64,000 bases of DNA from Bdellovibrio sp. 22V (GTDB lineage: Bacteria > Bdellovibrionota > Bdellovibrionia > Bdellovibrionales > Bdellovibrionaceae), in assembly GCF_030169785.1 (NCBI RefSeq), contig NZ_CP125854.1, positions 3,224,001 to 3,288,000 of the forward strand, given 5' to 3'. Numbering within the stretch: position 1 is the first letter of the stretch; every line of letters begins with the position of its first letter. A program made the translations under genes and the position numbers. The notes under the pieces were generated by a model, which made no database searches, was not told the origin of the DNA, and saw nothing but the letters and a program-made list of their open reading frames with translations. This document shows positions 1-64,000 of the stretch, one piece after another.

Positions 1-83
1 CCAGCTGAATAGTAACCTTTTGCTCTCTTAAGAACTTTTTTGTGACGAGCACGATTTGTTTTACCACTTTTTACACGAGCCAT
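1..83 (-). CDS. rplT: 50S ribosomal protein L20, N-terminal part
   Basis: Large-subunit protein that binds 23S rRNA early in 50S assembly and, in several bacteria, represses its own operon. Only the first 27 codons are in the window; the rest lies beyond position 1. The visible start MARVKSGKTNRARHKKVLK followed by RAKGYYSAG is the characteristic, very basic L20 N-terminus. It is read on the minus strand 80 bp after the L35 stop, the standard rpmI-rplT order. Partial at the window edge, not truncated in the genome as far as can be seen. Confidence 0.95.
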   Translation of the reverse strand, partial: MARVKSGKTNRARHKKVLKRAKGYYSA

Positions 84-163
84 TTTCTACCTCTAAATTA
101 GTTGTACATCTTCGAACGTGTCGAAGTTACGTACGGAAAAGACATTAAAATTTAAATGAAATC

Positions 164-355
164 CTAGAATACCAAACAACGACGAACTTGAAGCATGTTT
201 GCATCTTCAACGTATGATGTTTTACCTAGTTGTCTTTTCGTCTTAGAGCTCATGTGAGAGTTCAAGTGACGCATGCGAGTGCTTTTCTTCTTAACTTTGC
301 CGCTTGAAAGAACTTTCAAACGTTTTTTAGCGCCAGAGTGTGTGCGCATTTTCAT
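164..355 (-). CDS. rpmI: 50S ribosomal protein L35
   Basis: Small basic protein of the large ribosomal subunit, 63 residues against a usual 64-66. The N-terminus MKMRTHSGAKKRLKV and the following K-K-S-T-R-M-R-H-L-N-S-H stretch are typical of the family. The ATG at 355 follows a GGAAGG ribosome-binding site 8 bases away; the ATG two codons later is possible. It is the first gene of rpmI-rplT. infC, which often precedes it, is instead about 16.5 kb away next to thrS. Confidence 0.95.
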   Translation of the reverse strand: MKMRTHSGAKKRLKVLSSGKVKKKSTRMRHLNSHMSSKTKRQLGKTSYVEDANMLQVRRCLVF

Positions 356-361
356 AGTGCA

Positions 362-425
362 TACCTTCCACCGATAAGGCGTCTCTCCCGACAGGGACAG
401 CTCTTAACCATTGCCTTAGCCAGTC
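362..425 (-). promoter_or_regulatory. Candidate structured leader of rpmI-rplT
   Basis: Directly upstream of the rpmI ribosome-binding site the minus-strand RNA can form a 6-bp outer stem (413-418 with 375-380) enclosing an inner TCCC-GACA-GGGA hairpin (386-397). L20 or L35 operons are commonly autoregulated through leader structures that mimic the L20 site on 23S rRNA. Stems are seen by eye; binding of L20 is inference. Confidence 0.4.
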
Positions 426-654
426 ATAATTACGGACTCACCGTTTTAGGGCGAACGGCGGGTAAAAGCAAGCTTTTTTAAGGGGTTAGGGCGAATCATC
501 GGTTTTATGCCCCGAACTCACCACAACGGGATTTTCTTTATAATTTCAAACATTTAAGAATGTTTTTAAAGATTTCTCGAGCCAACTTTGGCGGATTTTG
601 ATAGATAAACTCTGCTTAAATCTAAGGCGATTCACCCCCACCGAGGAGTACCCC

Positions 655-1188
655 ATGCACAAGGTCCTAGGCTTTCTCGTTCCCCTTTTCTTTGTCTTTT
701 CCGCACATGCTGACGACGTCAGAACATTCTCAAAACTGGGACCTAATACGGCCTTAGTTAAAATCGACACCGAAGACAAGGAAGGCACCCAGGCCGCGAT
801 GTACATTGATGGTATTGAAAACCAGGAGTTCATTACGATGATGCTCGCCGATCCCACCTCCAGCTTAAGCATCTTGCGAAAACAAATCGAAACAGAAAAT
901 TGCCCTGATGAGGTTCCAACCCCTGAAGGACACATCCCCGGCTGCGGAGAGGTGGAGTTTACTCCCATCGTACAAACAGCGTTCGGGCGCGGCGGCTGGA
1001 TGGAAGCCGCGGCCACTTATACTTTCTTTGTTGGTTTTCGCTTTGAGGGCACCGGTCATTACTTCGAAAGCACGCACATGGTTTCTTTTAGTGAGCGCGC
1101 CGAAGCCCAAGTCGACGACAATATGGATTATTTAGGTGTGGTGCTGAAAACTTTGAACCTCGAAAAGATTGTACCTCTGCCAAAATAA
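655..1188 (+). CDS. Exported protein of unknown function
   Basis: I do not recognise this 177-residue protein. The ATG at 655 follows a GAGGAG site and begins a clear Sec signal peptide (MHKVLGFLVPLFFVFSAHA) with likely cleavage after AHA near residue 19. The mature part is mixed alpha/beta and soluble-looking, with two cysteines about 16 residues apart (NCPDEV and PGCGEV) that could form a disulphide in the periplasm. An upstream in-frame extension to 598 lacks a ribosome-binding site. It is followed at once by an esterase-like gene on the same strand, so the two may be co-transcribed. Confidence 0.7.
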   Translation: MHKVLGFLVPLFFVFSAHADDVRTFSKLGPNTALVKIDTEDKEGTQAAMYIDGIENQEFITMMLADPTSSLSILRKQIETENCPDEVPTPEGHIPGCGEVEFTPIVQTAFGRGGWMEAAATYTFFVGFRFEGTGHYFESTHMVSFSERAEAQVDDNMDYLGVVLKTLNLEKIVPLPK

Positions 1189-1224
1189 TTGCTCGAAGCG
1201 CGGCGGACTGCCACACTTCAAATC

Positions 1225-2256
1225 ATGAACACATCGGAAATTCAAAACAATCTTCGCGCTTACGAATTAGAGCACTTTCAAATCGCCACATTGAAAGTTG
1301 AAAGTGCTCATCTGAAAAACAATCCTCTTCGCGATCCGTTTATTCGCTTCAATCCTCTGATGGTGCCGAAGTCGAAAGGTCCTTGGCCTGTCGTCATGGT
1401 TCTTGGCGGGTTTACCGGCAACGCTCCGTTTTATTTTAATGCTAAATTCAATGAACAGAATGCGGTGCAAGCAATCGATCAGGCTTTCGCGCGCGGTGAA
1501 GCTCCGGAAGCACTTTATGTTTTTGTCGATGCCTTGACGTCTTGGGGCGGCTCGCAGTTTTTAAATTCCGCTGCCACAGGAAACTATGAAGATTACATTA
1601 TGCAGGAAGTGATCCCTGCTTTACGGAAGCACCACCCGGTTTCTTCCGACCCTCGCGAGTGGTGTGTCACCGGCGGTTCCAGCGGAGGCTATGGCGCTCT
1701 TCATTTAGCTTCTAAGTATCCCGACACGTTCGGTGTGATCGCCGCGATTGCTCCGGATTCTTTTTTCGAAGCCAGTTTGATTTCTGATCTCTACCAGGCT
1801 TTGCCGCTTTGGGAAAAATATAAGGAGTCAGGACTGAAAGCCTTGGAAGAACTGCGCAACGGAAAGCTCGTGAAAAATCGCAACTGGCATTCACTGTTGA
1901 ATGCTTTTGGTATGGCAGCTTGTTATTCTCCGAAAGGCCATCATGGGGACTTCCACTTACCTCTCGACGTGACTACGGGAGAAAAGATTGATTCGCTTTG
2001 GCAGGAATTTCTTCGTCATGATCCTTTGCACTTCCTTCCACAAAGAATCGAAGCCCTTAAAAAGATATCCGCTATTTATTTAGATGTGGGCTCGAAGGAT
2101 AATTTCCATTTGCAGTACGGAGCGCGACAGATTTCTCGTCTTCTTAAAAATGCCAAGATCGAGCATGACTATGTCGAGTTTGACGGAAATCATTTTGATA
2201 TCGGCGAGCGCCGACCGGAAGTGTGGAAGTGGCTCTCCACCTTGTGGCGTCAGTAG
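1225..2256 (+). CDS. Alpha/beta hydrolase of the putative esterase (esterase D-like) family
   Basis: Predicted serine hydrolase of 343 residues. Core signatures: an early strand-turn VVMVLGGFTGN near residue 60, the nucleophile elbow G-G-S-S-G-G with Ser153, a probable acid Asp292 in GSKDNF, and the late His323 in DGNHFD, in the canonical Ser-Asp-His order. Organisation resembles the esterase D / enterochelin esterase-like family that cleaves acyl esters. No signal peptide, so probably cytoplasmic. The start is the ATG at 1225; an upstream in-frame TTG at 1189 abuts the previous stop but gives an unlikely basic extension. The substrate cannot be read from the sequence. Confidence 0.85.
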   Translation: MNTSEIQNNLRAYELEHFQIATLKVESAHLKNNPLRDPFIRFNPLMVPKSKGPWPVVMVLGGFTGNAPFYFNAKFNEQNAVQAIDQAFARGEAPEALYVFVDALTSWGGSQFLNSAATGNYEDYIMQEVIPALRKHHPVSSDPREWCVTGGSSGGYGALHLASKYPDTFGVIAAIAPDSFFEASLISDLYQALPLWEKYKESGLKALEELRNGKLVKNRNWHSLLNAFGMAACYSPKGHHGDFHLPLDVTTGEKIDSLWQEFLRHDPLHFLPQRIEALKKISAIYLDVGSKDNFHLQYGARQISRLLKNAKIEHDYVEFDGNHFDIGERRPEVWKWLSTLWRQ

Positions 2257-2282
2257 GAAAAAGGTACCAGGTACCTTTTTCC
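2256..2282 (+). repeat. Perfect 13-bp palindrome (GGTACC-A-GGTACC core) at a convergent gene junction
   Basis: Two 13-bp arms, each GGAAAAAGGTACC or its complement, are separated by one base just after the esterase stop. The A/T outer bases give U-rich 3' ends on both strands, so it could terminate both the esterase and the convergent gdx transcript. Related cores occur at 5230-5252 and, more degenerate, near 16778 and 16882. Confidence 0.75.
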
Positions 2283-2299
2283 CACACCGATGTTATCGA

Positions 2300-2629
2300 C
2301 TAGGATTCTACGAATTTAAGACCGAGAATTCCCCCGACGATCATGCCTAAAAAAACCAGCTTCATCAGCGACACAGGTTCTTTAAAGACCACAAAGCCAA
2401 TGACGATCGCTCCCACAGCGCCAATGCCCGTCCATACCGTGTACGAAACGCCGACCGGCAGAACTCGCATCGCAAGTGACAAGAGGTAAAAACTAATACC
2501 CATTGTCACCAACGTGAAAATCGAAGGTCCTAGTTTTGTAAATCCATCGGAATATTTAAGACCCGTCGCCCAGACGAATTCCAAAATACCCGCAACCAAG
2601 AGAACAAGCCACGCTGTCGTGTTGCTCAT
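2300..2629 (-). CDS. gdx: Small multidrug resistance family guanidinium exporter (Gdx/SugE)
   Basis: Four-helix inner-membrane H+ antiporter of 109 residues that works as an antiparallel dimer. The Gdx branch is indicated by LEFVWATGLKYSDGF, with the essential Glu17 and Trp20, and by LPVGVSYTVWTGIGAVGA, both close to E. coli Gdx (SugE) rather than EmrE. Family knowledge assigns export of guanidinium. The ATG at 2629 follows AGGAG at good spacing. I looked upstream for guanidine-I, -II and -III riboswitch signatures and did not recognise one; there is a 7-bp hairpin at 2738-2758. It sits alone between converging and diverging neighbours. Confidence 0.9.
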   Translation of the reverse strand: MSNTTAWLVLLVAGILEFVWATGLKYSDGFTKLGPSIFTLVTMGISFYLLSLAMRVLPVGVSYTVWTGIGAVGAIVIGFVVFKEPVSLMKLVFLGMIVGGILGLKFVES

Positions 2630-2737
2630 AGCAAACTCCTCATCGAGCCTTATTGCCCGACACTCTATTCAATTTTTTCTGAAAGTCGTTGCTGTGAAAC
2701 AGAGGGAGACTTTTATATCCCAAATATTTTCTTAGCG

Positions 2738-2758
2738 CTTTCGACAGAACATCGAAAG
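2738..2758 (-). promoter_or_regulatory. Hairpin upstream of gdx
   Basis: Perfect 7-bp inverted repeat (CTTTCGA and TCGAAAG) with a 7-base loop, about 110 bp upstream of the gdx start. It has no adjacent T run and its loop lacks the ACGR sequence of guanidine-II riboswitch hairpins. It may be an operator or chance. Confidence 0.3.
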
Positions 2759-2822
2759 AAGATAGCTCTAATGTAGCACACTTTGCGAGAGAGGCAAAAA
2801 ATTCTATCTCGAATTTAGACTA

Positions 2823-2879
2823 AATGCGGCGGCAAAGGAGTTCGCAGCAAGCCCTGTTAAGCCGCATCACTTTGTTGCC
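2823..2879 (+). promoter_or_regulatory. Candidate two-state leader upstream of cydA
   Basis: ATGCGGC at 2823-2829 can pair with GCCGCAT at 2861-2867. The next bases, GGCAAAG at 2830-2836, can pair imperfectly with CTTTGTTGCC at 2870-2879. The two pairings interleave, so they would form a pseudoknot or compete. The element ends about 50 bp before the cydA start. Only complementarity is seen; function is inference. Confidence 0.3.
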
Positions 2880-2928
2880 TTAAGGACCTTTGGTTGCTCT
2901 TTCAAAAGACATTTTCTAAAGTAAACAC

Positions 2929-4227
2929 ATGGATGACTTACTCGCCGCCCGCTCCACCATGGGCTTTTCATTAGGGTTTCATATCATCTTTGCCTCGATT
3001 GGGATGACGATGCCCTTTTTTATGTCGGCCGCGCACTTCCTCTATTTAAAAAAGAAAAATCCGGAGCATCTTGAACTCACGCAGATGTGGATGAAAGGTG
3101 TCGCCATTCTTTTTGCCGTGGGAGCCGTGTCAGGCACTGTGCTGTCGTTTGAACTTGGTTTGTTATGGCCGGGATTCATGAAATATGCGGGCCCGATTAT
3201 TGGAATGCCGTTTTCGTGGGAGGGCACTGCTTTCTTCCTTGAAGCGATCGCCATCGGTCTTTTTCTTTACGGATGGAAACGCATGAAACCGTGGGTGCAC
3301 TGGAGCACGGGTCTGGTCGTCGGTCTTTCCGGTTTCGCCTCGGGCATTTTTGTCGTTGCTGCAAATTCGTGGATGAATGCGCCTGCGGGTTTTGATTGGG
3401 TGAATGGCGAGGCTCTGAACATCAATCCAGTTCAAGCGATGTTTAACAAAGCATGGCTGCACCAATCTCTGCACATGCAGCTTGCAGCGTTGCAAGCTGT
3501 CGGTTTCGCGGTCGGAGGCATTCATGCATTTTTGTATCTCAAGGGCAAAGCGCGCGCTCTTCATCTGTCGGCAATAAAAATTGCGATGAGTTTTGGCGCC
3601 GTCGCCGCGATCCTGCAACCTTTTGCGGGGCACTTTGCCGCACAAAGAGTCGCGGAATTACAACCAGCCAAACTGGCCGCGATGGAAGGACATTTTAAAA
3701 CCAGCACGCAGGCTCCGCTCTATCTTGGCGGCATTCCGGATGTGAATGCGCAAGAGATGAAATACGGTATTGAACTACCGGGTCTGTTAAGTTTCTTGGC
3801 GTTTAATGATTTTGCCGCGGAAGTAAAAGGTCTTGATCAGTTTCCCAAAGAGTTGTGGCCGCCTCTGGTGATCACGCACATCAGCTTTCAGATCATGGTC
3901 GCCATTGGTACTTTGCTGGCTTTTGTCGGAGTTCTTTTCTTTGTCTTTATCAGAAAAAATAATTTTCCGTCATGGTTTCTCAAATTTTTAGTGGCGTGCA
4001 TTCCATTGGGTTTTATCGCCATAGAAGCGGGCTGGATTGTCACCGAGGTCGGCAGACAGCCGTGGATCATTTACGGCATTATGAAAACAAGCGAAGCGGT
4101 TACGCCCGTTCCTGGAATGAAATATCATTTCTATTTATTCTTATTCCTCTATCTGTTCTTAGGATTTATCACCGTGTGGCTGTTGCGACGTCAGATCTTG
4201 GCAGCGCAAAGAAAGTTTGAGACTTAG
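2929..4227 (+). CDS. cydA: Cytochrome bd-type quinol oxidase subunit I
   Basis: Inner-membrane haem subunit of the high-affinity bd oxidase, which oxidises quinol and reduces O2 without pumping protons. The protein has 432 residues with about nine membrane helices. Visible key residues: His18 (b595 ligand, GFHIIFA), Glu98 and Glu105 (SWEGTAFFLEA), His182 aligned with the b558 ligand, and the GRQPW motif. The region between helices 6 and 7 is short, so the enzyme belongs to the short Q-loop, CioA-like group. cydB begins 2 bp downstream. No CydX-sized gene follows cydB. Confidence 0.93.
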   Translation: MDDLLAARSTMGFSLGFHIIFASIGMTMPFFMSAAHFLYLKKKNPEHLELTQMWMKGVAILFAVGAVSGTVLSFELGLLWPGFMKYAGPIIGMPFSWEGTAFFLEAIAIGLFLYGWKRMKPWVHWSTGLVVGLSGFASGIFVVAANSWMNAPAGFDWVNGEALNINPVQAMFNKAWLHQSLHMQLAALQAVGFAVGGIHAFLYLKGKARALHLSAIKIAMSFGAVAAILQPFAGHFAAQRVAELQPAKLAAMEGHFKTSTQAPLYLGGIPDVNAQEMKYGIELPGLLSFLAFNDFAAEVKGLDQFPKELWPPLVITHISFQIMVAIGTLLAFVGVLFFVFIRKNNFPSWFLKFLVACIPLGFIAIEAGWIVTEVGRQPWIIYGIMKTSEAVTPVPGMKYHFYLFLFLYLFLGFITVWLLRRQILAAQRKFET

Positions 4228-4228
4228 G

Positions 4229-5227
4229 ATGATCGAGATTTTATTATTTTTCATCGGAGCTTCTCTTTTGCTGTACGTTCTTTTAGGCGGTGCTGATTAT
4301 GGCGCGGGAGTTTTGGAGCTTCTTCCGACTCGCAGACATCGCGAAGCCCAGCGTGAATTGATCAATGAAGCCATGGGACCCGTTTGGGAAGCCAATCACA
4401 TGTGGCTCATTCTGATTGTCGTTATTCTTTTTATGGGCTTCCCGTCAGTCTTTACGACGCTGATGACGTCTTTGCACCTCCCGATGGTCGCCTTGCTCTT
4501 AGGCATCGTTGTTCGCGGCTGCGCGTTTACGTTTCGGCATTACGATGCGATTAAGGGCGAAACCTCACAAAAGATTTACACCATGCTTTTTGGTGTTTCG
4601 AGTTTATGGACAGCGATGTGGTTAGGAATCATTGCCGCAAGTCTTGATCGCGGTTTGATCAATCCCGAAGCGCGAACTTTCTTTGAAGCCTACATTGCTC
4701 CGTGGTGGGGGCGTTATCCCTTCTTAATGGGTGTTTTCGTGGTGTGTATATTTTCTTTTCTTGCCAGCGTTTATCTCATCGGCGAAGCGAAAGAGCCCGG
4801 CTTGCAAAAGTTTTTCGCGCGCAGAGGCATGGTATTAAACTATCTCGTCGTCTTTGCCGGAGCGTTAGTTTTTTCAGCCTCTGCCGACGAAAGAACGCCG
4901 CTGCATCGTGAGTTCTTCAGGAATGAATATTCCGTGGGATGTATGGTTTTGGCGACTTTGCTGTTCTTTGCATTATGGTTTTTCGTGAGCAAAAGAAACA
5001 CGCTTTGGGTTCGCCTTATCGCCGGAGGACAAATAAGTTTGATTCTTTTAGGCTGGTACTTCTTGCATGCGCCCAACGCCCTTCTTACTCGGCAAGGACC
5101 TTTAAGTTTCTATGCCGCTGCCGCACCGACGGCGACTCTTTTACAACTTGTGATTGCACTTTTAGTGGGAAGTCTTTTTATTTTTCCAAGTCTCTTTTAT
5201 TTGCTTAAAGTTTTTAAAACAAAGTAG
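4229..5227 (+). CDS. cydB: Cytochrome bd-type quinol oxidase subunit II
   Basis: Second membrane subunit of the bd oxidase, 332 residues, with about eight or nine helices and no haem ligands of its own. It is recognised by the N-terminal GGADYGAGVLELL and GPVWEANHMWLIL motifs. The ATG at 4229 sits 2 bp after the cydA TAG, consistent with coupled translation; an upstream TTG at 4217 would add four residues and is less likely. The gene ends against an imperfect GGTACC palindrome and a convergent gene. Confidence 0.93.
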   Translation: MIEILLFFIGASLLLYVLLGGADYGAGVLELLPTRRHREAQRELINEAMGPVWEANHMWLILIVVILFMGFPSVFTTLMTSLHLPMVALLLGIVVRGCAFTFRHYDAIKGETSQKIYTMLFGVSSLWTAMWLGIIAASLDRGLINPEARTFFEAYIAPWWGRYPFLMGVFVVCIFSFLASVYLIGEAKEPGLQKFFARRGMVLNYLVVFAGALVFSASADERTPLHREFFRNEYSVGCMVLATLLFFALWFFVSKRNTLWVRLIAGGQISLILLGWYFLHAPNALLTRQGPLSFYAAAAPTATLLQLVIALLVGSLFIFPSLFYLLKVFKTK

Positions 5228-5229
5228 CG

Positions 5230-5252
5230 AAAAAAGGTACCTGGTCCCTTTT
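5230..5252 (+). repeat. Imperfect GGTACC palindrome between cydB and a convergent gene
   Basis: A-rich flank, GGTACC, one base, GGTCCC, then a T-rich flank: the plan of the palindrome at 2256-2282 with one mismatch between the cores. It fills the whole space between two convergent genes, so a bidirectional terminator is a reasonable reading. Confidence 0.6.
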
Positions 5253-5253
5253 C

Positions 5254-5727
5254 TTACTTTGTTCCTGTCGACATGATGATAGGTGCCGGCGCCGGTCGTT
5301 GGATTTCAGGAAGACGTCCGCACTTGCCCGTAAGAAGCCCCGTACACACGAAGCCGACATGAATAGTCTTTACAAGGATCGACGGCCCCGCGACTTTTTC
5401 GTAAGTGGCCATCTTGTGAATTTTCTCCGCCAGCTCTTCATTGGTTAAGCGACGCGGATCGAATTCCATTTTTAAAAGACCCTTCTCTTTAAGCTTCGCC
5501 AGCTCACGACGGATGTTCTTAAAAATGGGCTCCATATCCGCGCGGTATTTTCGGTCGGCTGCGAGGAATTCATTGAAATATTCGACCAAAGCATCGAGGT
5601 CTCTTTCATCTATAACAGGTGCGGGAAGTTCGCCAAGAGTCGAAGTGGCGTTAAGGTGTGAAGGGTCCGTCTTTGCAAAGACACTGAGGGAAACCAATAA
5701 AGAAGACACGATAAGCAAATAACGCAT
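5254..5727 (-). CDS. Exported protein of unknown function
   Basis: A 157-residue protein I do not recognise. The ATG at 5727 follows GAGGTGGGG and starts a Sec signal peptide (MRYLLIVSSLLVSLSVFA). The mature part is predicted helical and charged (residues about 40-115), then carries two cysteines (GFVCTGLLTGKCGR) and a proline-rich tail. An in-frame extension upstream to 5814 has no ribosome-binding site. It converges with cydB and diverges from the gliding-type operon; nothing ties it to either. Confidence 0.65.
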   Translation of the reverse strand: MRYLLIVSSLLVSLSVFAKTDPSHLNATSTLGELPAPVIDERDLDALVEYFNEFLAADRKYRADMEPIFKNIRRELAKLKEKGLLKMEFDPRRLTNEELAEKIHKMATYEKVAGPSILVKTIHVGFVCTGLLTGKCGRLPEIQRPAPAPIIMSTGTK

Positions 5728-6070
5728 GCTTAACCCCACCTCTTTAAAAATTATAGAAGAAGAGTTCTTCGAAGAAAAGTGATTTTCCATTAAGGAAGCG
5801 CCATTTTGTGGCACTGGTGAATCATTCTTTCACGTTCGGTTTCAACTTGCACCACAGACAGCCTTGGTATCACTGTGCAACTATTTGACAGGACTTTTTC
5901 CACATTCCCGAAATACTCACAACTCTAATCAAAGCCATGCCCTAGTCGCGCGCCAAGTGACGAAGATTGTCTCTTTCCAAAATGCACCACCCCTTCTGGA
6001 TCTTTCTGAAACACCTCTGGCACCTTCGTTGCTCATAATGGATCAGGATTTACCGTGGAGGATTATATAT
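5728..6070. promoter_or_regulatory. Divergent intergenic region, 343 bp, upstream of the gliding-type operon
   Basis: Holds the control regions of the secreted protein on the left and of the ten-gene operon on the right. A perfect 12-bp palindrome TTCTTCGAAGAA lies at 5765-5776. A TTGACA hexamer is at 5885-5890 but has no convincing -10 at 16-18 bp. The last 16 bases carry a GGAGG-like site for the gene at 6071. No coding sequence is supported here. Confidence 0.4.
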
Positions 6071-6760
6071 ATGGAATTCCTATTATCTTTAGGCCGTGGA
6101 TTTACATCAGCAGACGCGATTTGGATGTGGGCTATTTTAGCAGCACAAATCGTTTCAATCGCTATTATCGCAGAAAGAGCTTTGGCTCTCTTTGTGGCGC
6201 GCAAAACAAATCAAAAGGAGCTTTCTAAGGTTCTTGCGGAAGACATCCGTGCTGGAAACTTGGATAAAGCTTTGCGCAGATCCCTGCAAATGGGCGCAAA
6301 AGAACCATTGGGTGTTGTTGCCTCTGCAGGTATTCAAGCTGCTCTCGATATGGGTGGCAAAGAAGAAATCCAACTTAAAATGGATGAAGTTCTTCTTGAA
6401 GAAAACTCTCGCGTGGAAAAACGCATCGGTTTCTTGGCGATGTTTGCCAACGTCGCTACTTTGTTAGGTCTTTTGGGTACGATCACAGGTTTGATCCACT
6501 CTTTCGCGGGTATCTCGAATGCAAACCCGGCAGAAAAAGCGACGATCTTGTCTCAAGGTATCTCTTTGGCGATGAACACGACAGCTTACGGTTTGATCGT
6601 GGCAGTTCCTGCTTTGATCATGTATGCGGTTTTGCAAAACAGAGCTTCACGTTTAACGGATGACCTTAATAAAGGTGCTTTGAATCTTTTCATTCAATTG
6701 GGTTTCCACTACGAACCCGTAACTGCGAAAAAAGAAGTTCCTGCTAACGCTGGGAGATAA
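6071..6760 (+). CDS. TolQ/ExbB/MotA-family proton channel, AglR-like
   Basis: Inner-membrane stator subunit, 229 residues, predicted to couple proton flow to work on periplasmic partners. Three hydrophobic segments are seen: residues about 17-36, 115-140 (FANVATLLGLLGTITGLIHSF, the conserved family core) and 165-185. The ATG at 6071 follows GTGGAGG; a longer reading from 5864 has no family similarity. It heads an operon with two TolR-like genes, the arrangement of Myxococcus aglRQS, the motor of gliding. Tol-Pal would need pal and tolB, which are absent, and a Ton system would have only one ExbD, so the Agl assignment fits best. Confidence 0.85.
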   Translation: MEFLLSLGRGFTSADAIWMWAILAAQIVSIAIIAERALALFVARKTNQKELSKVLAEDIRAGNLDKALRRSLQMGAKEPLGVVASAGIQAALDMGGKEEIQLKMDEVLLEENSRVEKRIGFLAMFANVATLLGLLGTITGLIHSFAGISNANPAEKATILSQGISLAMNTTAYGLIVAVPALIMYAVLQNRASRLTDDLNKGALNLFIQLGFHYEPVTAKKEVPANAGR

Positions 6761-6762
6761 TC

Positions 6763-7233
6763 ATGGGCATGATGGGCGGCGCCGGTGATGGCGACAAAGA
6801 ATTGAACTTTGAACTTAATATTCTACCGATCCTGGATATCTTGTCGGTCTTGATCTGTTTCCTTTTGCTAACGGCAGTCTGGATTCAAATCGGCACTATC
6901 GACACGCGCCAGGCGATCGGGGATAACTCCGTTGCTGGAGCTAAAAATCCTCCTTCCTTGTATATCACGGTAAACACACAAGGAGCGGTTCAACTTTCTT
7001 TGCGCGATCTTCCTGGTGCCAAAACCCATGAAGACAGCATTCAAGCGCAAGGCCGCGGTGTGAACTGGTCGATGCTTGAACAAAAGCTGCAGGCTCTGCG
7101 CAATAAGTTTCCGGACCTTAAAACCGGAATCGTTCGCCCTGAAGCGCAAGCTTCTTATGGCGACGTGATTCGCATCATGGACAAACTTAAACAGTTTCAA
7201 TTTGAAGGAGTGGGTTTATCCCCTCTTGGGTAG
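6763..7233 (+). CDS. TolR/ExbD-like stator protein (first copy), AglQ/AglS-like
   Basis: Single-pass inner-membrane protein of 156 residues with a periplasmic domain. The membrane segment is about residues 20-43, and Asp25 in ILPILDILSVL is at the position of the proton-carrying aspartate of ExbD/TolR. The C-terminal part (YGDVIRIMDKLKQFQFEGVGLSP) is the typical ExbD dimerisation fold. It starts 2 bp after the TolQ-like stop, so production is coupled. With the next gene it gives the one TolQ plus two TolR set seen in aglRQS. Confidence 0.83.
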   Translation: MGMMGGAGDGDKELNFELNILPILDILSVLICFLLLTAVWIQIGTIDTRQAIGDNSVAGAKNPPSLYITVNTQGAVQLSLRDLPGAKTHEDSIQAQGRGVNWSMLEQKLQALRNKFPDLKTGIVRPEAQASYGDVIRIMDKLKQFQFEGVGLSPLG

Positions 7234-7239
7234 GACTTT

Positions 7240-7731
7240 ATGAAAACGTCTTCCTTTGCTGATTCTAAAAAAAGATCTCCCCTGAGCGACTTGCAAAACT
7301 TGAAGCCGGGGATGAAAAAGAAGAAAAGCGCCGGTCACAACCTGGCGCTGGCTCTGCCATTGACCTCTTTGATCGACGCTTTTTCGATCATCGTGATCTA
7401 TCTTCTTATCGGCACACAAAACAGCGGCATGGAGTCCCCTGTTCCCACAAAAATGAATCTTCCCATCGCTGAACACAGTGTTGGTGTCGAGAAAGAAACT
7501 CCGATTTTGACGATTCAAAAAGGCGTTTACCGTTTGAACGACGTTATCGTTCCCGTGCGCGCTTTGGGTGAAAAATTGGCCGAGTTAAAAGCTAAATCCC
7601 AAGAGAAATCTTTGGAGCTTTTGGTGCAAGCCGATCAGGAAATGAAATACGAAGACTTGGATCCTTTGCTTAAGGCAAGCTCCTTGTCTGGTTTCGAAAA
7701 AATGAAATTTGCGGTGGTACCTGCACGATGA
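7240..7731 (+). CDS. TolR/ExbD-like stator protein (second copy), AglS/AglQ-like
   Basis: Second ExbD/TolR-type protein, 163 residues. A basic cytoplasmic N-terminus (residues 1-33) longer than in the first copy precedes the membrane helix near 38-60, with Asp46 in PLTSLIDAFSIIVIYLL as the proton-carrying candidate. The C-terminal domain has the ExbD pattern (LVQADQEMKYEDLDPLLKAS). Its stop overlaps the start of the next gene by 4 bp. Retention of aspartates in both copies suggests that both are active in proton conduction. Confidence 0.82.
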   Translation: MKTSSFADSKKRSPLSDLQNLKPGMKKKKSAGHNLALALPLTSLIDAFSIIVIYLLIGTQNSGMESPVPTKMNLPIAEHSVGVEKETPILTIQKGVYRLNDVIVPVRALGEKLAELKAKSQEKSLELLVQADQEMKYEDLDPLLKASSLSGFEKMKFAVVPAR

Positions 7732-10688
7732 AAACACTGAACGATATCCTAGTTGTAAGCGCTTTTTTAACAGGGATCTTGAGCTCCCCTCAGGCCTTTG
7801 CTGACAAAATGAACGCAGAGACTCAGGATCTCGTTATCAAAAAGATGGAAAGAGTTCTTTCCGCAATGGAAAAGACCGACAACGCCTGGCTTTCAAGCCA
7901 ACAGCGTTTGGCGGATCTTCTTTCTGAAAGAGCCCGCACTCGTTTTATGAGTGAAATCGAAGCCGGCTGTGAAGGCTGCAAAGGCTCTAAAGACGACCGC
8001 CAAAAGGCCGTCAAAATTTACGAAACAATTCTGCAAGAAGTAAAAGTGAATGAGCACGGCCCGATTCTTTTTCAACTGGCGCATCTTTACGAGATGGCCG
8101 GCCAAAACGATAAAGCCATTGCTCTTTACGAAAGCATTATCAAAGATGCTAAAAAGAAAAATATTAATGCTGAAATCGTAACACGTTCTCGCGTTGGTTT
8201 GGGCGACCTCCTTTTCCAAAAAGGCCGTTTCGCTGATGCACGTGAACACTACAAGGTGGCTTTGAAGGATAAAAATCTTCAAAACCGTTATTTGACGATC
8301 TATAACGTCGCTTGGTGCGAATATAACACGGACAATTTAAAGGGCGCGATTGCGACCCTTGAAGACCTTTTAAGAAATCCCGAGATGATCCGTCGTGAAA
8401 CTGAAGACGGTTCTAAATACGATGCGCCTTTTCACACGGACATGCTTCGCGACCTTGCAACTTTCTATACGAAGCAAGACGTAACGACTCGTGAGATCAA
8501 CACGTTTGAAGCTCTTGCTCCGATTGAAAAGCGTAAAGACTTGATGTTGTACTTTGCTAAAGAAACGGACCGTATCGGTCAAAAAAAACCGGCCCAAGAA
8601 ATCATGAGCCGTTACTTGGCTGACAATGCTCTTTCCAAAGAAGAGCGTATCGAAGCTTCCATTCAGTTAGCGCAAATCAATTACGATCGCGGCAACACAA
8701 AAGAATCCGTTACTGAATTCGGAAAAGCCGCCGCCGCTTTGCAAAAGTCCGGTTGTTCTGGTGACAAGTGCGAAGAACTGCAAAAGACGATGAAACGTTA
8801 TGTAACGGAACTTCACCGCTCTAAAAAATTGAAACCTGATCAAGATTTGATGAGCGCTTATTTGACTTACAATAAAACCTTCCCTGCCGATATGGAGATG
8901 ACTCAACGTGGGGCCTCTGTTGCGATGGAAATGAGCAACTTCCCTGTAGCAGTGGCTTTGTACCGCACTGTCAGCGAAAGCCGTTCTTTCTCGCAAAAAG
9001 AACGCGAAGAAGCTTTGTTGAACGAAGTTTCCGCGGCGGAAAAATCAAAAAATCCTTCTTTGCAAAGAGACGCCTACATTCACTATTTGAAGTATGCTCC
9101 ACGCAATGCCAAGTCGTTTGAAGTAAAATACCAGCTCGCATACTTGAGCTACCAACAAAAACAATACGCGGATGCAGCCGAATCTTTCGAAGACCTTGCG
9201 AAAGATAAAAACGGAACTGCAGATCTTCGTAAAAAAGCCGCGGATCTTTCACTAGACGCTTTGGCGCAATTGAAAAACGAAAAAGTTTTGGAAGATCTTG
9301 CTTGGGATTACTCTGAGATTTTTCCGCAGGCTCGTGCGGAATTCGAAGGTATCGCGCGTAAATCCTTGATGAACCGCGTGGCTCGTGTTGCGAATGACTC
9401 TCGCTCTAGCTCTTCGGATCTTAAAAAAGCTTTGGCTTCTTTGGATGCCGATAAAGTGAAAAATGCCAGCAGCGCGGAAAAGATTCTTTTCTATAACAAC
9501 CAAAGCGTTCTTGCAAAAAAGCTTGATGATGAAAAGACTTATATCGCGGCTTTGACTTCGCTGATGGCCGTTCCTGGTTTGACTTCCGAGCAACGTGAAA
9601 ATGCGTTGGAGCAAATGACAGGTTACTACGAGAAAAAATTAGATTTCAAAAACGCTTATGTTACGGCTTTGCGTTTGCAGAATGCGAAAATCTCTGAAAA
9701 GGAAAAAGAATTCCGTCTTGGAACTTTAGCGGACCTCGCGGGTCTTGATGCTTCCAAACACTATCGTCGCGCTTTGGATGCGGGACTTCGCGGAGAAAGA
9801 TCTTTGATCGTTCGTTCCCGCCTGGTTTTGACTTCTTCGAACCCGGCTCGCGAATTAAAAACGCAAGCACGTGAGTTGAAACAACGCCCGGCTCTTCTAA
9901 ATGAAACAGCTTTATTGGTGTATGCGCAAACGGGCGACGCTTCTTCCATCAAGTCCGTTCTTGAGATGAAAGAAATGCGTAAACAGTCGGCTCCCCTGTT
10001 TATCAAAAAACAAGCGTTCTATACAAAAGCGCAAGAGACTCGGGCTAAAATTGCTGACAGCTATTTAAGTTCAAACAATGATCGCGCTTTGCAAAAATCC
10101 ATTGCTGCGCGTGTCGCCCTTCTTAAAAAAGCGGATGCTCTTTTGGCGGAAAGTTTGCCTTTAAAAGACGTCACGGCGCAGATGATGGCTTTGGCGATCG
10201 TTTCTTATGAGAACGAACGTATGGTGCGTGACCTGGCTTCGTTGCCTCTTCCGGAAAAACTGTCTCCACAAGAACAAAGACAATACATCTCATTGCTTAA
10301 AGCTCAGTCGAAACCGTTCTTGTACAAGGCTCGCGTAGCTCAGCAGAAACAACAAGAAATCTGGAATAGATCTCCGGGTCTTGCGCAGACTTTGCGTGAT
10401 TTCAAAGTGGCTCGTCCTGAAATTCGCAATTTGTTGGCTCGTGAGCTGACTTTGCTCAATCAGATTCCAGGTAAAGGCCCTATGAAAACAGCTTTGGAAG
10501 ACGCCTTGGACGAGAGACAACTTTCGTCACGTGATTTAGTGTCTGCGCGCCAATCAGTTGCAGCTGACCCTGCAAATATCCGCAGTATTGAAAATTTGAA
10601 ACTCATAGAGACCAAAATTGGCCACCCTCTTATGCCTGCTTACTTGGAAGCGCGTATAAGCCATCTCCAGAGAGGAAAAAGCCTATGA
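7728..10688 (+). CDS. Large periplasmic TPR protein, GltD/AgmU-like
   Basis: A 986-residue exported helical-repeat protein: signal peptide at residues 1-25 (cleavage after AFA), then a long array of tetratricopeptide-type repeats (for example FQLAHLYEMAGQNDKAIALYE near 110-130, and AYLSYQQKQYADAAESFEDL near 470-490). Just before the array is a CxxC motif, Cys81 and Cys84 in GCEGCKGSKDD, with more cysteines near 345 (SGCSGDKCEE). By size and place it resembles the large TPR protein of the Myxococcus gliding complex (GltD/AgmU), but one-to-one orthology is inference. It overlaps both neighbours by 4 bp. Confidence 0.72.
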   Translation: MKTLNDILVVSAFLTGILSSPQAFADKMNAETQDLVIKKMERVLSAMEKTDNAWLSSQQRLADLLSERARTRFMSEIEAGCEGCKGSKDDRQKAVKIYETILQEVKVNEHGPILFQLAHLYEMAGQNDKAIALYESIIKDAKKKNINAEIVTRSRVGLGDLLFQKGRFADAREHYKVALKDKNLQNRYLTIYNVAWCEYNTDNLKGAIATLEDLLRNPEMIRRETEDGSKYDAPFHTDMLRDLATFYTKQDVTTREINTFEALAPIEKRKDLMLYFAKETDRIGQKKPAQEIMSRYLADNALSKEERIEASIQLAQINYDRGNTKESVTEFGKAAAALQKSGCSGDKCEELQKTMKRYVTELHRSKKLKPDQDLMSAYLTYNKTFPADMEMTQRGASVAMEMSNFPVAVALYRTVSESRSFSQKEREEALLNEVSAAEKSKNPSLQRDAYIHYLKYAPRNAKSFEVKYQLAYLSYQQKQYADAAESFEDLAKDKNGTADLRKKAADLSLDALAQLKNEKVLEDLAWDYSEIFPQARAEFEGIARKSLMNRVARVANDSRSSSSDLKKALASLDADKVKNASSAEKILFYNNQSVLAKKLDDEKTYIAALTSLMAVPGLTSEQRENALEQMTGYYEKKLDFKNAYVTALRLQNAKISEKEKEFRLGTLADLAGLDASKHYRRALDAGLRGERSLIVRSRLVLTSSNPARELKTQARELKQRPALLNETALLVYAQTGDASSIKSVLEMKEMRKQSAPLFIKKQAFYTKAQETRAKIADSYLSSNNDRALQKSIAARVALLKKADALLAESLPLKDVTAQMMALAIVSYENERMVRDLASLPLPEKLSPQEQRQYISLLKAQSKPFLYKARVAQQKQQEIWNRSPGLAQTLRDFKVARPEIRNLLARELTLLNQIPGKGPMKTALEDALDERQLSSRDLVSARQSVAADPANIRSIENLKLIETKIGHPLMPAYLEARISHLQRGKSL

Positions 10689-10960
10689 AATCAGCACTAA
10701 CTTTGGCCCTCGTTTTGCTACTTTCCCAGGTGTCGTTGGCCTCGGGAAAATCCGCTAAAAACGGAAAAGCCGATAAACCAGTCGCGAAAAAATCTCAGCT
10801 TGGAACCTCTTTCAGATTTAGCGGTTCCTCCCTTCGCGGAAAGTATCAGACTTCGATGGGAACAGCGGCGACGGTGGAAAACGACAAACTTTTAGAAGAT
10901 CTTTTGAAAGGCCGTACTCAGTTTGAGGATCGCCAGGAAAAAGAAACAGAACGTAACTAA
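10685..10960 (+). CDS. Small exported protein in the gliding-type operon
   Basis: A 91-residue protein: signal peptide MKSALTLALVLLLSQVSLA, a lysine-rich linker, then a short block GTSFRFSGSSLRGKYQ and an acidic, charged C-terminus. No known domain is recognised. It overlaps the TPR gene by 4 bp and lies 11 bp before the TonB-like gene, so it is probably a small periplasmic part of the same machine. Calling it a counterpart of one of the small Glt proteins would be guesswork. Confidence 0.6.
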   Translation: MKSALTLALVLLLSQVSLASGKSAKNGKADKPVAKKSQLGTSFRFSGSSLRGKYQTSMGTAATVENDKLLEDLLKGRTQFEDRQEKETERN

Positions 10961-10971
10961 GGGTAAACGAT

Positions 10972-12201
10972 ATGAGCGCAGCGAAACTTCTGATTCTTGA
11001 AAACACTCTCGGCCAAAAGGTTCGCACTTTTGCGGTTCACGCTGATTCTATGAATCTGGTGTACCTCAAAGACAGTCGCCGCGTTGAAGCCTTTACTGAC
11101 TTAAACGAACTTAACGAAAACGGCATTCCTTACACTCTTCTTCAAGAGATTCAACTTTCGCAACTTTCCGAAGAAGGTCTTGTTCTGCAAGGTTTGGGTC
11201 GCGTTCGCGCCTTCCCCGCAAACGGCGTACAAAACAGCCCGACGCACACTTTGGCGGAAGAACAAGACGAAGAGCAACTGAAAACAATCCTGCAAAAGAC
11301 AACTGCAGGACACATGATCGCGATCTTTGTATTGCTTTTGGGTTCATGGGTTTACACAAACTATTTCATGAAAACTTCAGAGCCACCTCTTGTAACGATT
11401 ATGCTTCCACAAGAAGAACCGCCTGTGAAAACTCAGCCTGAGGCGCGTCCTCATGTGAAAGTTTCTAAAACTAAAATCAAGCAATCCAACAAAGTCTATC
11501 GTCCTGTTGCTAAAAAAATTAAAAGCAAGCCTTACAAAGTGAACACGGCAAAAGCGAAAGACGTTCGCCGTGTTGGAGCTTTGGCGGCTCTTGGCGGTTT
11601 GAAAAACGGCGCTATGGACGCTGAAGGTTTGGATATGCAATCTCTTAAAAACATCCGCGCGGCTGGTAAGGGCGCTGGTGGTGGCGGTATCGGAAACGCG
11701 GGTCGCGGTGGCGCGCGCGGATACATGCCGGGCAACGGTTTGATCGCGGGTTCTGCCGGTGAAGGCGCTCGTGCTCAAGGAGCTGGTGGTTACGGAACGA
11801 AGGGTTCCGGTGGCGGCCGTGCTGGTTATGGAAAGATCTCTTTAGTTGGTGGCACTTCGGCCGTCAGTCTTCCCCTTGATGAAGAAGTCGTTGTTGAAGG
11901 TGGTCTTGACCAAGATCAAATCCAAGCTGTTATCAACCGCAACAGAGGTCAAATTACTTATTGTTATGAAAAAGGCTTGCAAGGCCAACCTACTTTGGGC
12001 GGTCGCGTGGCCGTGAGCTTCGTGATCGGCGCTGCCGGCAAAATCACGACGGCAAAAGTGGCAGAGACTTCTTTAGGTTCTCGTATGGTTGAAAACTGCA
12101 TGTTGCAAAAAATGAGAACATGGCAGTTCCCTCGCCCGGTTGGCAAAGTGAATGTTGACGTTCTTTATCCGTTCGAACTTTCTCGCGTGAGCGCTCGTTA
12201 A
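10972..12201 (+). CDS. TonB-like protein with AgmX/PglI-type C-terminal domain, GltG/GltJ-like
   Basis: A 409-residue trans-envelope protein. Residues 1-105 form a cytoplasmic domain of FHA-like size, though no FHA signature is clear. One membrane helix lies at about 115-133, then a Pro/Lys-rich stretch (135-185) and a glycine-rich tether (about 220-285). The C-terminal domain (about 310-405) has the AgmX/PglI pattern: INRNRGQITYCYEKGL, GRVAVSFVIGAAGKI and WQFPRPVGKVNVDVLYPF, with one cysteine in each half. In Myxococcus such proteins connect the Agl motor to outer-membrane parts. This domain is the strongest single pointer to the Glt identity of the operon. Confidence 0.83.
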   Translation: MSAAKLLILENTLGQKVRTFAVHADSMNLVYLKDSRRVEAFTDLNELNENGIPYTLLQEIQLSQLSEEGLVLQGLGRVRAFPANGVQNSPTHTLAEEQDEEQLKTILQKTTAGHMIAIFVLLLGSWVYTNYFMKTSEPPLVTIMLPQEEPPVKTQPEARPHVKVSKTKIKQSNKVYRPVAKKIKSKPYKVNTAKAKDVRRVGALAALGGLKNGAMDAEGLDMQSLKNIRAAGKGAGGGGIGNAGRGGARGYMPGNGLIAGSAGEGARAQGAGGYGTKGSGGGRAGYGKISLVGGTSAVSLPLDEEVVVEGGLDQDQIQAVINRNRGQITYCYEKGLQGQPTLGGRVAVSFVIGAAGKITTAKVAETSLGSRMVENCMLQKMRTWQFPRPVGKVNVDVLYPFELSRVSAR

Positions 12202-12215
12202 GAGGAGATGTGAAT

Positions 12216-13229
12216 ATGAAAAACACCCAAACTCTTATCCCCGTTTTAGCTTTGTCGCTCCTCGCAGGATGTGGCGAATACAGCAAGGACCCGGTTCCTG
12301 AGCTTCAAAAAATGCGTGAAAACGCGAAAGTTCAGATTCAACAAGGTCCTGACAAAGCTCGCGAGATTGTTAAGACCGAAATCGTCGAAAAAGAAGTTGT
12401 TGTTGTAAAGGAAGAATCCACGATCGACGAAAAGTTCATCGTGATCACTCCTGATCCACAAATGACTTTCAATGAAGGCCAAACAAGTCAGTTTAAAATC
12501 CGCGCACGCGTTCTTGTTCCTGGCATCGAAGTAAAGTTGACGGCAGCAGGTCTTCCTGAAGGCGCTCGCCTTGAAAGATCGCAAAAAGAAAAAGATCTTT
12601 ATCTTTTGACTTGGACTCCGGCTCTTTACTCTATCCCTGCAAACTATGCGATGAAGTCTTACCCTGTGAAAATCACGGCGGAGGTTACTTCTGCGAACAA
12701 TCAAGCGGAAGCTGATAAACTTAAAGGCCTTGTGCGTGAAAAAGAAGTGAATTTGTTCTTGTTCCGCAACCAGGAAGTGCCTTCTGAATTGGCTGTTGCA
12801 GGTTTAACTCAGGAAGTGAACGAAGGAACTTTGGTGCCTTTCACGATCACGGTAAAAGTACCGGGCATCGACGACAAAACGCCAGTGAAACCGACTTTGG
12901 TTGTCTCCTACGATGCTGTCAGCTACACAGCGGGTAATAGCTTTCTTGAATTGGATGGCGCTCGTTACGTGATGCTTGATGCGACTAAGAAAGACGCTGA
13001 ATACCTTGGCGACTCTAAATGGAAATTCACACGCGTTTTCGACACGAAAAACATTTCTGTTCAACCTCAGCTTGCAAAAGACGGAACTGTTTTAGCTGGC
13101 GCTGACGGGACTCGCGTTCGTTTGAGCTTTAAAGTTTACAGCCCCTACGGTCTTTCGACGCCTGAATCATTGACTCAGGTTAAAATCCGCTACGCTCAAC
13201 CTGTAACCACTCCGGAGGTTGCAAAATGA
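12216..13229 (+). CDS. Lipoprotein of the gliding-type operon
   Basis: A 337-residue predicted lipoprotein: signal ending in the lipobox LLAGC, then an acidic/basic helical segment (DKAREIVKTEIVEKEVVVVKE) that could be a coiled coil, and two Ig-like or cadherin-like beta domains (about 85-175 and 190-325; note VTPDPQMTFNEGQTSQF-type and GLTQEVNEGTLVPFTI strands). The ATG at 12216 is well placed after AGGAG; a GTG two codons upstream is possible. Its place before the beta-barrel gene recalls GltK before GltB/GltA in Myxococcus; orthology is not shown. The gene overlaps the next by 4 bp. Confidence 0.65.
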   Translation: MKNTQTLIPVLALSLLAGCGEYSKDPVPELQKMRENAKVQIQQGPDKAREIVKTEIVEKEVVVVKEESTIDEKFIVITPDPQMTFNEGQTSQFKIRARVLVPGIEVKLTAAGLPEGARLERSQKEKDLYLLTWTPALYSIPANYAMKSYPVKITAEVTSANNQAEADKLKGLVREKEVNLFLFRNQEVPSELAVAGLTQEVNEGTLVPFTITVKVPGIDDKTPVKPTLVVSYDAVSYTAGNSFLELDGARYVMLDATKKDAEYLGDSKWKFTRVFDTKNISVQPQLAKDGTVLAGADGTRVRLSFKVYSPYGLSTPESLTQVKIRYAQPVTTPEVAK

Positions 13230-13975
13230 AAACAATGAATCTTTTGACGGTCGCTGTTCTCGCTTGCTCTCTTTTCGCAGTTTCAGCTCAAGCCGCTTCT
13301 GCGAAAAGCAGAACTTCTGCAAAAACAATCAATGCCTCTGAAGACATCGACTCTTTGGGTGGCAATAAAGAATTGATGGAAATGGCAGAGAAAGTGAAAT
13401 CAACAAGCCGTTCGCGCATCGTGCAAGAGCGTATCGTTGACCGCCGCAATACTCTGGAATTCGGTCTTTCTTACGGAAGCACGTTCGGTGGCGATGCTTA
13501 TTTGAAAACACAAAGTTTGGGCGTGGCTGTGGATTACCACATCACTCCCCGCTGGTCTTTGGGCGTTCGTTATTACGATTTCGGTAGCAGCCTGACAAGT
13601 GAAGGTCAGCGTGTTTTTGATGAAGCTCGTGCCGCTTACAATGCTGGTGGCCGCGCGAATATCGTAGATGTCGACTATCCACTTAATGCGACGATGGCTG
13701 TTGTGAACTGGTATCCTATTTACGGTAAAACCAGCTTTTATGACATGGGCGTTACGCAGTTTGATATTTACCTTCTTGCTGGTGGCGGCTCCATCACTCT
13801 TTCCAGCGGCAACACGTCTATCTTGACTGGTGGCGTGGGTATCGGCGCGTGGATGACAAAACATCTTTCTGCGCGTGCGGAAGTTCGCTACCAAAAATAT
13901 GAAGATCAAATCGTAACAGGTTCCCGCTCTTTGGATACTGTTGTTGGCTCTCTTGGTCTTGGATGGATTTTATGA
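13226..13975 (+). CDS. Outer-membrane beta-barrel protein, GltA/GltB-like
   Basis: A 249-residue exported protein: signal peptide to about residue 24 (VSAQA/A), a helical periplasmic stretch to about 70, then alternating amphipathic strands (TLEFGLSYGSTFGGDAYL, SLGVRYYDFGSSL, ARAEVRYQKYED) ending at the extreme C-terminus in LGLGWIL, as expected for a small outer-membrane barrel. In the Myxococcus machine, GltA and GltB are barrels of this size. It overlaps both the lipoprotein and the following TPR gene by 4 bp. Confidence 0.72.
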   Translation: MKTMNLLTVAVLACSLFAVSAQAASAKSRTSAKTINASEDIDSLGGNKELMEMAEKVKSTSRSRIVQERIVDRRNTLEFGLSYGSTFGGDAYLKTQSLGVAVDYHITPRWSLGVRYYDFGSSLTSEGQRVFDEARAAYNAGGRANIVDVDYPLNATMAVVNWYPIYGKTSFYDMGVTQFDIYLLAGGGSITLSSGNTSILTGGVGIGAWMTKHLSARAEVRYQKYEDQIVTGSRSLDTVVGSLGLGWIL

Positions 13976-15006
13976 TGAAGTCAGTTTTCGCTCTTAGCAC
14001 AATCGCGCTTCTTGTCTGCGGCTTGAACTCTCGAGCAATCGCCGCTGACCGCGTTTCGACAGCGGACTGGGCGAAAAACTGGGCTCGTTCTGCAACTGCG
14101 AACAAAGCCTTTTCTACTTCGGATATCGAGAAGAAAGCACTTGGATCTTGCAGCGACTGCGAGAATAAATCTTCTTTAAGAAAAGCCCGTCAGCTTTTTG
14201 CTAAAGGCCAGTTCGATGCTGCGATTTCCTCTTACAATGAAATTCCTCGGGGCAACACTTACTGGTTGTCGGCTGTAGAAGAAAAAGGCTGGGCGTATTT
14301 CCGTCAGGAAAACTACGAAAAAGCTTTGGCGCAAACGAAGACTTTGTTGGCTCCACAGTTTGCAGAGATTTCTAATTCTGAAGCCTTCTTATTGCAGTCT
14401 TTAACTCAATTAAAGATTTGCGATTACAAAGGTGTTTTTGAAACTCACCAGATTTTCAAAGAAAAACAAAAGAACCGTATCATGGAAGTTCAGAAACTTG
14501 CGAAGTCCGGCTGGAACGACGCTTTGACACAAGTTCTTAAAAAAGCGGATCAGTTCCCTTTGACTTTGGATGATATGGGCGACGCGGTTCAACGCCTGCC
14601 TCTTTTGATTTACAAAGATGTGGAGTTTCAAAAGCAAGCTTTGCGTTTTAAAGCTTCTGAAAAAGCGATTTACCAAGTGGAGTCTCCACGTTTGAAAAAT
14701 GTTTTGGAGAAAGCTAATACAGATGCTTTCCTCGCTCTCAAAAAACGTGTGCAGGAATTGGCTCAGGAAGAAACGAACGAAAACTTCGTGATCATTCAAA
14801 AGTTGAATCTTGTCGAAGTTGAAGCCATCCAACGTGTTCACACTGACATGAACATGGCAGAGGCTTTGTACAACGAAAATAAATTTAAAGACGTTCAGGA
14901 CGACAAATTGGTCTTTATGGATGATGGCAGACCTTGGATCGACGAACTTGATAAGTTCGAAGTGGCATCGAAAGCATGCGCTAAAGGGATCAGGAGGAAG
15001 ATGTGA
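13972..15006 (+). CDS. Exported TPR-like protein, GltC-like position
   Basis: A 344-residue protein starting at the ATG in an ATGATG overlapping the previous stop (the second ATG is equally possible). The signal peptide ends near AIAA. A CxxC pair in GSCSDCENKSS lies at about residues 60-63, followed by TPR-like helices (KARQLFAKGQFDAAISSYNEI). The same CxxC-then-TPR order occurs in the 986-residue protein of this operon. The rest is helical with a single late cysteine. Position after the barrel gene recalls GltC of Myxococcus. Stop and next start overlap (ATGTGA). Confidence 0.62.
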   Translation: MMKSVFALSTIALLVCGLNSRAIAADRVSTADWAKNWARSATANKAFSTSDIEKKALGSCSDCENKSSLRKARQLFAKGQFDAAISSYNEIPRGNTYWLSAVEEKGWAYFRQENYEKALAQTKTLLAPQFAEISNSEAFLLQSLTQLKICDYKGVFETHQIFKEKQKNRIMEVQKLAKSGWNDALTQVLKKADQFPLTLDDMGDAVQRLPLLIYKDVEFQKQALRFKASEKAIYQVESPRLKNVLEKANTDAFLALKKRVQELAQEETNENFVIIQKLNLVEVEAIQRVHTDMNMAEALYNENKFKDVQDDKLVFMDDGRPWIDELDKFEVASKACAKGIRRKM

Positions 15007-16247
15007 GAAACGTCATCATCGTCGCAATTTACGTAACGGCTTATATGCTTGTTTCAGCGTGCAGTCCTGAGTCCGCGACTCTGCGTGCGGAAAAACCTTT
15101 GATACAGCCGGAAGTTGTCATTCCCCAGTATGAAAAAACAGCTCCGCAAACTTTCGAGTGGATCACTGAAGACGGCGGTCAAAGCCAGCTTGAGTTCAAT
15201 CCCCAAGTGGATATTTTGTTTGTAACGGATAACTCTGACAGTATGAAATCCGCGCAAGAGAATTTGATCCGTAACATCGACAAGTTCACTGCGGGTATTT
15301 TGAAAAACCGTATGATTGACTATCATATCGGTGTGATTTCTGTTTGGGACAGCTCTGATCGCTATACGCAAACCAAAAAAGATCAATACCAAATGGGTGA
15401 TCTTCGTTTGATCAAAAATACCAAAGGCCAAACTTCGACAACGCGTCGTTTTGTTGCTAAAAGAGATCAAAATCCTGCGTTGATCGCGGCGTCCTTGCAT
15501 ATCGGTGTAACGCCTTATGCTCAAGGCGGTCCCGAGTTCGAAGAAATGTTTTCTCCTCTTGCGGCGGCTCTGGAAAAGACCGGCCGTGGCGCTACAAATG
15601 AAGACTTCTTCCGTCCTGACGCCCAGCTTGTTGTCGTTCTTTTGACGGATGCCGATGACTCTTCAAAAAGCATTACTCCTGAAGAAATGGCGCAAAAGCT
15701 GATCGCTTTTAAAGGCGGTCGCGCCGAGAAGGTGTCTGCTTACGGTGTGCTTGTACGTCCACAAGATCCTGACACTTACAAAGACTGGGATTTGAAAGTT
15801 CACCCTAAGTATCATCCCGAGTGCTTCGATATGTCGCAAAAGACTCCGAAGAACAACGGCACTTGTACAGGGTTCGGTCCCGAGCGTTTAGAAAAGTTCA
15901 TCGTCGCGGCCAACCAAAATGAAGGCACGCCCGATCAAATTCGCGCGAAACACATCATGAGTATCGTGAGCCCTAAGTTCGGGGAAGATTTGGCGAAGAT
16001 CGGTTCTGACATCACTGTAAAGACTTTGGAAAAAGATATTTTCTTAAGCCAACGTCCTCGCGTGCAAAACGGTCAGTTGATGGTTCGTGTTCGTTACGGA
16101 AAACAAGTGATCCCGCAAAGAGCGAAAGGCGGATGGTTGTACAATCCTGAAGACAACTCCATCCATCTTTCCGGCGACATCAACTATGAATACGTTGAAG
16201 GCGCGCGTTTTTCTGTGGACCTGGTTCCTTTGACTTTGAAACAGTAA
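15003..16247 (+). CDS. Lipoprotein with a von Willebrand factor A domain
   Basis: A 414-residue predicted lipoprotein that starts at a GTG overlapping the previous stop; the lipobox is LVSAC (Cys20). The VWA domain spans about 68-290: the first strand VDILFVTDNSDSM carries a MIDAS-like DxSxS motif, and VVVLLTDADDSSKS supplies the later aspartates. VWA domains bind protein ligands through a metal ion. Surface VWA adhesins are known in gliding (CglB of Myxococcus is a VWA-type lipoprotein), so an adhesin linked to the machine is a sensible inference. This is the last gene of the operon; a terminator follows. Confidence 0.75.
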   Translation: MRNVIIVAIYVTAYMLVSACSPESATLRAEKPLIQPEVVIPQYEKTAPQTFEWITEDGGQSQLEFNPQVDILFVTDNSDSMKSAQENLIRNIDKFTAGILKNRMIDYHIGVISVWDSSDRYTQTKKDQYQMGDLRLIKNTKGQTSTTRRFVAKRDQNPALIAASLHIGVTPYAQGGPEFEEMFSPLAAALEKTGRGATNEDFFRPDAQLVVVLLTDADDSSKSITPEEMAQKLIAFKGGRAEKVSAYGVLVRPQDPDTYKDWDLKVHPKYHPECFDMSQKTPKNNGTCTGFGPERLEKFIVAANQNEGTPDQIRAKHIMSIVSPKFGEDLAKIGSDITVKTLEKDIFLSQRPRVQNGQLMVRVRYGKQVIPQRAKGGWLYNPEDNSIHLSGDINYEYVEGARFSVDLVPLTLKQ

Positions 16248-16273
16248 TTTAAACTCACAGGACGTTTTTGATT

Positions 16274-16300
16274 AAGGGAAGCCTCGGCTTCCCTTTTTTA
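16274..16300 (+). terminator. Rho-independent terminator after the gliding-type operon
   Basis: A 9-bp stem (AGGGAAGCC at 16275-16283 with GGCTTCCCT at 16286-16294), a very short loop and a run of six T. It ends the ten-gene operon and lies just outside the convergent dtd gene. Confidence 0.88.
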
Positions 16301-16304
16301 TATA

Positions 16305-16739
16305 TTAAACTTCTATGATTAAAGTGACGGGCCCATCGTTGAGCAGACTGACTTTCATATCAGCGCCAAAGACACCGCCAAATGTGGGAACCTGGGCGGC
16401 GCTCAACTCCAACGCTTTATTATACATAAGCTCCGCCTTGGCCGGCTCTTCCGCGCCGATAAAGCTAGGCCGATTTCCCTTCGAGGCATCTCCCAAAAGA
16501 GTGAACTGAGAAACCAACAGATGCTCCCCGCCTACGTCTTTAAGCGAGAGATTCATTTTGCCATTTTCATCAGGAAAAATCCGCAGCGCCAAAATTTTGG
16601 AAATCATTTTTTGCAGTTGTTCTTCGGTATCACCTTTAGCCACTCCTAAAAGCGTCAGGAACCCTTTTTGAATCGAGGAAATTTCTTTCCCCTCAACAAC
16701 AACAAATGCATTTTGAACTCTTTGAACAACGGCTTTCAT
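16305..16739 (-). CDS. dtd: D-aminoacyl-tRNA deacylase
   Basis: Homodimeric cytoplasmic proofreading enzyme that removes D-amino acids, and glycine from mis-charged tRNA-Ala. At 144 residues it is family length. The N-terminus [15 protein letters not shown], the active-site motif [10 protein letters not shown] and the C-terminal [11 protein letters not shown] are the DTD signatures. It lies downstream of infC on the same strand, separated by 196 bp that hold two degenerate GGTACC-type elements and a strong hairpin, so it is probably transcribed separately. Confidence 0.95.
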
Positions 16740-16777
16740 AAGAAAATCATGTCATAAAGTCGGCGCGATGTAGACGT

Positions 16778-16905
16778 AAAAAATCACCGGGTACTTTTTG
16801 AGAGCGCGGTTGGTTTGGGACCAGAGGGATTCGATTTTTGGAAAATGGCTTCGTATTTCGGAAGATTGACGCGATATTGCCAGAAAAAAGAAGCAGGCAC
16901 CTTTG
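16778..16905. repeat. Two degenerate GGTACC-type palindromic elements between dtd and infC
   Basis: At 16778-16800 and 16882-16905 A-rich runs are followed by a core resembling CACC-GGGTAC or CAGGCACC and then T-rich sequence. These look like decayed copies of the palindromes at 2256-2282 and 5230-5252. Similarity is partial and judged by eye. Confidence 0.35.
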
Positions 16906-16937
16906 AAAGGGAGCTTTTTGGGGCTCCCTTTTTTTTT
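16906..16937 (+). terminator. Strong hairpin with plus-strand T tract next to the infC stop
   Basis: A 9-bp stem (AAAGGGAGC at 16906-16914, GCTCCCTTT at 16923-16931) runs into nine T on the plus strand. In the infC direction it starts 5 bases after the stop but is followed only by TTTC. Termination would be good for plus-strand RNA and weaker for infC. Confidence 0.6.
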
Positions 16938-17607
16938 ATTCTTCTTCTTCTTCCTCGAGGTCTTTGAGTTCGTCGAGTTGTTTTGTGTCTTGCTTAGACT
17001 TGTTTGGATGAAGCTTTTGGTATTCTTTGATCTTGAGAGGATCTGGAGCGATCATCAAGAACATCTGCTTCCCTTCCATTTTCGGCTGAGCTTCGACAAG
17101 CGCCAAGTCGTTCACGAAAGCGATCGCTTTTTGCATCACTTCCATACCCAACTCTTGGTGGGCCATTTCACGACCCATGAATCTCAAGCTGACTTTCACT
17201 TTGTCGCCTTCCAAAAGGAAACGACGCGCGTGATTCATCTTTGTCTCGAAATCATGTTGATCCGTGCGCGGACGCATTTGAATTTCTTTGATCGTTACAA
17301 CAGTTTGTTTTTTACGAGCCGCCGTAGCTTTCTTTTTATTCTCATACTTCCACTTGCCGTAATCCATGATTTTACAAGTAGGAGGAGTCGCTGTCGGAGC
17401 AATCTCAAGAAGATCGAGGCCTCTATCTTCAGCAATACGTAACGCCTCTGGAACTGTCATCACACCCAACATGTTACCTTCGTCATCGATAACACGGATC
17501 TGTTGAGCGCGGATCTCGCGGTTTACTCTCAATGAGTCTTTAGAGTCTTTCTTACGGTCACGGTCAAAACGGCCGCCGCCTCTAAAATTACCTTCGAACT
17601 TGCTAAT
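16936..17607 (-). CDS. infC: Translation initiation factor IF-3, probable AUU start
   Basis: IF-3 (223 residues) binds the 30S subunit and checks start-codon/anticodon pairing. Both domains are clear: N-terminal VNREIRAQQIRVIDDEGNML with CKIMDYGKWKYE, and C-terminal KEIQMRPRTDQHDFETK with VKVSLRFMGREMAH; an acidic tail ends the protein. The first ATG/TTG-type reading begins only just before VNREIR and has no ribosome-binding site. An AUU at 17607-17605 follows GGAGG at ideal spacing and gives a basic, Gly-rich N-terminus, as in many IF-3 proteins. A rare AUU start is the known basis of IF-3 autoregulation in E. coli. The gene is 21 bp after thrS. Confidence 0.93.
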   Translation of the reverse strand: MSKFEGNFRGGGRFDRDRKKDSKDSLRVNREIRAQQIRVIDDEGNMLGVMTVPEALRIAEDRGLDLLEIAPTATPPTCKIMDYGKWKYENKKKATAARKKQTVVTIKEIQMRPRTDQHDFETKMNHARRFLLEGDKVKVSLRFMGREMAHQELGMEVMQKAIAFVNDLALVEAQPKMEGKQMFLMIAPDPLKIKEYQKLHPNKSKQDTKQLDELKDLEEEEEE

Positions 17608-17628
17608 GGGAAACCTCCAAAGTTTCAG

Positions 17629-19596
17629 TTATTCATTATTCGTTGCGGACTTCGCAAGTGAAGACTGCAACTTTCTTGTTTTAATATCTTCTACAATCGT
17701 ATTCATCACTTGATCCACGGTGAGCCCCTTGTGCTCAGAGCCGTCACGCAGACGCAAAGACACTGTCTTCGTCTCTGCTTCCTTGTCCCCCACGATAATC
17801 ATGTAAGGAACCTTCTGAAGCTGTGCTTCGCGGATCTTGTAATTAAGCTTCTCATTACGGCGGTCAAATTCAACACGAACTTTACGCTCTTTAAGAAGTT
17901 TCATGACATCTTCACAGAATGTGTTTACACGGTCCGTGACGTTCAAGATAGCCACTTGAGTTGGGCACAACCATGGCGGCAAATGTCCCGCCGTATGCTC
18001 GATATAAACGCCGATAAAACGTTCCAAAGAACCCAAGATCGCACGGTGAAGCATGATCGGACGGTGTTCTTTGTTATCTTCGCCCGTATATTTCAAATTA
18101 AACGCCTCTGGAAGATTCGGGTCCACTTGAAGTGTTCCCAACTGCCAAGGACGATTCAAAGCATCCACGAACATAATATCCAGCTTCGGACCATAGAAAG
18201 CCCCGTCGCCTGGATTGATTGTGAATGGCAAATCCAGAGTTCTTAAAGCTTCCGCCAAAGCTCCCTCTGCCATATCCCAATACTCTTCACTGCCCATACG
18301 ATTGTCTGGACGAGTGGAAAGGTAGATTTTGTAGTTGTTCATACCGAGCTTGTCGTAAACACGATTGAGCAAGTGCATGAACTTCGCGATTTCATCCTGC
18401 AATTGATCCATGCGGCAGAAGATGTGCGCGTCGTCCTGGCAGAATGTACGAACACGAGTCAAACCATGCATGGCGCCGGATTTCTCAAAGCGGTGCAAAC
18501 GTCCAAAGTCCGCCATTTTGATTGGCAGATCACGGTAAGAGTACTTTTCAGAGTTGAAAAGCAAACAGTGCGAAGGACAGTTCATCGGTTTGGAAGCAAA
18601 GTCACGCTCGTCCACTTTCGTGAAGAACATGTTCTCTTTATAATTTTGATAATGTCCTGACGTATGGAACAAGTTCACATCAAAAATTTGCGGAGTGATG
18701 ACTTCCTGATAACCCGTTTCGAAATAAAGCTCGCGCAAGTAAGTTTGCAGTTCTGTGTAAACGACCGCACCCTTCCCTGTGAAGAACGGAGAACCTGGAG
18801 CCCACTCGTGGAAATGGAAAAGGCCTAGCTCTTTACCCAGTTTACGGTGGTCGCGTTTCTTCGCTTCCTCGATATTGTGAAGATATTGCTCGAGCTCTTT
18901 TTTATCGCCGAAAGCTGTCGCGTACACGCGTTGCAATTGCGCATTCTTTTCGTCGCCGCGCCAGTAAGCCCCCGCTACGGAAAGAAGTTTGAAAGCTTTG
19001 ATTTGTCCCGTGCTTTGAATATGCGGTCCACGGCAAAGGTCAAACCAAGCGTCACCATTATGGTAGATACCCACAACAGTTTCACCCTTCGCTGCCAAGT
19101 CTTCGATCAACTCGACTTTAAAGCGCTCGCCCATTTTTTTGAAAGTTTCGATGGCTTTGGCAATCGGCCAGTTCTCGCGCGTGATCGGAAGATCTTTCGC
19201 GACGATCTCAGACATTTTCTTTTCGATCTTCTCAAAATGCTCTTCCGTAAAAGTAAACGGAGAATCGAAGTCGTAATAGAAGCCATTGTCGATCACGGGA
19301 CCGATGGTGACTTTCACCTCAGGCCAAAGCTCTTGAACGGCTTGAGCCATGATGTGTGCGCAAGAGTGACGGATCACTTCCACGGATTCAGGGCTTTTGG
19401 TCGTAACAAGGGCGATACGAGTCTGATCTTGGAGAGGTGTACGGAAATCAGAGATCTCGTTGGAGTTGTTGATTTTTACGCCGAGGGTTTCTTTCGCCAA
19501 ACGCGGTCCGATGGCTTGAGCCACCTCAAGAGCCGTCGGTTCATGGTCGAAAACCTTCGTAGAGTTATCCGGCAAAATAATTGTAACTTGTGACAT
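17629..19596 (-). CDS. thrS: Threonyl-tRNA synthetase
   Basis: Class II aminoacyl-tRNA synthetase that charges tRNA-Thr; 655 residues, full length. Domains in order: TGS (about 1-62), the N2 editing domain (about 65-225, with RHSCAHIMAQAV carrying the HxxxH-type site), the catalytic core (about 270-540, with PMNCPSHC bearing the zinc cysteine, RTFCQDDAHIFC, and LHRAILGSLERFIG as motif 3) and an anticodon-binding domain (about 545-640). The start ATG has only a weak ribosome-binding site. It is followed by infC. Confidence 0.97.
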   Translation of the reverse strand: MSQVTIILPDNSTKVFDHEPTALEVAQAIGPRLAKETLGVKINNSNEISDFRTPLQDQTRIALVTTKSPESVEVIRHSCAHIMAQAVQELWPEVKVTIGPVIDNGFYYDFDSPFTFTEEHFEKIEKKMSEIVAKDLPITRENWPIAKAIETFKKMGERFKVELIEDLAAKGETVVGIYHNGDAWFDLCRGPHIQSTGQIKAFKLLSVAGAYWRGDEKNAQLQRVYATAFGDKKELEQYLHNIEEAKKRDHRKLGKELGLFHFHEWAPGSPFFTGKGAVVYTELQTYLRELYFETGYQEVITPQIFDVNLFHTSGHYQNYKENMFFTKVDERDFASKPMNCPSHCLLFNSEKYSYRDLPIKMADFGRLHRFEKSGAMHGLTRVRTFCQDDAHIFCRMDQLQDEIAKFMHLLNRVYDKLGMNNYKIYLSTRPDNRMGSEEYWDMAEGALAEALRTLDLPFTINPGDGAFYGPKLDIMFVDALNRPWQLGTLQVDPNLPEAFNLKYTGEDNKEHRPIMLHRAILGSLERFIGVYIEHTAGHLPPWLCPTQVAILNVTDRVNTFCEDVMKLLKERKVRVEFDRRNEKLNYKIREAQLQKVPYMIIVGDKEAETKTVSLRLRDGSEHKGLTVDQVMNTIVEDIKTRKLQSSLAKSATNNE

Positions 19597-19677
19597 TATG
19601 ATAGTGTGGCCGCTACGGAGCGACCCAAAGCTGTGGTTAGAAAAAATGATGAGAAACTGTGCATTTGCATCACATTA

Positions 19678-19706
19678 GTAGTAATCCGCACAGCTTGAGG
19701 GGTCAA
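19678..19706 (-). promoter_or_regulatory. Possible thrS promoter
   Basis: On the minus strand TTGACC (19706-19701) is separated by 17 bp from TACTAC (19683-19678), about 80 bp upstream of the thrS start and overlapping the end of the PilZ gene. The -35 is good and the -10 poor, so this is tentative. Confidence 0.3.
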
Positions 19707-20386
19707 GCACTCACAGCAAGAAATTGCACACCTATAATCTGCTCTCCCAAAGAGGTCGAGACGACCCAGCGGACTTGGGACTCTACCGACACCCATTGGC
19801 CGTGGCGGTTTTGGTACATGAGACTGATAAAATCACGCACGCGCACGCCCCCTTGCCCTAAAGAGATCTGAGCGCCCCCTTGCGAGAAGTCTTTCATATG
19901 TCCTTCGCGCAGGAACTGGACTCCGGCACCGGTGGGAGAATCTTTGGTCATAACGGACTTTTTCAGCATAACCTGGGATTGCACCGCCATGCGCTCTTGG
20001 CGACGGCTGCGCACCGTCTCTCCTTGAATGCGGCGAGCCAAAAGAGAACCTATACGCTCGCCTTCCGACTCATGGAAAAACAGCACCTTTGCAGAACTTA
20101 AAGAGAGTTGATACGCAGCACTTTCAATGGTTTGCGCGATAAATATAAAGCATGTGTTGGCGTGCACCTTAGCCCATCCAAGAAATGCTTGAACCGTTCG
20201 ACGACTGATAAAATCTGCGCGCACTACCACGAAGGCCTCTCCTTGTTGAGATGTTAAGAAAGACTTTAAGTGTTCTGTGTTCTCAGCCTCGAGCCAACGG
20301 ACTCCGTTCATACGTTGAAGATCGAACGGCCATGGGGACTGACTCGAATTGAGATATATAAGGTCCTTAAAGGGCTTTCTCTGCAT
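19703..20386 (-). CDS. PilZ-domain protein with an N-terminal unknown domain
   Basis: Probable cyclic-di-GMP receptor, 227 residues, cytoplasmic. The C-terminal PilZ domain (about 125-225) shows an arginine cluster RSRRQER and, after about 35 residues, DFSQGGAQISL, the two halves of the c-di-GMP site (RxxxR and [D/N]xSxxG). The first 120 residues have an alternating alpha/beta pattern (FKDLIYLNSSQ, AFVVVRADFISRRTVQAFLGW, TCFIFIAQT) like a degenerate receiver domain, without a certain phospho-acceptor. The ATG at 20386 lacks a good ribosome-binding site; a TTG at 20416 is the alternative. It ends about 105 bp before thrS. Confidence 0.78.
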   Translation of the reverse strand: MQRKPFKDLIYLNSSQSPWPFDLQRMNGVRWLEAENTEHLKSFLTSQQGEAFVVVRADFISRRTVQAFLGWAKVHANTCFIFIAQTIESAAYQLSLSSAKVLFFHESEGERIGSLLARRIQGETVRSRRQERMAVQSQVMLKKSVMTKDSPTGAGVQFLREGHMKDFSQGGAQISLGQGGVRVRDFISLMYQNRHGQWVSVESQVRWVVSTSLGEQIIGVQFLAVSA

Positions 20387-20559
20387 AAGGTGTTGTATTG
20401 CAAAGCTGAAGCCCAAGCGTAACCTTGCTTATAAACAGGTTTCGCCGTCTAGCCTGTGGACATGCGTATAAAAAGCTTTAAACAACATTGCTAAATTACT
20501 GATTTACGAGGTTCTAAATACAATTCAGCATAAGGGCATAAAGCAACAAAGGAGAAAAT

Positions 20560-20895
20560 ATGAAAGCGCTTATAGTTACTTTCGCTCTCGTTTTTGCATT
20601 CGGCCCCCACTCCTCTGCAGACGACACAACCAGCACGGGAGACAAGGCCAACCAGACTTGGGAAAACACGAAATCGAAAGCTAAGGAGGCTGGCGACAAT
20701 GTGTCTGACGCCGCCAAAAAAGCTGGCAGAAAAACCAAGGCCACAGCCAAAAAAGGCGCCCATAGAGTGGAAGAAGCTGTGTGTATGGAAGGCGATCTAG
20801 AATGTGCGGCGAAAAAAGCCGCCAACCGAGCCGAAGAAGGTGGCGAGGCCGTTAAAAACAAAGCCAAAGACACCAAAGATAAAGTGACTGAATAA
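20560..20895 (+). CDS. Small exported LEA-like amphipathic repeat protein
   Basis: A 111-residue protein with a signal peptide (cleavage near SSA/DD), preceded by AAAGGAG. The mature part is made of lysine/alanine/glutamate-rich amphipathic segments such as ENTKSKAKEAGDNVSDAAKKA and NRAEEGGEAVKNKAKDTKDK, the 11-residue pattern of late-embryogenesis-abundant group 3-like proteins. Two cysteines (CMEGDLEC) interrupt the array. Such proteins protect membranes or proteins in stress; a periplasmic protective role is inference. Confidence 0.68.
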   Translation: MKALIVTFALVFAFGPHSSADDTTSTGDKANQTWENTKSKAKEAGDNVSDAAKKAGRKTKATAKKGAHRVEEAVCMEGDLECAAKKAANRAEEGGEAVKNKAKDTKDKVTE

Positions 20896-20903
20896 TTCCA
20901 TTG

Positions 20904-20935
20904 GGGGCTTTGGCCACAAAGCCCCTCGACCTTTT
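20904..20935 (+). terminator. Hairpin between convergent genes
   Basis: A perfect 9-bp stem (GGGGCTTTG at 20904-20912, CAAAGCCCC at 20917-20925) with loop GCCA and a short, late T run (CTTTT). It lies directly after the LEA-like gene. A weak Rho-independent terminator is likely. Confidence 0.55.
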
Positions 20936-20945
20936 GCCGCGTTGA

Positions 20946-21473
20946 TTAGCGGCACTGACGGGCAATCTCTTTAATTTCGCTCAGTTCATCACAATCAAAG
21001 CGCGAGATCCGCGAGCACACATATTCGATACAAGAAGGATCAAATAGACCGCGACACATTTCAGTCACCTGAAAGGTCTCGTACTTTTCATCGCAGGCAA
21101 AGCGCGACACTCGGTCACAGATACTACGCACGCAATGGCCGCTGACATTGCGACACTCCCGCGCCACTTCCATCATGTCCTGCTTATCATCGCATTCAAA
21201 CCGACTCATGCGTTCGCACACAGCCTCAATACACCCGGTATTCACCCCGCCTCCATCCGGCGGACAATGCGGAGGATCATGGGGTCCCGAGGGCGGAGGA
21301 TCCGGCAAGGGTCGCGGTCGAGGCGGCGCGGAGGCTCGAATGACAGTCCACAAATCCTGTTGCGCTAAATAAGAAGCCGCAAGCTCTTGCACTTTTTTCT
21401 GTGGAACCGCAGCGATACTTTCAATAGAAATAAGGACGGCTAAAAGAAGAAATACCGAGATCACAAAACGCAT
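20946..21473 (-). CDS. Exported protein with three tandem cysteine repeats
   Basis: A 175-residue protein, ATG at 21473 after GGAGGG. Signal peptide (MRFVISVFLLLAVLISIESIAA), a short helical region, a proline-rich linker (RPRPLPDPPPSGP, about 50-75), then three copies of a roughly 36-38-residue unit. Each unit has C-x4-C-[ED]R-[MVI]-SRF-x-CD followed by about 14 residues and a final C-R. Four cysteines per unit suggest two disulphides in each. No family is recognised. Placement between a LEA-like gene and the act operon gives no functional clue. Confidence 0.75.
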   Translation of the reverse strand: MRFVISVFLLLAVLISIESIAAVPQKKVQELAASYLAQQDLWTVIRASAPPRPRPLPDPPPSGPHDPPHCPPDGGGVNTGCIEAVCERMSRFECDDKQDMMEVARECRNVSGHCVRSICDRVSRFACDEKYETFQVTEMCRGLFDPSCIEYVCSRISRFDCDELSEIKEIARQCR

Positions 21474-21656
21474 AGAGAACCCTCCGATCTCTATGCTCGC
21501 GAGGCCTGATAAAAGCCTCAACGTTTAGCTGATTGCACGCTAAAAATACAAAACCATAAAAAATCCGACACAAACATCCGCGCGCAAGCGCATCTGCTTA
21601 AAAGCCAAATAGCCAATGAAAAGACTATCAACAAAACATCGCTTGCTATTACGAAG

Positions 21657-21692
21657 GGGTTTGCTGGCTGGCTTAGCTGCTGCTGGCAAACC
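21657..21692 (+). repeat. 36-bp inverted repeat, left arm
   Basis: Matches the reverse complement of 21793-21828 at 35 of 36 positions. The arm has internal CTGGCTGGC and CTGCTGCTGG periodicity. The two arms are 100 bp apart. Short TACGA blocks flank the outer end of both arms. Confidence 0.85.
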
Positions 21693-21738
21693 GAGTTCCG
21701 CAGCGCCCGAAAGAACATAACAGCAATCAGAAGACTAA

Positions 21739-21771
21739 GAAAAAAGAAAAGGGAGCTACAAAGAGCTCCCT
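21739..21771 (-). terminator. Rho-independent terminator of the act operon
   Basis: On the minus strand a 7-bp stem (GGGAGCT and AGCTCCC, 21770-21751) is followed by TTTTCTTTTTT. It lies about 70 bp past the actF stop, inside the loop of the 36-bp inverted repeat. Confidence 0.8.
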
Positions 21772-21792
21772 TGGCGCGAGGACTGTTTGAGC

Positions 21793-21828
21793 GTTTGCCA
21801 GCAGCAGCTAAGTCAGCCAGCAAACCCC
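21793..21828 (-). repeat. 36-bp inverted repeat, right arm
   Basis: Partner of 21657-21692 with one mismatch. Its outer end is 10 bp from the actF stop codon. In minus-strand RNA the arms could form a very stable stem enclosing the terminator. Confidence 0.85.
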
Positions 21829-21838
21829 GTCCCTCGTA

Positions 21839-23038
21839 TTAGTAAGCAACGTGGTGATTGATAGCCTCGTGAATACGAGGGTCTTTCAAAGGCACCAAGC
21901 TGTACTTGCTCCAGAAGTTCATAACTGTAAGCAAGAAGATTCCAGCGAAACCAGCAAAGATACCGATCTCCCAGAAGCCGAATGTAACGTGGCCGTCAAA
22001 GAAGTTTGGATAAACCATCCAGTAAATATCCACATACTGCATAACCAAAACTAATGCTGACACCAAAAGAACGTGGTTGTCGTTTCTCTTCGCACCACGT
22101 GGAAGAAGTGCCAAGAAAGGAACCACGAAGCGGAAGATAAGAAGAGCCATAGAGATGCCCATCCATCCGCCTTGAGATCTCATGATGTAGTACTCTGTTT
22201 CTTCCGGTAAGTTAGCGTACCAGATCAACATGAATTGAGAGAACGCAATGTAAGCCCAGAAAATAGAGAAACCTTTAAGGTATTTCACAACGTCATGTTG
22301 GTGCTCTTCAGTCACGTAGCCTTTTACAAAGCCACCGCGTCTCATCAACACGATCACGATCGCCAAGAAAGCCATGCCCGCTTGGAACATACCAGAGAAT
22401 GTATAAACACCGAAGATTGTTGAGTACCAAGTTGGCAACAAAGACATCAACAAGTCCACGCTGAAGAACGAGAACGCCAACGCGAAGAAGACGATAAAGC
22501 CGACTGCCGGAGACACGTTCTTGTTCGTCAAGTTTGCGTCACCCGTTTGATCTTGTTTCAACGAGTTTCCAACCATCACCCATCTGAAGATCATGCAGCC
22601 CACTGCGAATACGAAAAGACGTACGACGAAGAAGCCGGAGTTCAAATAAGCTGTTTTCGCTGCGATCACCGGGTTGTTTGCGACAACTTCAGGGTTCGCC
22701 CACGGGTAGAGATACTTGAAGCCAACCAACAACAACAAACCACCCACCAAAATCGCTGGAATGAAAGATGTTGTCGCTTCAGCATAACGACGGATCGTCA
22801 CAGACCAACCTGCTTTTGCCACGTTATTGATAGCGATCCAGAAAAGACCGCTGACCGCCATCGCTGCAAAAAAGAAGAAAGCCACAAGGTACGAAGTCCA
22901 AAGTCTTTCTTGGTTTTTCATCAAACCCACAACGAAAGTCAAAAGACCGATCGCGATCAAAGCAAAGCTCAATGTCTTTAGCTTTGCAGGGGCTTCAAAT
23001 TTAGAAACATGTAGATTTACGTGATTATGTTCGCCCAT
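21839..23038 (-). CDS. actF: Alternative Complex III membrane subunit ActF
   Basis: Polytopic inner-membrane subunit, 399 residues, about ten helices, of the quinol:electron-acceptor oxidoreductase ACIII, which replaces the bc1 complex. Recognised by its operon position and by the ActF helical pattern (SVDLLMSLLPTWYSTIFGVY, FSIFWAYIAFSQFMLIWYANLPEE). ActF and ActC are both NrfD-like. The ATG at 23038 follows the ActE stop by 8 bp. It is the last act gene here; no ActG or ActH homologue follows. Confidence 0.9.
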   Translation of the reverse strand: MGEHNHVNLHVSKFEAPAKLKTLSFALIAIGLLTFVVGLMKNQERLWTSYLVAFFFFAAMAVSGLFWIAINNVAKAGWSVTIRRYAEATTSFIPAILVGGLLLLVGFKYLYPWANPEVVANNPVIAAKTAYLNSGFFVVRLFVFAVGCMIFRWVMVGNSLKQDQTGDANLTNKNVSPAVGFIVFFALAFSFFSVDLLMSLLPTWYSTIFGVYTFSGMFQAGMAFLAIVIVLMRRGGFVKGYVTEEHQHDVVKYLKGFSIFWAYIAFSQFMLIWYANLPEETEYYIMRSQGGWMGISMALLIFRFVVPFLALLPRGAKRNDNHVLLVSALVLVMQYVDIYWMVYPNFFDGHVTFGFWEIGIFAGFAGIFLLTVMNFWSKYSLVPLKDPRIHEAINHHVAY

Positions 23039-23046
23039 CTTCAAAC

Positions 23047-23625
23047 CTACTTAGCTTGCTTCTCGAGGAAGCGAATGTAGTTAACAACTTGCCAACGATA
23101 TTGTTGTGGGATGTGAGAAGCGTAAGGACCCATCACACCTTGTCCCATCGTGATGACATGGTAAAGGTGTCCATCTGGCCAACCTTTAACTTTGTCACTC
23201 ACAACTGCAGGTGGCTTTAAAGCCATCTTTTCTGCAACTGTGGACTTGCCTTCAACGCCGCCTTCACCTTTAAAACCGTGGCAAACAGCGCAGTTTGTTT
23301 CGTAGTATTTTTGACCCACGAGCAAAGTCTCTTGATCCATTTTACCAGACAAAGGGTTCTTCAAATTCTTAGAAGCTCCCTCGATGTCCGTGGGATATCT
23401 GTACGGCTCAAAACCTACAGGGGCTGTGCCTTCCGGTGGAACGCGCATACCGCTGTGGTGAGGAGACGTCTCGTCGTACTCCTGAGCTTTAATCGCCGGA
23501 GACTCCATCATATCTTGGATGATTTCAACATTCGGTTTGTTGCCGCGAGGGCCACAGCTTGACAATGCAAGGACTGCCAAACCCGCTGCCGCAATACCTA
23601 CGGATAAATTAATGACGCTTCTCAT
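23047..23625 (-). CDS. actE: Alternative Complex III monohaem cytochrome c subunit ActE
   Basis: Lipid-anchored periplasmic cytochrome c, 192 residues. Lipobox LSSC (Cys24), haem-binding CAVCH (Cys112-Cys115-His116), and a likely Met axial ligand in ITMGQGVMGPY. It passes electrons from the ActA/ActB side to downstream acceptors. The start is 2 bp after the actD stop, so the genes are tightly coupled. Haem attachment would need the ResB/CcsA pair encoded upstream of this operon. Confidence 0.93.
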   Translation of the reverse strand: MRSVINLSVGIAAAGLAVLALSSCGPRGNKPNVEIIQDMMESPAIKAQEYDETSPHHSGMRVPPEGTAPVGFEPYRYPTDIEGASKNLKNPLSGKMDQETLLVGQKYYETNCAVCHGFKGEGGVEGKSTVAEKMALKPPAVVSDKVKGWPDGHLYHVITMGQGVMGPYASHIPQQYRWQVVNYIRFLEKQAK

Positions 23626-23627
23626 CT

Positions 23628-24148
23628 CTAGTACTCCGTCTTCTTAACTTCAGTTGCGCCCATGTCTTTAAACATCTTTTCGATGCGAGACTCATCATAA
23701 CCGTTGTCGTTATGAGGGATGAAGATCGCAAATTTATGCGAGCTCAAATCAGGATCAATGCTTGGAGGGTCAATGCGCGGAATACCGCATGCATAGAACA
23801 AAGCTCCTACGGAAGAAAGAGCCGCCAACAAGATCGTCAATTCGAACATGATTGGAATGAATGCAGGCAAAGAGAAGAAAGGCTTACCACCCACGTTCAC
23901 GGCCCAGTTCACTGCTGAAGTCCACCAAGTCAAAAGAAGACCGGCAGCCAAACCAACAACCCCCGCAACGAATGTCACGTAAGGGATCCAAGATCTCTTA
24001 ATACCACAAGCTTCTTCCATACCATGGATAGGATAAGCAGAGATGGCTTCGAACTTTGTAAAGCCGGCTTCGCGAGTTTTGCGAGCGGCTTTCAAGATCA
24101 AATGTTCTTCTTCCCAGATACCAGCGATACCTTTTGTATATTTAGCCA

Positions 24149-24149
<1 letters not shown>
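23628..24149 (-). CDS. actD: Alternative Complex III subunit ActD
   Basis: 173-residue membrane protein of the DUF3341/ActD type: a cytoplasmic ferredoxin-like N-terminus (about 1-55, FEAISAYPIHGMEEACG), two helices (about 57-80 and 97-122), then a C-terminal domain (SSHKFAIFIPHNDNGYDESRIEKMFKDMGATEV). It starts at the base where actC stops (TAATG overlap). The fold assignment rests on family knowledge and operon order. Confidence 0.9.
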
Positions 24150-28641
<4,492 letters not shown>

Positions 28642-28658
28642 GGTACCTTCCGAAATCC

Positions 28659-29198
28659 TTAGTAGTGACACGTTGAACAGTTGAGTGGAGCCTTGTTTTC
28701 TGGCTGACGGTGACAGTTCACACACCAACCCATCGACAAGTCAGAGAATTGCTCAACCTTTTTCATAGTCTCAACCTGACCATGACAAGTTTGGCAGTTC
28801 ACGCCTTTCGCGATGTGGGCACTGTGATTGAAGTGAACAAAGTCAGGAAGCATGTGCACGCGAACCCACTCAATAGATCCACCGGCGTCATACGCTTCAC
28901 GCAATTTTTGAATAGAAGGCTTATCCGTTGCCACTTGAAGATGGCAGTTCATGCACGTTGAAAGTGCAGGAATATTCGAGTGTTTCGTTCTTTCCACTTG
29001 ATTGTGGCAGTACTGACACTGAATTTTGTGAGTTCCCACGTGCAGGGAGTGGTCAAAAGGAATTGGCTGCTCTGGAGCATATCCTTTATTATATCCAAAC
29101 CCAGGTTGAAATTTACAACCCGTGAGAAGTGTTGAAACCATGAGCGCGCCCATAAACGCCAATGCGCTCGCCGCTGTTCTTTTGAATACCCGATGCAT
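28659..29198 (-). CDS. actA: Alternative Complex III pentahaem cytochrome c subunit ActA
   Basis: Membrane-anchored periplasmic multihaem cytochrome, 179 residues. Lipobox LTGC (Cys28), then five CxxCH motifs: CQYCH, CMNCH, CQTCH, CVNCH and CSTCH. It receives electrons from ActB. The ATG at 29198 sits behind AAGGA; an ATG two codons upstream (29204) is possible. It is the first act gene, about 200 bp after ccsA, so it may have its own promoter in that gap. Confidence 0.95.
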   Translation of the reverse strand: MHRVFKRTAASALAFMGALMVSTLLTGCKFQPGFGYNKGYAPEQPIPFDHSLHVGTHKIQCQYCHNQVERTKHSNIPALSTCMNCHLQVATDKPSIQKLREAYDAGGSIEWVRVHMLPDFVHFNHSAHIAKGVNCQTCHGQVETMKKVEQFSDLSMGWCVNCHRQPENKAPLNCSTCHY

Positions 29199-29398
29199 AA
29201 TCATCCTTCGCTAACTCACTACTGTGGGCCAAAGACAAACGAATGCTGTCCTAATTTTAGTTTGCTCTTATTTAATGGTGGAAAAGTCCAGTTGTCCATA
29301 TTCTTTTTGCAAGCATATTGAAAAAGAGGGACACTCGGCATCGTCACGCTTAAATACTAAGCATTCGTCACAGCTCTCGCTCCGACGAAAAACTGCAA

Positions 29399-31033
29399 CT
29401 AAGTCTTCGCCTGTTTCTTTGCTTTCCCTTGTCTAACAATACCAACGTAGATGATGAAGAGAATGTGCGCAGCTACGAAAGCCGACACGTACTCAACTCC
29501 ACCAGCTCCAAAGCCGTACGAATGAAGCCCCGCGCCAAGGACGAAGTTCACACCATACCAAGCCATGATAACCAAAGAGAATGTGACCACGGCTGTGACC
29601 ACCATACCAAAGTGCTTGATCATGCCCGCGTAGCGAGCATGCAACACCGCTAAATATCCAAGGAGCGCGATCAAAGCCCACGTCTCTTTTGGATCCCAGC
29701 CCCAGAAGCGGCCCCAAGAGTAGTCCGCCCAGATTCCGCCAAGAATAATTCCCGGAGCTAAGAACGCGACACCGATTTGCATTGCACGGTAAATTCCTGT
29801 GACGATCGCTTTGATTTTGTCCTGATGTTTTTCTTCGCCGCGCAAATAATAAATCAAACCGATATCACCCAAACCAAACGCCAAGAAAAAGGCGGCGTAA
29901 CTGATAGTGATTGTCATAACGTGAATCGTCAGCCAGTAGTTGCTGCGCAGAACCGGCTCTAAAGGTTGCAGAGTCGGATCAAGAACTGCTGGAGCAAAGT
30001 CGGCAATCACAAGACCGAAAGCACCGACCAAAGTTCCCGCCACCAAAATCAGACGGAACTTGTAAATGATTTCCAATATCGCCGCAAACAACACTGTTCC
30101 CCACGCAACCCATACCACGGTCTCGTACATATTCGAAACCGGAGCACGCTCCATAATATACATACGCAGAGCAAAGCCGTAAGTGTTCAAGGCAAAACCA
30201 ATCGCCAAGAAAACCCACGCGACTTTCATGATGGATTCTTTATTCAACGTCCACACGAGCAAAAGAGAAAGGAATGCGAGGAAATAAAAAACATACGCCC
30301 AACGGAAGGGATGGAAGCTGTTATAGTGAACCTCTGCGCCCACTTTTTTCGTGGCTTCATAGAGAGCCGGATTGTTCGCCCCTGCGCTTTGTTCAAAAGA
30401 AGCCACAGCTTTATCCAACTCGGCACCGACGTCCGTCGTCGGCTTACCCTCAGCCATCGCACCAATGTATGTAACGAAAGCTTTCGTCAGGTCCATGAAC
30501 TTCGCTTGCGTTTCACCCTCAAGATCCGCCACGGCGATCCAGTTGTCGCCTTCTTTCGGCGGAACCACTTTCAGCATGCGGCCTGCAGCGACTTCTTGGA
30601 AAACGAAAAACTGATTTTCAAGACGCTGCAACGCTTGGAAGTAGGGATTGAGTTTTTCTTTTGTTTCTCTTTTCCCCTGTAGCTCTTGGCGCAAAAGATT
30701 GAAACGTTCGCCCGCAAAAAGTTCTTCGCCGGAAAAATAGCGTTGGTCTTTCGGCAGATTGAGTGATTCCAAAACTTGATGGTTGCGCACTTCAAAGATT
30801 TTTTTGTCGGTCCATGCTTGTGGAGACAACATCCACGTCATGATAATTTCTGTCGCAGCACGGCCCTCGTATTTTGTTTTACCATAGACGATTTCCAGCA
30901 CTTCGCGTGAAAAGCTGTCGTAAGGTTTAATACGTCCGCCATCTTGAACGGGAAGATATTTAAGAGCGTCTCCAGGTTTTGCAGATGCCGCCAAACCTGT
31001 TAGCAGCGATAAAATAACAAATAATATTCTCAT
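29399..31033 (-). CDS. ccsA: System II cytochrome c biogenesis protein CcsA (ResC)
   Basis: 544-residue haem-handling protein that, with ResB/CcsB, moves haem outward and attaches it to CxxCH motifs of apocytochromes. An N-terminal signal-like helix and a long periplasmic stretch (about 25-235) precede eight or so membrane helices. The haem-binding WWD motif is clear near 430-450 (WGRFWGWDPKETWALI), with conserved histidines in NSFHPFRW, TIHVMTITISYAAFF and AAHILFI. It starts 2 bp after the resB stop and stands directly upstream of the act operon. Confidence 0.93.
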   Translation of the reverse strand: MRILFVILSLLTGLAASAKPGDALKYLPVQDGGRIKPYDSFSREVLEIVYGKTKYEGRAATEIIMTWMLSPQAWTDKKIFEVRNHQVLESLNLPKDQRYFSGEELFAGERFNLLRQELQGKRETKEKLNPYFQALQRLENQFFVFQEVAAGRMLKVVPPKEGDNWIAVADLEGETQAKFMDLTKAFVTYIGAMAEGKPTTDVGAELDKAVASFEQSAGANNPALYEATKKVGAEVHYNSFHPFRWAYVFYFLAFLSLLLVWTLNKESIMKVAWVFLAIGFALNTYGFALRMYIMERAPVSNMYETVVWVAWGTVLFAAILEIIYKFRLILVAGTLVGAFGLVIADFAPAVLDPTLQPLEPVLRSNYWLTIHVMTITISYAAFFLAFGLGDIGLIYYLRGEEKHQDKIKAIVTGIYRAMQIGVAFLAPGIILGGIWADYSWGRFWGWDPKETWALIALLGYLAVLHARYAGMIKHFGMVVTAVVTFSLVIMAWYGVNFVLGAGLHSYGFGAGGVEYVSAFVAAHILFIIYVGIVRQGKAKKQAKT

Positions 31034-31035
31034 AA

Positions 31036-32448
31036 CTACTCCCCGTTTCCTTTTTCAGAGCGGCGCGCGAGTTTGAAATCCAGGTGCTTAAACCACATCA
31101 ACAAAATAATCCCCAAAGAGATGATCAAAGATCCCAAATATTTTAAAAAACGACCGGGATCATGATTGACCGAGAAGATGGACGCCACCGGCTGCCCGTT
31201 TTCTTCCTGGAAGCTCGCTTGATAAATTGTCAGGCCTTTGTACTTCAAAGGCTCGTTCATGGAAATCAAATGTTCCCCTAGATCGGGCACTTCGACCAAA
31301 CTCTCGTACGCCATGGCGCGCATCGTGCCTTGATAACGGCTCACTTGGAAATTTTTTAACTTCAGAGGAAAGCCGATATCAATGCGACGATTGCCGTAGG
31401 TCAAAAGATAAACGGAATTATTAGTAAAGAGTTTGACCATGTCATTCAGCAAAACCCAGTTCTCTTTACCATCAAAAATAATCTTAACCGCTGAAGTCGT
31501 CAGAGGGGTTGGACGTTCCGCATCTTGCAAATCCCAGTCTTCCACAGCTGCCGGAAGATAACGAAGCACGCGGAACTGCAATGCCATTTTAAAGCCCGGA
31601 TCAAAGACATCGCCTTCTTTGACGACACCTTTTTTCAACGGCTTTTCCTGATCCTTTTGGAAAACCACGTAGCGCAAAAAACCTTTTTCTGGCGTTAAGA
31701 AAATTTCATTCTGCCCACGGCTCTTTTCCGGAGCGGCACCCAAGTGAATTTGCGCCGGACCAAAATTATGCGTAGCTGTCGTGTTCGGCTTTCTTTGCAC
31801 GAGCCATTCAATCACGTTGACGTTCGGATTTTGCAATTGAAAACGCAAACCCGCGCCCGCTTTCCCCTCTTCACCGGCAATCACTTTTTTCGAAGGGGTC
31901 ACGTACTTTTTGTATTCGACGATTTTAATCTCGCCGTCATAAGCGGGAATTGTGTAAGGTTTTTCCGCCGTTGGTGGCTTCTTAAAGAAATCCACTTCTT
32001 GCTCGAAAGTTTTTGAATAGCGGTCTCCGTCAAAAGACGTATACACGACAAGATCTGTCTCGGCAGTTTGGACGAAATTATTGCTCTCGCCGATTCCAAC
32101 GCGCATTGAGCCGTCCAAACCGTGTTTCATCGTGATGTAAGCGCCCAGCAGCAGAACGATGATTCCGATATGAGCGGACACAAAAGCGACGTGGCGCTTT
32201 TTCCAAGGCCATCGATCGAGCATCACGGCTACCAGATTGATCACAAGAAGCCCCATGATGATGTACATGTACCACGTATCGTAAACCAGTTTGCGTGCGG
32301 CATAGGCGTCGTATTGGGCTTCCACAAAAGTCCCAACGGCTGTAATCACAGCCATCGCCACGATAATGAACACCGCCAGTTTTACCGAAGCCAACGGCTT
32401 ATTAAGTCTTCTGAACAATGATTTTTTAGGCGCGCCTGGCTTATCCAA
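31036..32448 (-). CDS. resB: System II cytochrome c biogenesis protein ResB (CcsB)
   Basis: Membrane partner of CcsA; about 470 residues with three N-terminal helices (SVKLAVFIIVAMAVITAVGTFVE, YMYIIMGLLVINLVAVM, HVAFVSAHIGIIVLLLGAY), a long periplasmic domain (about 130-435), and a last helix near the C-terminus (FLKYLGSLIISLGIILLMW). The start is uncertain because no ATG precedes the first helix: a TTG at 32448 follows AAGGA at good spacing and is preferred, while a TTG at 32499 is the longer alternative. Confidence 0.88.
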   Translation of the reverse strand: MDKPGAPKKSLFRRLNKPLASVKLAVFIIVAMAVITAVGTFVEAQYDAYAARKLVYDTWYMYIIMGLLVINLVAVMLDRWPWKKRHVAFVSAHIGIIVLLLGAYITMKHGLDGSMRVGIGESNNFVQTAETDLVVYTSFDGDRYSKTFEQEVDFFKKPPTAEKPYTIPAYDGEIKIVEYKKYVTPSKKVIAGEEGKAGAGLRFQLQNPNVNVIEWLVQRKPNTTATHNFGPAQIHLGAAPEKSRGQNEIFLTPEKGFLRYVVFQKDQEKPLKKGVVKEGDVFDPGFKMALQFRVLRYLPAAVEDWDLQDAERPTPLTTSAVKIIFDGKENWVLLNDMVKLFTNNSVYLLTYGNRRIDIGFPLKLKNFQVSRYQGTMRAMAYESLVEVPDLGEHLISMNEPLKYKGLTIYQASFQEENGQPVASIFSVNHDPGRFLKYLGSLIISLGIILLMWFKHLDFKLARRSEKGNGE

Positions 32449-32530
32449 TGAGCGAAATCCTTGGTTGATAGCTAAAAAGTAAATATTCAAAGCTATCAAT
32501 AATTTAAGATAGAATTTCTGACTATGCTTT

Positions 32531-33358
32531 TTACTTTTCGTCTAGTCGCGTTATGTGCAACAAATTGTTGCGGATGTAGCTCAAGGCAAAGAGAACTTTT
32601 TCCTGAACTTTCTTCGCCTCTTCCGGTTTGAGCTTTTTGGTTTTCTCATCCATATAGAGAGAACGATTCATTTCCACCTGAAGAGTATGTTGATCTCGAC
32701 TTGGGTCTCCGTACTGCTCCGTGACGCGACCGCCAAAGTACGGCCAGTTGTAACCGACTTTAAAACCGGCCGTCGCGTAAGCCGCAATCACCAGGTCTTT
32801 GAAACGCGGATCACAGCTTTTGCCTTTGCTGTCGCTGACGACGATATCGGCGCGCAATTCACCTGGATCGCGGTGTTCGCTCGTCCCGACAGACGGCATA
32901 CTATGCGCATCAATATGATAAGTTCTTTTGAAACCTTGCGCATGCAAATCCGAATACATTTTACGAACGCCTGCGTGGAAAGGTTCGTAAATCAGCTTCA
33001 CTAACTCGTTGTGCGCTTCCACGCTCATAGGTTGCGGCATGAGCTGATGCTTGTAAGTCGTGATCACCCAGTGAAAACCGCGGTTGTGCATGCCCGCGGG
33101 ATTGGGATTGCCGATCACGGATGTCGAGTCCACATCTTCAGGAATGCGATTGAGATCGGCCGCGTAACGATGCCATTCTGTTTTTACCAACGGAATTTTC
33201 AGTTTGTGCAACGCGGGCTCGTACAAAAAGTCCACATAACGATCGACATCGCACATCAAAATTTCTTCAGGCAAACTGTTCAGCCAGGGAGTTTGCGGCG
33301 GGACTTTTTCGCCAGAATGGGGAATTGTCACAATCAATGGGACTTCAACTTGAGACAT
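32531..33358 (-). CDS. N-formylglutamate amidohydrolase family protein
   Basis: 275-residue zinc-dependent amidohydrolase-like protein. Family marks include VTIPHSGEKVPP near the start, the metal-site HIDAHSMPSVG around 152-162, YFGGRVTEQYG and QVEMNRSLYM. In histidine degradation such enzymes release glutamate from N-formylglutamate, but no hut genes are nearby, so the true substrate is open. The ATG follows AAGGAG. It lies about 80 bp upstream of resB on the same strand, and diverges from the cobalamin adenosyltransferase. Confidence 0.85.
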   Translation of the reverse strand: MSQVEVPLIVTIPHSGEKVPPQTPWLNSLPEEILMCDVDRYVDFLYEPALHKLKIPLVKTEWHRYAADLNRIPEDVDSTSVIGNPNPAGMHNRGFHWVITTYKHQLMPQPMSVEAHNELVKLIYEPFHAGVRKMYSDLHAQGFKRTYHIDAHSMPSVGTSEHRDPGELRADIVVSDSKGKSCDPRFKDLVIAAYATAGFKVGYNWPYFGGRVTEQYGDPSRDQHTLQVEMNRSLYMDEKTKKLKPEEAKKVQEKVLFALSYIRNNLLHITRLDEK

Positions 33359-33419
33359 CGTTCGCTCCTTGACCTCGGGATGCTTAAAAGTGACACTATT
33401 TTAGAGAAGGGTCAAATGT

Positions 33420-33995
33420 ATGACGGATGCTCCCAAAGCGAAAATCTATACGCGGACTGGTGACAAGGGCAACACACGCTTAGTGGACGGTTCTTGCGTG
33501 GAAAAATTCAACCCCCGCGTCGAAGCTTACGGGACCGTTGATGAACTCAACAGCTCTTTGGGCGTTGTGCGCGCGAGTTTGACGAGCCACAAAGAATTAG
33601 CCGACCTCGATGCTCCTTTGGAGAAAATTCAGAATGAGCTTTTTAATATCGGCAGTCTTTTGGCCACGGAAAAAGACGAAGTCTTTAAACTTCTTCCGCC
33701 GATCACCGAAGAACAAATCAAATACATCGAGCATCAAATTGACGAACTCACGGTGACTTTGCCTGAATTGCGCAATTTTATTTTACCGGCGGGCCATCCC
33801 GTGTCGGCCTATTTGCATGTTTCCCGCACTTCTTGCCGTCGTGCTGAACGCCGCTCTGCCGAGATCGCGGTGAAAGACGAAAGATATGCGGCGACTTTGC
33901 AGTATCTGAATCGCCTGAGCGATTATCTTTTTGTCGCCGCTCGCTGGGCCAATATGAAAACGGGCCATCACGACGTGCTTTGGAAGAAGACTTAA
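33420..33995 (+). CDS. PduO-type cob(I)alamin adenosyltransferase
   Basis: 191-residue enzyme that transfers the adenosyl group of ATP to cob(I)alamin to make coenzyme B12. PduO-family marks: N-terminal KIYTRTGDKGNTRLVDG (ATP site), VEAYGTVDELNSSLG, FILPAGHPVSAYLHVSRTSCRRAERR and a C-terminal YLNRLSDYLFVAARWAN. It works as a trimer in the cytosol. No other B12 genes are in the window. Its TAA overlaps the ATG of the next gene. Confidence 0.95.
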   Translation: MTDAPKAKIYTRTGDKGNTRLVDGSCVEKFNPRVEAYGTVDELNSSLGVVRASLTSHKELADLDAPLEKIQNELFNIGSLLATEKDEVFKLLPPITEEQIKYIEHQIDELTVTLPELRNFILPAGHPVSAYLHVSRTSCRRAERRSAEIAVKDERYAATLQYLNRLSDYLFVAARWANMKTGHHDVLWKKT

Positions 33996-35122
33996 TGAAG
34001 CTGGAGATCGCAAAGCCCGAGGACAGCAAAGCTCTGGCGGAATTTTACAAAAGTTTTCCTCTGCGCGGACTTGTTGAAATGAAACTGGATCGTCATGGGG
34101 ATTTTTTTGCACCCTACGCGATTCAGTCTGACCGTCATCTGACCTATCAATTAAAGGAAGACGATAAACTTGAAGGCGTTGCCAGTTTCGTCATGCGCGA
34201 CGTTTTATTGGACAATAAAGTCAAACCCGTCGCTTTCGGCCGTGACTTGCGTATTTCTTCGAACCGTCGTGCGATTCTTGAATGGTCACAGCACTTTTTA
34301 CCGGTCATGGAAGAAGTCTTTCACACCTTTGGCTGCAAACATCTGTTTTCCGTTTTAAGCATGAGCGAAGTGCAAGCTTTGAACGCTTTCGTTCGACCAC
34401 GTACGATGAAAAGACCGTTGCCGCATTATTATCTTTATCGACGCTTTAACATGGTGTCTGTGCACGGTCGCCTTCCTTGGGCGAAAAATCCGCTGCCACA
34501 CTTGCGCCTGCGTCGCGGAAGTGCGCAAAATATCGACGCTTTGATTTACTACATCATCCAAAAATCGCGACAAAAAGATCTTGCCACAGTCTGGGACGCG
34601 CAAAGTTTTCACGAAAAGCTTGAGCGCTGGAAAGGTCTTAAGCTGGAAGATTTCATTGTCGCTTTTGATAGAAACGAAAACATTGTGGGTTGCGTGGCTC
34701 CATGGTCCTCGGGCGGAATCCAGGATGTCATTCCTCTAGAGTACAGCTTGCGCGCGCACAACTTCCGTCAGTTTTTGAAGTTTGGAAACATGTTCGGTTG
34801 GACGCGGACTCTGACGAAACCTTATTCCCGTCTTAAGATAGAAGGCACTTTCAACTTTAGATATTTGAATTTTCTTTTCGCGGATAACGGCGATATTTTC
34901 GAAAGTCTTTTGTGGAAAGCCTACGACGACGCGAATGAAAATGAATTTCTTGTCTATAATCAAGTGCGTTCGGAGTATATTTATCGTCGCCCTTCAGAAT
35001 GGATTTCGGCGAAAATGCCTTTCGGAGTTTATCTTTTGCTTCCGCCGGATGCGGAACCGCCAAAGTTCCTGCATCCCAGCAACGAAAAGCCGATTGAGAT
35101 GGAACCGTTCTTTGCGCTGTAA
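33995..35122 (+). CDS. GNAT-like acyltransferase candidate, two-part
   Basis: 375-residue cytoplasmic protein. The start LEIAKPEDSKALAEFYKSFP is a common GNAT opening, and EGVASFVMRDVLLDNKVKPVAFGRDLRISSNRR resembles the beta4-loop-helix around the acetyl-CoA site. A second half repeats the scheme (LRRGSAQNIDALIYYIIQKS; VAFDRNENIVGCVAPW), suggesting a tandem GNAT. No glycine-rich QxxGxG/A motif is perfect, so activity is uncertain. The ATG overlaps the adenosyltransferase stop (TAATG), which means translational coupling. Confidence 0.6.
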   Translation: MKLEIAKPEDSKALAEFYKSFPLRGLVEMKLDRHGDFFAPYAIQSDRHLTYQLKEDDKLEGVASFVMRDVLLDNKVKPVAFGRDLRISSNRRAILEWSQHFLPVMEEVFHTFGCKHLFSVLSMSEVQALNAFVRPRTMKRPLPHYYLYRRFNMVSVHGRLPWAKNPLPHLRLRRGSAQNIDALIYYIIQKSRQKDLATVWDAQSFHEKLERWKGLKLEDFIVAFDRNENIVGCVAPWSSGGIQDVIPLEYSLRAHNFRQFLKFGNMFGWTRTLTKPYSRLKIEGTFNFRYLNFLFADNGDIFESLLWKAYDDANENEFLVYNQVRSEYIYRRPSEWISAKMPFGVYLLLPPDAEPPKFLHPSNEKPIEMEPFFAL

Positions 35123-35144
35123 AACGGTTCGAAGTGACCCCGGT

Positions 35145-35687
35145 TTATCGGCGTTTTTCCAACATCAATCGTAAAGCGTAAGCCTGGAAAAAAACAAAAA
35201 TCAAAACCATAAACTTGATGAAGAAATCAAAAATTTCTTCAAGAACCCCGCCTTGCGTTCGGCGCATAAGCTCACTCGCACTGAGTACGGCAACACAGAT
35301 CACGAAGTTCGTGAATATAATTCCATAGTGCATTTCACGCAGAAGAACGATCGGATTGATGGCAATGATGATCACGCAAATATTCACATAAACGCCAAGA
35401 ACCGGAAAGGTGATAACGTCGATCAACGACAACATCATCAAGAGACCTTGAATGACGACGGCCTCCATATTTTTATTCTTCTTAAAAAGGCGTGCAGCGA
35501 CAATTCCGACAAGAGCCAACGCCAAAAGCAAACCAACGCGATAGACGTCAATACCCATCGCCAAGTAATAGGCGGAAAAAGCAACACTCACCAGCCAAAT
35601 ACTTAAACTGAGATAATAGCCTATAATATCTTGATCGGGATAGACGTCTCCCGAAGAGGAAAATGCCGCTAACAATCTATCGAACAT
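35145..35687 (-). CDS. Polytopic membrane protein of unknown function
   Basis: 180-residue protein with about five or six hydrophobic helices: YYLSLSIWLVSVAFSAYYLA, VGLLLALALVGIVAARLF, IQGLLMMLSLIDVITFPVLG, VNICVIIIAINPIVLL, FTNFVICVAVLSAS and FFIKFMVLIFVFFQAYALRLM. The layout resembles the membrane sensor module found ahead of histidine kinases or GGDEF domains, here with no output domain. The start is the ATG at 35687 behind GGTG; a GTG two codons upstream is possible. It converges with the GNAT-like gene. Confidence 0.62.
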   Translation of the reverse strand: MFDRLLAAFSSSGDVYPDQDIIGYYLSLSIWLVSVAFSAYYLAMGIDVYRVGLLLALALVGIVAARLFKKNKNMEAVVIQGLLMMLSLIDVITFPVLGVYVNICVIIIAINPIVLLREMHYGIIFTNFVICVAVLSASELMRRTQGGVLEEIFDFFIKFMVLIFVFFQAYALRLMLEKRR

Positions 35688-35898
35688 AGTCACCTAAGCC
35701 CCTAAACCCAAAAAAAAAGAAATGTCTATCCATGATAGTGGAAAACGAATCCCGCCAGCGTTTACTTATTGCAATGTTTGAAAACACATTCGTATTTGCA
35801 CGCCTCAGCGCGGGCATTTGGACTGCAGGCGCTTTCTCTTGCCCGCAATACGAAGAAACAGTGGGAACGCGAGTTTTTCTTTATCCTAGAATGAGACA

Positions 35899-35932
35899 AA
35901 CAGGAGACGCCGAGGCGTGCCCCTGTTTTTTA
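35899..35932 (+). terminator. Hairpin at the 3' end of the chemoreceptor gene
   Basis: ACAGG-A-GACGCC pairs with GGCGT-GC-CCTGT and is followed by TTTTTTATT on the plus strand. On the minus strand it starts 6 bases after the chemoreceptor stop, preceded by an A run and followed by TTTGT, so it can serve both strands. The rest of 35688-35937 holds no supported gene. Confidence 0.65.
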
Positions 35933-35937
35933 TTAAA

Positions 35938-37416
35938 CTAAGCGGATTGTTTAAGACCTGTGAGCGTTTCCAGACTGACGATCGTTGTTGTCAGACCGCT
36001 CGTAGAATCATTGAGACTCGCCGCCGCTTCGGAAATCGTCTCTGAAGAAGCCGCATTGGTTTGTGTTGCCTGATCGAGTTGATTCATCGCTTGCGTGATT
36101 TGCGAAACACCTGTGCTTTGCTCTACGCTTGCCGTGGCGATTTCATTGTTCAAGTTCGCGACTTTATTTACAGAGTCGACAATCTTTTTAAGCACAACAT
36201 GGCTGGAGTCCGCAGTTTCGCGCCCCTGCTCGATTTGCGTCACGCTTTCTGAAATCAAACCGGAGATCTCTTTTGCCGAGGTCGCACTTCTTTGCGCCAA
36301 AGCACGAACCGCATCCGCAACAACAGCAAAGCCTTTGCCTTGTTCGCCTGCACGCGCAGCTTCAACAGCAGCATTCAGCGCAAGGAGATTTGTTTGAAAT
36401 GCGATATCGTCAATCACCGTGATGATCTCTTCGATTTTTTTCGAAGATTTCACAATGCCTTCCATCGAGTGCATCAGGCTTTCAATTTCCCGAGAACCTT
36501 CTTCCGCCGTGACTTTTGAAAGCTGCGAAAGCTCGGAAGCCATTTTGGCATTATCAGCATTAAGCTTGATCATGCTTGAGAGCTCTTCCAGAGAAGCCAC
36601 CGTCTCTTCCAAGCTTGCCGCGGATTCCGTAGAAGCAGAAGACAATGCCGAGCTTGAGCCGGAAAGGTTTTCAACAAGCTCGCGGATTTTTTTGTAAGCG
36701 GAAGCCAATGCTTCCGTTTGCATGCGAATGCCTTCTTTAAGAGTTTTTGAAGCCATGAACATCGTCAAAGAAAGACAGATAATCATCACGGCAACGCTGC
36801 CCAAGGCCCAACGAGCGTAAGTCAAAGCCACGTCCACGGAAGCTTTCGTGCGCGCTTCGAGTGTTTTTTGGAATTCGTTGATAGGCTCGCCGATTTTTAC
36901 TAAGAAATTGTGATAAGCCTCATCGTGCATGAGTTTTCTTGCCAGCACAAAATCCGGCTCTTTATGAACGGTGAATTTGCCGTTTTCATCTTGAAACAAA
37001 CCTTTTGCCGCGTTCATCGCAATCGTTTCGGTCGTTACAAGCTCGTTTGATCTTTTTTGCGCCTCATCGAGCAACGCAAATTCTTTTGCCGTAAAGCCCG
37101 CATCTTTCATCAATTGCGTCATAGAGATTTTTTTTCCATCTTCACGGGCGGCTTCGCCATTACGAACCGCGATGATGTGGAAGTATTCTTCCTCGTACTT
37201 TTTTTCTCCCGTCACAACGAATGTGCGCGCCGTGCGAGTCAAATTCGCAGAGTCATTGCGCAGATCTTGCGCTAATTTTAGAGAATACGATTTAGACTCG
37301 TGAGCGACATTCAGCACTTGTTGATAATAAAAAGCCGTACCGATACATACATAAAGAGCGAGGATGAGACCCGCAGAAAAGAAGTTAAAAAGCCGGACTT
37401 TGGAAAACACATTCAT
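35938..37416 (-). CDS. Methyl-accepting chemotaxis protein
   Basis: 492-residue chemoreceptor. Helix 1 at about 9-31, a periplasmic four-helix-type sensor (32-205) with a helical [17 protein letters not shown]-type segment, and helix 2 at about 207-228. No clear HAMP is seen; a short helical link leads to the cytoplasmic coiled coil. The signalling tip is [33 protein letters not shown], read in two parts around residues 340-372. Heptads such as [17 protein letters not shown] suggest methylation sites. There is no C-terminal CheR-tether pentapeptide. No che genes are adjacent. Confidence 0.95.
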
Positions 37417-37494
37417 TGGATGCTCCTAGATATGAAGTATCCAACTCTTCGGAATACGAAGTTTTCACTAAAGTAATGAACACGAGTTTATTTA

Positions 37495-38064
37495 TTAAAT
37501 AAGTGGATTTTCGTCGGGAACGAAGTTCTGCCGAACCTGCGGCCAGAACCAATCAAGCTGGGGGTCCGAGGCAATAACGTCTTTGATAAGCACTTTGACA
37601 TCAGCCATGCGACTCACTTCGCGACGCAACCAGATTTCGATCTCGTCGTAACCTGGACCAATGATGGTGATTTCGACGTGACTGAGGAAATGCAAAAGAT
37701 GAAGGTTTTCTGTCGCCACTGACTTCCTTTCCACTTTGCCGCGAACGAAATTAAGGACTTCACGCTGGATATCGCCGAAACAACGATAATTGATACGACG
37801 AAGAATGAGATCCGCTCTGTGATCACGATTGATCCAACGCTGATGAAGTCCGCGTTGGACAAGATTAATAAGAAGTGTGCGCAATACAACAGGCACCTGA
37901 CGAAATTCTTCGTCCGGTAACGACATCACCTGCATCAAATCTACGTAGCGCGCCTGCTCCTGGCCGCGACGAAGTGAGGTGAGTACTTCTGGAATCCGCA
38001 AAACTGATTCGCGAATACTCAGAAGATCAATTCCTGCTCCATCCGTGAAGTAGAGAATTCTCAT
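37495..38064 (-). CDS. Protein of unknown function opposite gspC
   Basis: 189-residue, soluble, leucine- and arginine-rich protein I do not recognise. It opens with MRILYFTDGAGIDLLSIRESV and continues as mostly helical sequence with LINLVQRGLHQRW and LHFLSHVEITIIGPGYDEIEIWLRR. The ATG at 38064 is preferred on protein character, though its ribosome-binding site is weak; in-frame sequence further upstream reads as non-coding. It diverges from the type II secretion operon across a 161-bp region. Confidence 0.55.
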   Translation of the reverse strand: MRILYFTDGAGIDLLSIRESVLRIPEVLTSLRRGQEQARYVDLMQVMSLPDEEFRQVPVVLRTLLINLVQRGLHQRWINRDHRADLILRRINYRCFGDIQREVLNFVRGKVERKSVATENLHLLHFLSHVEITIIGPGYDEIEIWLRREVSRMADVKVLIKDVIASDPQLDWFWPQVRQNFVPDENPLI

Positions 38065-38225
38065 TTTTATATCATGACCTATCCGCCTGAAATATGGATA
38101 GAAAATTACGCAATCAAGACCATGGTCCAGCTTGTATTTTTTGGTGCAGCCTCCTCGTCTTTTTGATAGGCTTAACTGAGGCCCAAGGACTAGGTGCCCA
38201 ATAAAAGACAAAGGATTGTGCAGCT

Positions 38226-39137
38226 GTGATTTCACGTAACCCCAAAAATCAACGTCCCCCTTTTGAGAGATGGTATTCCTACGTCCTCTTTGTCTTTGTA
38301 GGTTATTGCATCGCGGACCTTGGTATTCTTGCTTATCGCGATCGCATGTTGCCGCAAGGTGCACCCGCAGCTCATCCCAAAGCTCCGCAATTTGATTCTA
38401 GTGTCAGTCGTGGCGCTTACAACGGCATCACAAGCCGCAATATCTTCGCTTCTTCCGGCGTCATTCCCGATGCTTTGGTTGATAAAACCACTGGCACTCC
38501 ACAAAAAGAAGCCGATCCCGTTCCTTCACAATTGCCTTTGACATTGATTGGAACTTTGGTGCACTCGAATCCTGAAAAATCCATCGCAGCTATCGAAGTG
38601 CGTGGAAAAAATCAGGTGATTTCTTACAGCCCCGGCAAAGAAATCGAAGGCATGGCCAACATTATTCGTGTCGAACGCCAAAAAGTTGTTTTCCGCAATC
38701 TCAACTCGAACCGTCTTGAGTATATTGAGATGAAAAAAGATGGCGCGCGTGTGGCCTTTGGCGGCGCTGCGAGACCAGCCTCCGGCGGCGGAGAAGTCCA
38801 AAAAACCGGCGACAATAATTTCACTATTAAAAGAGCGGATCTTTTGAAATATACAAACGATCTTTCCAGCATCTTGATGCAAGCTCGCGCGGTTCCCAAT
38901 CGCGAGCCCGGTACGGGAGCTATCAATGGCTTCCGTCTTTTAGACATGCAGCCTGGCAGTATTTACGAACAACTTGGTTTACAACGCATGGATGTTATTA
39001 AGTCCGTCGACGGAACTCCGGTCGACAGTCCCGCCAAAGCCATGGAGCTCTACAACACTCTCAAAAACTCACCAAAGGTGACTTTGCAGATTGAGCGCAA
39101 CGGTAAAAACGAGACGATGACTTACAACATTCAGTAG
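38226..39137 (+). CDS. gspC: Type II secretion system protein GspC
   Basis: Inner-membrane clamp protein, 303 residues, linking the platform to the secretin. Membrane helix at about 16-36 (WYSYVLFVFVGYCIADLGIL), periplasmic homology region about 95-170 (LPLTLIGTLVHSNPEKSIAAIE), then a PDZ domain about 210-300 (GFRLLDMQPGSIYEQLGLQRMDVIKSVDG). The start is a GTG behind AAGGA. It is the first gene of the gsp operon. A PDZ rather than a coiled coil at the C-terminus links it to the PDZ-type GspC group thought to help choose substrates. Confidence 0.92.
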   Translation: MISRNPKNQRPPFERWYSYVLFVFVGYCIADLGILAYRDRMLPQGAPAAHPKAPQFDSSVSRGAYNGITSRNIFASSGVIPDALVDKTTGTPQKEADPVPSQLPLTLIGTLVHSNPEKSIAAIEVRGKNQVISYSPGKEIEGMANIIRVERQKVVFRNLNSNRLEYIEMKKDGARVAFGGAARPASGGGEVQKTGDNNFTIKRADLLKYTNDLSSILMQARAVPNREPGTGAINGFRLLDMQPGSIYEQLGLQRMDVIKSVDGTPVDSPAKAMELYNTLKNSPKVTLQIERNGKNETMTYNIQ

Positions 39138-39146
39138 GCCGCGAGG

Positions 39147-39182
39147 GGCCGTGAGGCCACAGAGTGGAGCGCCGACAGGCGC
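39147..39182 (+). promoter_or_regulatory. Two GC-rich hairpins between gspC and gspD
   Basis: GGCC-GTGA-GGCC (39147-39158) and GCGCC-GACA-GGCGC (39169-39182) lie in the 94-bp intercistronic gap, both with four-base purine-rich loops. No T run follows. They may stabilise the RNA or slow read-through. Confidence 0.45.
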
Positions 39183-39231
39183 GGAACTGAAGTAGCAGCA
39201 TAGATTTACAACTCCTCAAGGAGAGGAAAAG

Positions 39232-41535
39232 ATGAAAAAAACCGTCAGCATAGGACTTGCTTCATTGATGACAGCTCAGCTTGTGGGAACCACAGCGAAA
39301 GCTCAGTTCGAGGACTTCCCTCCTCCACCTCCCCCTCCTGATTTTGGAGACGCCAGCCAATCTGAAAACATGGACTTCCCGCCACCTCCGCCAGCAAACT
39401 TTGGTGGCAACGCCGCTCCTTCCGCTCAAGGCGGCGGCACTCGTGGTAACAATACGGGCTCGGATGTTTTGACGAAGTCGGCAAAAGATAAATTTGCGAA
39501 AGCTCCGATTGAAGACATCAACAGTGCAAATTTCCCGGAAACGATTGAATCTTTCGACTTCCCGAATGTGGAGATCACAGATCTTATTAAAGCGATCGGC
39601 GAGTTGACAGGTAAGAACTTTATCATTGATCCGGGCGTACGCGGTAAGATCACAATCATCGCGCCAAGTAAAATCACAGTGGCGGAAGCCTACAAGGCTT
39701 TCTTGTCTGCTTTGGCGATCAATGGTTTCACGGTGGTTCCTTCCGGCAGTTTCTTGAAAGTGAAGTCCGCAAGAAACGCACAACGTGACAACATCGAGAC
39801 ATTCTCGGGTGCTTACTACCCGAACAGCGATCAGATGATCACACGTATCATCCACTTAAAACACATCTCTGCAGCGCAAGTGAACAGAGACCTTCGTATC
39901 CTGCCCTCTAAAGACGGTGAGATGAATATTTACGAGCCAACGAACTCGATCATCATCTCTGACTACGGTTCGAACATTGACCGCGTGATGAAAATCATCA
40001 GCCAGTTGGACGTTCCGGGATTTGAAGAACAACTTGAAGTTATTCCAATTAAGTATGCGAAAGCGAAAGATTTAGCCGACCTCGTTGATAAAATCGTGAA
40101 CAAAGGCAGCAAATCCCAAGCAGGAGCTCCGGGCACTTTCACGGCGGGCGTGCCACGCTTCTCTCGTTCTGCGGGCGCAACATCACAACAAGGTGCGAGC
40201 TTCTTTATGGCCATTCCGGATGATCGCACGAACTCGATCATCGTGGTCGGCAATAAATCCGGCATTGTGCGTATCAAAAAATTGATCTCACAACTTGATT
40301 TCAAAATCCGCCCTGAAGAATCCGGCGGCGTTTACGTTTATAACGTTAAAAACAGCGATGCCGAGAAATTGGCGCAAACTCTTCAAGGTGTCACAAAAGA
40401 TGCAACGCCAAAACCGCAAACCGGCGGAAGCCTTCTGTCCCCGATCGGCGCTGGCGGTCAAATGCAAGCTCCGCAAGAGATCTTTGGCGGCGATGTTAAG
40501 ATCACGGCTGATAAAACAACAAACAGCCTTGTTATTACTGCCAGCAAACAAGACTATGAAGTGGTTCTGAATCTTCTGGCGAAGTTGGATGTGGCCCGCG
40601 ACCAGGTATTTGTTGAAGCGATTATCATGGAGATGAGCGCGAACGACGGTAACACTTGGGGTGTCGGTTACTACCAATACTCTGACAGCGGTTACGGCAA
40701 AGTCGGTTTTAACGGCGGCCTGAATTTGAATGAAATGCTTTCGCCAACAGGCGGTACTGGTGCGGTGATCGGTTTCGGTTCTGGTAAAACAATTAAAGTC
40801 ACAGACCCGGTAAGCAAAACAACTCTTGAGATCCCGAGCTTGATTGGTTTCATCAACTTCTTGAAAACGACGAAGAAAGCCAACATCCTTTCAACGCCGA
40901 CATTGATGACATTGGACAACCAAGAGGGTGAAATCGAAGTGGGTGATAAAGTTGTCGTGGGTTCAAACTCAACGACGCCGACAAACGGCGCGACGGTGAC
41001 AACGCCTGTGTTTGAAGATGCGACGATCAAATTGACTTTGAAACCGTTCATCTCCCCTGCGACAAACGCCATTCGCATGGAGATCAAACAACAAGTCTCT
41101 CAACTTTCCACAGCGAGTACTCCAAAAGCTTTCCAAGACTCTACTCAGCCTTTGGCAAAGCGTTCGATCAAAACCGTGATCAACGTTAATAACGGCGACA
41201 CGGCGATCCTGGGGGGCTTGATGAAAGAACAAGATATCGAGTCTGTCGCGAAGGTGCCTCTTCTCGGCGACATCCCTATCTTGGGCTGGCTGTTTAAATC
41301 GCGCACGATCACAAAAGATAAAACAAACATGGTTGTGTTCTTGACGCCGAAAATTGTGAGAACTGTTTCAGATTCGAATGCGATTGTATCAAAAACACTG
41401 GACGATCGTTTGGAATTCATCAAATCTCAAGGTGGCGTTGATCCATTTGGCAAAAAAATGGATACCATTCAGCGAAAAGCCCAGGCTCCGGCTGGACCTG
41501 ACGCGAATGACGTACCTGCAATTGAAGAGGAATAA
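39232..41535 (+). CDS. gspD: Type II secretion system secretin GspD
   Basis: Outer-membrane channel, 767 residues, forming a 15-fold ring. After the signal peptide (to about 24) comes an unusual proline-rich tract with PPPPPPPDFGD and PPPPPANFGG (27-60). N0 starts near 105 (FDFPNVEITDLIKAIGELTGKNFIIDPGVRG), N1 to N3 follow, the last holding a Gly/Ser insert (KSQAGAPGTFTAG). The secretin core carries FVEAIIMEMSANDG, ILSTPTLMTLDNQEGEI and VPLLGDIPILGWLFK. A terminal tail follows LTPKIVRT. The ATG follows GGAGAGG. Confidence 0.96.
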   Translation: MKKTVSIGLASLMTAQLVGTTAKAQFEDFPPPPPPPDFGDASQSENMDFPPPPPANFGGNAAPSAQGGGTRGNNTGSDVLTKSAKDKFAKAPIEDINSANFPETIESFDFPNVEITDLIKAIGELTGKNFIIDPGVRGKITIIAPSKITVAEAYKAFLSALAINGFTVVPSGSFLKVKSARNAQRDNIETFSGAYYPNSDQMITRIIHLKHISAAQVNRDLRILPSKDGEMNIYEPTNSIIISDYGSNIDRVMKIISQLDVPGFEEQLEVIPIKYAKAKDLADLVDKIVNKGSKSQAGAPGTFTAGVPRFSRSAGATSQQGASFFMAIPDDRTNSIIVVGNKSGIVRIKKLISQLDFKIRPEESGGVYVYNVKNSDAEKLAQTLQGVTKDATPKPQTGGSLLSPIGAGGQMQAPQEIFGGDVKITADKTTNSLVITASKQDYEVVLNLLAKLDVARDQVFVEAIIMEMSANDGNTWGVGYYQYSDSGYGKVGFNGGLNLNEMLSPTGGTGAVIGFGSGKTIKVTDPVSKTTLEIPSLIGFINFLKTTKKANILSTPTLMTLDNQEGEIEVGDKVVVGSNSTTPTNGATVTTPVFEDATIKLTLKPFISPATNAIRMEIKQQVSQLSTASTPKAFQDSTQPLAKRSIKTVINVNNGDTAILGGLMKEQDIESVAKVPLLGDIPILGWLFKSRTITKDKTNMVVFLTPKIVRTVSDSNAIVSKTLDDRLEFIKSQGGVDPFGKKMDTIQRKAQAPAGPDANDVPAIEEE

Positions 41536-41540
41536 GAAAT

Positions 41541-43232
41541 ATGGCCTCCGTGGATATTCAAACGATACTGAGCAAAGCAACTTCCCTGACACAGGACCAG
41601 ATCCGTTCTGTGCTCAACAACCCTTCGGTGGTGAGACCCGTCACCGTGGGGGAAGCTTTGTCAGCGAAAGAATTTTCCACGGCGGATGAAGTGGTTGCCG
41701 ATCTCTGCAAAGAACTGGGACTGGATTTTATCCGGGACATCCCCGTCAGCGATATCGCCGTCGACTTGATCCGCGATCTGCCAATCAACTATGCCAAACT
41801 TCATAACGTTCTTCCTTATAAAGATGAACAAGACACTTTGATTGCTTTGACAAGCAACCCGGTGAACTTGAAAGCATTAGATGATTTGAAAGTTCTTTTC
41901 GGTAAACGCGTTCGCCCTCTTGTGACGACGACAAGCCGTGTGCAGGATGCGATCAATAAAGTTTACGAAAAAAGCACCGCCAATCTTTCCGGCCTCGATG
42001 AAATCGACGAGGAAGATTACGATCTTGACGATCCTATCGTGGATCTTTTGGAGGCCGGCGAAGACGATGCTCCCGTCATTAAGATGGTGAATAGTCTTCT
42101 GTTCCGCGCGGTGAAAGAAAAAGCCTCTGATATTCACGTGGAACCGTATGAAAAAGACATGGTCGTTCGTTTCCGTACGGACGGTATTCTTTTCGACGTG
42201 TTTAAACCACCTAAAAAACTGCAAAACGCGATCACGTCCCGTATCAAAGTTATGGCGAACTTAAACATCGCCGAAAAACGTCTGCCGCAAGACGGTCGTA
42301 TTCCTTTGAAGGTCGGCGGTAAGGACATTGATATTCGTCTTTCCTGCGTTCCTACGGCTTTCGGTGAACGCCTGGTGATGCGTATTCAAGACAGATCCAG
42401 TGTTGTGCGTGAATTGCAACAACTGGGTTTCTCGACTGAAAATCTGGAAAAACTGGATGACTTGATGGGACGATCTTACGGGATCTTCCTGGTCACCGGC
42501 CCCACGGGTTCCGGTAAGTCCACGACTCTTTACGGTGCTCTTTCAAAATTGAATAAACCTGACGTGAACATTCTGACGGTTGAAGATCCGGTGGAGCAAC
42601 GTATCCACGGGATTGGTCAAGTGCAAGTGAACTCGAAGATCGGTTTGACCTTCGCGGCGGGATTAAGATCTTTCCTTCGTCAAGACCCTGACATCATCAT
42701 GGTGGGGGAGATTCGTGACTTGGAAACAGCCGAACTTGCGATTCAAGCGTCACTGACAGGTCACTTGGTTCTTTCGACTCTGCATACGAATGACTCGGCC
42801 GGCGCTTTCCCGCGTTTGATTGATTTCGGGGTTGAGCCCTTCTTGATCGCAACATCGATCATGGGTGTCGTGGCGCAACGTCTTGTGCGTGTCCTCTGCC
42901 CGCACTGTAAAGCGCCCTACGAAGCTTCCGACTTTGAATTGCAACTTCTGGGTGTCACAAGAGAAGAAGCGAAGAACTCACACATCTGTCGCGCCATGGG
43001 TTGCAATCACTGTGGGCAAAAAGGATATTCCGGTCGTACGACGATCAGTGAATTGATGGTCGTCACTGACGATATCCGCTCTTTGATCATGCAAAGAAAA
43101 GATGGTAACACGATCAAGAAACAAGCTGTCGCCAACGGAATGAAAACTTTCCGTGATCATGGCGTACAAAAAGTTCTTGCTGGTATCACGACTATTGAAG
43201 AACTGACTTCGAATACGCAATTAGACATCTAG
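41541..43232 (+). CDS. gspE: Type II secretion system ATPase GspE
   Basis: Hexameric cytoplasmic motor, 563 residues, that drives pseudopilus assembly. N1E/N2E domain up to about 170, with a linker of acidic residues (EIDEEDYDLDDP). Then the ATPase core: Walker A GPTGSGKSTTLYG near 319, an Asp box EDPVEQRI, Walker B DPDIIMVGEIRD near 383, a His box TGHLVLSTLHTND. A zinc-binding part follows, CPHC near 452 and CRAMGCNHC near 486. It begins 5 bp after gspD. Confidence 0.97.
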   Translation: MASVDIQTILSKATSLTQDQIRSVLNNPSVVRPVTVGEALSAKEFSTADEVVADLCKELGLDFIRDIPVSDIAVDLIRDLPINYAKLHNVLPYKDEQDTLIALTSNPVNLKALDDLKVLFGKRVRPLVTTTSRVQDAINKVYEKSTANLSGLDEIDEEDYDLDDPIVDLLEAGEDDAPVIKMVNSLLFRAVKEKASDIHVEPYEKDMVVRFRTDGILFDVFKPPKKLQNAITSRIKVMANLNIAEKRLPQDGRIPLKVGGKDIDIRLSCVPTAFGERLVMRIQDRSSVVRELQQLGFSTENLEKLDDLMGRSYGIFLVTGPTGSGKSTTLYGALSKLNKPDVNILTVEDPVEQRIHGIGQVQVNSKIGLTFAAGLRSFLRQDPDIIMVGEIRDLETAELAIQASLTGHLVLSTLHTNDSAGAFPRLIDFGVEPFLIATSIMGVVAQRLVRVLCPHCKAPYEASDFELQLLGVTREEAKNSHICRAMGCNHCGQKGYSGRTTISELMVVTDDIRSLIMQRKDGNTIKKQAVANGMKTFRDHGVQKVLAGITTIEELTSNTQLDI

Positions 43233-43243
43233 GGTAAAACAAA

Positions 43244-44461
43244 ATGCCGATTTTTGAGTATAAAGGTCTTACGAGAGACGGAAAAAATGTCAAAGGCGTC
43301 GTGGATGCCGAGAATCTTCGCGCCGCTCGTGCCAAACTCAAAAAAGACAATGTCTTCGTCGTCGATATTCGCGATAAAAAAAAGGTGGACCCTAAGAAAA
43401 AACAGGGGCCGCGCGCGACAAAGAAAATCGCCGTTAAAGAACTTTCTTTGATGACCCGACAATTGGCGACTCTTGTAAAAGCCAATATCCCACTCGTGGA
43501 TGCCCTTACTGCCGTTTCGGAACAAGTTGAAAATCCGACGCTCTCTGAGGCGATCGCCGATTGTAAGAACATGGTCAACGAGGGATCGCCTTTGCACAAA
43601 GCTTTGGCAAAGTACCCTAATATCTTTACGAATATTTATGTTTCAATGGTGGAAGCCGGTGAAATGTCAGGCAGCTTGGACGTGATATTGATGCGTCTTG
43701 CTGAGTTTACCGAAGCGCAGGCGGACTTGCGTGCGAAAGTAAGCAGTGCCATGACCTACCCGATCGTGATGTTGGTTGTGACATTGGCTCTTTTGGGATT
43801 CCTCTTTACTTACTTGATTCCAAAAATGGTTGTTGTCTTTGAGTCAGCGCCGAACTTGACGCTTCCTTGGTACACGAAAGCCCTTATTGATGCCAGTCAG
43901 TTCACGGTGAACTATTGGTACCTGATGATCGGAAGCGCATTGATTGTGTATTTGCTTTTCCGCAACTGGAAAAATTCTCCTTCCGGTCGTAATCAATGGG
44001 ATGCTATCTCTTTGAAGCTTCCTATCGTGGGACCGACAGTGCAAATGGTTGCCGTCTCCCGTTTCACGCGCACTTTAGCAACGCTTTTAAATGGTGGTGT
44101 GCCGATGCTCGCGGCATTGGATATCGTTCGTAACGTCGTGAACAACCACGTGCTTGCTATTGCGATCGATGAAGCGCGCAGCAATATCTCTGAGGGGGAA
44201 TCCATCGCGGGTCCTCTGAAAAAATCCGGTCAGTTCCCTCCTATCGTGATTCACATGGTCAACATTGGTGAAAAAACCGGCGAGCTCGAGAACATGCTCA
44301 CTCAGGTCTCCGATGCATATGACTTCCAAGTGAAAACTAAATTAGACGGTCTTACGAGTTTGATGGGACCCGTTGTCATTGTCCTCATGGGTCTAGCCAT
44401 TGGTATGATCGTGATGGCCGTGATGGTTCCAATGTTTGAAATGACCAACATCGCAGGTTAG
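43244..44461 (+). CDS. gspF: Type II secretion system inner-membrane platform protein GspF
   Basis: 405-residue platform protein with two homologous four-helix cytoplasmic domains and three membrane helices (about 170-195, 220-240, 375-400). Family marks: LMTRQLATLVKANIPLVDAL, MVEAGEMSGSLDVILMRLAEF and RFTRTLATLLNGGVPMLAALD. It is predicted to be turned by GspE to add pseudopilins. The N-terminal residues MPIFEYKGLTRDGKNVKG match the family start. It lies 11 bp after gspE. Confidence 0.96.
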   Translation: MPIFEYKGLTRDGKNVKGVVDAENLRAARAKLKKDNVFVVDIRDKKKVDPKKKQGPRATKKIAVKELSLMTRQLATLVKANIPLVDALTAVSEQVENPTLSEAIADCKNMVNEGSPLHKALAKYPNIFTNIYVSMVEAGEMSGSLDVILMRLAEFTEAQADLRAKVSSAMTYPIVMLVVTLALLGFLFTYLIPKMVVVFESAPNLTLPWYTKALIDASQFTVNYWYLMIGSALIVYLLFRNWKNSPSGRNQWDAISLKLPIVGPTVQMVAVSRFTRTLATLLNGGVPMLAALDIVRNVVNNHVLAIAIDEARSNISEGESIAGPLKKSGQFPPIVIHMVNIGEKTGELENMLTQVSDAYDFQVKTKLDGLTSLMGPVVIVLMGLAIGMIVMAVMVPMFEMTNIAG

Positions 44462-44474
44462 TTTATTGCGCACT

Positions 44475-44500
44475 AGACTTAGACTTTACCGTCTAGGTCT
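44475..44500 (+). promoter_or_regulatory. Strong stem-loop between gspF and gspG
   Basis: A 10-bp stem with one G-U pair (AGACTTAGAC at 44475-44484 with GTCTAGGTCT at 44491-44500) and a six-base loop. No T run follows. It lies 14 bp after gspF and 38 bp before gspG, where the major pseudopilin needs higher output than its neighbours. Confidence 0.6.
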
Positions 44501-44538
44501 GTTCTGTTAGGCTCATGGTCTGTTAACAAGGAGTAATT

Positions 44539-44949
44539 ATGTCTCTTCTTAAGAACCGCAAGGGTATGACGTTGGTGGAAATCATGATCGTACTTGCGAT
44601 CATCGGTGGTATTATGGCGCTTCTTCTCCCTAACATCACGGAGAACATGGACAGAGCGAAAGTTAAAGAAGCTCGTATCCAAATGTCTCAAATCGTCAAC
44701 GCTCTTGGTATGTACTACACAGACTGCGGTAAATATCCTGAGTCTTTGGAAGGTCTTGCTAAAGCGGATCCAAGCTGTTCAAACTGGGGTCCTACTCCTT
44801 ACTACTCTAAGAGCCTTAAAGATCCATTCAATAACGACCTCGTTTATGAAGTGGAAGGTTCCGAGTACACTTTGAAATCTTTGGGTAAAGATGGCCGTGA
44901 AGGCGGATCTGGCGCTGGCAAAGACATCACTTTAGAGGACATTCAATAG
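44539..44949 (+). CDS. gspG: Type II secretion system major pseudopilin GspG
   Basis: 136-residue prepseudopilin. The prepilin peptidase site is RKG/MTLVE (cut after Gly9, Glu14 is the +5 residue), followed by a hydrophobic helix to about residue 32. The globular part has YYTDCGKYPESLEGLAK and the calcium-binding-type loop DPFNNDLVYE. Two cysteines (about 62 and 78) could bond. AAGGAG precedes the ATG, a strong site that fits a major subunit. The peptidase itself is not in the window. Confidence 0.96.
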   Translation: MSLLKNRKGMTLVEIMIVLAIIGGIMALLLPNITENMDRAKVKEARIQMSQIVNALGMYYTDCGKYPESLEGLAKADPSCSNWGPTPYYSKSLKDPFNNDLVYEVEGSEYTLKSLGKDGREGGSGAGKDITLEDIQ

Positions 44950-44954
44950 TTCTC

Positions 44955-45536
44955 ATGTCACAAAAGGGGTTCACTCTCATTGAGATCATGATTGTGCTTG
45001 CCATTATGGGAGCTCTGATCGCAATAGGTGTGCCCCGCTTGATGAACAAAGAAGAGAACGTCAAAACCGTCGCACGACACCTCCTCGTTCTCAGCAAAGA
45101 AATTCGCAATAAAGCCCGCCTGACGAATTCAACTTATCGCCTCGTCATCGACATGGACCCGCAGGAACCCAAATACTGGGTTGAAAAAGCCAGTGGTCCG
45201 CAAAAAATCGATCCGGAACTTTATGAAAAAGAAAAAGAGGAAGAAAAAGGCGAAGATGCACCGCCTCCCCTTTTTCAGTTGGATAAATCGCTCACAAAAA
45301 AAGAAAAAGTTCTTCCCGGCAAACTGCGTTTTATCTCGGTGGAAACCGTGAATATGAAGGCGCCGATGACCGATGGAATTGCTTACATTCATTTCTTTCC
45401 AGAAGGTTTTGTTGAGGCCGCTGCTGTGCAGATTCAGATGGCAAATAATTCTATCTGGACCCTTGTTTTTAATCCTTTAACGGGTCAAGCTGATATCATA
45501 GAGAAAGCTCAATCGTTAAAGGACATCCAAAGGTGA
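44955..45536 (+). CDS. gspH: Type II secretion system minor pseudopilin GspH
   Basis: 193-residue minor pseudopilin with the cut site QKG/FTLIE (Gly5, Glu10) and helix to about 28. The body contains a highly charged insert (KEKEEEKGEDAPPP, about 90-105) that is longer than usual for GspH. C-terminal strands include AYIHFFPEGFVEAAAVQI and WTLVFNPLTGQADI. It begins 5 bp after gspG and overlaps gspI by 4 bp. Confidence 0.9.
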   Translation: MSQKGFTLIEIMIVLAIMGALIAIGVPRLMNKEENVKTVARHLLVLSKEIRNKARLTNSTYRLVIDMDPQEPKYWVEKASGPQKIDPELYEKEKEEEKGEDAPPPLFQLDKSLTKKEKVLPGKLRFISVETVNMKAPMTDGIAYIHFFPEGFVEAAAVQIQMANNSIWTLVFNPLTGQADIIEKAQSLKDIQR

Positions 45537-46042
45537 GAAAAAACGGATTCACATTAGTAGAAACCATCATCGCGATGGTCATCCTCTCTACAGGACTTTT
45601 GCTGTTGTCAAATTCCTGGAGCGGAAGCTTTATGCGTGTTCGTAAGACGCAGCTTTCTACTGAAGTCGCCGCCCTCCTTGAACGCAAAATGATCGAAGTC
45701 GAAATGGAGTATCAAGGCAAACCTTTGGACTCCATCCCCGAAGAAAAGGAAGACGACTTCGGATCTGAATATCCGCAATACTCTTGGAAAATGACGTCCA
45801 AAGAATTTGAAGTTCCCGACATCTCCGCCACGTTAACGGCGCAAGCTGGTGGCGCGGATGAGTTGAGTTTGACGGTTATGAAAACTTTAACGGAGCACTT
45901 GGCGAAATCCGTGAAGGAAGTCAAAGTCACCGTGATCTGGAAAGGCGCTAAGAAACCATTAGAGTTTTCCGCGACTCAATACTTTGTCGACTACGACAAA
46001 GAAATTCAAATGCCTTCAATGCCGGGCATGGGAGGCATGTAA
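45533..46042 (+). CDS. gspI: Type II secretion system minor pseudopilin GspI
   Basis: 169-residue minor pseudopilin starting at a GTG that overlaps the gspH stop. Cut site KNG/FTLVE (Gly5, Glu10). The pattern LLERKMIEVEMEYQGKPL is GspI-like; it is expected to form the pseudopilus tip with GspJ and GspK. The C-terminus ends in a methionine-rich tail (MPSMPGMGGM). A one-base TAATG overlap leads into gspJ. Confidence 0.9.
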   Translation: MRKNGFTLVETIIAMVILSTGLLLLSNSWSGSFMRVRKTQLSTEVAALLERKMIEVEMEYQGKPLDSIPEEKEDDFGSEYPQYSWKMTSKEFEVPDISATLTAQAGGADELSLTVMKTLTEHLAKSVKEVKVTVIWKGAKKPLEFSATQYFVDYDKEIQMPSMPGMGGM

Positions 46043-46911
46043 TGCGTTCCTCCGTGCGTGGTTTCACGATGATTGAACTTCTGATCACGATTGCGATCTT
46101 GGGAACTTTGACGGTTCTTACTGCGCAGTCGATCAGTCAGGCGATCAAAGCGAAAGTGAAATTGCAGGATCAAATCGACGACGTTTCGCGCATGCGGGAT
46201 GCCGTTCGTCTGATTCAAAGTGATATTCAGCTCGCATATCACTACCGTGATGTGGAGAAAGAGCTTCAGCAGATTATTAAAAAGAAAAATCAGCCCAACA
46301 CGAATACCAATGGATCTCAACCCGGCGGTTTCGTTCCTCCCGGATCTATGCCCGGCGCTGTTCCCGACCCTGCGGAACAACAACGCGAAGTTCCCCGCCG
46401 CGATCCTGAAACTCATTTTGTCGGCAATGCTGAAAGCATGAATTTCGTGACGATGAACAATGCGCGCACCGTACGCAACGTGGCACAAGCAGATTTTGTC
46501 GAGATCGGATACTCTTTGCGGGACTGTAAAAATCTGCGCAACGATTCTGCGACATCGAAATGTTTGTGGCGCCGCTCAACACCTTACGTGGATTTGGATG
46601 TTACAAAAGGCGGTGATGAAGTCGTTCTTTTGGAAAACGTCTCTGAGTTTAAACTGAAATACATCGGAAAAGGCAAACAAGACTGGGTGACCGACTGGCG
46701 CACCGATGCTCAAGGCGATGGCGCGACGAAAGGAAAATTCCCTCAAGCGGTTGAAGTTTCCGTGACAGTAGAAAAGAAAGAGCAAGGGAAGAGCAAAAAA
46801 TACTCTATGCAGGTTGTCGTTCCTGTGCACTTCCCGAACAATCCAGAGGAGGGTGCAAATGCGCAAGGCAATCAAAGCACTTGGCCGCGAACTCCGCCGC
46901 CCAATCAATAA
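46042..46911 (+). CDS. gspJ: Type II secretion system minor pseudopilin GspJ
   Basis: 289-residue tip pseudopilin. Cut site VRG/FTMIE (Gly7, Glu12), N-terminal helix to about 32. The globular part is enlarged by an Asn/Pro/Gly-rich insertion (PNTNTNGSQPGGFVPPGS, about 92-115). GspJ-type strands follow (VGNAESMNFVTMNNART, LLENVSEFKLKYIGKG). Its 3' end overlaps the start of gspK by 53 bp. Confidence 0.9.
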   Translation: MRSSVRGFTMIELLITIAILGTLTVLTAQSISQAIKAKVKLQDQIDDVSRMRDAVRLIQSDIQLAYHYRDVEKELQQIIKKKNQPNTNTNGSQPGGFVPPGSMPGAVPDPAEQQREVPRRDPETHFVGNAESMNFVTMNNARTVRNVAQADFVEIGYSLRDCKNLRNDSATSKCLWRRSTPYVDLDVTKGGDEVVLLENVSEFKLKYIGKGKQDWVTDWRTDAQGDGATKGKFPQAVEVSVTVEKKEQGKSKKYSMQVVVPVHFPNNPEEGANAQGNQSTWPRTPPPNQ

Positions 46912-48145
46912 CAATCGCGGTATCGCCCTCATGGTGGCGACAGCCGCGATCATGCTGATTATGTATTTCGCGATGGAAGTCTCTTACGACTCGAACGTCG
47001 AATATTTGGTGAACTCTCAAGGTTTGAATCGTGTGAAGGCTTATTATGCCGCGAAATCCGGCATGCAGTTGAGCTTGCTGCGTATTAAAATTTATCAACA
47101 AGCACAAAGCAAGTTGGGATCGACTTTGGGGAACAGTCCCCTGCTCGATGAAATCTGGAAGTTCCCGTTTGCTTGGCCGTTGCCTATTCCTGACGAACTC
47201 AGTGCGATCGACAAAGACAACTTTCAAAAGGCCGTCAAAGATTCGACGATGGATGCAAGCTACATCATCACGATCGAAGATGAAGGCTCTAAGATCGACT
47301 TGAACGACTTGAACTCCCCTTCAAAAGTTTTGCGAGACGCCACAAAAAATCAGCTCTTAAATATTTTCATTCAGCAAATCAAAGACAATGAAGATTTCGC
47401 AAAGAAATATGCAAACGAGCGTTTCGAAGAACTTGTGAACTCGATCGCCGACTGGATGAGTGACAAAAGAACGTCTTTAAATGGCGGCGATAAAAGAGCG
47501 CGCTACAACGAGATGAATCAGTTGGCGCAAGTAGATTATTACCCACCGAACCGCAGCTTCCGCACTTTGGCGGAATTGCACATGGTTCCGGGTATGAATG
47601 ATGATTTTTATGAACTGCTCGCCCCCCGCATCACGATTTACGGGATGAAGGGTATCAATCCTAACTTGGCTTCCAAAGACGTCTTGAAGTCTTTAGATCC
47701 CGCGATGACGGATGAAGCTGTCAGTGAAATTATCAAACGCCGTGAAGATCAGAACGAAGGCGGTCCGTTTAAGTGTGATGCGAATGGCGGCAGCCAGGAT
47801 TTCTGGAATTTTGTTACCAGTCGTGGTGTGCGTCTGCAAGGCGACCCGAACTTGATTCCGATGGTTTGTGATACCGTGATGAGTTTTAAAATTCGCAGCA
47901 CCGGCGAATTTGCAGGTGCCGTTCGCGAGATCACGGCGATCGTTGTCGACCTCAACAAAATGGCAACGAAGGTCAAAGACTACGTCGACAAAGAAAAGAA
48001 AGCTGAAGGCGGCGGCGGTGAAAGCACCGGCACCGGAACTGGAACTGGTGGCAACGCCGGTTCAGGAACAGGCGGCTCCGGCACCACAGCGAAAGATCCC
48101 ATTCCGAAGGGCCCACCCCGCGTCGTTTATTGGAACGAGCGATAA
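46859..48145 (+). CDS. gspK: Type II secretion system minor pseudopilin GspK
   Basis: 428-residue tip pseudopilin, the largest of the set. The ATG at 46859 follows GAGGAGG inside the 3' end of gspJ. Cut site NRG/IALMV after Gly21; the +5 glutamate is missing, which is normal for GspK. The large inserted alpha domain (about 120-330) includes DLNDLNSPSKVL and GMKGINPNLASKDVLKSLDP (SAM-like). The end is Gly/Thr-rich (GESTGTGTGTGGNAGSGTGG). Confidence 0.92.
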   Translation: MRKAIKALGRELRRPINNNRGIALMVATAAIMLIMYFAMEVSYDSNVEYLVNSQGLNRVKAYYAAKSGMQLSLLRIKIYQQAQSKLGSTLGNSPLLDEIWKFPFAWPLPIPDELSAIDKDNFQKAVKDSTMDASYIITIEDEGSKIDLNDLNSPSKVLRDATKNQLLNIFIQQIKDNEDFAKKYANERFEELVNSIADWMSDKRTSLNGGDKRARYNEMNQLAQVDYYPPNRSFRTLAELHMVPGMNDDFYELLAPRITIYGMKGINPNLASKDVLKSLDPAMTDEAVSEIIKRREDQNEGGPFKCDANGGSQDFWNFVTSRGVRLQGDPNLIPMVCDTVMSFKIRSTGEFAGAVREITAIVVDLNKMATKVKDYVDKEKKAEGGGGESTGTGTGTGGNAGSGTGGSGTTAKDPIPKGPPRVVYWNER

Positions 48146-48330
48146 TTCTTTTATTGCGATTTGCGAGACCGAACTTCAACGGCGGCAAGACTAAAGCCTG
48201 GATAAGACAATAAAACTTCCGCCCGTTTTTTTCCAATTCCCCAAAACATTTCCAACATTTAAAGCTATACACACACCCTCCTCCTCGCATAAACTTAAGT
48301 CTGAACTTGTTCACGGAGGAACGGGCTCTC

Positions 48331-50001
48331 ATGAAATCACTCGGCATAGACATTGGTTCTAGCAGCATTAAACTTGTTGAAGTGCAGTCCACTTCCAAAG
48401 GCTTTCAGGTCACTCAATTCGTTGAGCATCCCCTGAACGTCGCCCCTGGACACGATCAAGAGCTTGAGATCATCGAGTTCTTACGCGACTTCACAAGTCA
48501 CTATGATCCCAACCAAACACGTTTCATCATGGGTCTTCGTCAAGACCGCGTGGCGATTCGCAATAAGTTCTTCCCGTTCAACGATCGTATTAAAATTGCA
48601 AAGTCTCTCGCGTTTGAACTTGAAGAAGACATTCCTTTTTCCTCTGACAACGCGATCTTCGATGCGAAAATCATTCGCACCGTGGGAAGCGGCGCTGAAG
48701 TTCTTGCATGTGCGGCTCCGAAAGTGCATTTACAAAACGCCATTCAAAGAGCCAACGATGCCGGCATGGATCCTTTCTTGATTTCGACAGAAGGCACGGC
48801 CTTCGCGAACGTCTTTGAAAAATGGAATGAGGCTCCTCCGGCGATGTTGCCACCGGCGATTGCGCTGAACGACGAAGAAAATAAACCGGTCCGTCACGTG
48901 CAATTGATCTTGAACATGGGACACACGCGCACGCTAGTCACGGCGTTTGAAGGCAACTCCCTGATCGCGGTTCGCTCCGTTTTGTGGGGCGGAAAAAATA
49001 TCGCCGATGCGATTGCCAAAAAATATGAAATTCCGTTCCTTGAAGCGATGAAAGAGCTGCAAACGAAAGCTTTCATTCTGACGAATAAACAAGGCGCTAC
49101 TTTCGATCAAGTGACGTTCTCAGATACGATTGCGAAAGCTGTGCGCGAAATGGCGCGCGATCTGCAACTTTCGATCTTGGAACTTAAGAGTGAGTTTAAT
49201 GCGCAGATCAACACGATCTCTATAACCGGCGGGGTTTCGCAGATTCAAAATCTGGGACCTTTCCTGACGCAAATTCTGGAAGTTCCCGTAAACCGCGTTT
49301 CTACTTTAGACTTAATTCCGAACGTGATGTTTGAAAGATCCGCGCAGAATGGCGCCAAAGCCGGAGTGGCTTTGGGCCTTGCCATTGAAGGTTTCAAAAA
49401 ACCGCGCAACCCTCCGATCAATTTCTTGCGGGGTGAATTTGCGAAAGAAAATCACCAAGCGAAAATGTTCTGGGAAAAATGGGGTCATACGATCAAGGTG
49501 GGCGCGGCAGCGCTTCTGATCCTTTTCGTTTATACAACCCTTCGCCAAAGCTTTTCTTTATCCTTGGCGGATCGCACACAAGAAGTCCTTAAAGACCAGG
49601 CGAAATCCGTCGCGGGCCTTAAAGGAAAGAACGCTTCTGAAAGCGGCATTCGTAAATACATTCGTGACAATAAAAAACGAGCTGCGGATTTAAAAACTTT
49701 GGCAAGTGTGGCAAACATGAACTCTGCGCTTGATATCGTCAAAAAGATTTCGGAAGCGGCTCCTGGCAAAGCAACGATCACATTGGATGTACACCAGTTG
49801 CAAGTGCAAGACGCACAAGTGGTGATGCAAGGCTACGTGAATACAGCGCGAGAGCTCAGCATTCTGCAACAGTCTTTGACAAACGTGGCTGCTGACGGAC
49901 AAGTGCGAGCCCAAAGATCCACTTTGAATCCACTGCCCGGCCGAACAGCTTTCTCTTTTAGTTTTAATGTCGATCGCGGTATCCAGAAGGTGACAAGATG
50001 A
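48331..50001 (+). CDS. gspL: Type II secretion system GspL, PilM-like
   Basis: 556-residue inner-membrane assembly protein. Residues 1-375 form an actin-like PilM fold (SLGIDIGSSSIKLVEV at the start; HVQLILNMGHTRTLVTAF; ITGGVSQIQNLGPFL). A single membrane helix at about 396-412 follows, then a coiled coil and a ferredoxin-like periplasmic domain. It is longer than the roughly 400 residues of enterobacterial GspL because the actin-like part is complete. The ATG follows GGAGG. A 185-bp gap precedes it, so an internal promoter is possible. It overlaps gspM by 4 bp. Confidence 0.88.
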   Translation: MKSLGIDIGSSSIKLVEVQSTSKGFQVTQFVEHPLNVAPGHDQELEIIEFLRDFTSHYDPNQTRFIMGLRQDRVAIRNKFFPFNDRIKIAKSLAFELEEDIPFSSDNAIFDAKIIRTVGSGAEVLACAAPKVHLQNAIQRANDAGMDPFLISTEGTAFANVFEKWNEAPPAMLPPAIALNDEENKPVRHVQLILNMGHTRTLVTAFEGNSLIAVRSVLWGGKNIADAIAKKYEIPFLEAMKELQTKAFILTNKQGATFDQVTFSDTIAKAVREMARDLQLSILELKSEFNAQINTISITGGVSQIQNLGPFLTQILEVPVNRVSTLDLIPNVMFERSAQNGAKAGVALGLAIEGFKKPRNPPINFLRGEFAKENHQAKMFWEKWGHTIKVGAAALLILFVYTTLRQSFSLSLADRTQEVLKDQAKSVAGLKGKNASESGIRKYIRDNKKRAADLKTLASVANMNSALDIVKKISEAAPGKATITLDVHQLQVQDAQVVMQGYVNTARELSILQQSLTNVAADGQVRAQRSTLNPLPGRTAFSFSFNVDRGIQKVTR

Positions 50002-50675
50002 ATTTAGACGATTTAAAGGATAAATTTATTAGTGATGCCCGTGTTACATGGGAGAGAGTGCAAGAAAGCGGCGCTTACAATCAATTGCGCGATCGCTACG
50101 AAAACATGTCCCCACCGATGCAAAAGGTCACGGTGGTGGGTGTCGTAGCTCTTATCGGTTTTATGATTTTGAGTATTCCTTACGGGCGCTACAATCAATC
50201 CAAAGAGTACGTGGATGAATTTGAAAGCAAACGTATGACGATCCGTGAGTTGCTTAAAGTCACTCGCGAGTCTTCGGACGTGCCGCAAATTCCGCAAGCT
50301 CCGCCTATTGACTCCGTTCGCGCCAATATTGAAAGCCAAATCAAGGCGGCGAATCTTTTGCCAGAACAGGTGAAAGGCACGGAAGTTATACAAAACGATT
50401 CGAAATTGGTGCCGCAGAATTTAACCGAAGGCGCCGTGCAAGTCAGTCTTGCGAAGCTCAATATTCGCCAGGCTCTGGACATGGGTTATCAATTTCAAAG
50501 CATTAATCCGAGTTTGAAACTGAAAGACATCATCATGACGGCGAATAGTGAAGATGCCCGCTATTATGACGTCACTTACAAATTAGTTGCTTTGGCTGTT
50601 CCTGCTCCACCAGAAATTCCGGCGGCAGAGCCTCCTTCTCGCGGCAAAAGAAATCGTAACAATAGCGAGGAGTAG
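49998..50675 (+). CDS. gspM: Type II secretion system protein GspM
   Basis: 225-residue bitopic inner-membrane protein that partners GspL. Cytoplasmic N-terminus to about 42, membrane helix about 44-62 (VTVVGVVALIGFMILSIPYG), then a periplasmic ferredoxin-like domain (GAVQVSLAKLNIRQALDMGYQFQ, YYDVTYKLVALAV) and a basic C-terminus. Assignment rests mainly on operon order and topology because GspM is poorly conserved. gspN starts 2 bp on. Confidence 0.85.
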   Translation: MNLDDLKDKFISDARVTWERVQESGAYNQLRDRYENMSPPMQKVTVVGVVALIGFMILSIPYGRYNQSKEYVDEFESKRMTIRELLKVTRESSDVPQIPQAPPIDSVRANIESQIKAANLLPEQVKGTEVIQNDSKLVPQNLTEGAVQVSLAKLNIRQALDMGYQFQSINPSLKLKDIIMTANSEDARYYDVTYKLVALAVPAPPEIPAAEPPSRGKRNRNNSEE

Positions 50676-50677
50676 AC

Positions 50678-51643
50678 ATGGAACAACTTCGTCAGCTCAT
50701 CAAATTGATTCGTGAAAGCAAAGGGAAAATCTTCATCATGGTGGTTTCCGCTTTGGTCTTTTTATTCCTGCTCTTCCCGTTTGATGACATGAGTGACTTG
50801 ATTTCTTCACAAGTTTCCAAACTTTCCAACAACACGGTGTACGTGCAGTTTGAGCGTTTGAAAATGAGTCTTTTCCCGCAGCCCGGTGTAAAAATGGATC
50901 AAGTTTATATTGAATCTATTCGTACGCCGGCCTTGTCAGCGCAAGAACTTGTCATCACTCCGTCTGTGACCGGCTTGATTCAACAAAAACCTTATGGCCA
51001 TGTCTCTGCAAAGGGATTACTGAAGGGAGATGTTGACGTTCAAGTGGGTAAAGGCACGCGCACGGAAAATGGCGTTGAACGCCATCGCATTGAAGTCAGC
51101 GCGAAACAAGTGTCCTTGCATGACTTGCGTGAGCTTGCCAATCTCCCTGTCCTTCTTAAAGGACAAATGAATTTGGAGACAACAGCTTTAGCGGATTTGA
51201 CGTTTCAGGAACAACCGGATGTCGATGTGAACATGACGATTTCGAAGTTTGAATTACCGCCTTCGAACGTCAATACGCCGATGGGTCCGTTGACTCTGCC
51301 CGATTTAAAACTGAGCACCGTCGAACTTAAAGGCCGCCTTTCCGCAGGACGCTTTATTATTGAGACCGGCACGATCGGCAAACCGGGTGACGAGCTTTAC
51401 GGCACGATCAAAGGCAATATCGGTTTGAATATCGTGAATCGCGGTGGCTCTTTTGGCCAACAAATCGGTGCTTATAATTTTGAGATCGATTTGAAGACGA
51501 AAAAGAGTTTCCAAGATCGCGCCGCTTTGTTTTTGACGTTCATCGACGGCTATAAAACGCCGACGTCGGAAGGCGCTCAGTACAAATTTAAGGTCTCTGC
51601 GACCAATCCAATGATGCCGCCCAGCATAGGTGCCGTGCGTTAG
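50678..51643 (+). CDS. gspN: Type II secretion system protein GspN
   Basis: 321-residue protein with one N-terminal helix (about 17-35) and a long periplasmic part of repeated beta segments (VYVQFERLKMSLFPQPGVKMDQVYIES; VSAKGLLKGDVDVQVGKG), like AsmA/GspN-type proteins. GspN is optional among systems and its role is unsettled. It is the last gene of the gsp operon. Confidence 0.85.
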   Translation: MEQLRQLIKLIRESKGKIFIMVVSALVFLFLLFPFDDMSDLISSQVSKLSNNTVYVQFERLKMSLFPQPGVKMDQVYIESIRTPALSAQELVITPSVTGLIQQKPYGHVSAKGLLKGDVDVQVGKGTRTENGVERHRIEVSAKQVSLHDLRELANLPVLLKGQMNLETTALADLTFQEQPDVDVNMTISKFELPPSNVNTPMGPLTLPDLKLSTVELKGRLSAGRFIIETGTIGKPGDELYGTIKGNIGLNIVNRGGSFGQQIGAYNFEIDLKTKKSFQDRAALFLTFIDGYKTPTSEGAQYKFKVSATNPMMPPSIGAVR

Positions 51644-51669
51644 TGTCCGATTTTGGACGTTCAAACAGA

Positions 51670-51762
51670 CCCCTCGTATATTTAAACTGACGAGGGGCTC
51701 TGCCTAAATATTGCTCAGCTTTTCCTGCAATAAAAAAAGAGCCTGAAGTCTTATTGACTTCA
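51670..51762. terminator. Hairpins between gspN and ssb
   Basis: Two elements: a 7-bp stem CCCCTCG/CGAGGGG (51670-51676, 51691-51697) with no T run, and TGAAGTC-TTATT-GACTTCA (51744-51762). On the minus strand the second is followed by GGCTCTTTTTTTATT, so it has the form of a terminator for antisense RNA, not for gspN. Confidence 0.5.
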
Positions 51763-51805
51763 CTCTCATTCTGACAAAAAACGAATTGTTTTAATTGGAG
51801 GGAAA

Positions 51806-52246
51806 ATGTCTGGAGTAAATAAAGTCATCCTAGTAGGCCGCTTGGGCGCTGATCCTGAAGTCAAAGCGATTGGCAGCGGCAGCACCGTAGCACGCTTGAA
51901 CATCGCTACAAGCGAAACTTGGGTGAAAGACGGTCAAAGACAAGAACGCACTGAATGGCACCGTGTAACTGTATGGGGCAAACTTGCAGAAATCTGCGGT
52001 AAGCATCTTGCTAAGGGCCGTCAAGTTTATGTCGAAGGTAAACTTCAAACTCGTCAATGGGAAGATCAACAAGGTCAAAAACGTTATACGACAGAGATCG
52101 TAGCTAGCACGGTTCAATTCTTGGGTGCTGCTGGTGGCGAAAGATCTGCAGGTGGCGCTTCTACAAGCGGCGGCGGAGACGATTTCGGCTTCAACGATTT
52201 CGGTCCAGAACCAAGCTTCGATTCCAACGACGAAATTCCGTTCTAA
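51806..52246 (+). CDS. ssb: Single-stranded DNA-binding protein
   Basis: 146-residue SSB that coats single-stranded DNA in replication and repair. OB-fold at about 1-110 ([50 protein letters not shown]), a glycine-rich linker, and the acidic tip DSNDEIPF (family DDDIPF) that recruits partner enzymes. A strong GGAGGG site precedes the ATG. It has its own terminator. Confidence 0.97.
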
Positions 52247-52282
52247 TTCGTTCGATTTCGGCCCGTTCTCAACAGCCGACTA

Positions 52283-52312
52283 AAGCCCCGATAAACATTC
52301 GGGGCTTTTTAT
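52283..52312 (+). terminator. Rho-independent terminator of ssb
   Basis: An 8-bp stem (AGCCCCGA at 52284-52291, TCGGGGCT at 52299-52306) with a seven-base loop and a run of T from 52306 to 52310. Confidence 0.9.
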
Positions 52313-52343
52313 TTTGTCCTGAGTTACCTATAATATAAGGGTT

Positions 52344-52733
52344 ATGAAGTCGTTTTTACTTTCTAGCCTTAGCTTCATATTTTTAAGCGGTTGTACTATC
52401 TACCGCTCTGAAGGACGTAAACAATTCGAGTCCGAGGCGCCGAGTAAAATTTCCGCGTCTTCTTTTCAACTTAAAAGCTGCAAAAAAGAAAACCGTCTTG
52501 AATCATGGTTTAACGAAGAGTTTCCCGCACACAATTATGAATTGGTCGTTGCGGAAAACGATTTAGAAATCTGGCGCACCCATCGCGGCCGTACTGTCGA
52601 AGTTAAAGCCATTCAGCGAGCTGACAATGCCACACACTCTTGCATCTATGAATTTGCCGACGACGTCACGTGGAACTTGTACAAACAAGATTTCATCCGT
52701 GAACTTGAAAACAACGTGATGACCCTTGAATAA
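52344..52733 (+). CDS. Small lipoprotein of unknown function
   Basis: 129-residue predicted lipoprotein: signal MKSFLLSSLSFIFLSGC with lipobox LSGC (Cys17), then a small alpha/beta domain with two cysteines (SCKKEN near 46 and HSCIYEF near 101). Residues after the cysteine (TIYRSEG) do not contain an Asp at +2, so outer-membrane sorting is expected. It lies 10 bp before the barrel protein gene, so the two are likely co-expressed. Confidence 0.68.
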   Translation: MKSFLLSSLSFIFLSGCTIYRSEGRKQFESEAPSKISASSFQLKSCKKENRLESWFNEEFPAHNYELVVAENDLEIWRTHRGRTVEVKAIQRADNATHSCIYEFADDVTWNLYKQDFIRELENNVMTLE

Positions 52734-52743
52734 AGGAAGGCCC

Positions 52744-53658
52744 GTGACATCTCGATTTTGCATCTTTGCTTTAGCTTCCCTGCTTTACTTTGCTGTCTCT
52801 GCCGAAGCCGCGACTGTTTCTGCCGTTAAAGGGCAAAAGGTTCTGATCAATCTTGAAGGCGACGTGGTTGCTCCAGGTGACGAGTTTTACTTGATCAATC
52901 CAAGTTCAGATAAAAGAACTGCGATTATTCGCGTGAAACAAGTCAAAAGCGGCAAAGCCCTTGCTGAAATCGTCAAAGGCCGCGCAGCTAGCGGTTATTC
53001 TCTGCAAGCGAAGGCAGCCTCCCCGATCAGTGCGGATGTGCCACCACCGGGCAGTGAAGAAGACACCTCTACAAAGCGGGATGCAAGCACTCACCTTCGT
53101 GTTTTGAAAGACTCTTACGGCGTTATGGGCGTTATCACAATGAACAGCATGACAGCCGATATTCGCTATCTGGATTCAGGAACAGGCATCTTACAAACAG
53201 CCAGTGCAACGATGAACGGCAACGGTTTTGGCGTGGATGGTTTTTATGACTACGCTTTTAGCCGCGACTTTGTCGGTCATGCCGTCGCTGGTATTGAACA
53301 GTTTAACGTTTCCGGAAGTGCCTCTTCAGCAGCCTGCGGAGGCACGACAAGCTGTGACGCCAAAATCAATTATCTCTCTTTTTATGGTGTGATTAAGTGG
53401 TATTTAATCCAAGGAAAATACCGCGGCTGGCTTGGTGGGGGATTGGGTTATCTTCTGGCCGTTTCAAAATCCAGTTCCGCTTTGAACGAGTCGCAAATTT
53501 CGACGAATCAAGTTTTTAACGCCAACGTCGGTGTCGACATTCAACTGAATCGTCGCAACTATATTCCCGTAAGTCTTGAATACAATATGTTTCCGTCTTC
53601 GGATACTGTGAAAGCCAGTCAGATGATGATCAAAGCGGGCTGGGCTTGGAATCTGTAG
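52744..53658 (+). CDS. Exported protein with a small N-terminal domain and an outer-membrane beta-barrel
   Basis: 304-residue protein, start GTG at 52744 behind GGAAGG (a TTG at 52726 is less likely). Signal peptide to about 24 (VSAEA). Residues 25-85 form a beta-rich domain (VSAVKGQKVLINLEGDVVAPGDEFYLI) like those in FlgT-type proteins, then a linker and a barrel from about 115 with alternating strands and aromatic girdles, ending in IKAGWAWNL. One disulphide is likely (ACGGTTSCDA). Its last 29 bp overlap the end of the convergent kinase gene. Confidence 0.7.
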   Translation: MTSRFCIFALASLLYFAVSAEAATVSAVKGQKVLINLEGDVVAPGDEFYLINPSSDKRTAIIRVKQVKSGKALAEIVKGRAASGYSLQAKAASPISADVPPPGSEEDTSTKRDASTHLRVLKDSYGVMGVITMNSMTADIRYLDSGTGILQTASATMNGNGFGVDGFYDYAFSRDFVGHAVAGIEQFNVSGSASSAACGGTTSCDAKINYLSFYGVIKWYLIQGKYRGWLGGGLGYLLAVSKSSSALNESQISTNQVFNANVGVDIQLNRRNYIPVSLEYNMFPSSDTVKASQMMIKAGWAWNL

Positions 53659-56263
53659 TTTCGTTTTCATCCTCGGGCAGCCAAATCACAAAACGCGTCT
53701 TGCCTCCCGCATCGTCCAAATAAAATTTCCCGCCGTGCGATTGAATGATTCCTTGAGAAATACTCAAGCCTAAACCGACGCCCTTACCCACTTCTTTAGT
53801 TGTAAAAAATGGCTCCATGATTCTTTCGCGCAAATGATAAGGCACGCCGGCGCCACTATCCATCACACTGATTTCCACGCCGCCCTGTTTCTGGCACGCT
53901 TCAATCACAACACGTTTTTCTTTGCTCGCCAAAACGGCGTCCAAAGCATTGTTCAAAAGATTCAGAACCACTTGAGAGATTTGATAGGGTCTTACGTGAA
54001 TTTCCAAGTGCGGTTCGATCTGGGCCTTCAGCTCAACGCCTTCGATACGGAACTTCTCGTGACAAAATGACAAAGTGTCGTCGATCAAAGATTCTACGCG
54101 CACCCACTCTTTTGCACCTTGATCCGCTTCCCGCGCGTAACTGCGAAGGCCACGAATGATTTTGGCGATTCTTTGCACCACGGCCTCAATAGAATCAATT
54201 TTCTTCACCATGTCTTCTTCTTTATCCAGACCGCGATTCTGCAAATGGCGACGTAAAATTCCAACGTGGCCGTTGATGATCGCCAAAGGATTGTTGATCT
54301 CGTGCGCGATGCCGGCCGCCATTTCCCCGAGTGACGCCAACCGCGACGATGCCAGGATTTTTTGCTCCTGCTCCTGCAAAAGAAGCTCGCGCTGACGAAG
54401 CTCTGTTACGTCTTCGAAAATTCCAAGGTAGCCTGTCGTCTGCCCCGCTTCGTTGCGGATTTCGCTGGCCGACAGCACCATTGAATATTTTTTCCCGGAA
54501 CGGGAAATCAAAGTCCACTCACTGGCTTTGTAGTCGCGGACTTGGAAAAGCGCTTTGAAGAATTCGATGTCCAGCCCGATAGGACGTCCTAATTCCGCCA
54601 CCATCTTATCGCGAAACTCCATGACTTGTTTGACGTCATGATAAATCCACGGTGTTTCTTTGCCTGCGAGTTCCTCGGTCGTATAACCCAACATGCGTTC
54701 GGCTGTGGCATTCATCTCGCGAATAAAACCTTTTTCATCCAAAGAGATCATCAGAAAAGCCGAGCTGTTCATGCTCGCTTTTTTCCATTCAAATGCTTCC
54801 TTCGCTTCTTTTTCAGATTCGCGTGCCCGATTGTAAAAGCTCAATGCAAGTCCCAACAAGGCCGAGACACTCACCCCGAACAACAAAACCACACTTGGCA
54901 TCGCGGAAGAGTTTTCCCGAATTGTAGAGGCTTTCGGAACAAGGAGAATTTCCCAATCAACGCCCATATTGGAATAGTGCGTGCGATAAGTCCAACTGCC
55001 GGGCAAGTTCTTGTCGATATCGCCGATGGAGTAAATTCTTTTGCCCTTTTCCAGAATGGCAAGATCGTATCCCTGATTGTTCAAAACGCGCGTAAAGAAA
55101 GGCTCTGCCATGACGGCCGCGGACACGACGCCAAGGTATTTTTCGTCTCGGAAAATCGGTACGAGTAAAACAAAACCTTTACCGCCGGAACGCAACTCAA
55201 ACACGCGGGAAAGAAAAGGGCGCCGCTCTGAATACACACGGCGGTAAGACTCCAGCACACCCGCCTCAAAACCGACACTGGTATTTAAGACAAGCTTTCC
55301 TCCGTCTGTTAGAGGATATACCCAGCGCGCCACGCGATTTTCATCGGACCACAAAAGGCGACGAAGTCCCTGGAACTCGTTGAAGTAGTTTTCAGCGTCA
55401 ATACGCCAGTACTTTTCTGAAAGATAGGCCCCGGAAGCAAATCGATAAGACATTTGTTGCAGGGATTTTTCCAGAGGATAAAAAACATTATCCAAAGAAC
55501 TCTTCAGCGATTCCCCGCGAATATGCGTGATACTTTTATTTCTATCGAAATCGCGCATCACGAGAAGATGCCAGATGAGAACCGACGTTAAAATCCCGAC
55601 GATCAAAACATAAAAAGGCACAAGCGCATTTTGTCTTTGCGTGACACTGCGGATTTGCAACCGTTTTTGCCACAAAAGCGCCAGAGCCAAAAGCAACAAA
55701 CATCCCGCCGTATGCGCGGCCATCGCCAGAAAACTTCCCCACGCGTATTTCGCGTCGAAGTTTGCAAAGTAGCTAAGCAAACTGATCGTTGAAAATCCGA
55801 CAACAAGAGTCGCCGCCGTCGCACAAATAAACTGGTGGGAATTCACGCGGCGTTTATAAAAACCCGCAAAACTTAAAATCAGAAAACACACCGTCGAACT
55901 CAAACTCATCCGACCGGGCGTTTCTGTGGCCGTGCCCAGCAAAGGCTTGAAAACCAAAGTGTCGATACCCCAGTTTTTTCCGGTGATGTACTGGCCAAGA
56001 GTGATCGCGGAAACAATGAAAACGAAGGCTGAAGCCGCTTTGGCGTAACGGGGATCTCGCTCTGAAAACAGAATTCCCAAAGCATAAATGCCCAGGCACA
56101 ACGCCGTATTAAAAACCATCGGAGGATAATCAGGACGAATTTGGATCAGCGTGATATCGCGCAGAATCCACCCAATCATGACAATGATCGACACCAGGAA
56201 GACAACACTGGCAAAAATAAAATGCAGCTTACGAGAAATCTTAGTGGATAACACGAGTGACAC
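53630..56263 (-). CDS. Membrane PAS-domain sensor histidine kinase
   Basis: 877-residue kinase. About seven N-terminal helices (10-210), another near 220-240, a periplasmic sensor of about 210 residues (CHASE/Cache-like; RDEKYLGVVSAAVMAEPFF), a helix near 455-475, a PAS domain (about 495-620), then HisKA with SLGEMAAGIAHEINNP (His near 650) and HATPase (NLLNNALDAV; DSGAGVP; GKGVGLGLSIS). No receiver domain and no regulator gene adjacent. No ATG precedes the first helix: the GTG at 56263 behind GGGA is preferred. It overlaps the Rel/SpoT gene by 23 bp. Confidence 0.9.
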   Translation of the reverse strand: MSLVLSTKISRKLHFIFASVVFLVSIIVMIGWILRDITLIQIRPDYPPMVFNTALCLGIYALGILFSERDPRYAKAASAFVFIVSAITLGQYITGKNWGIDTLVFKPLLGTATETPGRMSLSSTVCFLILSFAGFYKRRVNSHQFICATAATLVVGFSTISLLSYFANFDAKYAWGSFLAMAAHTAGCLLLLALALLWQKRLQIRSVTQRQNALVPFYVLIVGILTSVLIWHLLVMRDFDRNKSITHIRGESLKSSLDNVFYPLEKSLQQMSYRFASGAYLSEKYWRIDAENYFNEFQGLRRLLWSDENRVARWVYPLTDGGKLVLNTSVGFEAGVLESYRRVYSERRPFLSRVFELRSGGKGFVLLVPIFRDEKYLGVVSAAVMAEPFFTRVLNNQGYDLAILEKGKRIYSIGDIDKNLPGSWTYRTHYSNMGVDWEILLVPKASTIRENSSAMPSVVLLFGVSVSALLGLALSFYNRARESEKEAKEAFEWKKASMNSSAFLMISLDEKGFIREMNATAERMLGYTTEELAGKETPWIYHDVKQVMEFRDKMVAELGRPIGLDIEFFKALFQVRDYKASEWTLISRSGKKYSMVLSASEIRNEAGQTTGYLGIFEDVTELRQRELLLQEQEQKILASSRLASLGEMAAGIAHEINNPLAIINGHVGILRRHLQNRGLDKEEDMVKKIDSIEAVVQRIAKIIRGLRSYAREADQGAKEWVRVESLIDDTLSFCHEKFRIEGVELKAQIEPHLEIHVRPYQISQVVLNLLNNALDAVLASKEKRVVIEACQKQGGVEISVMDSGAGVPYHLRERIMEPFFTTKEVGKGVGLGLSISQGIIQSHGGKFYLDDAGGKTRFVIWLPEDENETTDSKPSPL

Positions 56264-58457
56264 CAATGATCCCTTTGATCTTTTGAATCTCGTAGATTGC
56301 TTGATTCAATTGGCTGGCGTCGCGAACACTGACTTCAAAATGACAAACAGCTTTCTTATCTTTCGTGGTTCTGATTTGCGCGGACTGGATATTGATTCCT
56401 TGCTGCGCAAAAGCTTCAGACATCAGTTTCAAAAGACCCGGAACGTCTTGAGAAATAATTTTTAGACGGACGACACGCTCTTGGCCTTCACCCGCTTGTT
56501 TCACATTCCAATTCACGTCGACTTTACGAAGCTGATCGAACTCGAAAGCTTTGCGGCAGTCGCTGCGATGAATAGTGATGCCTCTTCCGCGGCTGATAAA
56601 ACCCACAATTGGATCGCCCGGAATCGGATGACAGCATTTTGCATAGTGCACTAAAACGTCGTCCATGCCGTCAACACTGATCAAAGAATTTGTTTTACGT
56701 GTTTTTTGCGTCGCTGCACGCATGACTCTTTCCATGAAGGAAGAGTCTTCCGTTTTTGCCGCCTCTTTGGCGATATTTTCAGGCGACAATCGCTCGACAA
56801 GAACGCGCGTCTCTAACTTTCCGTAGCCGACAGTCACGTACAACTCATCAAGATCCGCCAAACCGTGATCTTTCAAATAACTTTCAAAAGCCGGTCCTTT
56901 AAGATATTTCGCAGCCGCCATACCGAATTTGCGGAATTCTTTTTCCACCAATTCTTTTCCCAAAAGAATTGCGCGACGGCGTTGTTCTTCCTTCACGAAG
57001 GCGCGAATTTTTGATTTGGCTTTATTCGTAACGACGAACTTCAACCAGTCTTTGGAAGGCTGTTGCGTTTTGGACGTAATGATTTCAACACTGTCACCGT
57101 TTTGCAGTTGGTACTTCAGCGGTACCATCTTGCCGTTCACCCGCGCGCCGACACAGCGGTTGCCAAGCTCCGTATGCACGGCATAAGCAAAATCGACCGG
57201 GGTTGCGCCTTCCGGGAATTCACGCACGTCTCCGGTCGGAGTGAAAACGTAAATTTCCGTTTCGAACAAGTCTGTCTTCACGGTATCCAAGAACTCATCG
57301 GGACTGCGCACTTGTTGGTGCCAAGTCACGAGATCACGCAGCCAATCGGCCTTTTGGAAGTCAGAGTCGTCGAGCATTTTGCCGCGCTCTTTGTACTTCC
57401 AGTGCGCGGCGATCCCGCGCTCTGCCACAAGATGCATCTCTTGCGTACGGATTTGAATTTCGATGCGCTCTCCGCCCGGCCCGATCACTGTCGTATGCAG
57501 AGATTGATAGTTATTGGCTTTCGGCATGGCGATGAAGTCTTTAAAACGGCCCGGAATCGGTTTCCACAAAGAGTGCACCAAACCCAAGACGGCGTAACAT
57601 TCCGCCACGGTTCCAACAATCACACGGAAGGCAAGGACGTCGTACACCTGATCGTAATCGATACTGCGCGATTGCATTTTACGATAGATCGACCACAAGT
57701 GTTTTGAACGGCCAAACACTTCGTATTTGAAACCGGCTTTGTTCAACTCTTTAGAGATCATCGACTTCACGTCATCGATATAACGATTCTGTTCCGACTC
57801 TGTCTTTTTGATATGCTGAACAAGTTCATAGTACATATCCGGGCGATAGTAACGGAAACACAGATCTTCAAGTTCAATCTTGAGAGAACTGATACCCATA
57901 CGGCCCGCAAGAGGACAATAAATTTCCAAAGTCTCAAGAGCAATGCGCTCTTGTTTTTCAAACGGCATGAAATTCAAAGTCCGCATGTTGTGCAGGCGAT
58001 CGGCGAGTTTTACCAAAACCACGCGCACGTCTTTACCCATCGCCACGATCATTTTGCGAATGTTCTCGCCTTGCTTTTCGTGACTGTTTTTGAATTTCAT
58101 CTGCCCGATTTTTGTAACACCGTCGACAAGATGAGCGATCACATCGCCGAACTCGCGACGAATATCTTCCAGAGTTGCATGCGTGTCTTCCACCGTGTCG
58201 TGCAAAAGACCTGTCGCAATTGTGTCGAGATCAAGATGAAGATCCGCAAGAATCGCGGCGACAGAAAGAGGATGCGAAATATAGGGCTCACCACTGCGAC
58301 GAATTTGCCCTTCGTGAGCTTTCTCTGAAAACGCGTAAGCTTTTTCAATCACCTTCAAATCTGCATTCGGATAGAAATTGCGAATGCGACCTAAGAGATC
58401 CTCTAAGGTCTTCACTGGCTTTTGACTAACTCCGCTCTCTTTCAGGAACTCAACCAT
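56241..58457 (-). CDS. Bifunctional (p)ppGpp synthetase/hydrolase, Rel/SpoT
   Basis: 738-residue stringent-response enzyme. The HD hydrolase domain (about 30-185) keeps the catalytic His-Asp in GLLHDTVEDTHAT (near 86). The synthetase domain (about 230-345) keeps GRFKDFIAMPKANNYQSLHTT and EIQIRTQEMHLVAERGIAAHW, so both activities look intact. TGS (about 385-445), a helical/zinc-finger region with HYAKCCHPIPGD, and an ACT domain (about 660-738) follow. The ATG at 58457 is chosen; the upstream TTG reading lacks family similarity. A terminator separates it from rpoZ. Confidence 0.95.
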   Translation of the reverse strand: MVEFLKESGVSQKPVKTLEDLLGRIRNFYPNADLKVIEKAYAFSEKAHEGQIRRSGEPYISHPLSVAAILADLHLDLDTIATGLLHDTVEDTHATLEDIRREFGDVIAHLVDGVTKIGQMKFKNSHEKQGENIRKMIVAMGKDVRVVLVKLADRLHNMRTLNFMPFEKQERIALETLEIYCPLAGRMGISSLKIELEDLCFRYYRPDMYYELVQHIKKTESEQNRYIDDVKSMISKELNKAGFKYEVFGRSKHLWSIYRKMQSRSIDYDQVYDVLAFRVIVGTVAECYAVLGLVHSLWKPIPGRFKDFIAMPKANNYQSLHTTVIGPGGERIEIQIRTQEMHLVAERGIAAHWKYKERGKMLDDSDFQKADWLRDLVTWHQQVRSPDEFLDTVKTDLFETEIYVFTPTGDVREFPEGATPVDFAYAVHTELGNRCVGARVNGKMVPLKYQLQNGDSVEIITSKTQQPSKDWLKFVVTNKAKSKIRAFVKEEQRRRAILLGKELVEKEFRKFGMAAAKYLKGPAFESYLKDHGLADLDELYVTVGYGKLETRVLVERLSPENIAKEAAKTEDSSFMERVMRAATQKTRKTNSLISVDGMDDVLVHYAKCCHPIPGDPIVGFISRGRGITIHRSDCRKAFEFDQLRKVDVNWNVKQAGEGQERVVRLKIISQDVPGLLKLMSEAFAQQGINIQSAQIRTTKDKKAVCHFEVSVRDASQLNQAIYEIQKIKGIIGVTRVIH

Positions 58458-58650
58458 ATATAAAAGCTTACCTCGAGAGACTATCGGCTCCAACTAAGTT
58501 TTCCTTAAGGTCCTAGTTTTATTAGCATTTTCGGAAGGCCAACGCGGGATCAGCCATAAACAAATAGGATCGTTTTAACGCTGCTTAATGCGAAGTTTTC
58601 GCGGGGTCTGACAGGGTAAAGAAGCCTGACTGCCGGGGAGGGCTGAAACG

Positions 58651-58680
58651 AAAAAAGGAGGTTTTTAACCTCCTTTTTAG
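58651..58680 (-). terminator. Rho-independent terminator after rpoZ
   Basis: Near-palindrome AAAAAGGAGG-TTTTTAA-CCTCCTTTTT, about 27 bp past the rpoZ stop, with T runs on both strands. It ends the mutL-miaA-yicC-gmk-rpoZ series, so the Rel/SpoT gene needs its own promoter in 58458-58650, where I see no convincing hexamer pair. Confidence 0.85.
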
Positions 58681-58706
58681 AATCCCTTTAGGATGAGCCT
58701 CAAAAA

Positions 58707-58946
58707 CTACTTATTGAGGTCTTTTTCGATTTGGCGAGTCGCCTCAGCATTGTCCATAGCATCGAGGTAACCGACGTTACCGATAGCTACTTCGCGAAGA
58801 GCGCTCACAATATACTTGTTAGAACGAGTAGAAACGGTGGCTTCAGCCCCTTTTAGAAGTTGCTTCGCTCTTTTCGCTACCATCAATACAAGAGCAAATC
58901 TGTTAGGTACTTTTTCCAAGCAATCTTCAACAGTTACACGAGCCAT
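58707..58946 (-). CDS. rpoZ: RNA polymerase omega subunit
   Basis: 79-residue omega, which helps assemble RNA polymerase and forms a (p)ppGpp site in proteobacteria. The start [20 protein letters not shown] and [12 protein letters not shown] are diagnostic. The ATG at 58946 follows CTGGAGG; a longer frame upstream is not used. It follows gmk by about 50 bp, the common gmk-rpoZ-spoT order. Confidence 0.96.
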
Positions 58947-58996
58947 TATGCCTCCAGAGTCCAATGATCAAACGAATCAATTCGGCCAAGTTACAG

Positions 58997-59554
58997 CTAA
59001 GCTAGCAATTTTTCAACGATATTTTTAAATTCAGCGTAGGAATGTTCAAAGACGTCGTTCACGATCTGATAGTCGAACTTAGACGCCTCTCGGATTTCTT
59101 TTTCCGCGTTGGCCATACGGACCTCGATATCCGCAGGCATGCCCCCGTCTCTTTTTTCAATGCGACGACGCAATTCGTCGATAGATGGCGGCAAAATAAA
59201 CACGGTTTTAGCATCTGGAAACTTGGCTTTGAAGGTCTCGACACCCTGAATGTCCACGTCCATAATCGCGCATTTTCCCTGATTCCAGGCGCTTTCTATC
59301 GAGCTGTAAGAGGTTCCATAAAAGTTCGTATGAACCTTGGCCCACTCAACAAAAAAACCCTCTTTGATCTTCGCCTGAAAATCCTCAGAAGAAATAAAGT
59401 GGTAGGGATGGCCGTCACTCTCGCCTTTACGCATAGAACGAGTGGTGTAAGTAATAATGTCCACCAAGCGAGGATCTTCCTTGCTGAGCCTTTCGACAAA
59501 ACTACTTTTTCCTGCGCCACTCGGAGCGGCGACGATAATAAGACGTGTCTTCAT
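58997..59554 (-). CDS. gmk: Guanylate kinase
   Basis: 185-residue enzyme converting GMP and ATP to GDP and ADP, essential for GTP supply. P-loop APSGAGKSS at about 10-18, GMP-site TYTTRSMRKGESDGHPYHF, and the lid region RRRIEKRDGGMPADIEVRM. Start overlaps the yicC stop by 4 bp. Its linkage to rpoZ and the (p)ppGpp gene is widespread and functionally sensible, as guanylate kinase makes the precursor pool. Confidence 0.96.
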   Translation of the reverse strand: MKTRLIIVAAPSGAGKSSFVERLSKEDPRLVDIITYTTRSMRKGESDGHPYHFISSEDFQAKIKEGFFVEWAKVHTNFYGTSYSSIESAWNQGKCAIMDVDIQGVETFKAKFPDAKTVFILPPSIDELRRRIEKRDGGMPADIEVRMANAEKEIREASKFDYQIVNDVFEHSYAEFKNIVEKLLA

Positions 59555-60429
59555 TGAACGTTTTGTACCTGTTCTCTTAATCTTTCGATGAGGGTTTTTG
59601 CTTCTACCACGGCATGAGTGATCTTGGCTACCTGAGACTTTGAACCGATTGTGTTCACTTCGCGGAGCAGCTCTTGCGTGTAAAAGTCCAGCTTCTTACC
59701 TTCCGCCTGCTGCGAACCTACCAATTGACGGTAGTTTTTAATGTGCTCACTCAAACGCGTGAGTTCCTCATTAATGTCGGCTTTTTCAAGCTGAATCACG
59801 ATCTCTTGTGAGAGACGAGTCGGATCAATGTCATTTCCTTTAAGACGCGCGCGGATTTTCTGTTCGAATTTATCTTGAAGTTGCGCATTGGCTTCGCCGC
59901 GTAACTCACTGATAACTCTCACTTGTTTTTCCAGAGCCAAAAGAAGCTTTTCCAGATCTTTGCGCAAAGCTTTTCCTTCACGCGTGCGTTCACGATCACA
60001 ATTGCGACAAGCTTCGATGAAAGCTTTTTTAAGAACTTTATCTTCGCCGGTGAAAAGCTCGTAGGTCTCTTCGACTTTGATAATCTCCGGCAAGCGCGCC
60101 AACACTTCAAGATGCACTTGAAAAGGCACGCCCAACTCTTTGGAAAGATGTTTGTACGCCGTCATGTACTTCTTCGCCAAGGCATCGTTCACGGTCATTT
60201 GCGCTTTGTTCGCGGCATTACGCACGCGACGGGAAACAAACACGTCAACAGTGCCACGCAAAAGAGTGCTGCTCAGAATTTTTTTAAGTTCGGCTTCCAT
60301 CGCCACGAATTCGCGCGGCAAATGAAAACGAGGCTCTAAGAAACGGCCGTTGACCGAACGAATGCTCACTTCAACGCTGACGTCTTTTGTTTGAACTCTC
60401 GCGGTGCCGTACCCTGTCATGCTTTTCAT
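59551..60429 (-). CDS. yicC: YicC/YloC-family endoribonuclease
   Basis: 292-residue protein of the YicC family, recently assigned endoribonuclease activity. The N-terminus MKSMTGYGTA, SIRSVNGRFLEPRFHLPRE, and the C-terminal EGKKLDFYTQELLREVNTIGSKSQ with VEAKTLIERLREQVQNVQ are the conserved blocks. It stands 34 bp after miaA and is translationally coupled to gmk. Confidence 0.95.
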   Translation of the reverse strand: MKSMTGYGTARVQTKDVSVEVSIRSVNGRFLEPRFHLPREFVAMEAELKKILSSTLLRGTVDVFVSRRVRNAANKAQMTVNDALAKKYMTAYKHLSKELGVPFQVHLEVLARLPEIIKVEETYELFTGEDKVLKKAFIEACRNCDRERTREGKALRKDLEKLLLALEKQVRVISELRGEANAQLQDKFEQKIRARLKGNDIDPTRLSQEIVIQLEKADINEELTRLSEHIKNYRQLVGSQQAEGKKLDFYTQELLREVNTIGSKSQVAKITHAVVEAKTLIERLREQVQNVQ

Positions 60430-60463
60430 AATATCTCCATTCTGAAATCAGGCTTTGTCGCGG

Positions 60464-61396
60464 TCAAGAAGTGAGAAATTTCTCGACCAGAGCACGAGCT
60501 TCGGGAAAGCCAGAGTCCCCCGCAAACCAATGAATCTCTTTATCTCTTTGAAACCAAGTTCTTTGTCTTTTGGCGAGCTGGCGAGTGTTCTTCGCAATCT
60601 CTTCGAATAACTGCTCCGAACTCAACTCGCCCTTCACATGCGCGATGGTTTCTTTATAACCCACACTGCTCATCGGAGCCCATCTCTCTAGACCTTCATC
60701 GAGAAGCGCTTGGACTTCAGCGACAAGACCCTGCTCCAGCATTTTCTTTGTGCGCAGATCAATACGTTTTTTAAGAACGTCGCGGTCCCATTGTGGGCCG
60801 ATTTTTAAAAGCGGATAAGGAAATTGCGAACGTGAAGAGGCAAACTCCTCCTGAATCGCCGTAACACTTTTTCCCTGACTGCGAATCAATTCGATCGCCC
60901 GTCCGATCCGATAGTGATCGGAAACGTGAATCTTCGCCCCATATTCGGGATCTTTCAGCAAAAGTTCGCGATGAAGTTTTTCCGAGCCGCCTTCTTGCGC
61001 CAATTCATCCGCCACCGCTTTTTGAATTTCGGCAGGAACAGGCACAACGGGATACATGCCTTTTTCAATCGCCATAAAATAAAAACCGGTGCCGCCCACA
61101 ACAAAAGCGGGCGTATTTTCAGGGAGCTTTTCCATGAGCTCATGAAAATCACGGCTGTACTGCCCGGCGGTCATTTCCTGCGGAGGAGAAACATAGTCCA
61201 AAAGATAGTGCGGAACCAAAGAGCGCTCTGCGCGCGAAGGTTTCGCCGAACCGATGTCCAATTTTTTATAAACCTGAACAGAGTCGCAGTTGATAATGAC
61301 ACCGCGAAATTCTTGCGCGAGCTTGAGCGCCCAATCGGATTTTCCGGTGGCGGTAGCTCCCACAACAAAGATAACGGGCTTTTTGGAGTTCTTCAT
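60464..61396 (-). CDS. miaA: tRNA dimethylallyltransferase
   Basis: 310-residue enzyme that adds a dimethylallyl group to A37 of tRNAs reading UNN codons. P-loop GATATGKSDWALKLA, DSVQVYKKLDIGSAKPS, PHYLLDYVSPPQEMTAGQYSRDF, VVGGTGFY, and the C-terminal RQLAKRQRTWFQRD are family motifs. The ATG at 61396 overlaps the mutL stop (TGATG). Confidence 0.96.
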   Translation of the reverse strand: MKNSKKPVIFVVGATATGKSDWALKLAQEFRGVIINCDSVQVYKKLDIGSAKPSRAERSLVPHYLLDYVSPPQEMTAGQYSRDFHELMEKLPENTPAFVVGGTGFYFMAIEKGMYPVVPVPAEIQKAVADELAQEGGSEKLHRELLLKDPEYGAKIHVSDHYRIGRAIELIRSQGKSVTAIQEEFASSRSQFPYPLLKIGPQWDRDVLKKRIDLRTKKMLEQGLVAEVQALLDEGLERWAPMSSVGYKETIAHVKGELSSEQLFEEIAKNTRQLAKRQRTWFQRDKEIHWFAGDSGFPEARALVEKFLTS

Positions 61397-63279
61397 CAAA
61401 CGATGCGCCCGAAATCTTTTTCCAGTTTAAAGAACGGATACTCGACACTCACAGGTCGCCCATGCGGGCAAAAGCTTGAAAGCGGAAACATATCCATATC
61501 GCGCAAAAGACTTTTCATTTGTTCAAGTCCCAACGCTTGTCCCGCGCGCACGACCGAATGACAAGCCATTGTCGCACAGATATCACCCACAACCCGCTCA
61601 AGAGAGTAACTTCCCCCCTGCTCGACGATTTCAGAAGCCATTTTATCCAAGACGGAACTGAGGATGGATTCTTTAATCATCAACGGCGCCGCTTTCACAC
61701 CGATCGTTCCGGGACCGAGGGCTTCAATAAAAACGCCTAAACGTTCAATTTCAGAAGCGAGCGCAACAAGGGCCTCCACTTTTTCCGGAGACATATCAAT
61801 CGCCAACGGGAAAAGGAAATCTTGCACGTCGACTTTCCCGCCCTTCCAGGCGCTCATCAGTTTTTCAAAGACCACCCGCTCGTGAGCCGCATGTTGATCG
61901 ACGAAAACGATTTTATCGCGCGCTTGCGTGACAATGTAAGTAAGATTTGCTTGCCCCAGAACTTCCAGTGAAGACCAATACCCGCGCGGCTCTTCGGGAT
62001 TTGCGCTCACCGTCGCCGGCGGCCCTGACATTGCCGGCCCCTGCTGGAACGTCTCGCGAGAAGCGGCGGCATCCGCCAAAGTTTTGTAATCCATCTTGGG
62101 CTGCTGAACCGTCGAAGGAAAATTGAAATCTTTTTTCTGAAACTGCGTCACTGTCAAAGAAGTGTCTTCGAAAGCCAGATTTTCTTTGGGCATCGCTGGT
62201 ACGACATTCGCAAAATTAGGCAAACCCTGCGTGCTAGTATAATCCGCCGCAGACACATCCGCCAGCGGAGCAAGAGGTTGCGGTCTTTGCTCTTGCGGCA
62301 GCCAAGGCGCTTTTTCCAAAGTGCCACGCAAAGCCCCGGCGACAGCACGGAAAGCCAAAGAAGAATCTTGGAACTTCACCTGCGATTTTGTCGGGTGAAT
62401 ATTCACGTCGACACAATCAGGATCTGTTTCAACCCAAACAACAGCGATCGGATATTCCCCGTGCATCAGCAGATTGCGATAAGCTTCGTTCACCGCCGCC
62501 TGAATACTGCGATCTTGAATCCAGCGGTTTTGCGCGAACAACCAAATGTTTTTCGCCGTCTTCGCCACATTGTGAGGATCCGCGAACACCGCATACGCTT
62601 TGACATTCTCGCGCGAAGCTTCGCCTTCAAAGAGAGGTTTGATTTCTAGAATCTGCTCGACACGGTCTTTGCGCGATTTGCAGGCCGGCCAAAAACTGAC
62701 CAGCTTGCCGTTTTCCTGGATGCGAAACTCGACATCAAAGTGCGAAAGAGCCATCGCTTTCAAAGTCGTTTTGATCGCGGTATTTTCGGCAGCATCGGAT
62801 TTAAGAAACTTTAAACGTGCCGGAGTGTTTTCAAAAAGATTTTCAATCAGGATGGTCGTGCCTTGCGAGCCACCGACTTTATCGAGATCTCTTTTTTTGC
62901 CGTACTCACTGACCAACTGGTGCGCCTGCTCGTCGCCTTCGCGACGCGAAGTTAAAGTCAATTTACTGACAGCCGCAATACTCGCCAGCGCTTCACCACG
63001 GAATCCGAAAGTGCGCAGCTTCCACAGATCATCTGTTTTTGAAATTTTACTTGTTGCGAATCTTTCCAAAGCCTTCGGCAGATCCTCGGGCGACATCCCT
63101 TTTCCGTTGTCGATCACTTTAACAATTCGCCCGCCATCAAAAAACTCGACATGCACGCGCGTGGCGCCCGCATCGATACTGTTTTCTACAAGTTCTTTAA
63201 CGAGATGAGCAGGACGCTCCACCACCTCGCCAGCGGCAATTTGGTCGACGACTTCAGGAGATAGGACTTGGATTGACAT
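61396..63279 (-). CDS. mutL: DNA mismatch repair protein MutL
   Basis: 627-residue mismatch-repair mediator. The GHKL ATPase half has ENSIDAGATRV, DNGKGM, FATSKI and GFRGEALASIAAVS. A proline-rich linker (about 340-440) leads to a C-terminal half with the endonuclease metal motif DQHAAHERVVFE, plus CHSVVRAGQAL and CPHGRPV, so it is expected to nick DNA itself, unlike E. coli MutL. The start MSIQVLSPEVVDQIAAGEVVERP matches family usage; an ATG five codons upstream is possible. Confidence 0.95.
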   Translation of the reverse strand: MSIQVLSPEVVDQIAAGEVVERPAHLVKELVENSIDAGATRVHVEFFDGGRIVKVIDNGKGMSPEDLPKALERFATSKISKTDDLWKLRTFGFRGEALASIAAVSKLTLTSRREGDEQAHQLVSEYGKKRDLDKVGGSQGTTILIENLFENTPARLKFLKSDAAENTAIKTTLKAMALSHFDVEFRIQENGKLVSFWPACKSRKDRVEQILEIKPLFEGEASRENVKAYAVFADPHNVAKTAKNIWLFAQNRWIQDRSIQAAVNEAYRNLLMHGEYPIAVVWVETDPDCVDVNIHPTKSQVKFQDSSLAFRAVAGALRGTLEKAPWLPQEQRPQPLAPLADVSAADYTSTQGLPNFANVVPAMPKENLAFEDTSLTVTQFQKKDFNFPSTVQQPKMDYKTLADAAASRETFQQGPAMSGPPATVSANPEEPRGYWSSLEVLGQANLTYIVTQARDKIVFVDQHAAHERVVFEKLMSAWKGGKVDVQDFLFPLAIDMSPEKVEALVALASEIERLGVFIEALGPGTIGVKAAPLMIKESILSSVLDKMASEIVEQGGSYSLERVVGDICATMACHSVVRAGQALGLEQMKSLLRDMDMFPLSSFCPHGRPVSVEYPFFKLEKDFGRIV

Positions 63280-63362
63280 AGAGGGAATTTGCATGAGGAG
63301 ACTGCGCAAGTCATCCCTGAGTACGGTGCGCAGTCTAAATTTCAGGCCAAATATGCTGTGCG

Positions 63363-64000
63363 TTAAAACTCCCAGCCGAGGTTTAATCCCAAACCGTAAT
63401 AACGTGAACGTTCCCAATAATATTTGGCGTCCGTTCGCAGCGACACGGGCCCCAGGCGGAATGCCACGCCAAGATCAAACACGGCCCCCAAACTCATATC
63501 GTCCGCAGAGTAAGAAATCGTTTTCGTTCCATTCGGAAGTTCAAGGTTGAAATGTGAGTATTTAAACATAGGACCGAAGCCATAATAAAACAGCATCGAC
63601 TTTCCTTTGGGCAAAACGGTTTGCAGCAAAAAATCGGCGATGAAAATAAATCCATCCGCACTTTTTCCTGTTTCATCCGCATAGTAGCTAGGAGCTGACG
63701 GCGCGAAAATAATATTCGCGTCCGTGTAAATGTCGCCCGTAAACATCGTGTTGAAGCCGTTAAACTTTACACCATAAAATATCATACTCGCGGAGCGCTC
63801 TTCACCCATTGTGTCTTCGGTGAAGTTGATCATTTCAATATCAAGACCGCGATAGCGAGATGCAAAGAAGGGTTTACGGCGTTTGTCTTTTTTCTCTTCC
63901 GAGGGCTGGTTTTTTTCCGGTTCTGCTAGTTTGATCACTCCCGGCTTTACATCTGTATCAGCAATCCAACCCGTCGTTCCCGGCTTCAATCTGATTTTGT
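63363..64000 (-). CDS. Outer-membrane beta-barrel-like protein, N-terminus cut by window edge
   Basis: The visible 211 C-terminal residues are open to position 64000, so the start lies outside. The first part (IRLKPGTTGWIADTDVKPG) resembles the end of an SH3-like domain, followed by a charged linker (EPEKNQPSEEKKDKRRK). The rest looks like a barrel: alternating strands such as ASMIFYGVKFNGFNTMFTGDIY, SLRTDAKYYWERSRYYGLGLNLGWEF, ending in Phe. No family is named. It precedes mutL by 83 bp. Confidence 0.6.
   Translation of the reverse strand, partial: KIRLKPGTTGWIADTDVKPGVIKLAEPEKNQPSEEKKDKRRKPFFASRYRGLDIEMINFTEDTMGEERSASMIFYGVKFNGFNTMFTGDIYTDANIIFAPSAPSYYADETGKSADGFIFIADFLLQTVLPKGKSMLFYYGFGPMFKYSHFNLELPNGTKTISYSADDMSLGAVFDLGVAFRLGPVSLRTDAKYYWERSRYYGLGLNLGWEF

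Follow-up and report, generated by a model that had tools for sequence, protein, structure and literature searches.

A ten-gene Agl-Glt-type operon of Bdellovibrio sp. 22V with a conserved terminal VWA lipoprotein gene and a predicted sigma-54 promoter

One important question raised by the ten-gene locus analysed here, which lies in a 64,000-nucleotide stretch of the Bdellovibrio sp. 22V genome (hereafter the window), is whether it encodes a gliding machine related to that of Myxococcus, a Tol-Pal or Ton system, or a device for contact with prey, and what part the VWA lipoprotein encoded by the last gene may play in it. The open reading frames of the window included ten contiguous genes on the plus strand at positions 6071–16247 (Table 1), and the family matches agreed with the gene set proposed in a preliminary description of this DNA, all of whose members were found. 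The contiguity of the genes and the family matches also support its assignment of the motor, the bridge, the barrel and the VWA lipoprotein to a single unit, which is closed, as it had stated, by one strong terminator-like hairpin. The claim that nearly all genes are joined by 4-bp overlaps was too strong, because such overlaps are present at four of the nine junctions, the others consisting of one 13-bp overlap and four gaps of 2–11 bp.

Table 1. Predicted features of the operon and its upstream region (positions in the window).
Feature	Position	Strand	Evidence
Possible degenerate activator site GTGACGAAGATTGTCTC	5956..5972	+	Half-site only in window
Predicted sigma-54 (-24/-12) promoter TGGCACCTTCGTTGCT	6018..6033	+	Exact consensus, 37 nt upstream of first start codon
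AglR/TolQ-like stator subunit	6071..6760	+	PF01618 (MotA_ExbB) 2e-30; Agl-type clade, separate from TolQ/ExbB
AglQ/TolR-like stator subunit	6763..7233	+	PF02472 (ExbD) 1e-19; D25 kept (read from translation)
AglS/TolR-like stator subunit	7240..7731	+	PF02472 (ExbD) 1.5e-18; D46 kept
Exported TPR protein, 986 aa, GltD/GltE position	7728..10688	+	TPR families; cassette conservation
Small exported protein, 91 aa, GltF position	10685..10960	+	Position and size; cassette conservation
GltG-like TonB-type bridge protein, without FHA part	10972..12201	+	NF033760 5e-37; NF033768 8.5e-30
Lipoprotein, tandem Ig-like domains	12210..13229	+	Lipobox LAGC by reading; AF2 model; PDB search
Outer-membrane beta-barrel, Glt type	13226..13975	+	TIGR04565 6e-30, exceeds cut-off
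GltC-like TPR protein	13963..15006	+	NF033756 9e-13
MIDAS/VWA lipoprotein, adhesin candidate	15003..16247	+	Lipobox, DxSxS, AF2 fold
Predicted intrinsic terminator	16274..16295	+	9-bp stem, then T-run

Both TolR-like proteins retain the aspartates previously described, the intramembrane D46 of the AglS-like protein being invariant in 44 sequences. In family profile searches the bridge protein contained an AgmX/PglI domain (8.5e-30), and its match to the GltG model (NF033760) was confined to residues 163–403, which correspond to the C-terminal part of GltG. The GltG and GltC (NF033756) matches lie in the same locus and both fall under the full-length equivalog cut-offs, and the barrel was identified as OMP_myx_plus (6e-30). 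Pfam and NCBIfam searches gave no family match for the 91-aa protein, the gene of which occupies the place of a GltF-sized gene in related clusters. In the lipoprotein with Ig-like domains the lipobox Cys21 was invariant in the alignment, and a PDB search with its AF2 model (pLDDT 80) returned Ig tandems.

The type of the stator was assessed by profile searches and phylogeny. The TolQ-like gene of the window scored 82.4 bits against the TolQ equivalog (cut-off 221), whereas the real TolQ of the same genome, which served as control, reached 229.9 bits and passed; Tol-Pal is a separate locus elsewhere in this genome. The single contig (3.60 Mb) holds four Agl-Glt-type clusters, named A (the window cluster), B, C and D. 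In the stator tree all Agl-type sequences, that is, clusters A–D together with myxobacterial AglR, formed one clade (SH-aLRT 94.7, bootstrap 95), and the genome's own TolQ and ExbB remained outside. Although the stator fold is homologous to that of Tol-Pal and ExbB-ExbD-TonB, the window stator lies far under the Tol and Exb cut-offs, in agreement with the proposed Agl-Glt rather than Tol/Ton affiliation. A housekeeping Tol-Pal or Ton role is ruled out by the profile scores and the tree, and the assignment of the motor to the Agl type is well supported by the same comparisons.

Within this clade the stator of cluster D grouped with myxobacterial AglR (95.6/91) and that of the window cluster fell outside the group; clusters A and B formed a branch of their own with weaker support (95.8/66), and the branch of the window cluster is assigned as specific to Bdellovibrionia. 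The pairing of D with AglR rules out that the window cluster is the direct AglRQS orthologue. The earlier link to Agl-Glt therefore stands for the type of machine, on which the tree and the Glt profiles agree, but not for orthology, the counterpart of Myxococcus AglRQS/GltG being cluster D. Since cluster D joins AglR and the A/B branch stands apart, the window operon encodes a machine of the Agl-Glt type without being the direct counterpart of the gliding motor of Myxococcus. Engine A is thereby set apart from the true AglRQS orthologue D, both of which the literature lumps as gliding clusters. The operon has in common with the Agl-Glt system of Myxococcus xanthus an AglRQS-type stator, GltG-, GltC- and Glt-barrel-like proteins and a VWA lipoprotein. 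However, the Myxococcus machine is spread over several loci, whereas that of the window is one operon, with its stator in another branch than myxobacterial AglR, with a GltG-like protein lacking the FHA part present in Myxococcus GltG, and with neither GltI nor GltJ.

Comparison with strain HD100 assigned the window operon to the orthologous locus running from Bd0420 (R) down to Bd0411 (VWA), because the HD100 gene positions fit (Bd1483/Bd1481/Bd1480 for VWA-GYF-AglR-AglQ, and Bd0843 for the RpoN gene adjoining cluster D). This locus has the ten genes in identical order (52–86% identity), and nothing essential distinguishes it from the window operon. The limits of the HD100 cluster are given as Bd0412-Bd0420 in PMC2797640 and as Bd0411-Bd0421 in PMC12546842. 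As the preliminary description had noted, Agl-Glt-type clusters are reported in Bdellovibrio, and the HD100 orthologue has already been described as a gliding cluster induced by predation (PMC2797640, PMC12546842). The system is already known in outline; it is of a known kind and the operon is partly described. In the literature examined, neither a sigma-54 promoter nor a VWA gene that belongs invariably to the unit is described for Bd0411-Bd0420, and what is new here is the conserved terminal adhesin-candidate gene, the predicted sigma-54 switch and the distinction drawn between this cluster and the true AglR orthologue.

The three other clusters differ from the window cluster to varying degrees. 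Cluster B (Bd2368-Bd2377) matches the window cluster in its ten genes and their order, the VWA gene being last, but shares only 26–53% identity with A, has no sigma-54 box and is expressed at another time (prey exit). Cluster C (Bd1473-Bd1483) also combines an Agl-type motor with a VWA lipoprotein of its own, the MIDAS protein Bd1483; it differs in that the VWA and GYF genes come first, the AglQ-like protein lacks the intramembrane Asp and the sigma-54 box is absent. Cluster D (Bd0828-0838) is without a VWA gene and encodes two barrels and an FHA-bearing GltG that matches GltG positions 1-388.

The order R-Q-S-TPR-F-G-lipoprotein-barrel-C-VWA was identical in all 18 A-type loci fetched. It was also present in most of 20 further loci, which represent several families of the class Bdellovibrionia and had been picked for carrying the TPR gene. 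Among the exceptions, L071 and L072 end in a large divergent gene, L073 has no VWA gene and L089 is interrupted by its contig edge, and in some of these 20 loci the Ig lipoprotein was too divergent to be recognized. The ten-gene order with the VWA gene last thus recurs across the class Bdellovibrionia, and a layout unique to Bdellovibrio sp. 22V is ruled out. Because ten genes recur with their order kept in orthologous loci and in most order-level relatives, the gene set is not due to chance. The A/B-type TPR gene was found in 86 genomes, only one of them outside the class. A VWA gene near an Agl-type motor was also seen in a few Bacteriovoracaceae, Bdellovibrionales and Oligoflexia MAGs; distant VWA matches in other families, often outside agl clusters, were left out of the counts.

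Could the protein encoded last be the adhesin of this machine? It matched VWA (Pfam, 1e-3) and CglD (NCBIfam, 1e-8), its best family matches being CglD and MIDASAdhsBdello, both far under cut-off, and a first contig scan with this protein as query gave no match. The lipobox Cys20 and the residues D76-x-S78-x-S80 were invariant in the first alignment, and the DxSxS motif was kept in 47 of 48 cassette VWA proteins. The AF2 model (pLDDT 84.7) matched integrin I domains (Z about 15, rmsd 3.3 A, about 190 residues) and also integrin beta headpieces over about 250 residues, and the pilus adhesins PitA and RrgA were among its Foldseek matches. CglB of Myxococcus did not appear among the structural matches, which has no bearing either way; the window protein shares with it the architecture of a VWA/MIDAS outer-membrane lipoprotein. 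VWA and motor distances were correlated (r=0.83, permutation p 0.001), with a contribution from shared species history, and the VWA proteins of clusters A, B and C were each nearest to their own cassette type in other genomes and not to the sister cassette of the same genome. This indicates that the VWA protein and its motor are inherited together; one motor is fixedly paired with one MIDAS lipoprotein, and an adhesin candidate can be named for engine A. A role as surface adhesin is plausible, in which case the protein would be exposed at the surface and would bind a ligand there. The adhesin partner had been called less defined, and this holds for the papers examined; Bd1483, in another HD100 gliding cluster, is a VWA gene known earlier and deleted without a predation phenotype (PMC11003981). 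The same paper cites a surface secretome study in which the MIDAS proteins Bd0875 and Bd1483 were found.

The upstream region was searched for the sigma-54 consensus TGGCAC-N5-TTGCW at a fixed distance from the gene, exact matches to which are expected 0.05 times per 64 kb. Across 19 A-type loci, the window included, the box was exact and identically placed in 12 and carried 1–3 mismatches in six, and it was not found in the most distant one; several A-like order-level loci also have it. Clusters B, C and D are without this box. Seven exact sites are present in the 3.6 Mb genome, one of them that of the operon, and the other six are intergenic and upstream of a gene, in one case a flagellar rod operon. 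RpoN is encoded in the genome, and its gene adjoins cluster D in HD100 (Bd0843). The operon, unlike the other three clusters, has its own predicted and conserved sigma-54 promoter, which names a candidate switch for engine A; no report of a link between sigma-54 and this operon was found in the literature searched. In seven A-type loci, that of HD100 among them, the -24 element is preceded at a distance of about 59 nt by a perfect GTGAC-N10-GTCAC palindrome. Because this palindrome is perfect only in some relatives and degenerate in the window, we treat it as a lead.

To our knowledge, no mutant of the Bd0411-Bd0420 cluster has been reported. In array experiments Bd0412-0420 were induced 4–7-fold at 30 min of predation and not in prey-independent growth (PMC2797640), and in the published proteome (PMC12546842) the Bd0411-0421 proteins peak at 45–60 min and those of Bd2368-2377 at prey exit. 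Such timing suggests that the cluster is used at prey entry or afterwards, rather than mainly for gliding on open surfaces. The gliding or prey-contact role suggested earlier is accordingly favoured in its prey stage and disfavoured as mainly open-surface gliding. Bd0838 of cluster D is needed for prey attachment, and it is the only gliding-cluster gene named in the Tn-seq text examined (PMC6561027).

The cassette was also compared with lifestyle. Cluster A was present in all nine named periplasmic Bdellovibrio genomes checked (HD100, W, LBG001, KM01, NC01, SKB1291214, Tiberius, SSB218315 and ZAP7) and absent from both epibiotic predators checked, JSS and qaytius, which do not enter prey. JSS has retained cluster D alone; in qaytius clusters C and D are retained, together with one more, divergent cluster. 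Since both belong to one sister lineage, further genomes of which (lifestyle not known) are also without A, they amount to one contrast and not two, and this contrast is confounded with phylogeny. A general requirement of the cassette for periplasmic predation is not supported, because a cassette type nearly absent outside the class implies that other periplasmic predators manage without it. With an adhesin-candidate gene, a predicted sigma-54 switch and its absence from two non-entering predators, cluster A can be put to the test as a device for movement within the prey.

Taken as a whole, these data are probably best explained by an Agl-Glt-type force-transmitting adhesion machine that is switched on during or after prey entry. 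In such a machine R and the Q/S pair would form a stator driven by protons, which by analogy would be a 5:2 rotary unit. Its motion would be carried through the periplasm by the GltG-like TonB arm together with the large TPR protein and the small F protein. An outer-membrane gate may be built from the barrel, the Ig lipoprotein and the GltC-like TPR protein, with the VWA lipoprotein as the surface grip, acting through a metal-dependent MIDAS site. The sigma-54 promoter, with the GTGAC-N10-GTCAC activator site in several relatives, would activate the whole cassette at once; the predator could then hold and move against prey material during or just after entry, a role suggested by the published expression timing. 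The silent deletion of Bd1483 in a sister cluster, the GltG-like protein without FHA and the confounded lifestyle contrast are points against this explanation. Only tentatively can the proposal be sharpened to a stage-specific, sigma-54-switched, ion-driven machine whose MIDAS lipoprotein takes hold of prey structures from within the prey. It would then belong to a set of paralogous engines that serve different steps of the predatory cycle and mostly carry a VWA grip of their own.

Other readings of the same genes have to be weighed against the adhesion machine. The stator and the GltG-like arm might instead open the barrel, as in TonB-like transport or secretion, to take material up from the prey or to export it into the prey; the VWA and Ig lipoproteins would then do no more than dock the machine to prey or wall. 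The C-terminal half of the bridge protein indeed matches TonB models, expression inside the prey would suit feeding or secretion, and energised secretion or uptake was put forward as one option by Lambert et al. (PMC2797640). Nevertheless, the barrel is a small OMP_myx_plus protein, the cassette contains no TonB-dependent receptor, all Glt-type envelope parts are present, and uptake needs no invariant MIDAS lipoprotein, so that we regard transport as rather unlikely. It is more doubtful still that the window cluster is the general surface-gliding engine of Bdellovibrio and its in-prey expression incidental. Gliding is established in Bdellovibrio, the literature labels each of the four clusters as gliding and the gene content is of the Agl-Glt kind; but it is cluster D that has the AglR orthologue with a full-length FHA-GltG, the surface-induced gene is bd1480 of cluster C, and the window-type cluster responds to predation and not to prey-independent growth (PMC2797640).

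VWA domains also act in assembly, and the last protein might accordingly be a periplasmic assembly or force-sensing subunit, not an adhesin, of a machine that remodels the predator's own envelope. This is the least probable of the alternatives and would be a surprising outcome: the silent deletion of the sister-cluster gene Bd1483 (PMC11003981) would suit it, whereas the lipobox and the MIDAS are conserved and the related Bd0875 and Bd1483 were recovered in the surface secretome.

The intramembrane aspartate is missing from the AglQ-like protein of cluster C (the Agl-type cluster in which the VWA and GYF genes come first); it is present in the counterparts of clusters A (the window operon), B and D. 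Therefore, the cluster C stator may conduct through a single Asp only. A divergent fifth Agl-type cluster was observed in Ca. B. qaytius, adjoined by a GYF gene and a VWA gene in divergent orientation.

Two tandem VWA genes, versus the usual one, close a cassette in genome G110 (locus L086), and among the order-level cassettes the final gene encodes a divergent protein of ~515 aa in loci L071 and L072, and the VWA gene is absent from L073.

In the Bdellovibrionaceae genomes examined, cluster D has rpoN as a neighbour, together with genes for an LptC-like protein and an LptB-type ABC protein. The window operon is preceded on its own strand by cytochrome bd oxidase-like genes, with a small opposite-strand gene in between.

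Coordinates of the features described (positions within each locus or the window)
Feature	Position	Remark
Cluster C AglQ-like protein	L013:7528-8070	
Cluster C AglQ-like protein	L017:11844-12401	
Fifth Agl-type cluster, Ca. B. qaytius	L178:7287-17864	
Cluster D neighbourhood, example	L042:755-2502	rpoN just past this interval
Cytochrome bd oxidase-like genes	window 2929-5227	same strand as operon

Directly downstream of the other exact sigma-54 sites of this genome and of HD100 (L090-L097), which constitute a small candidate regulon, genes for exported proteins and a flagellar rod operon were found.
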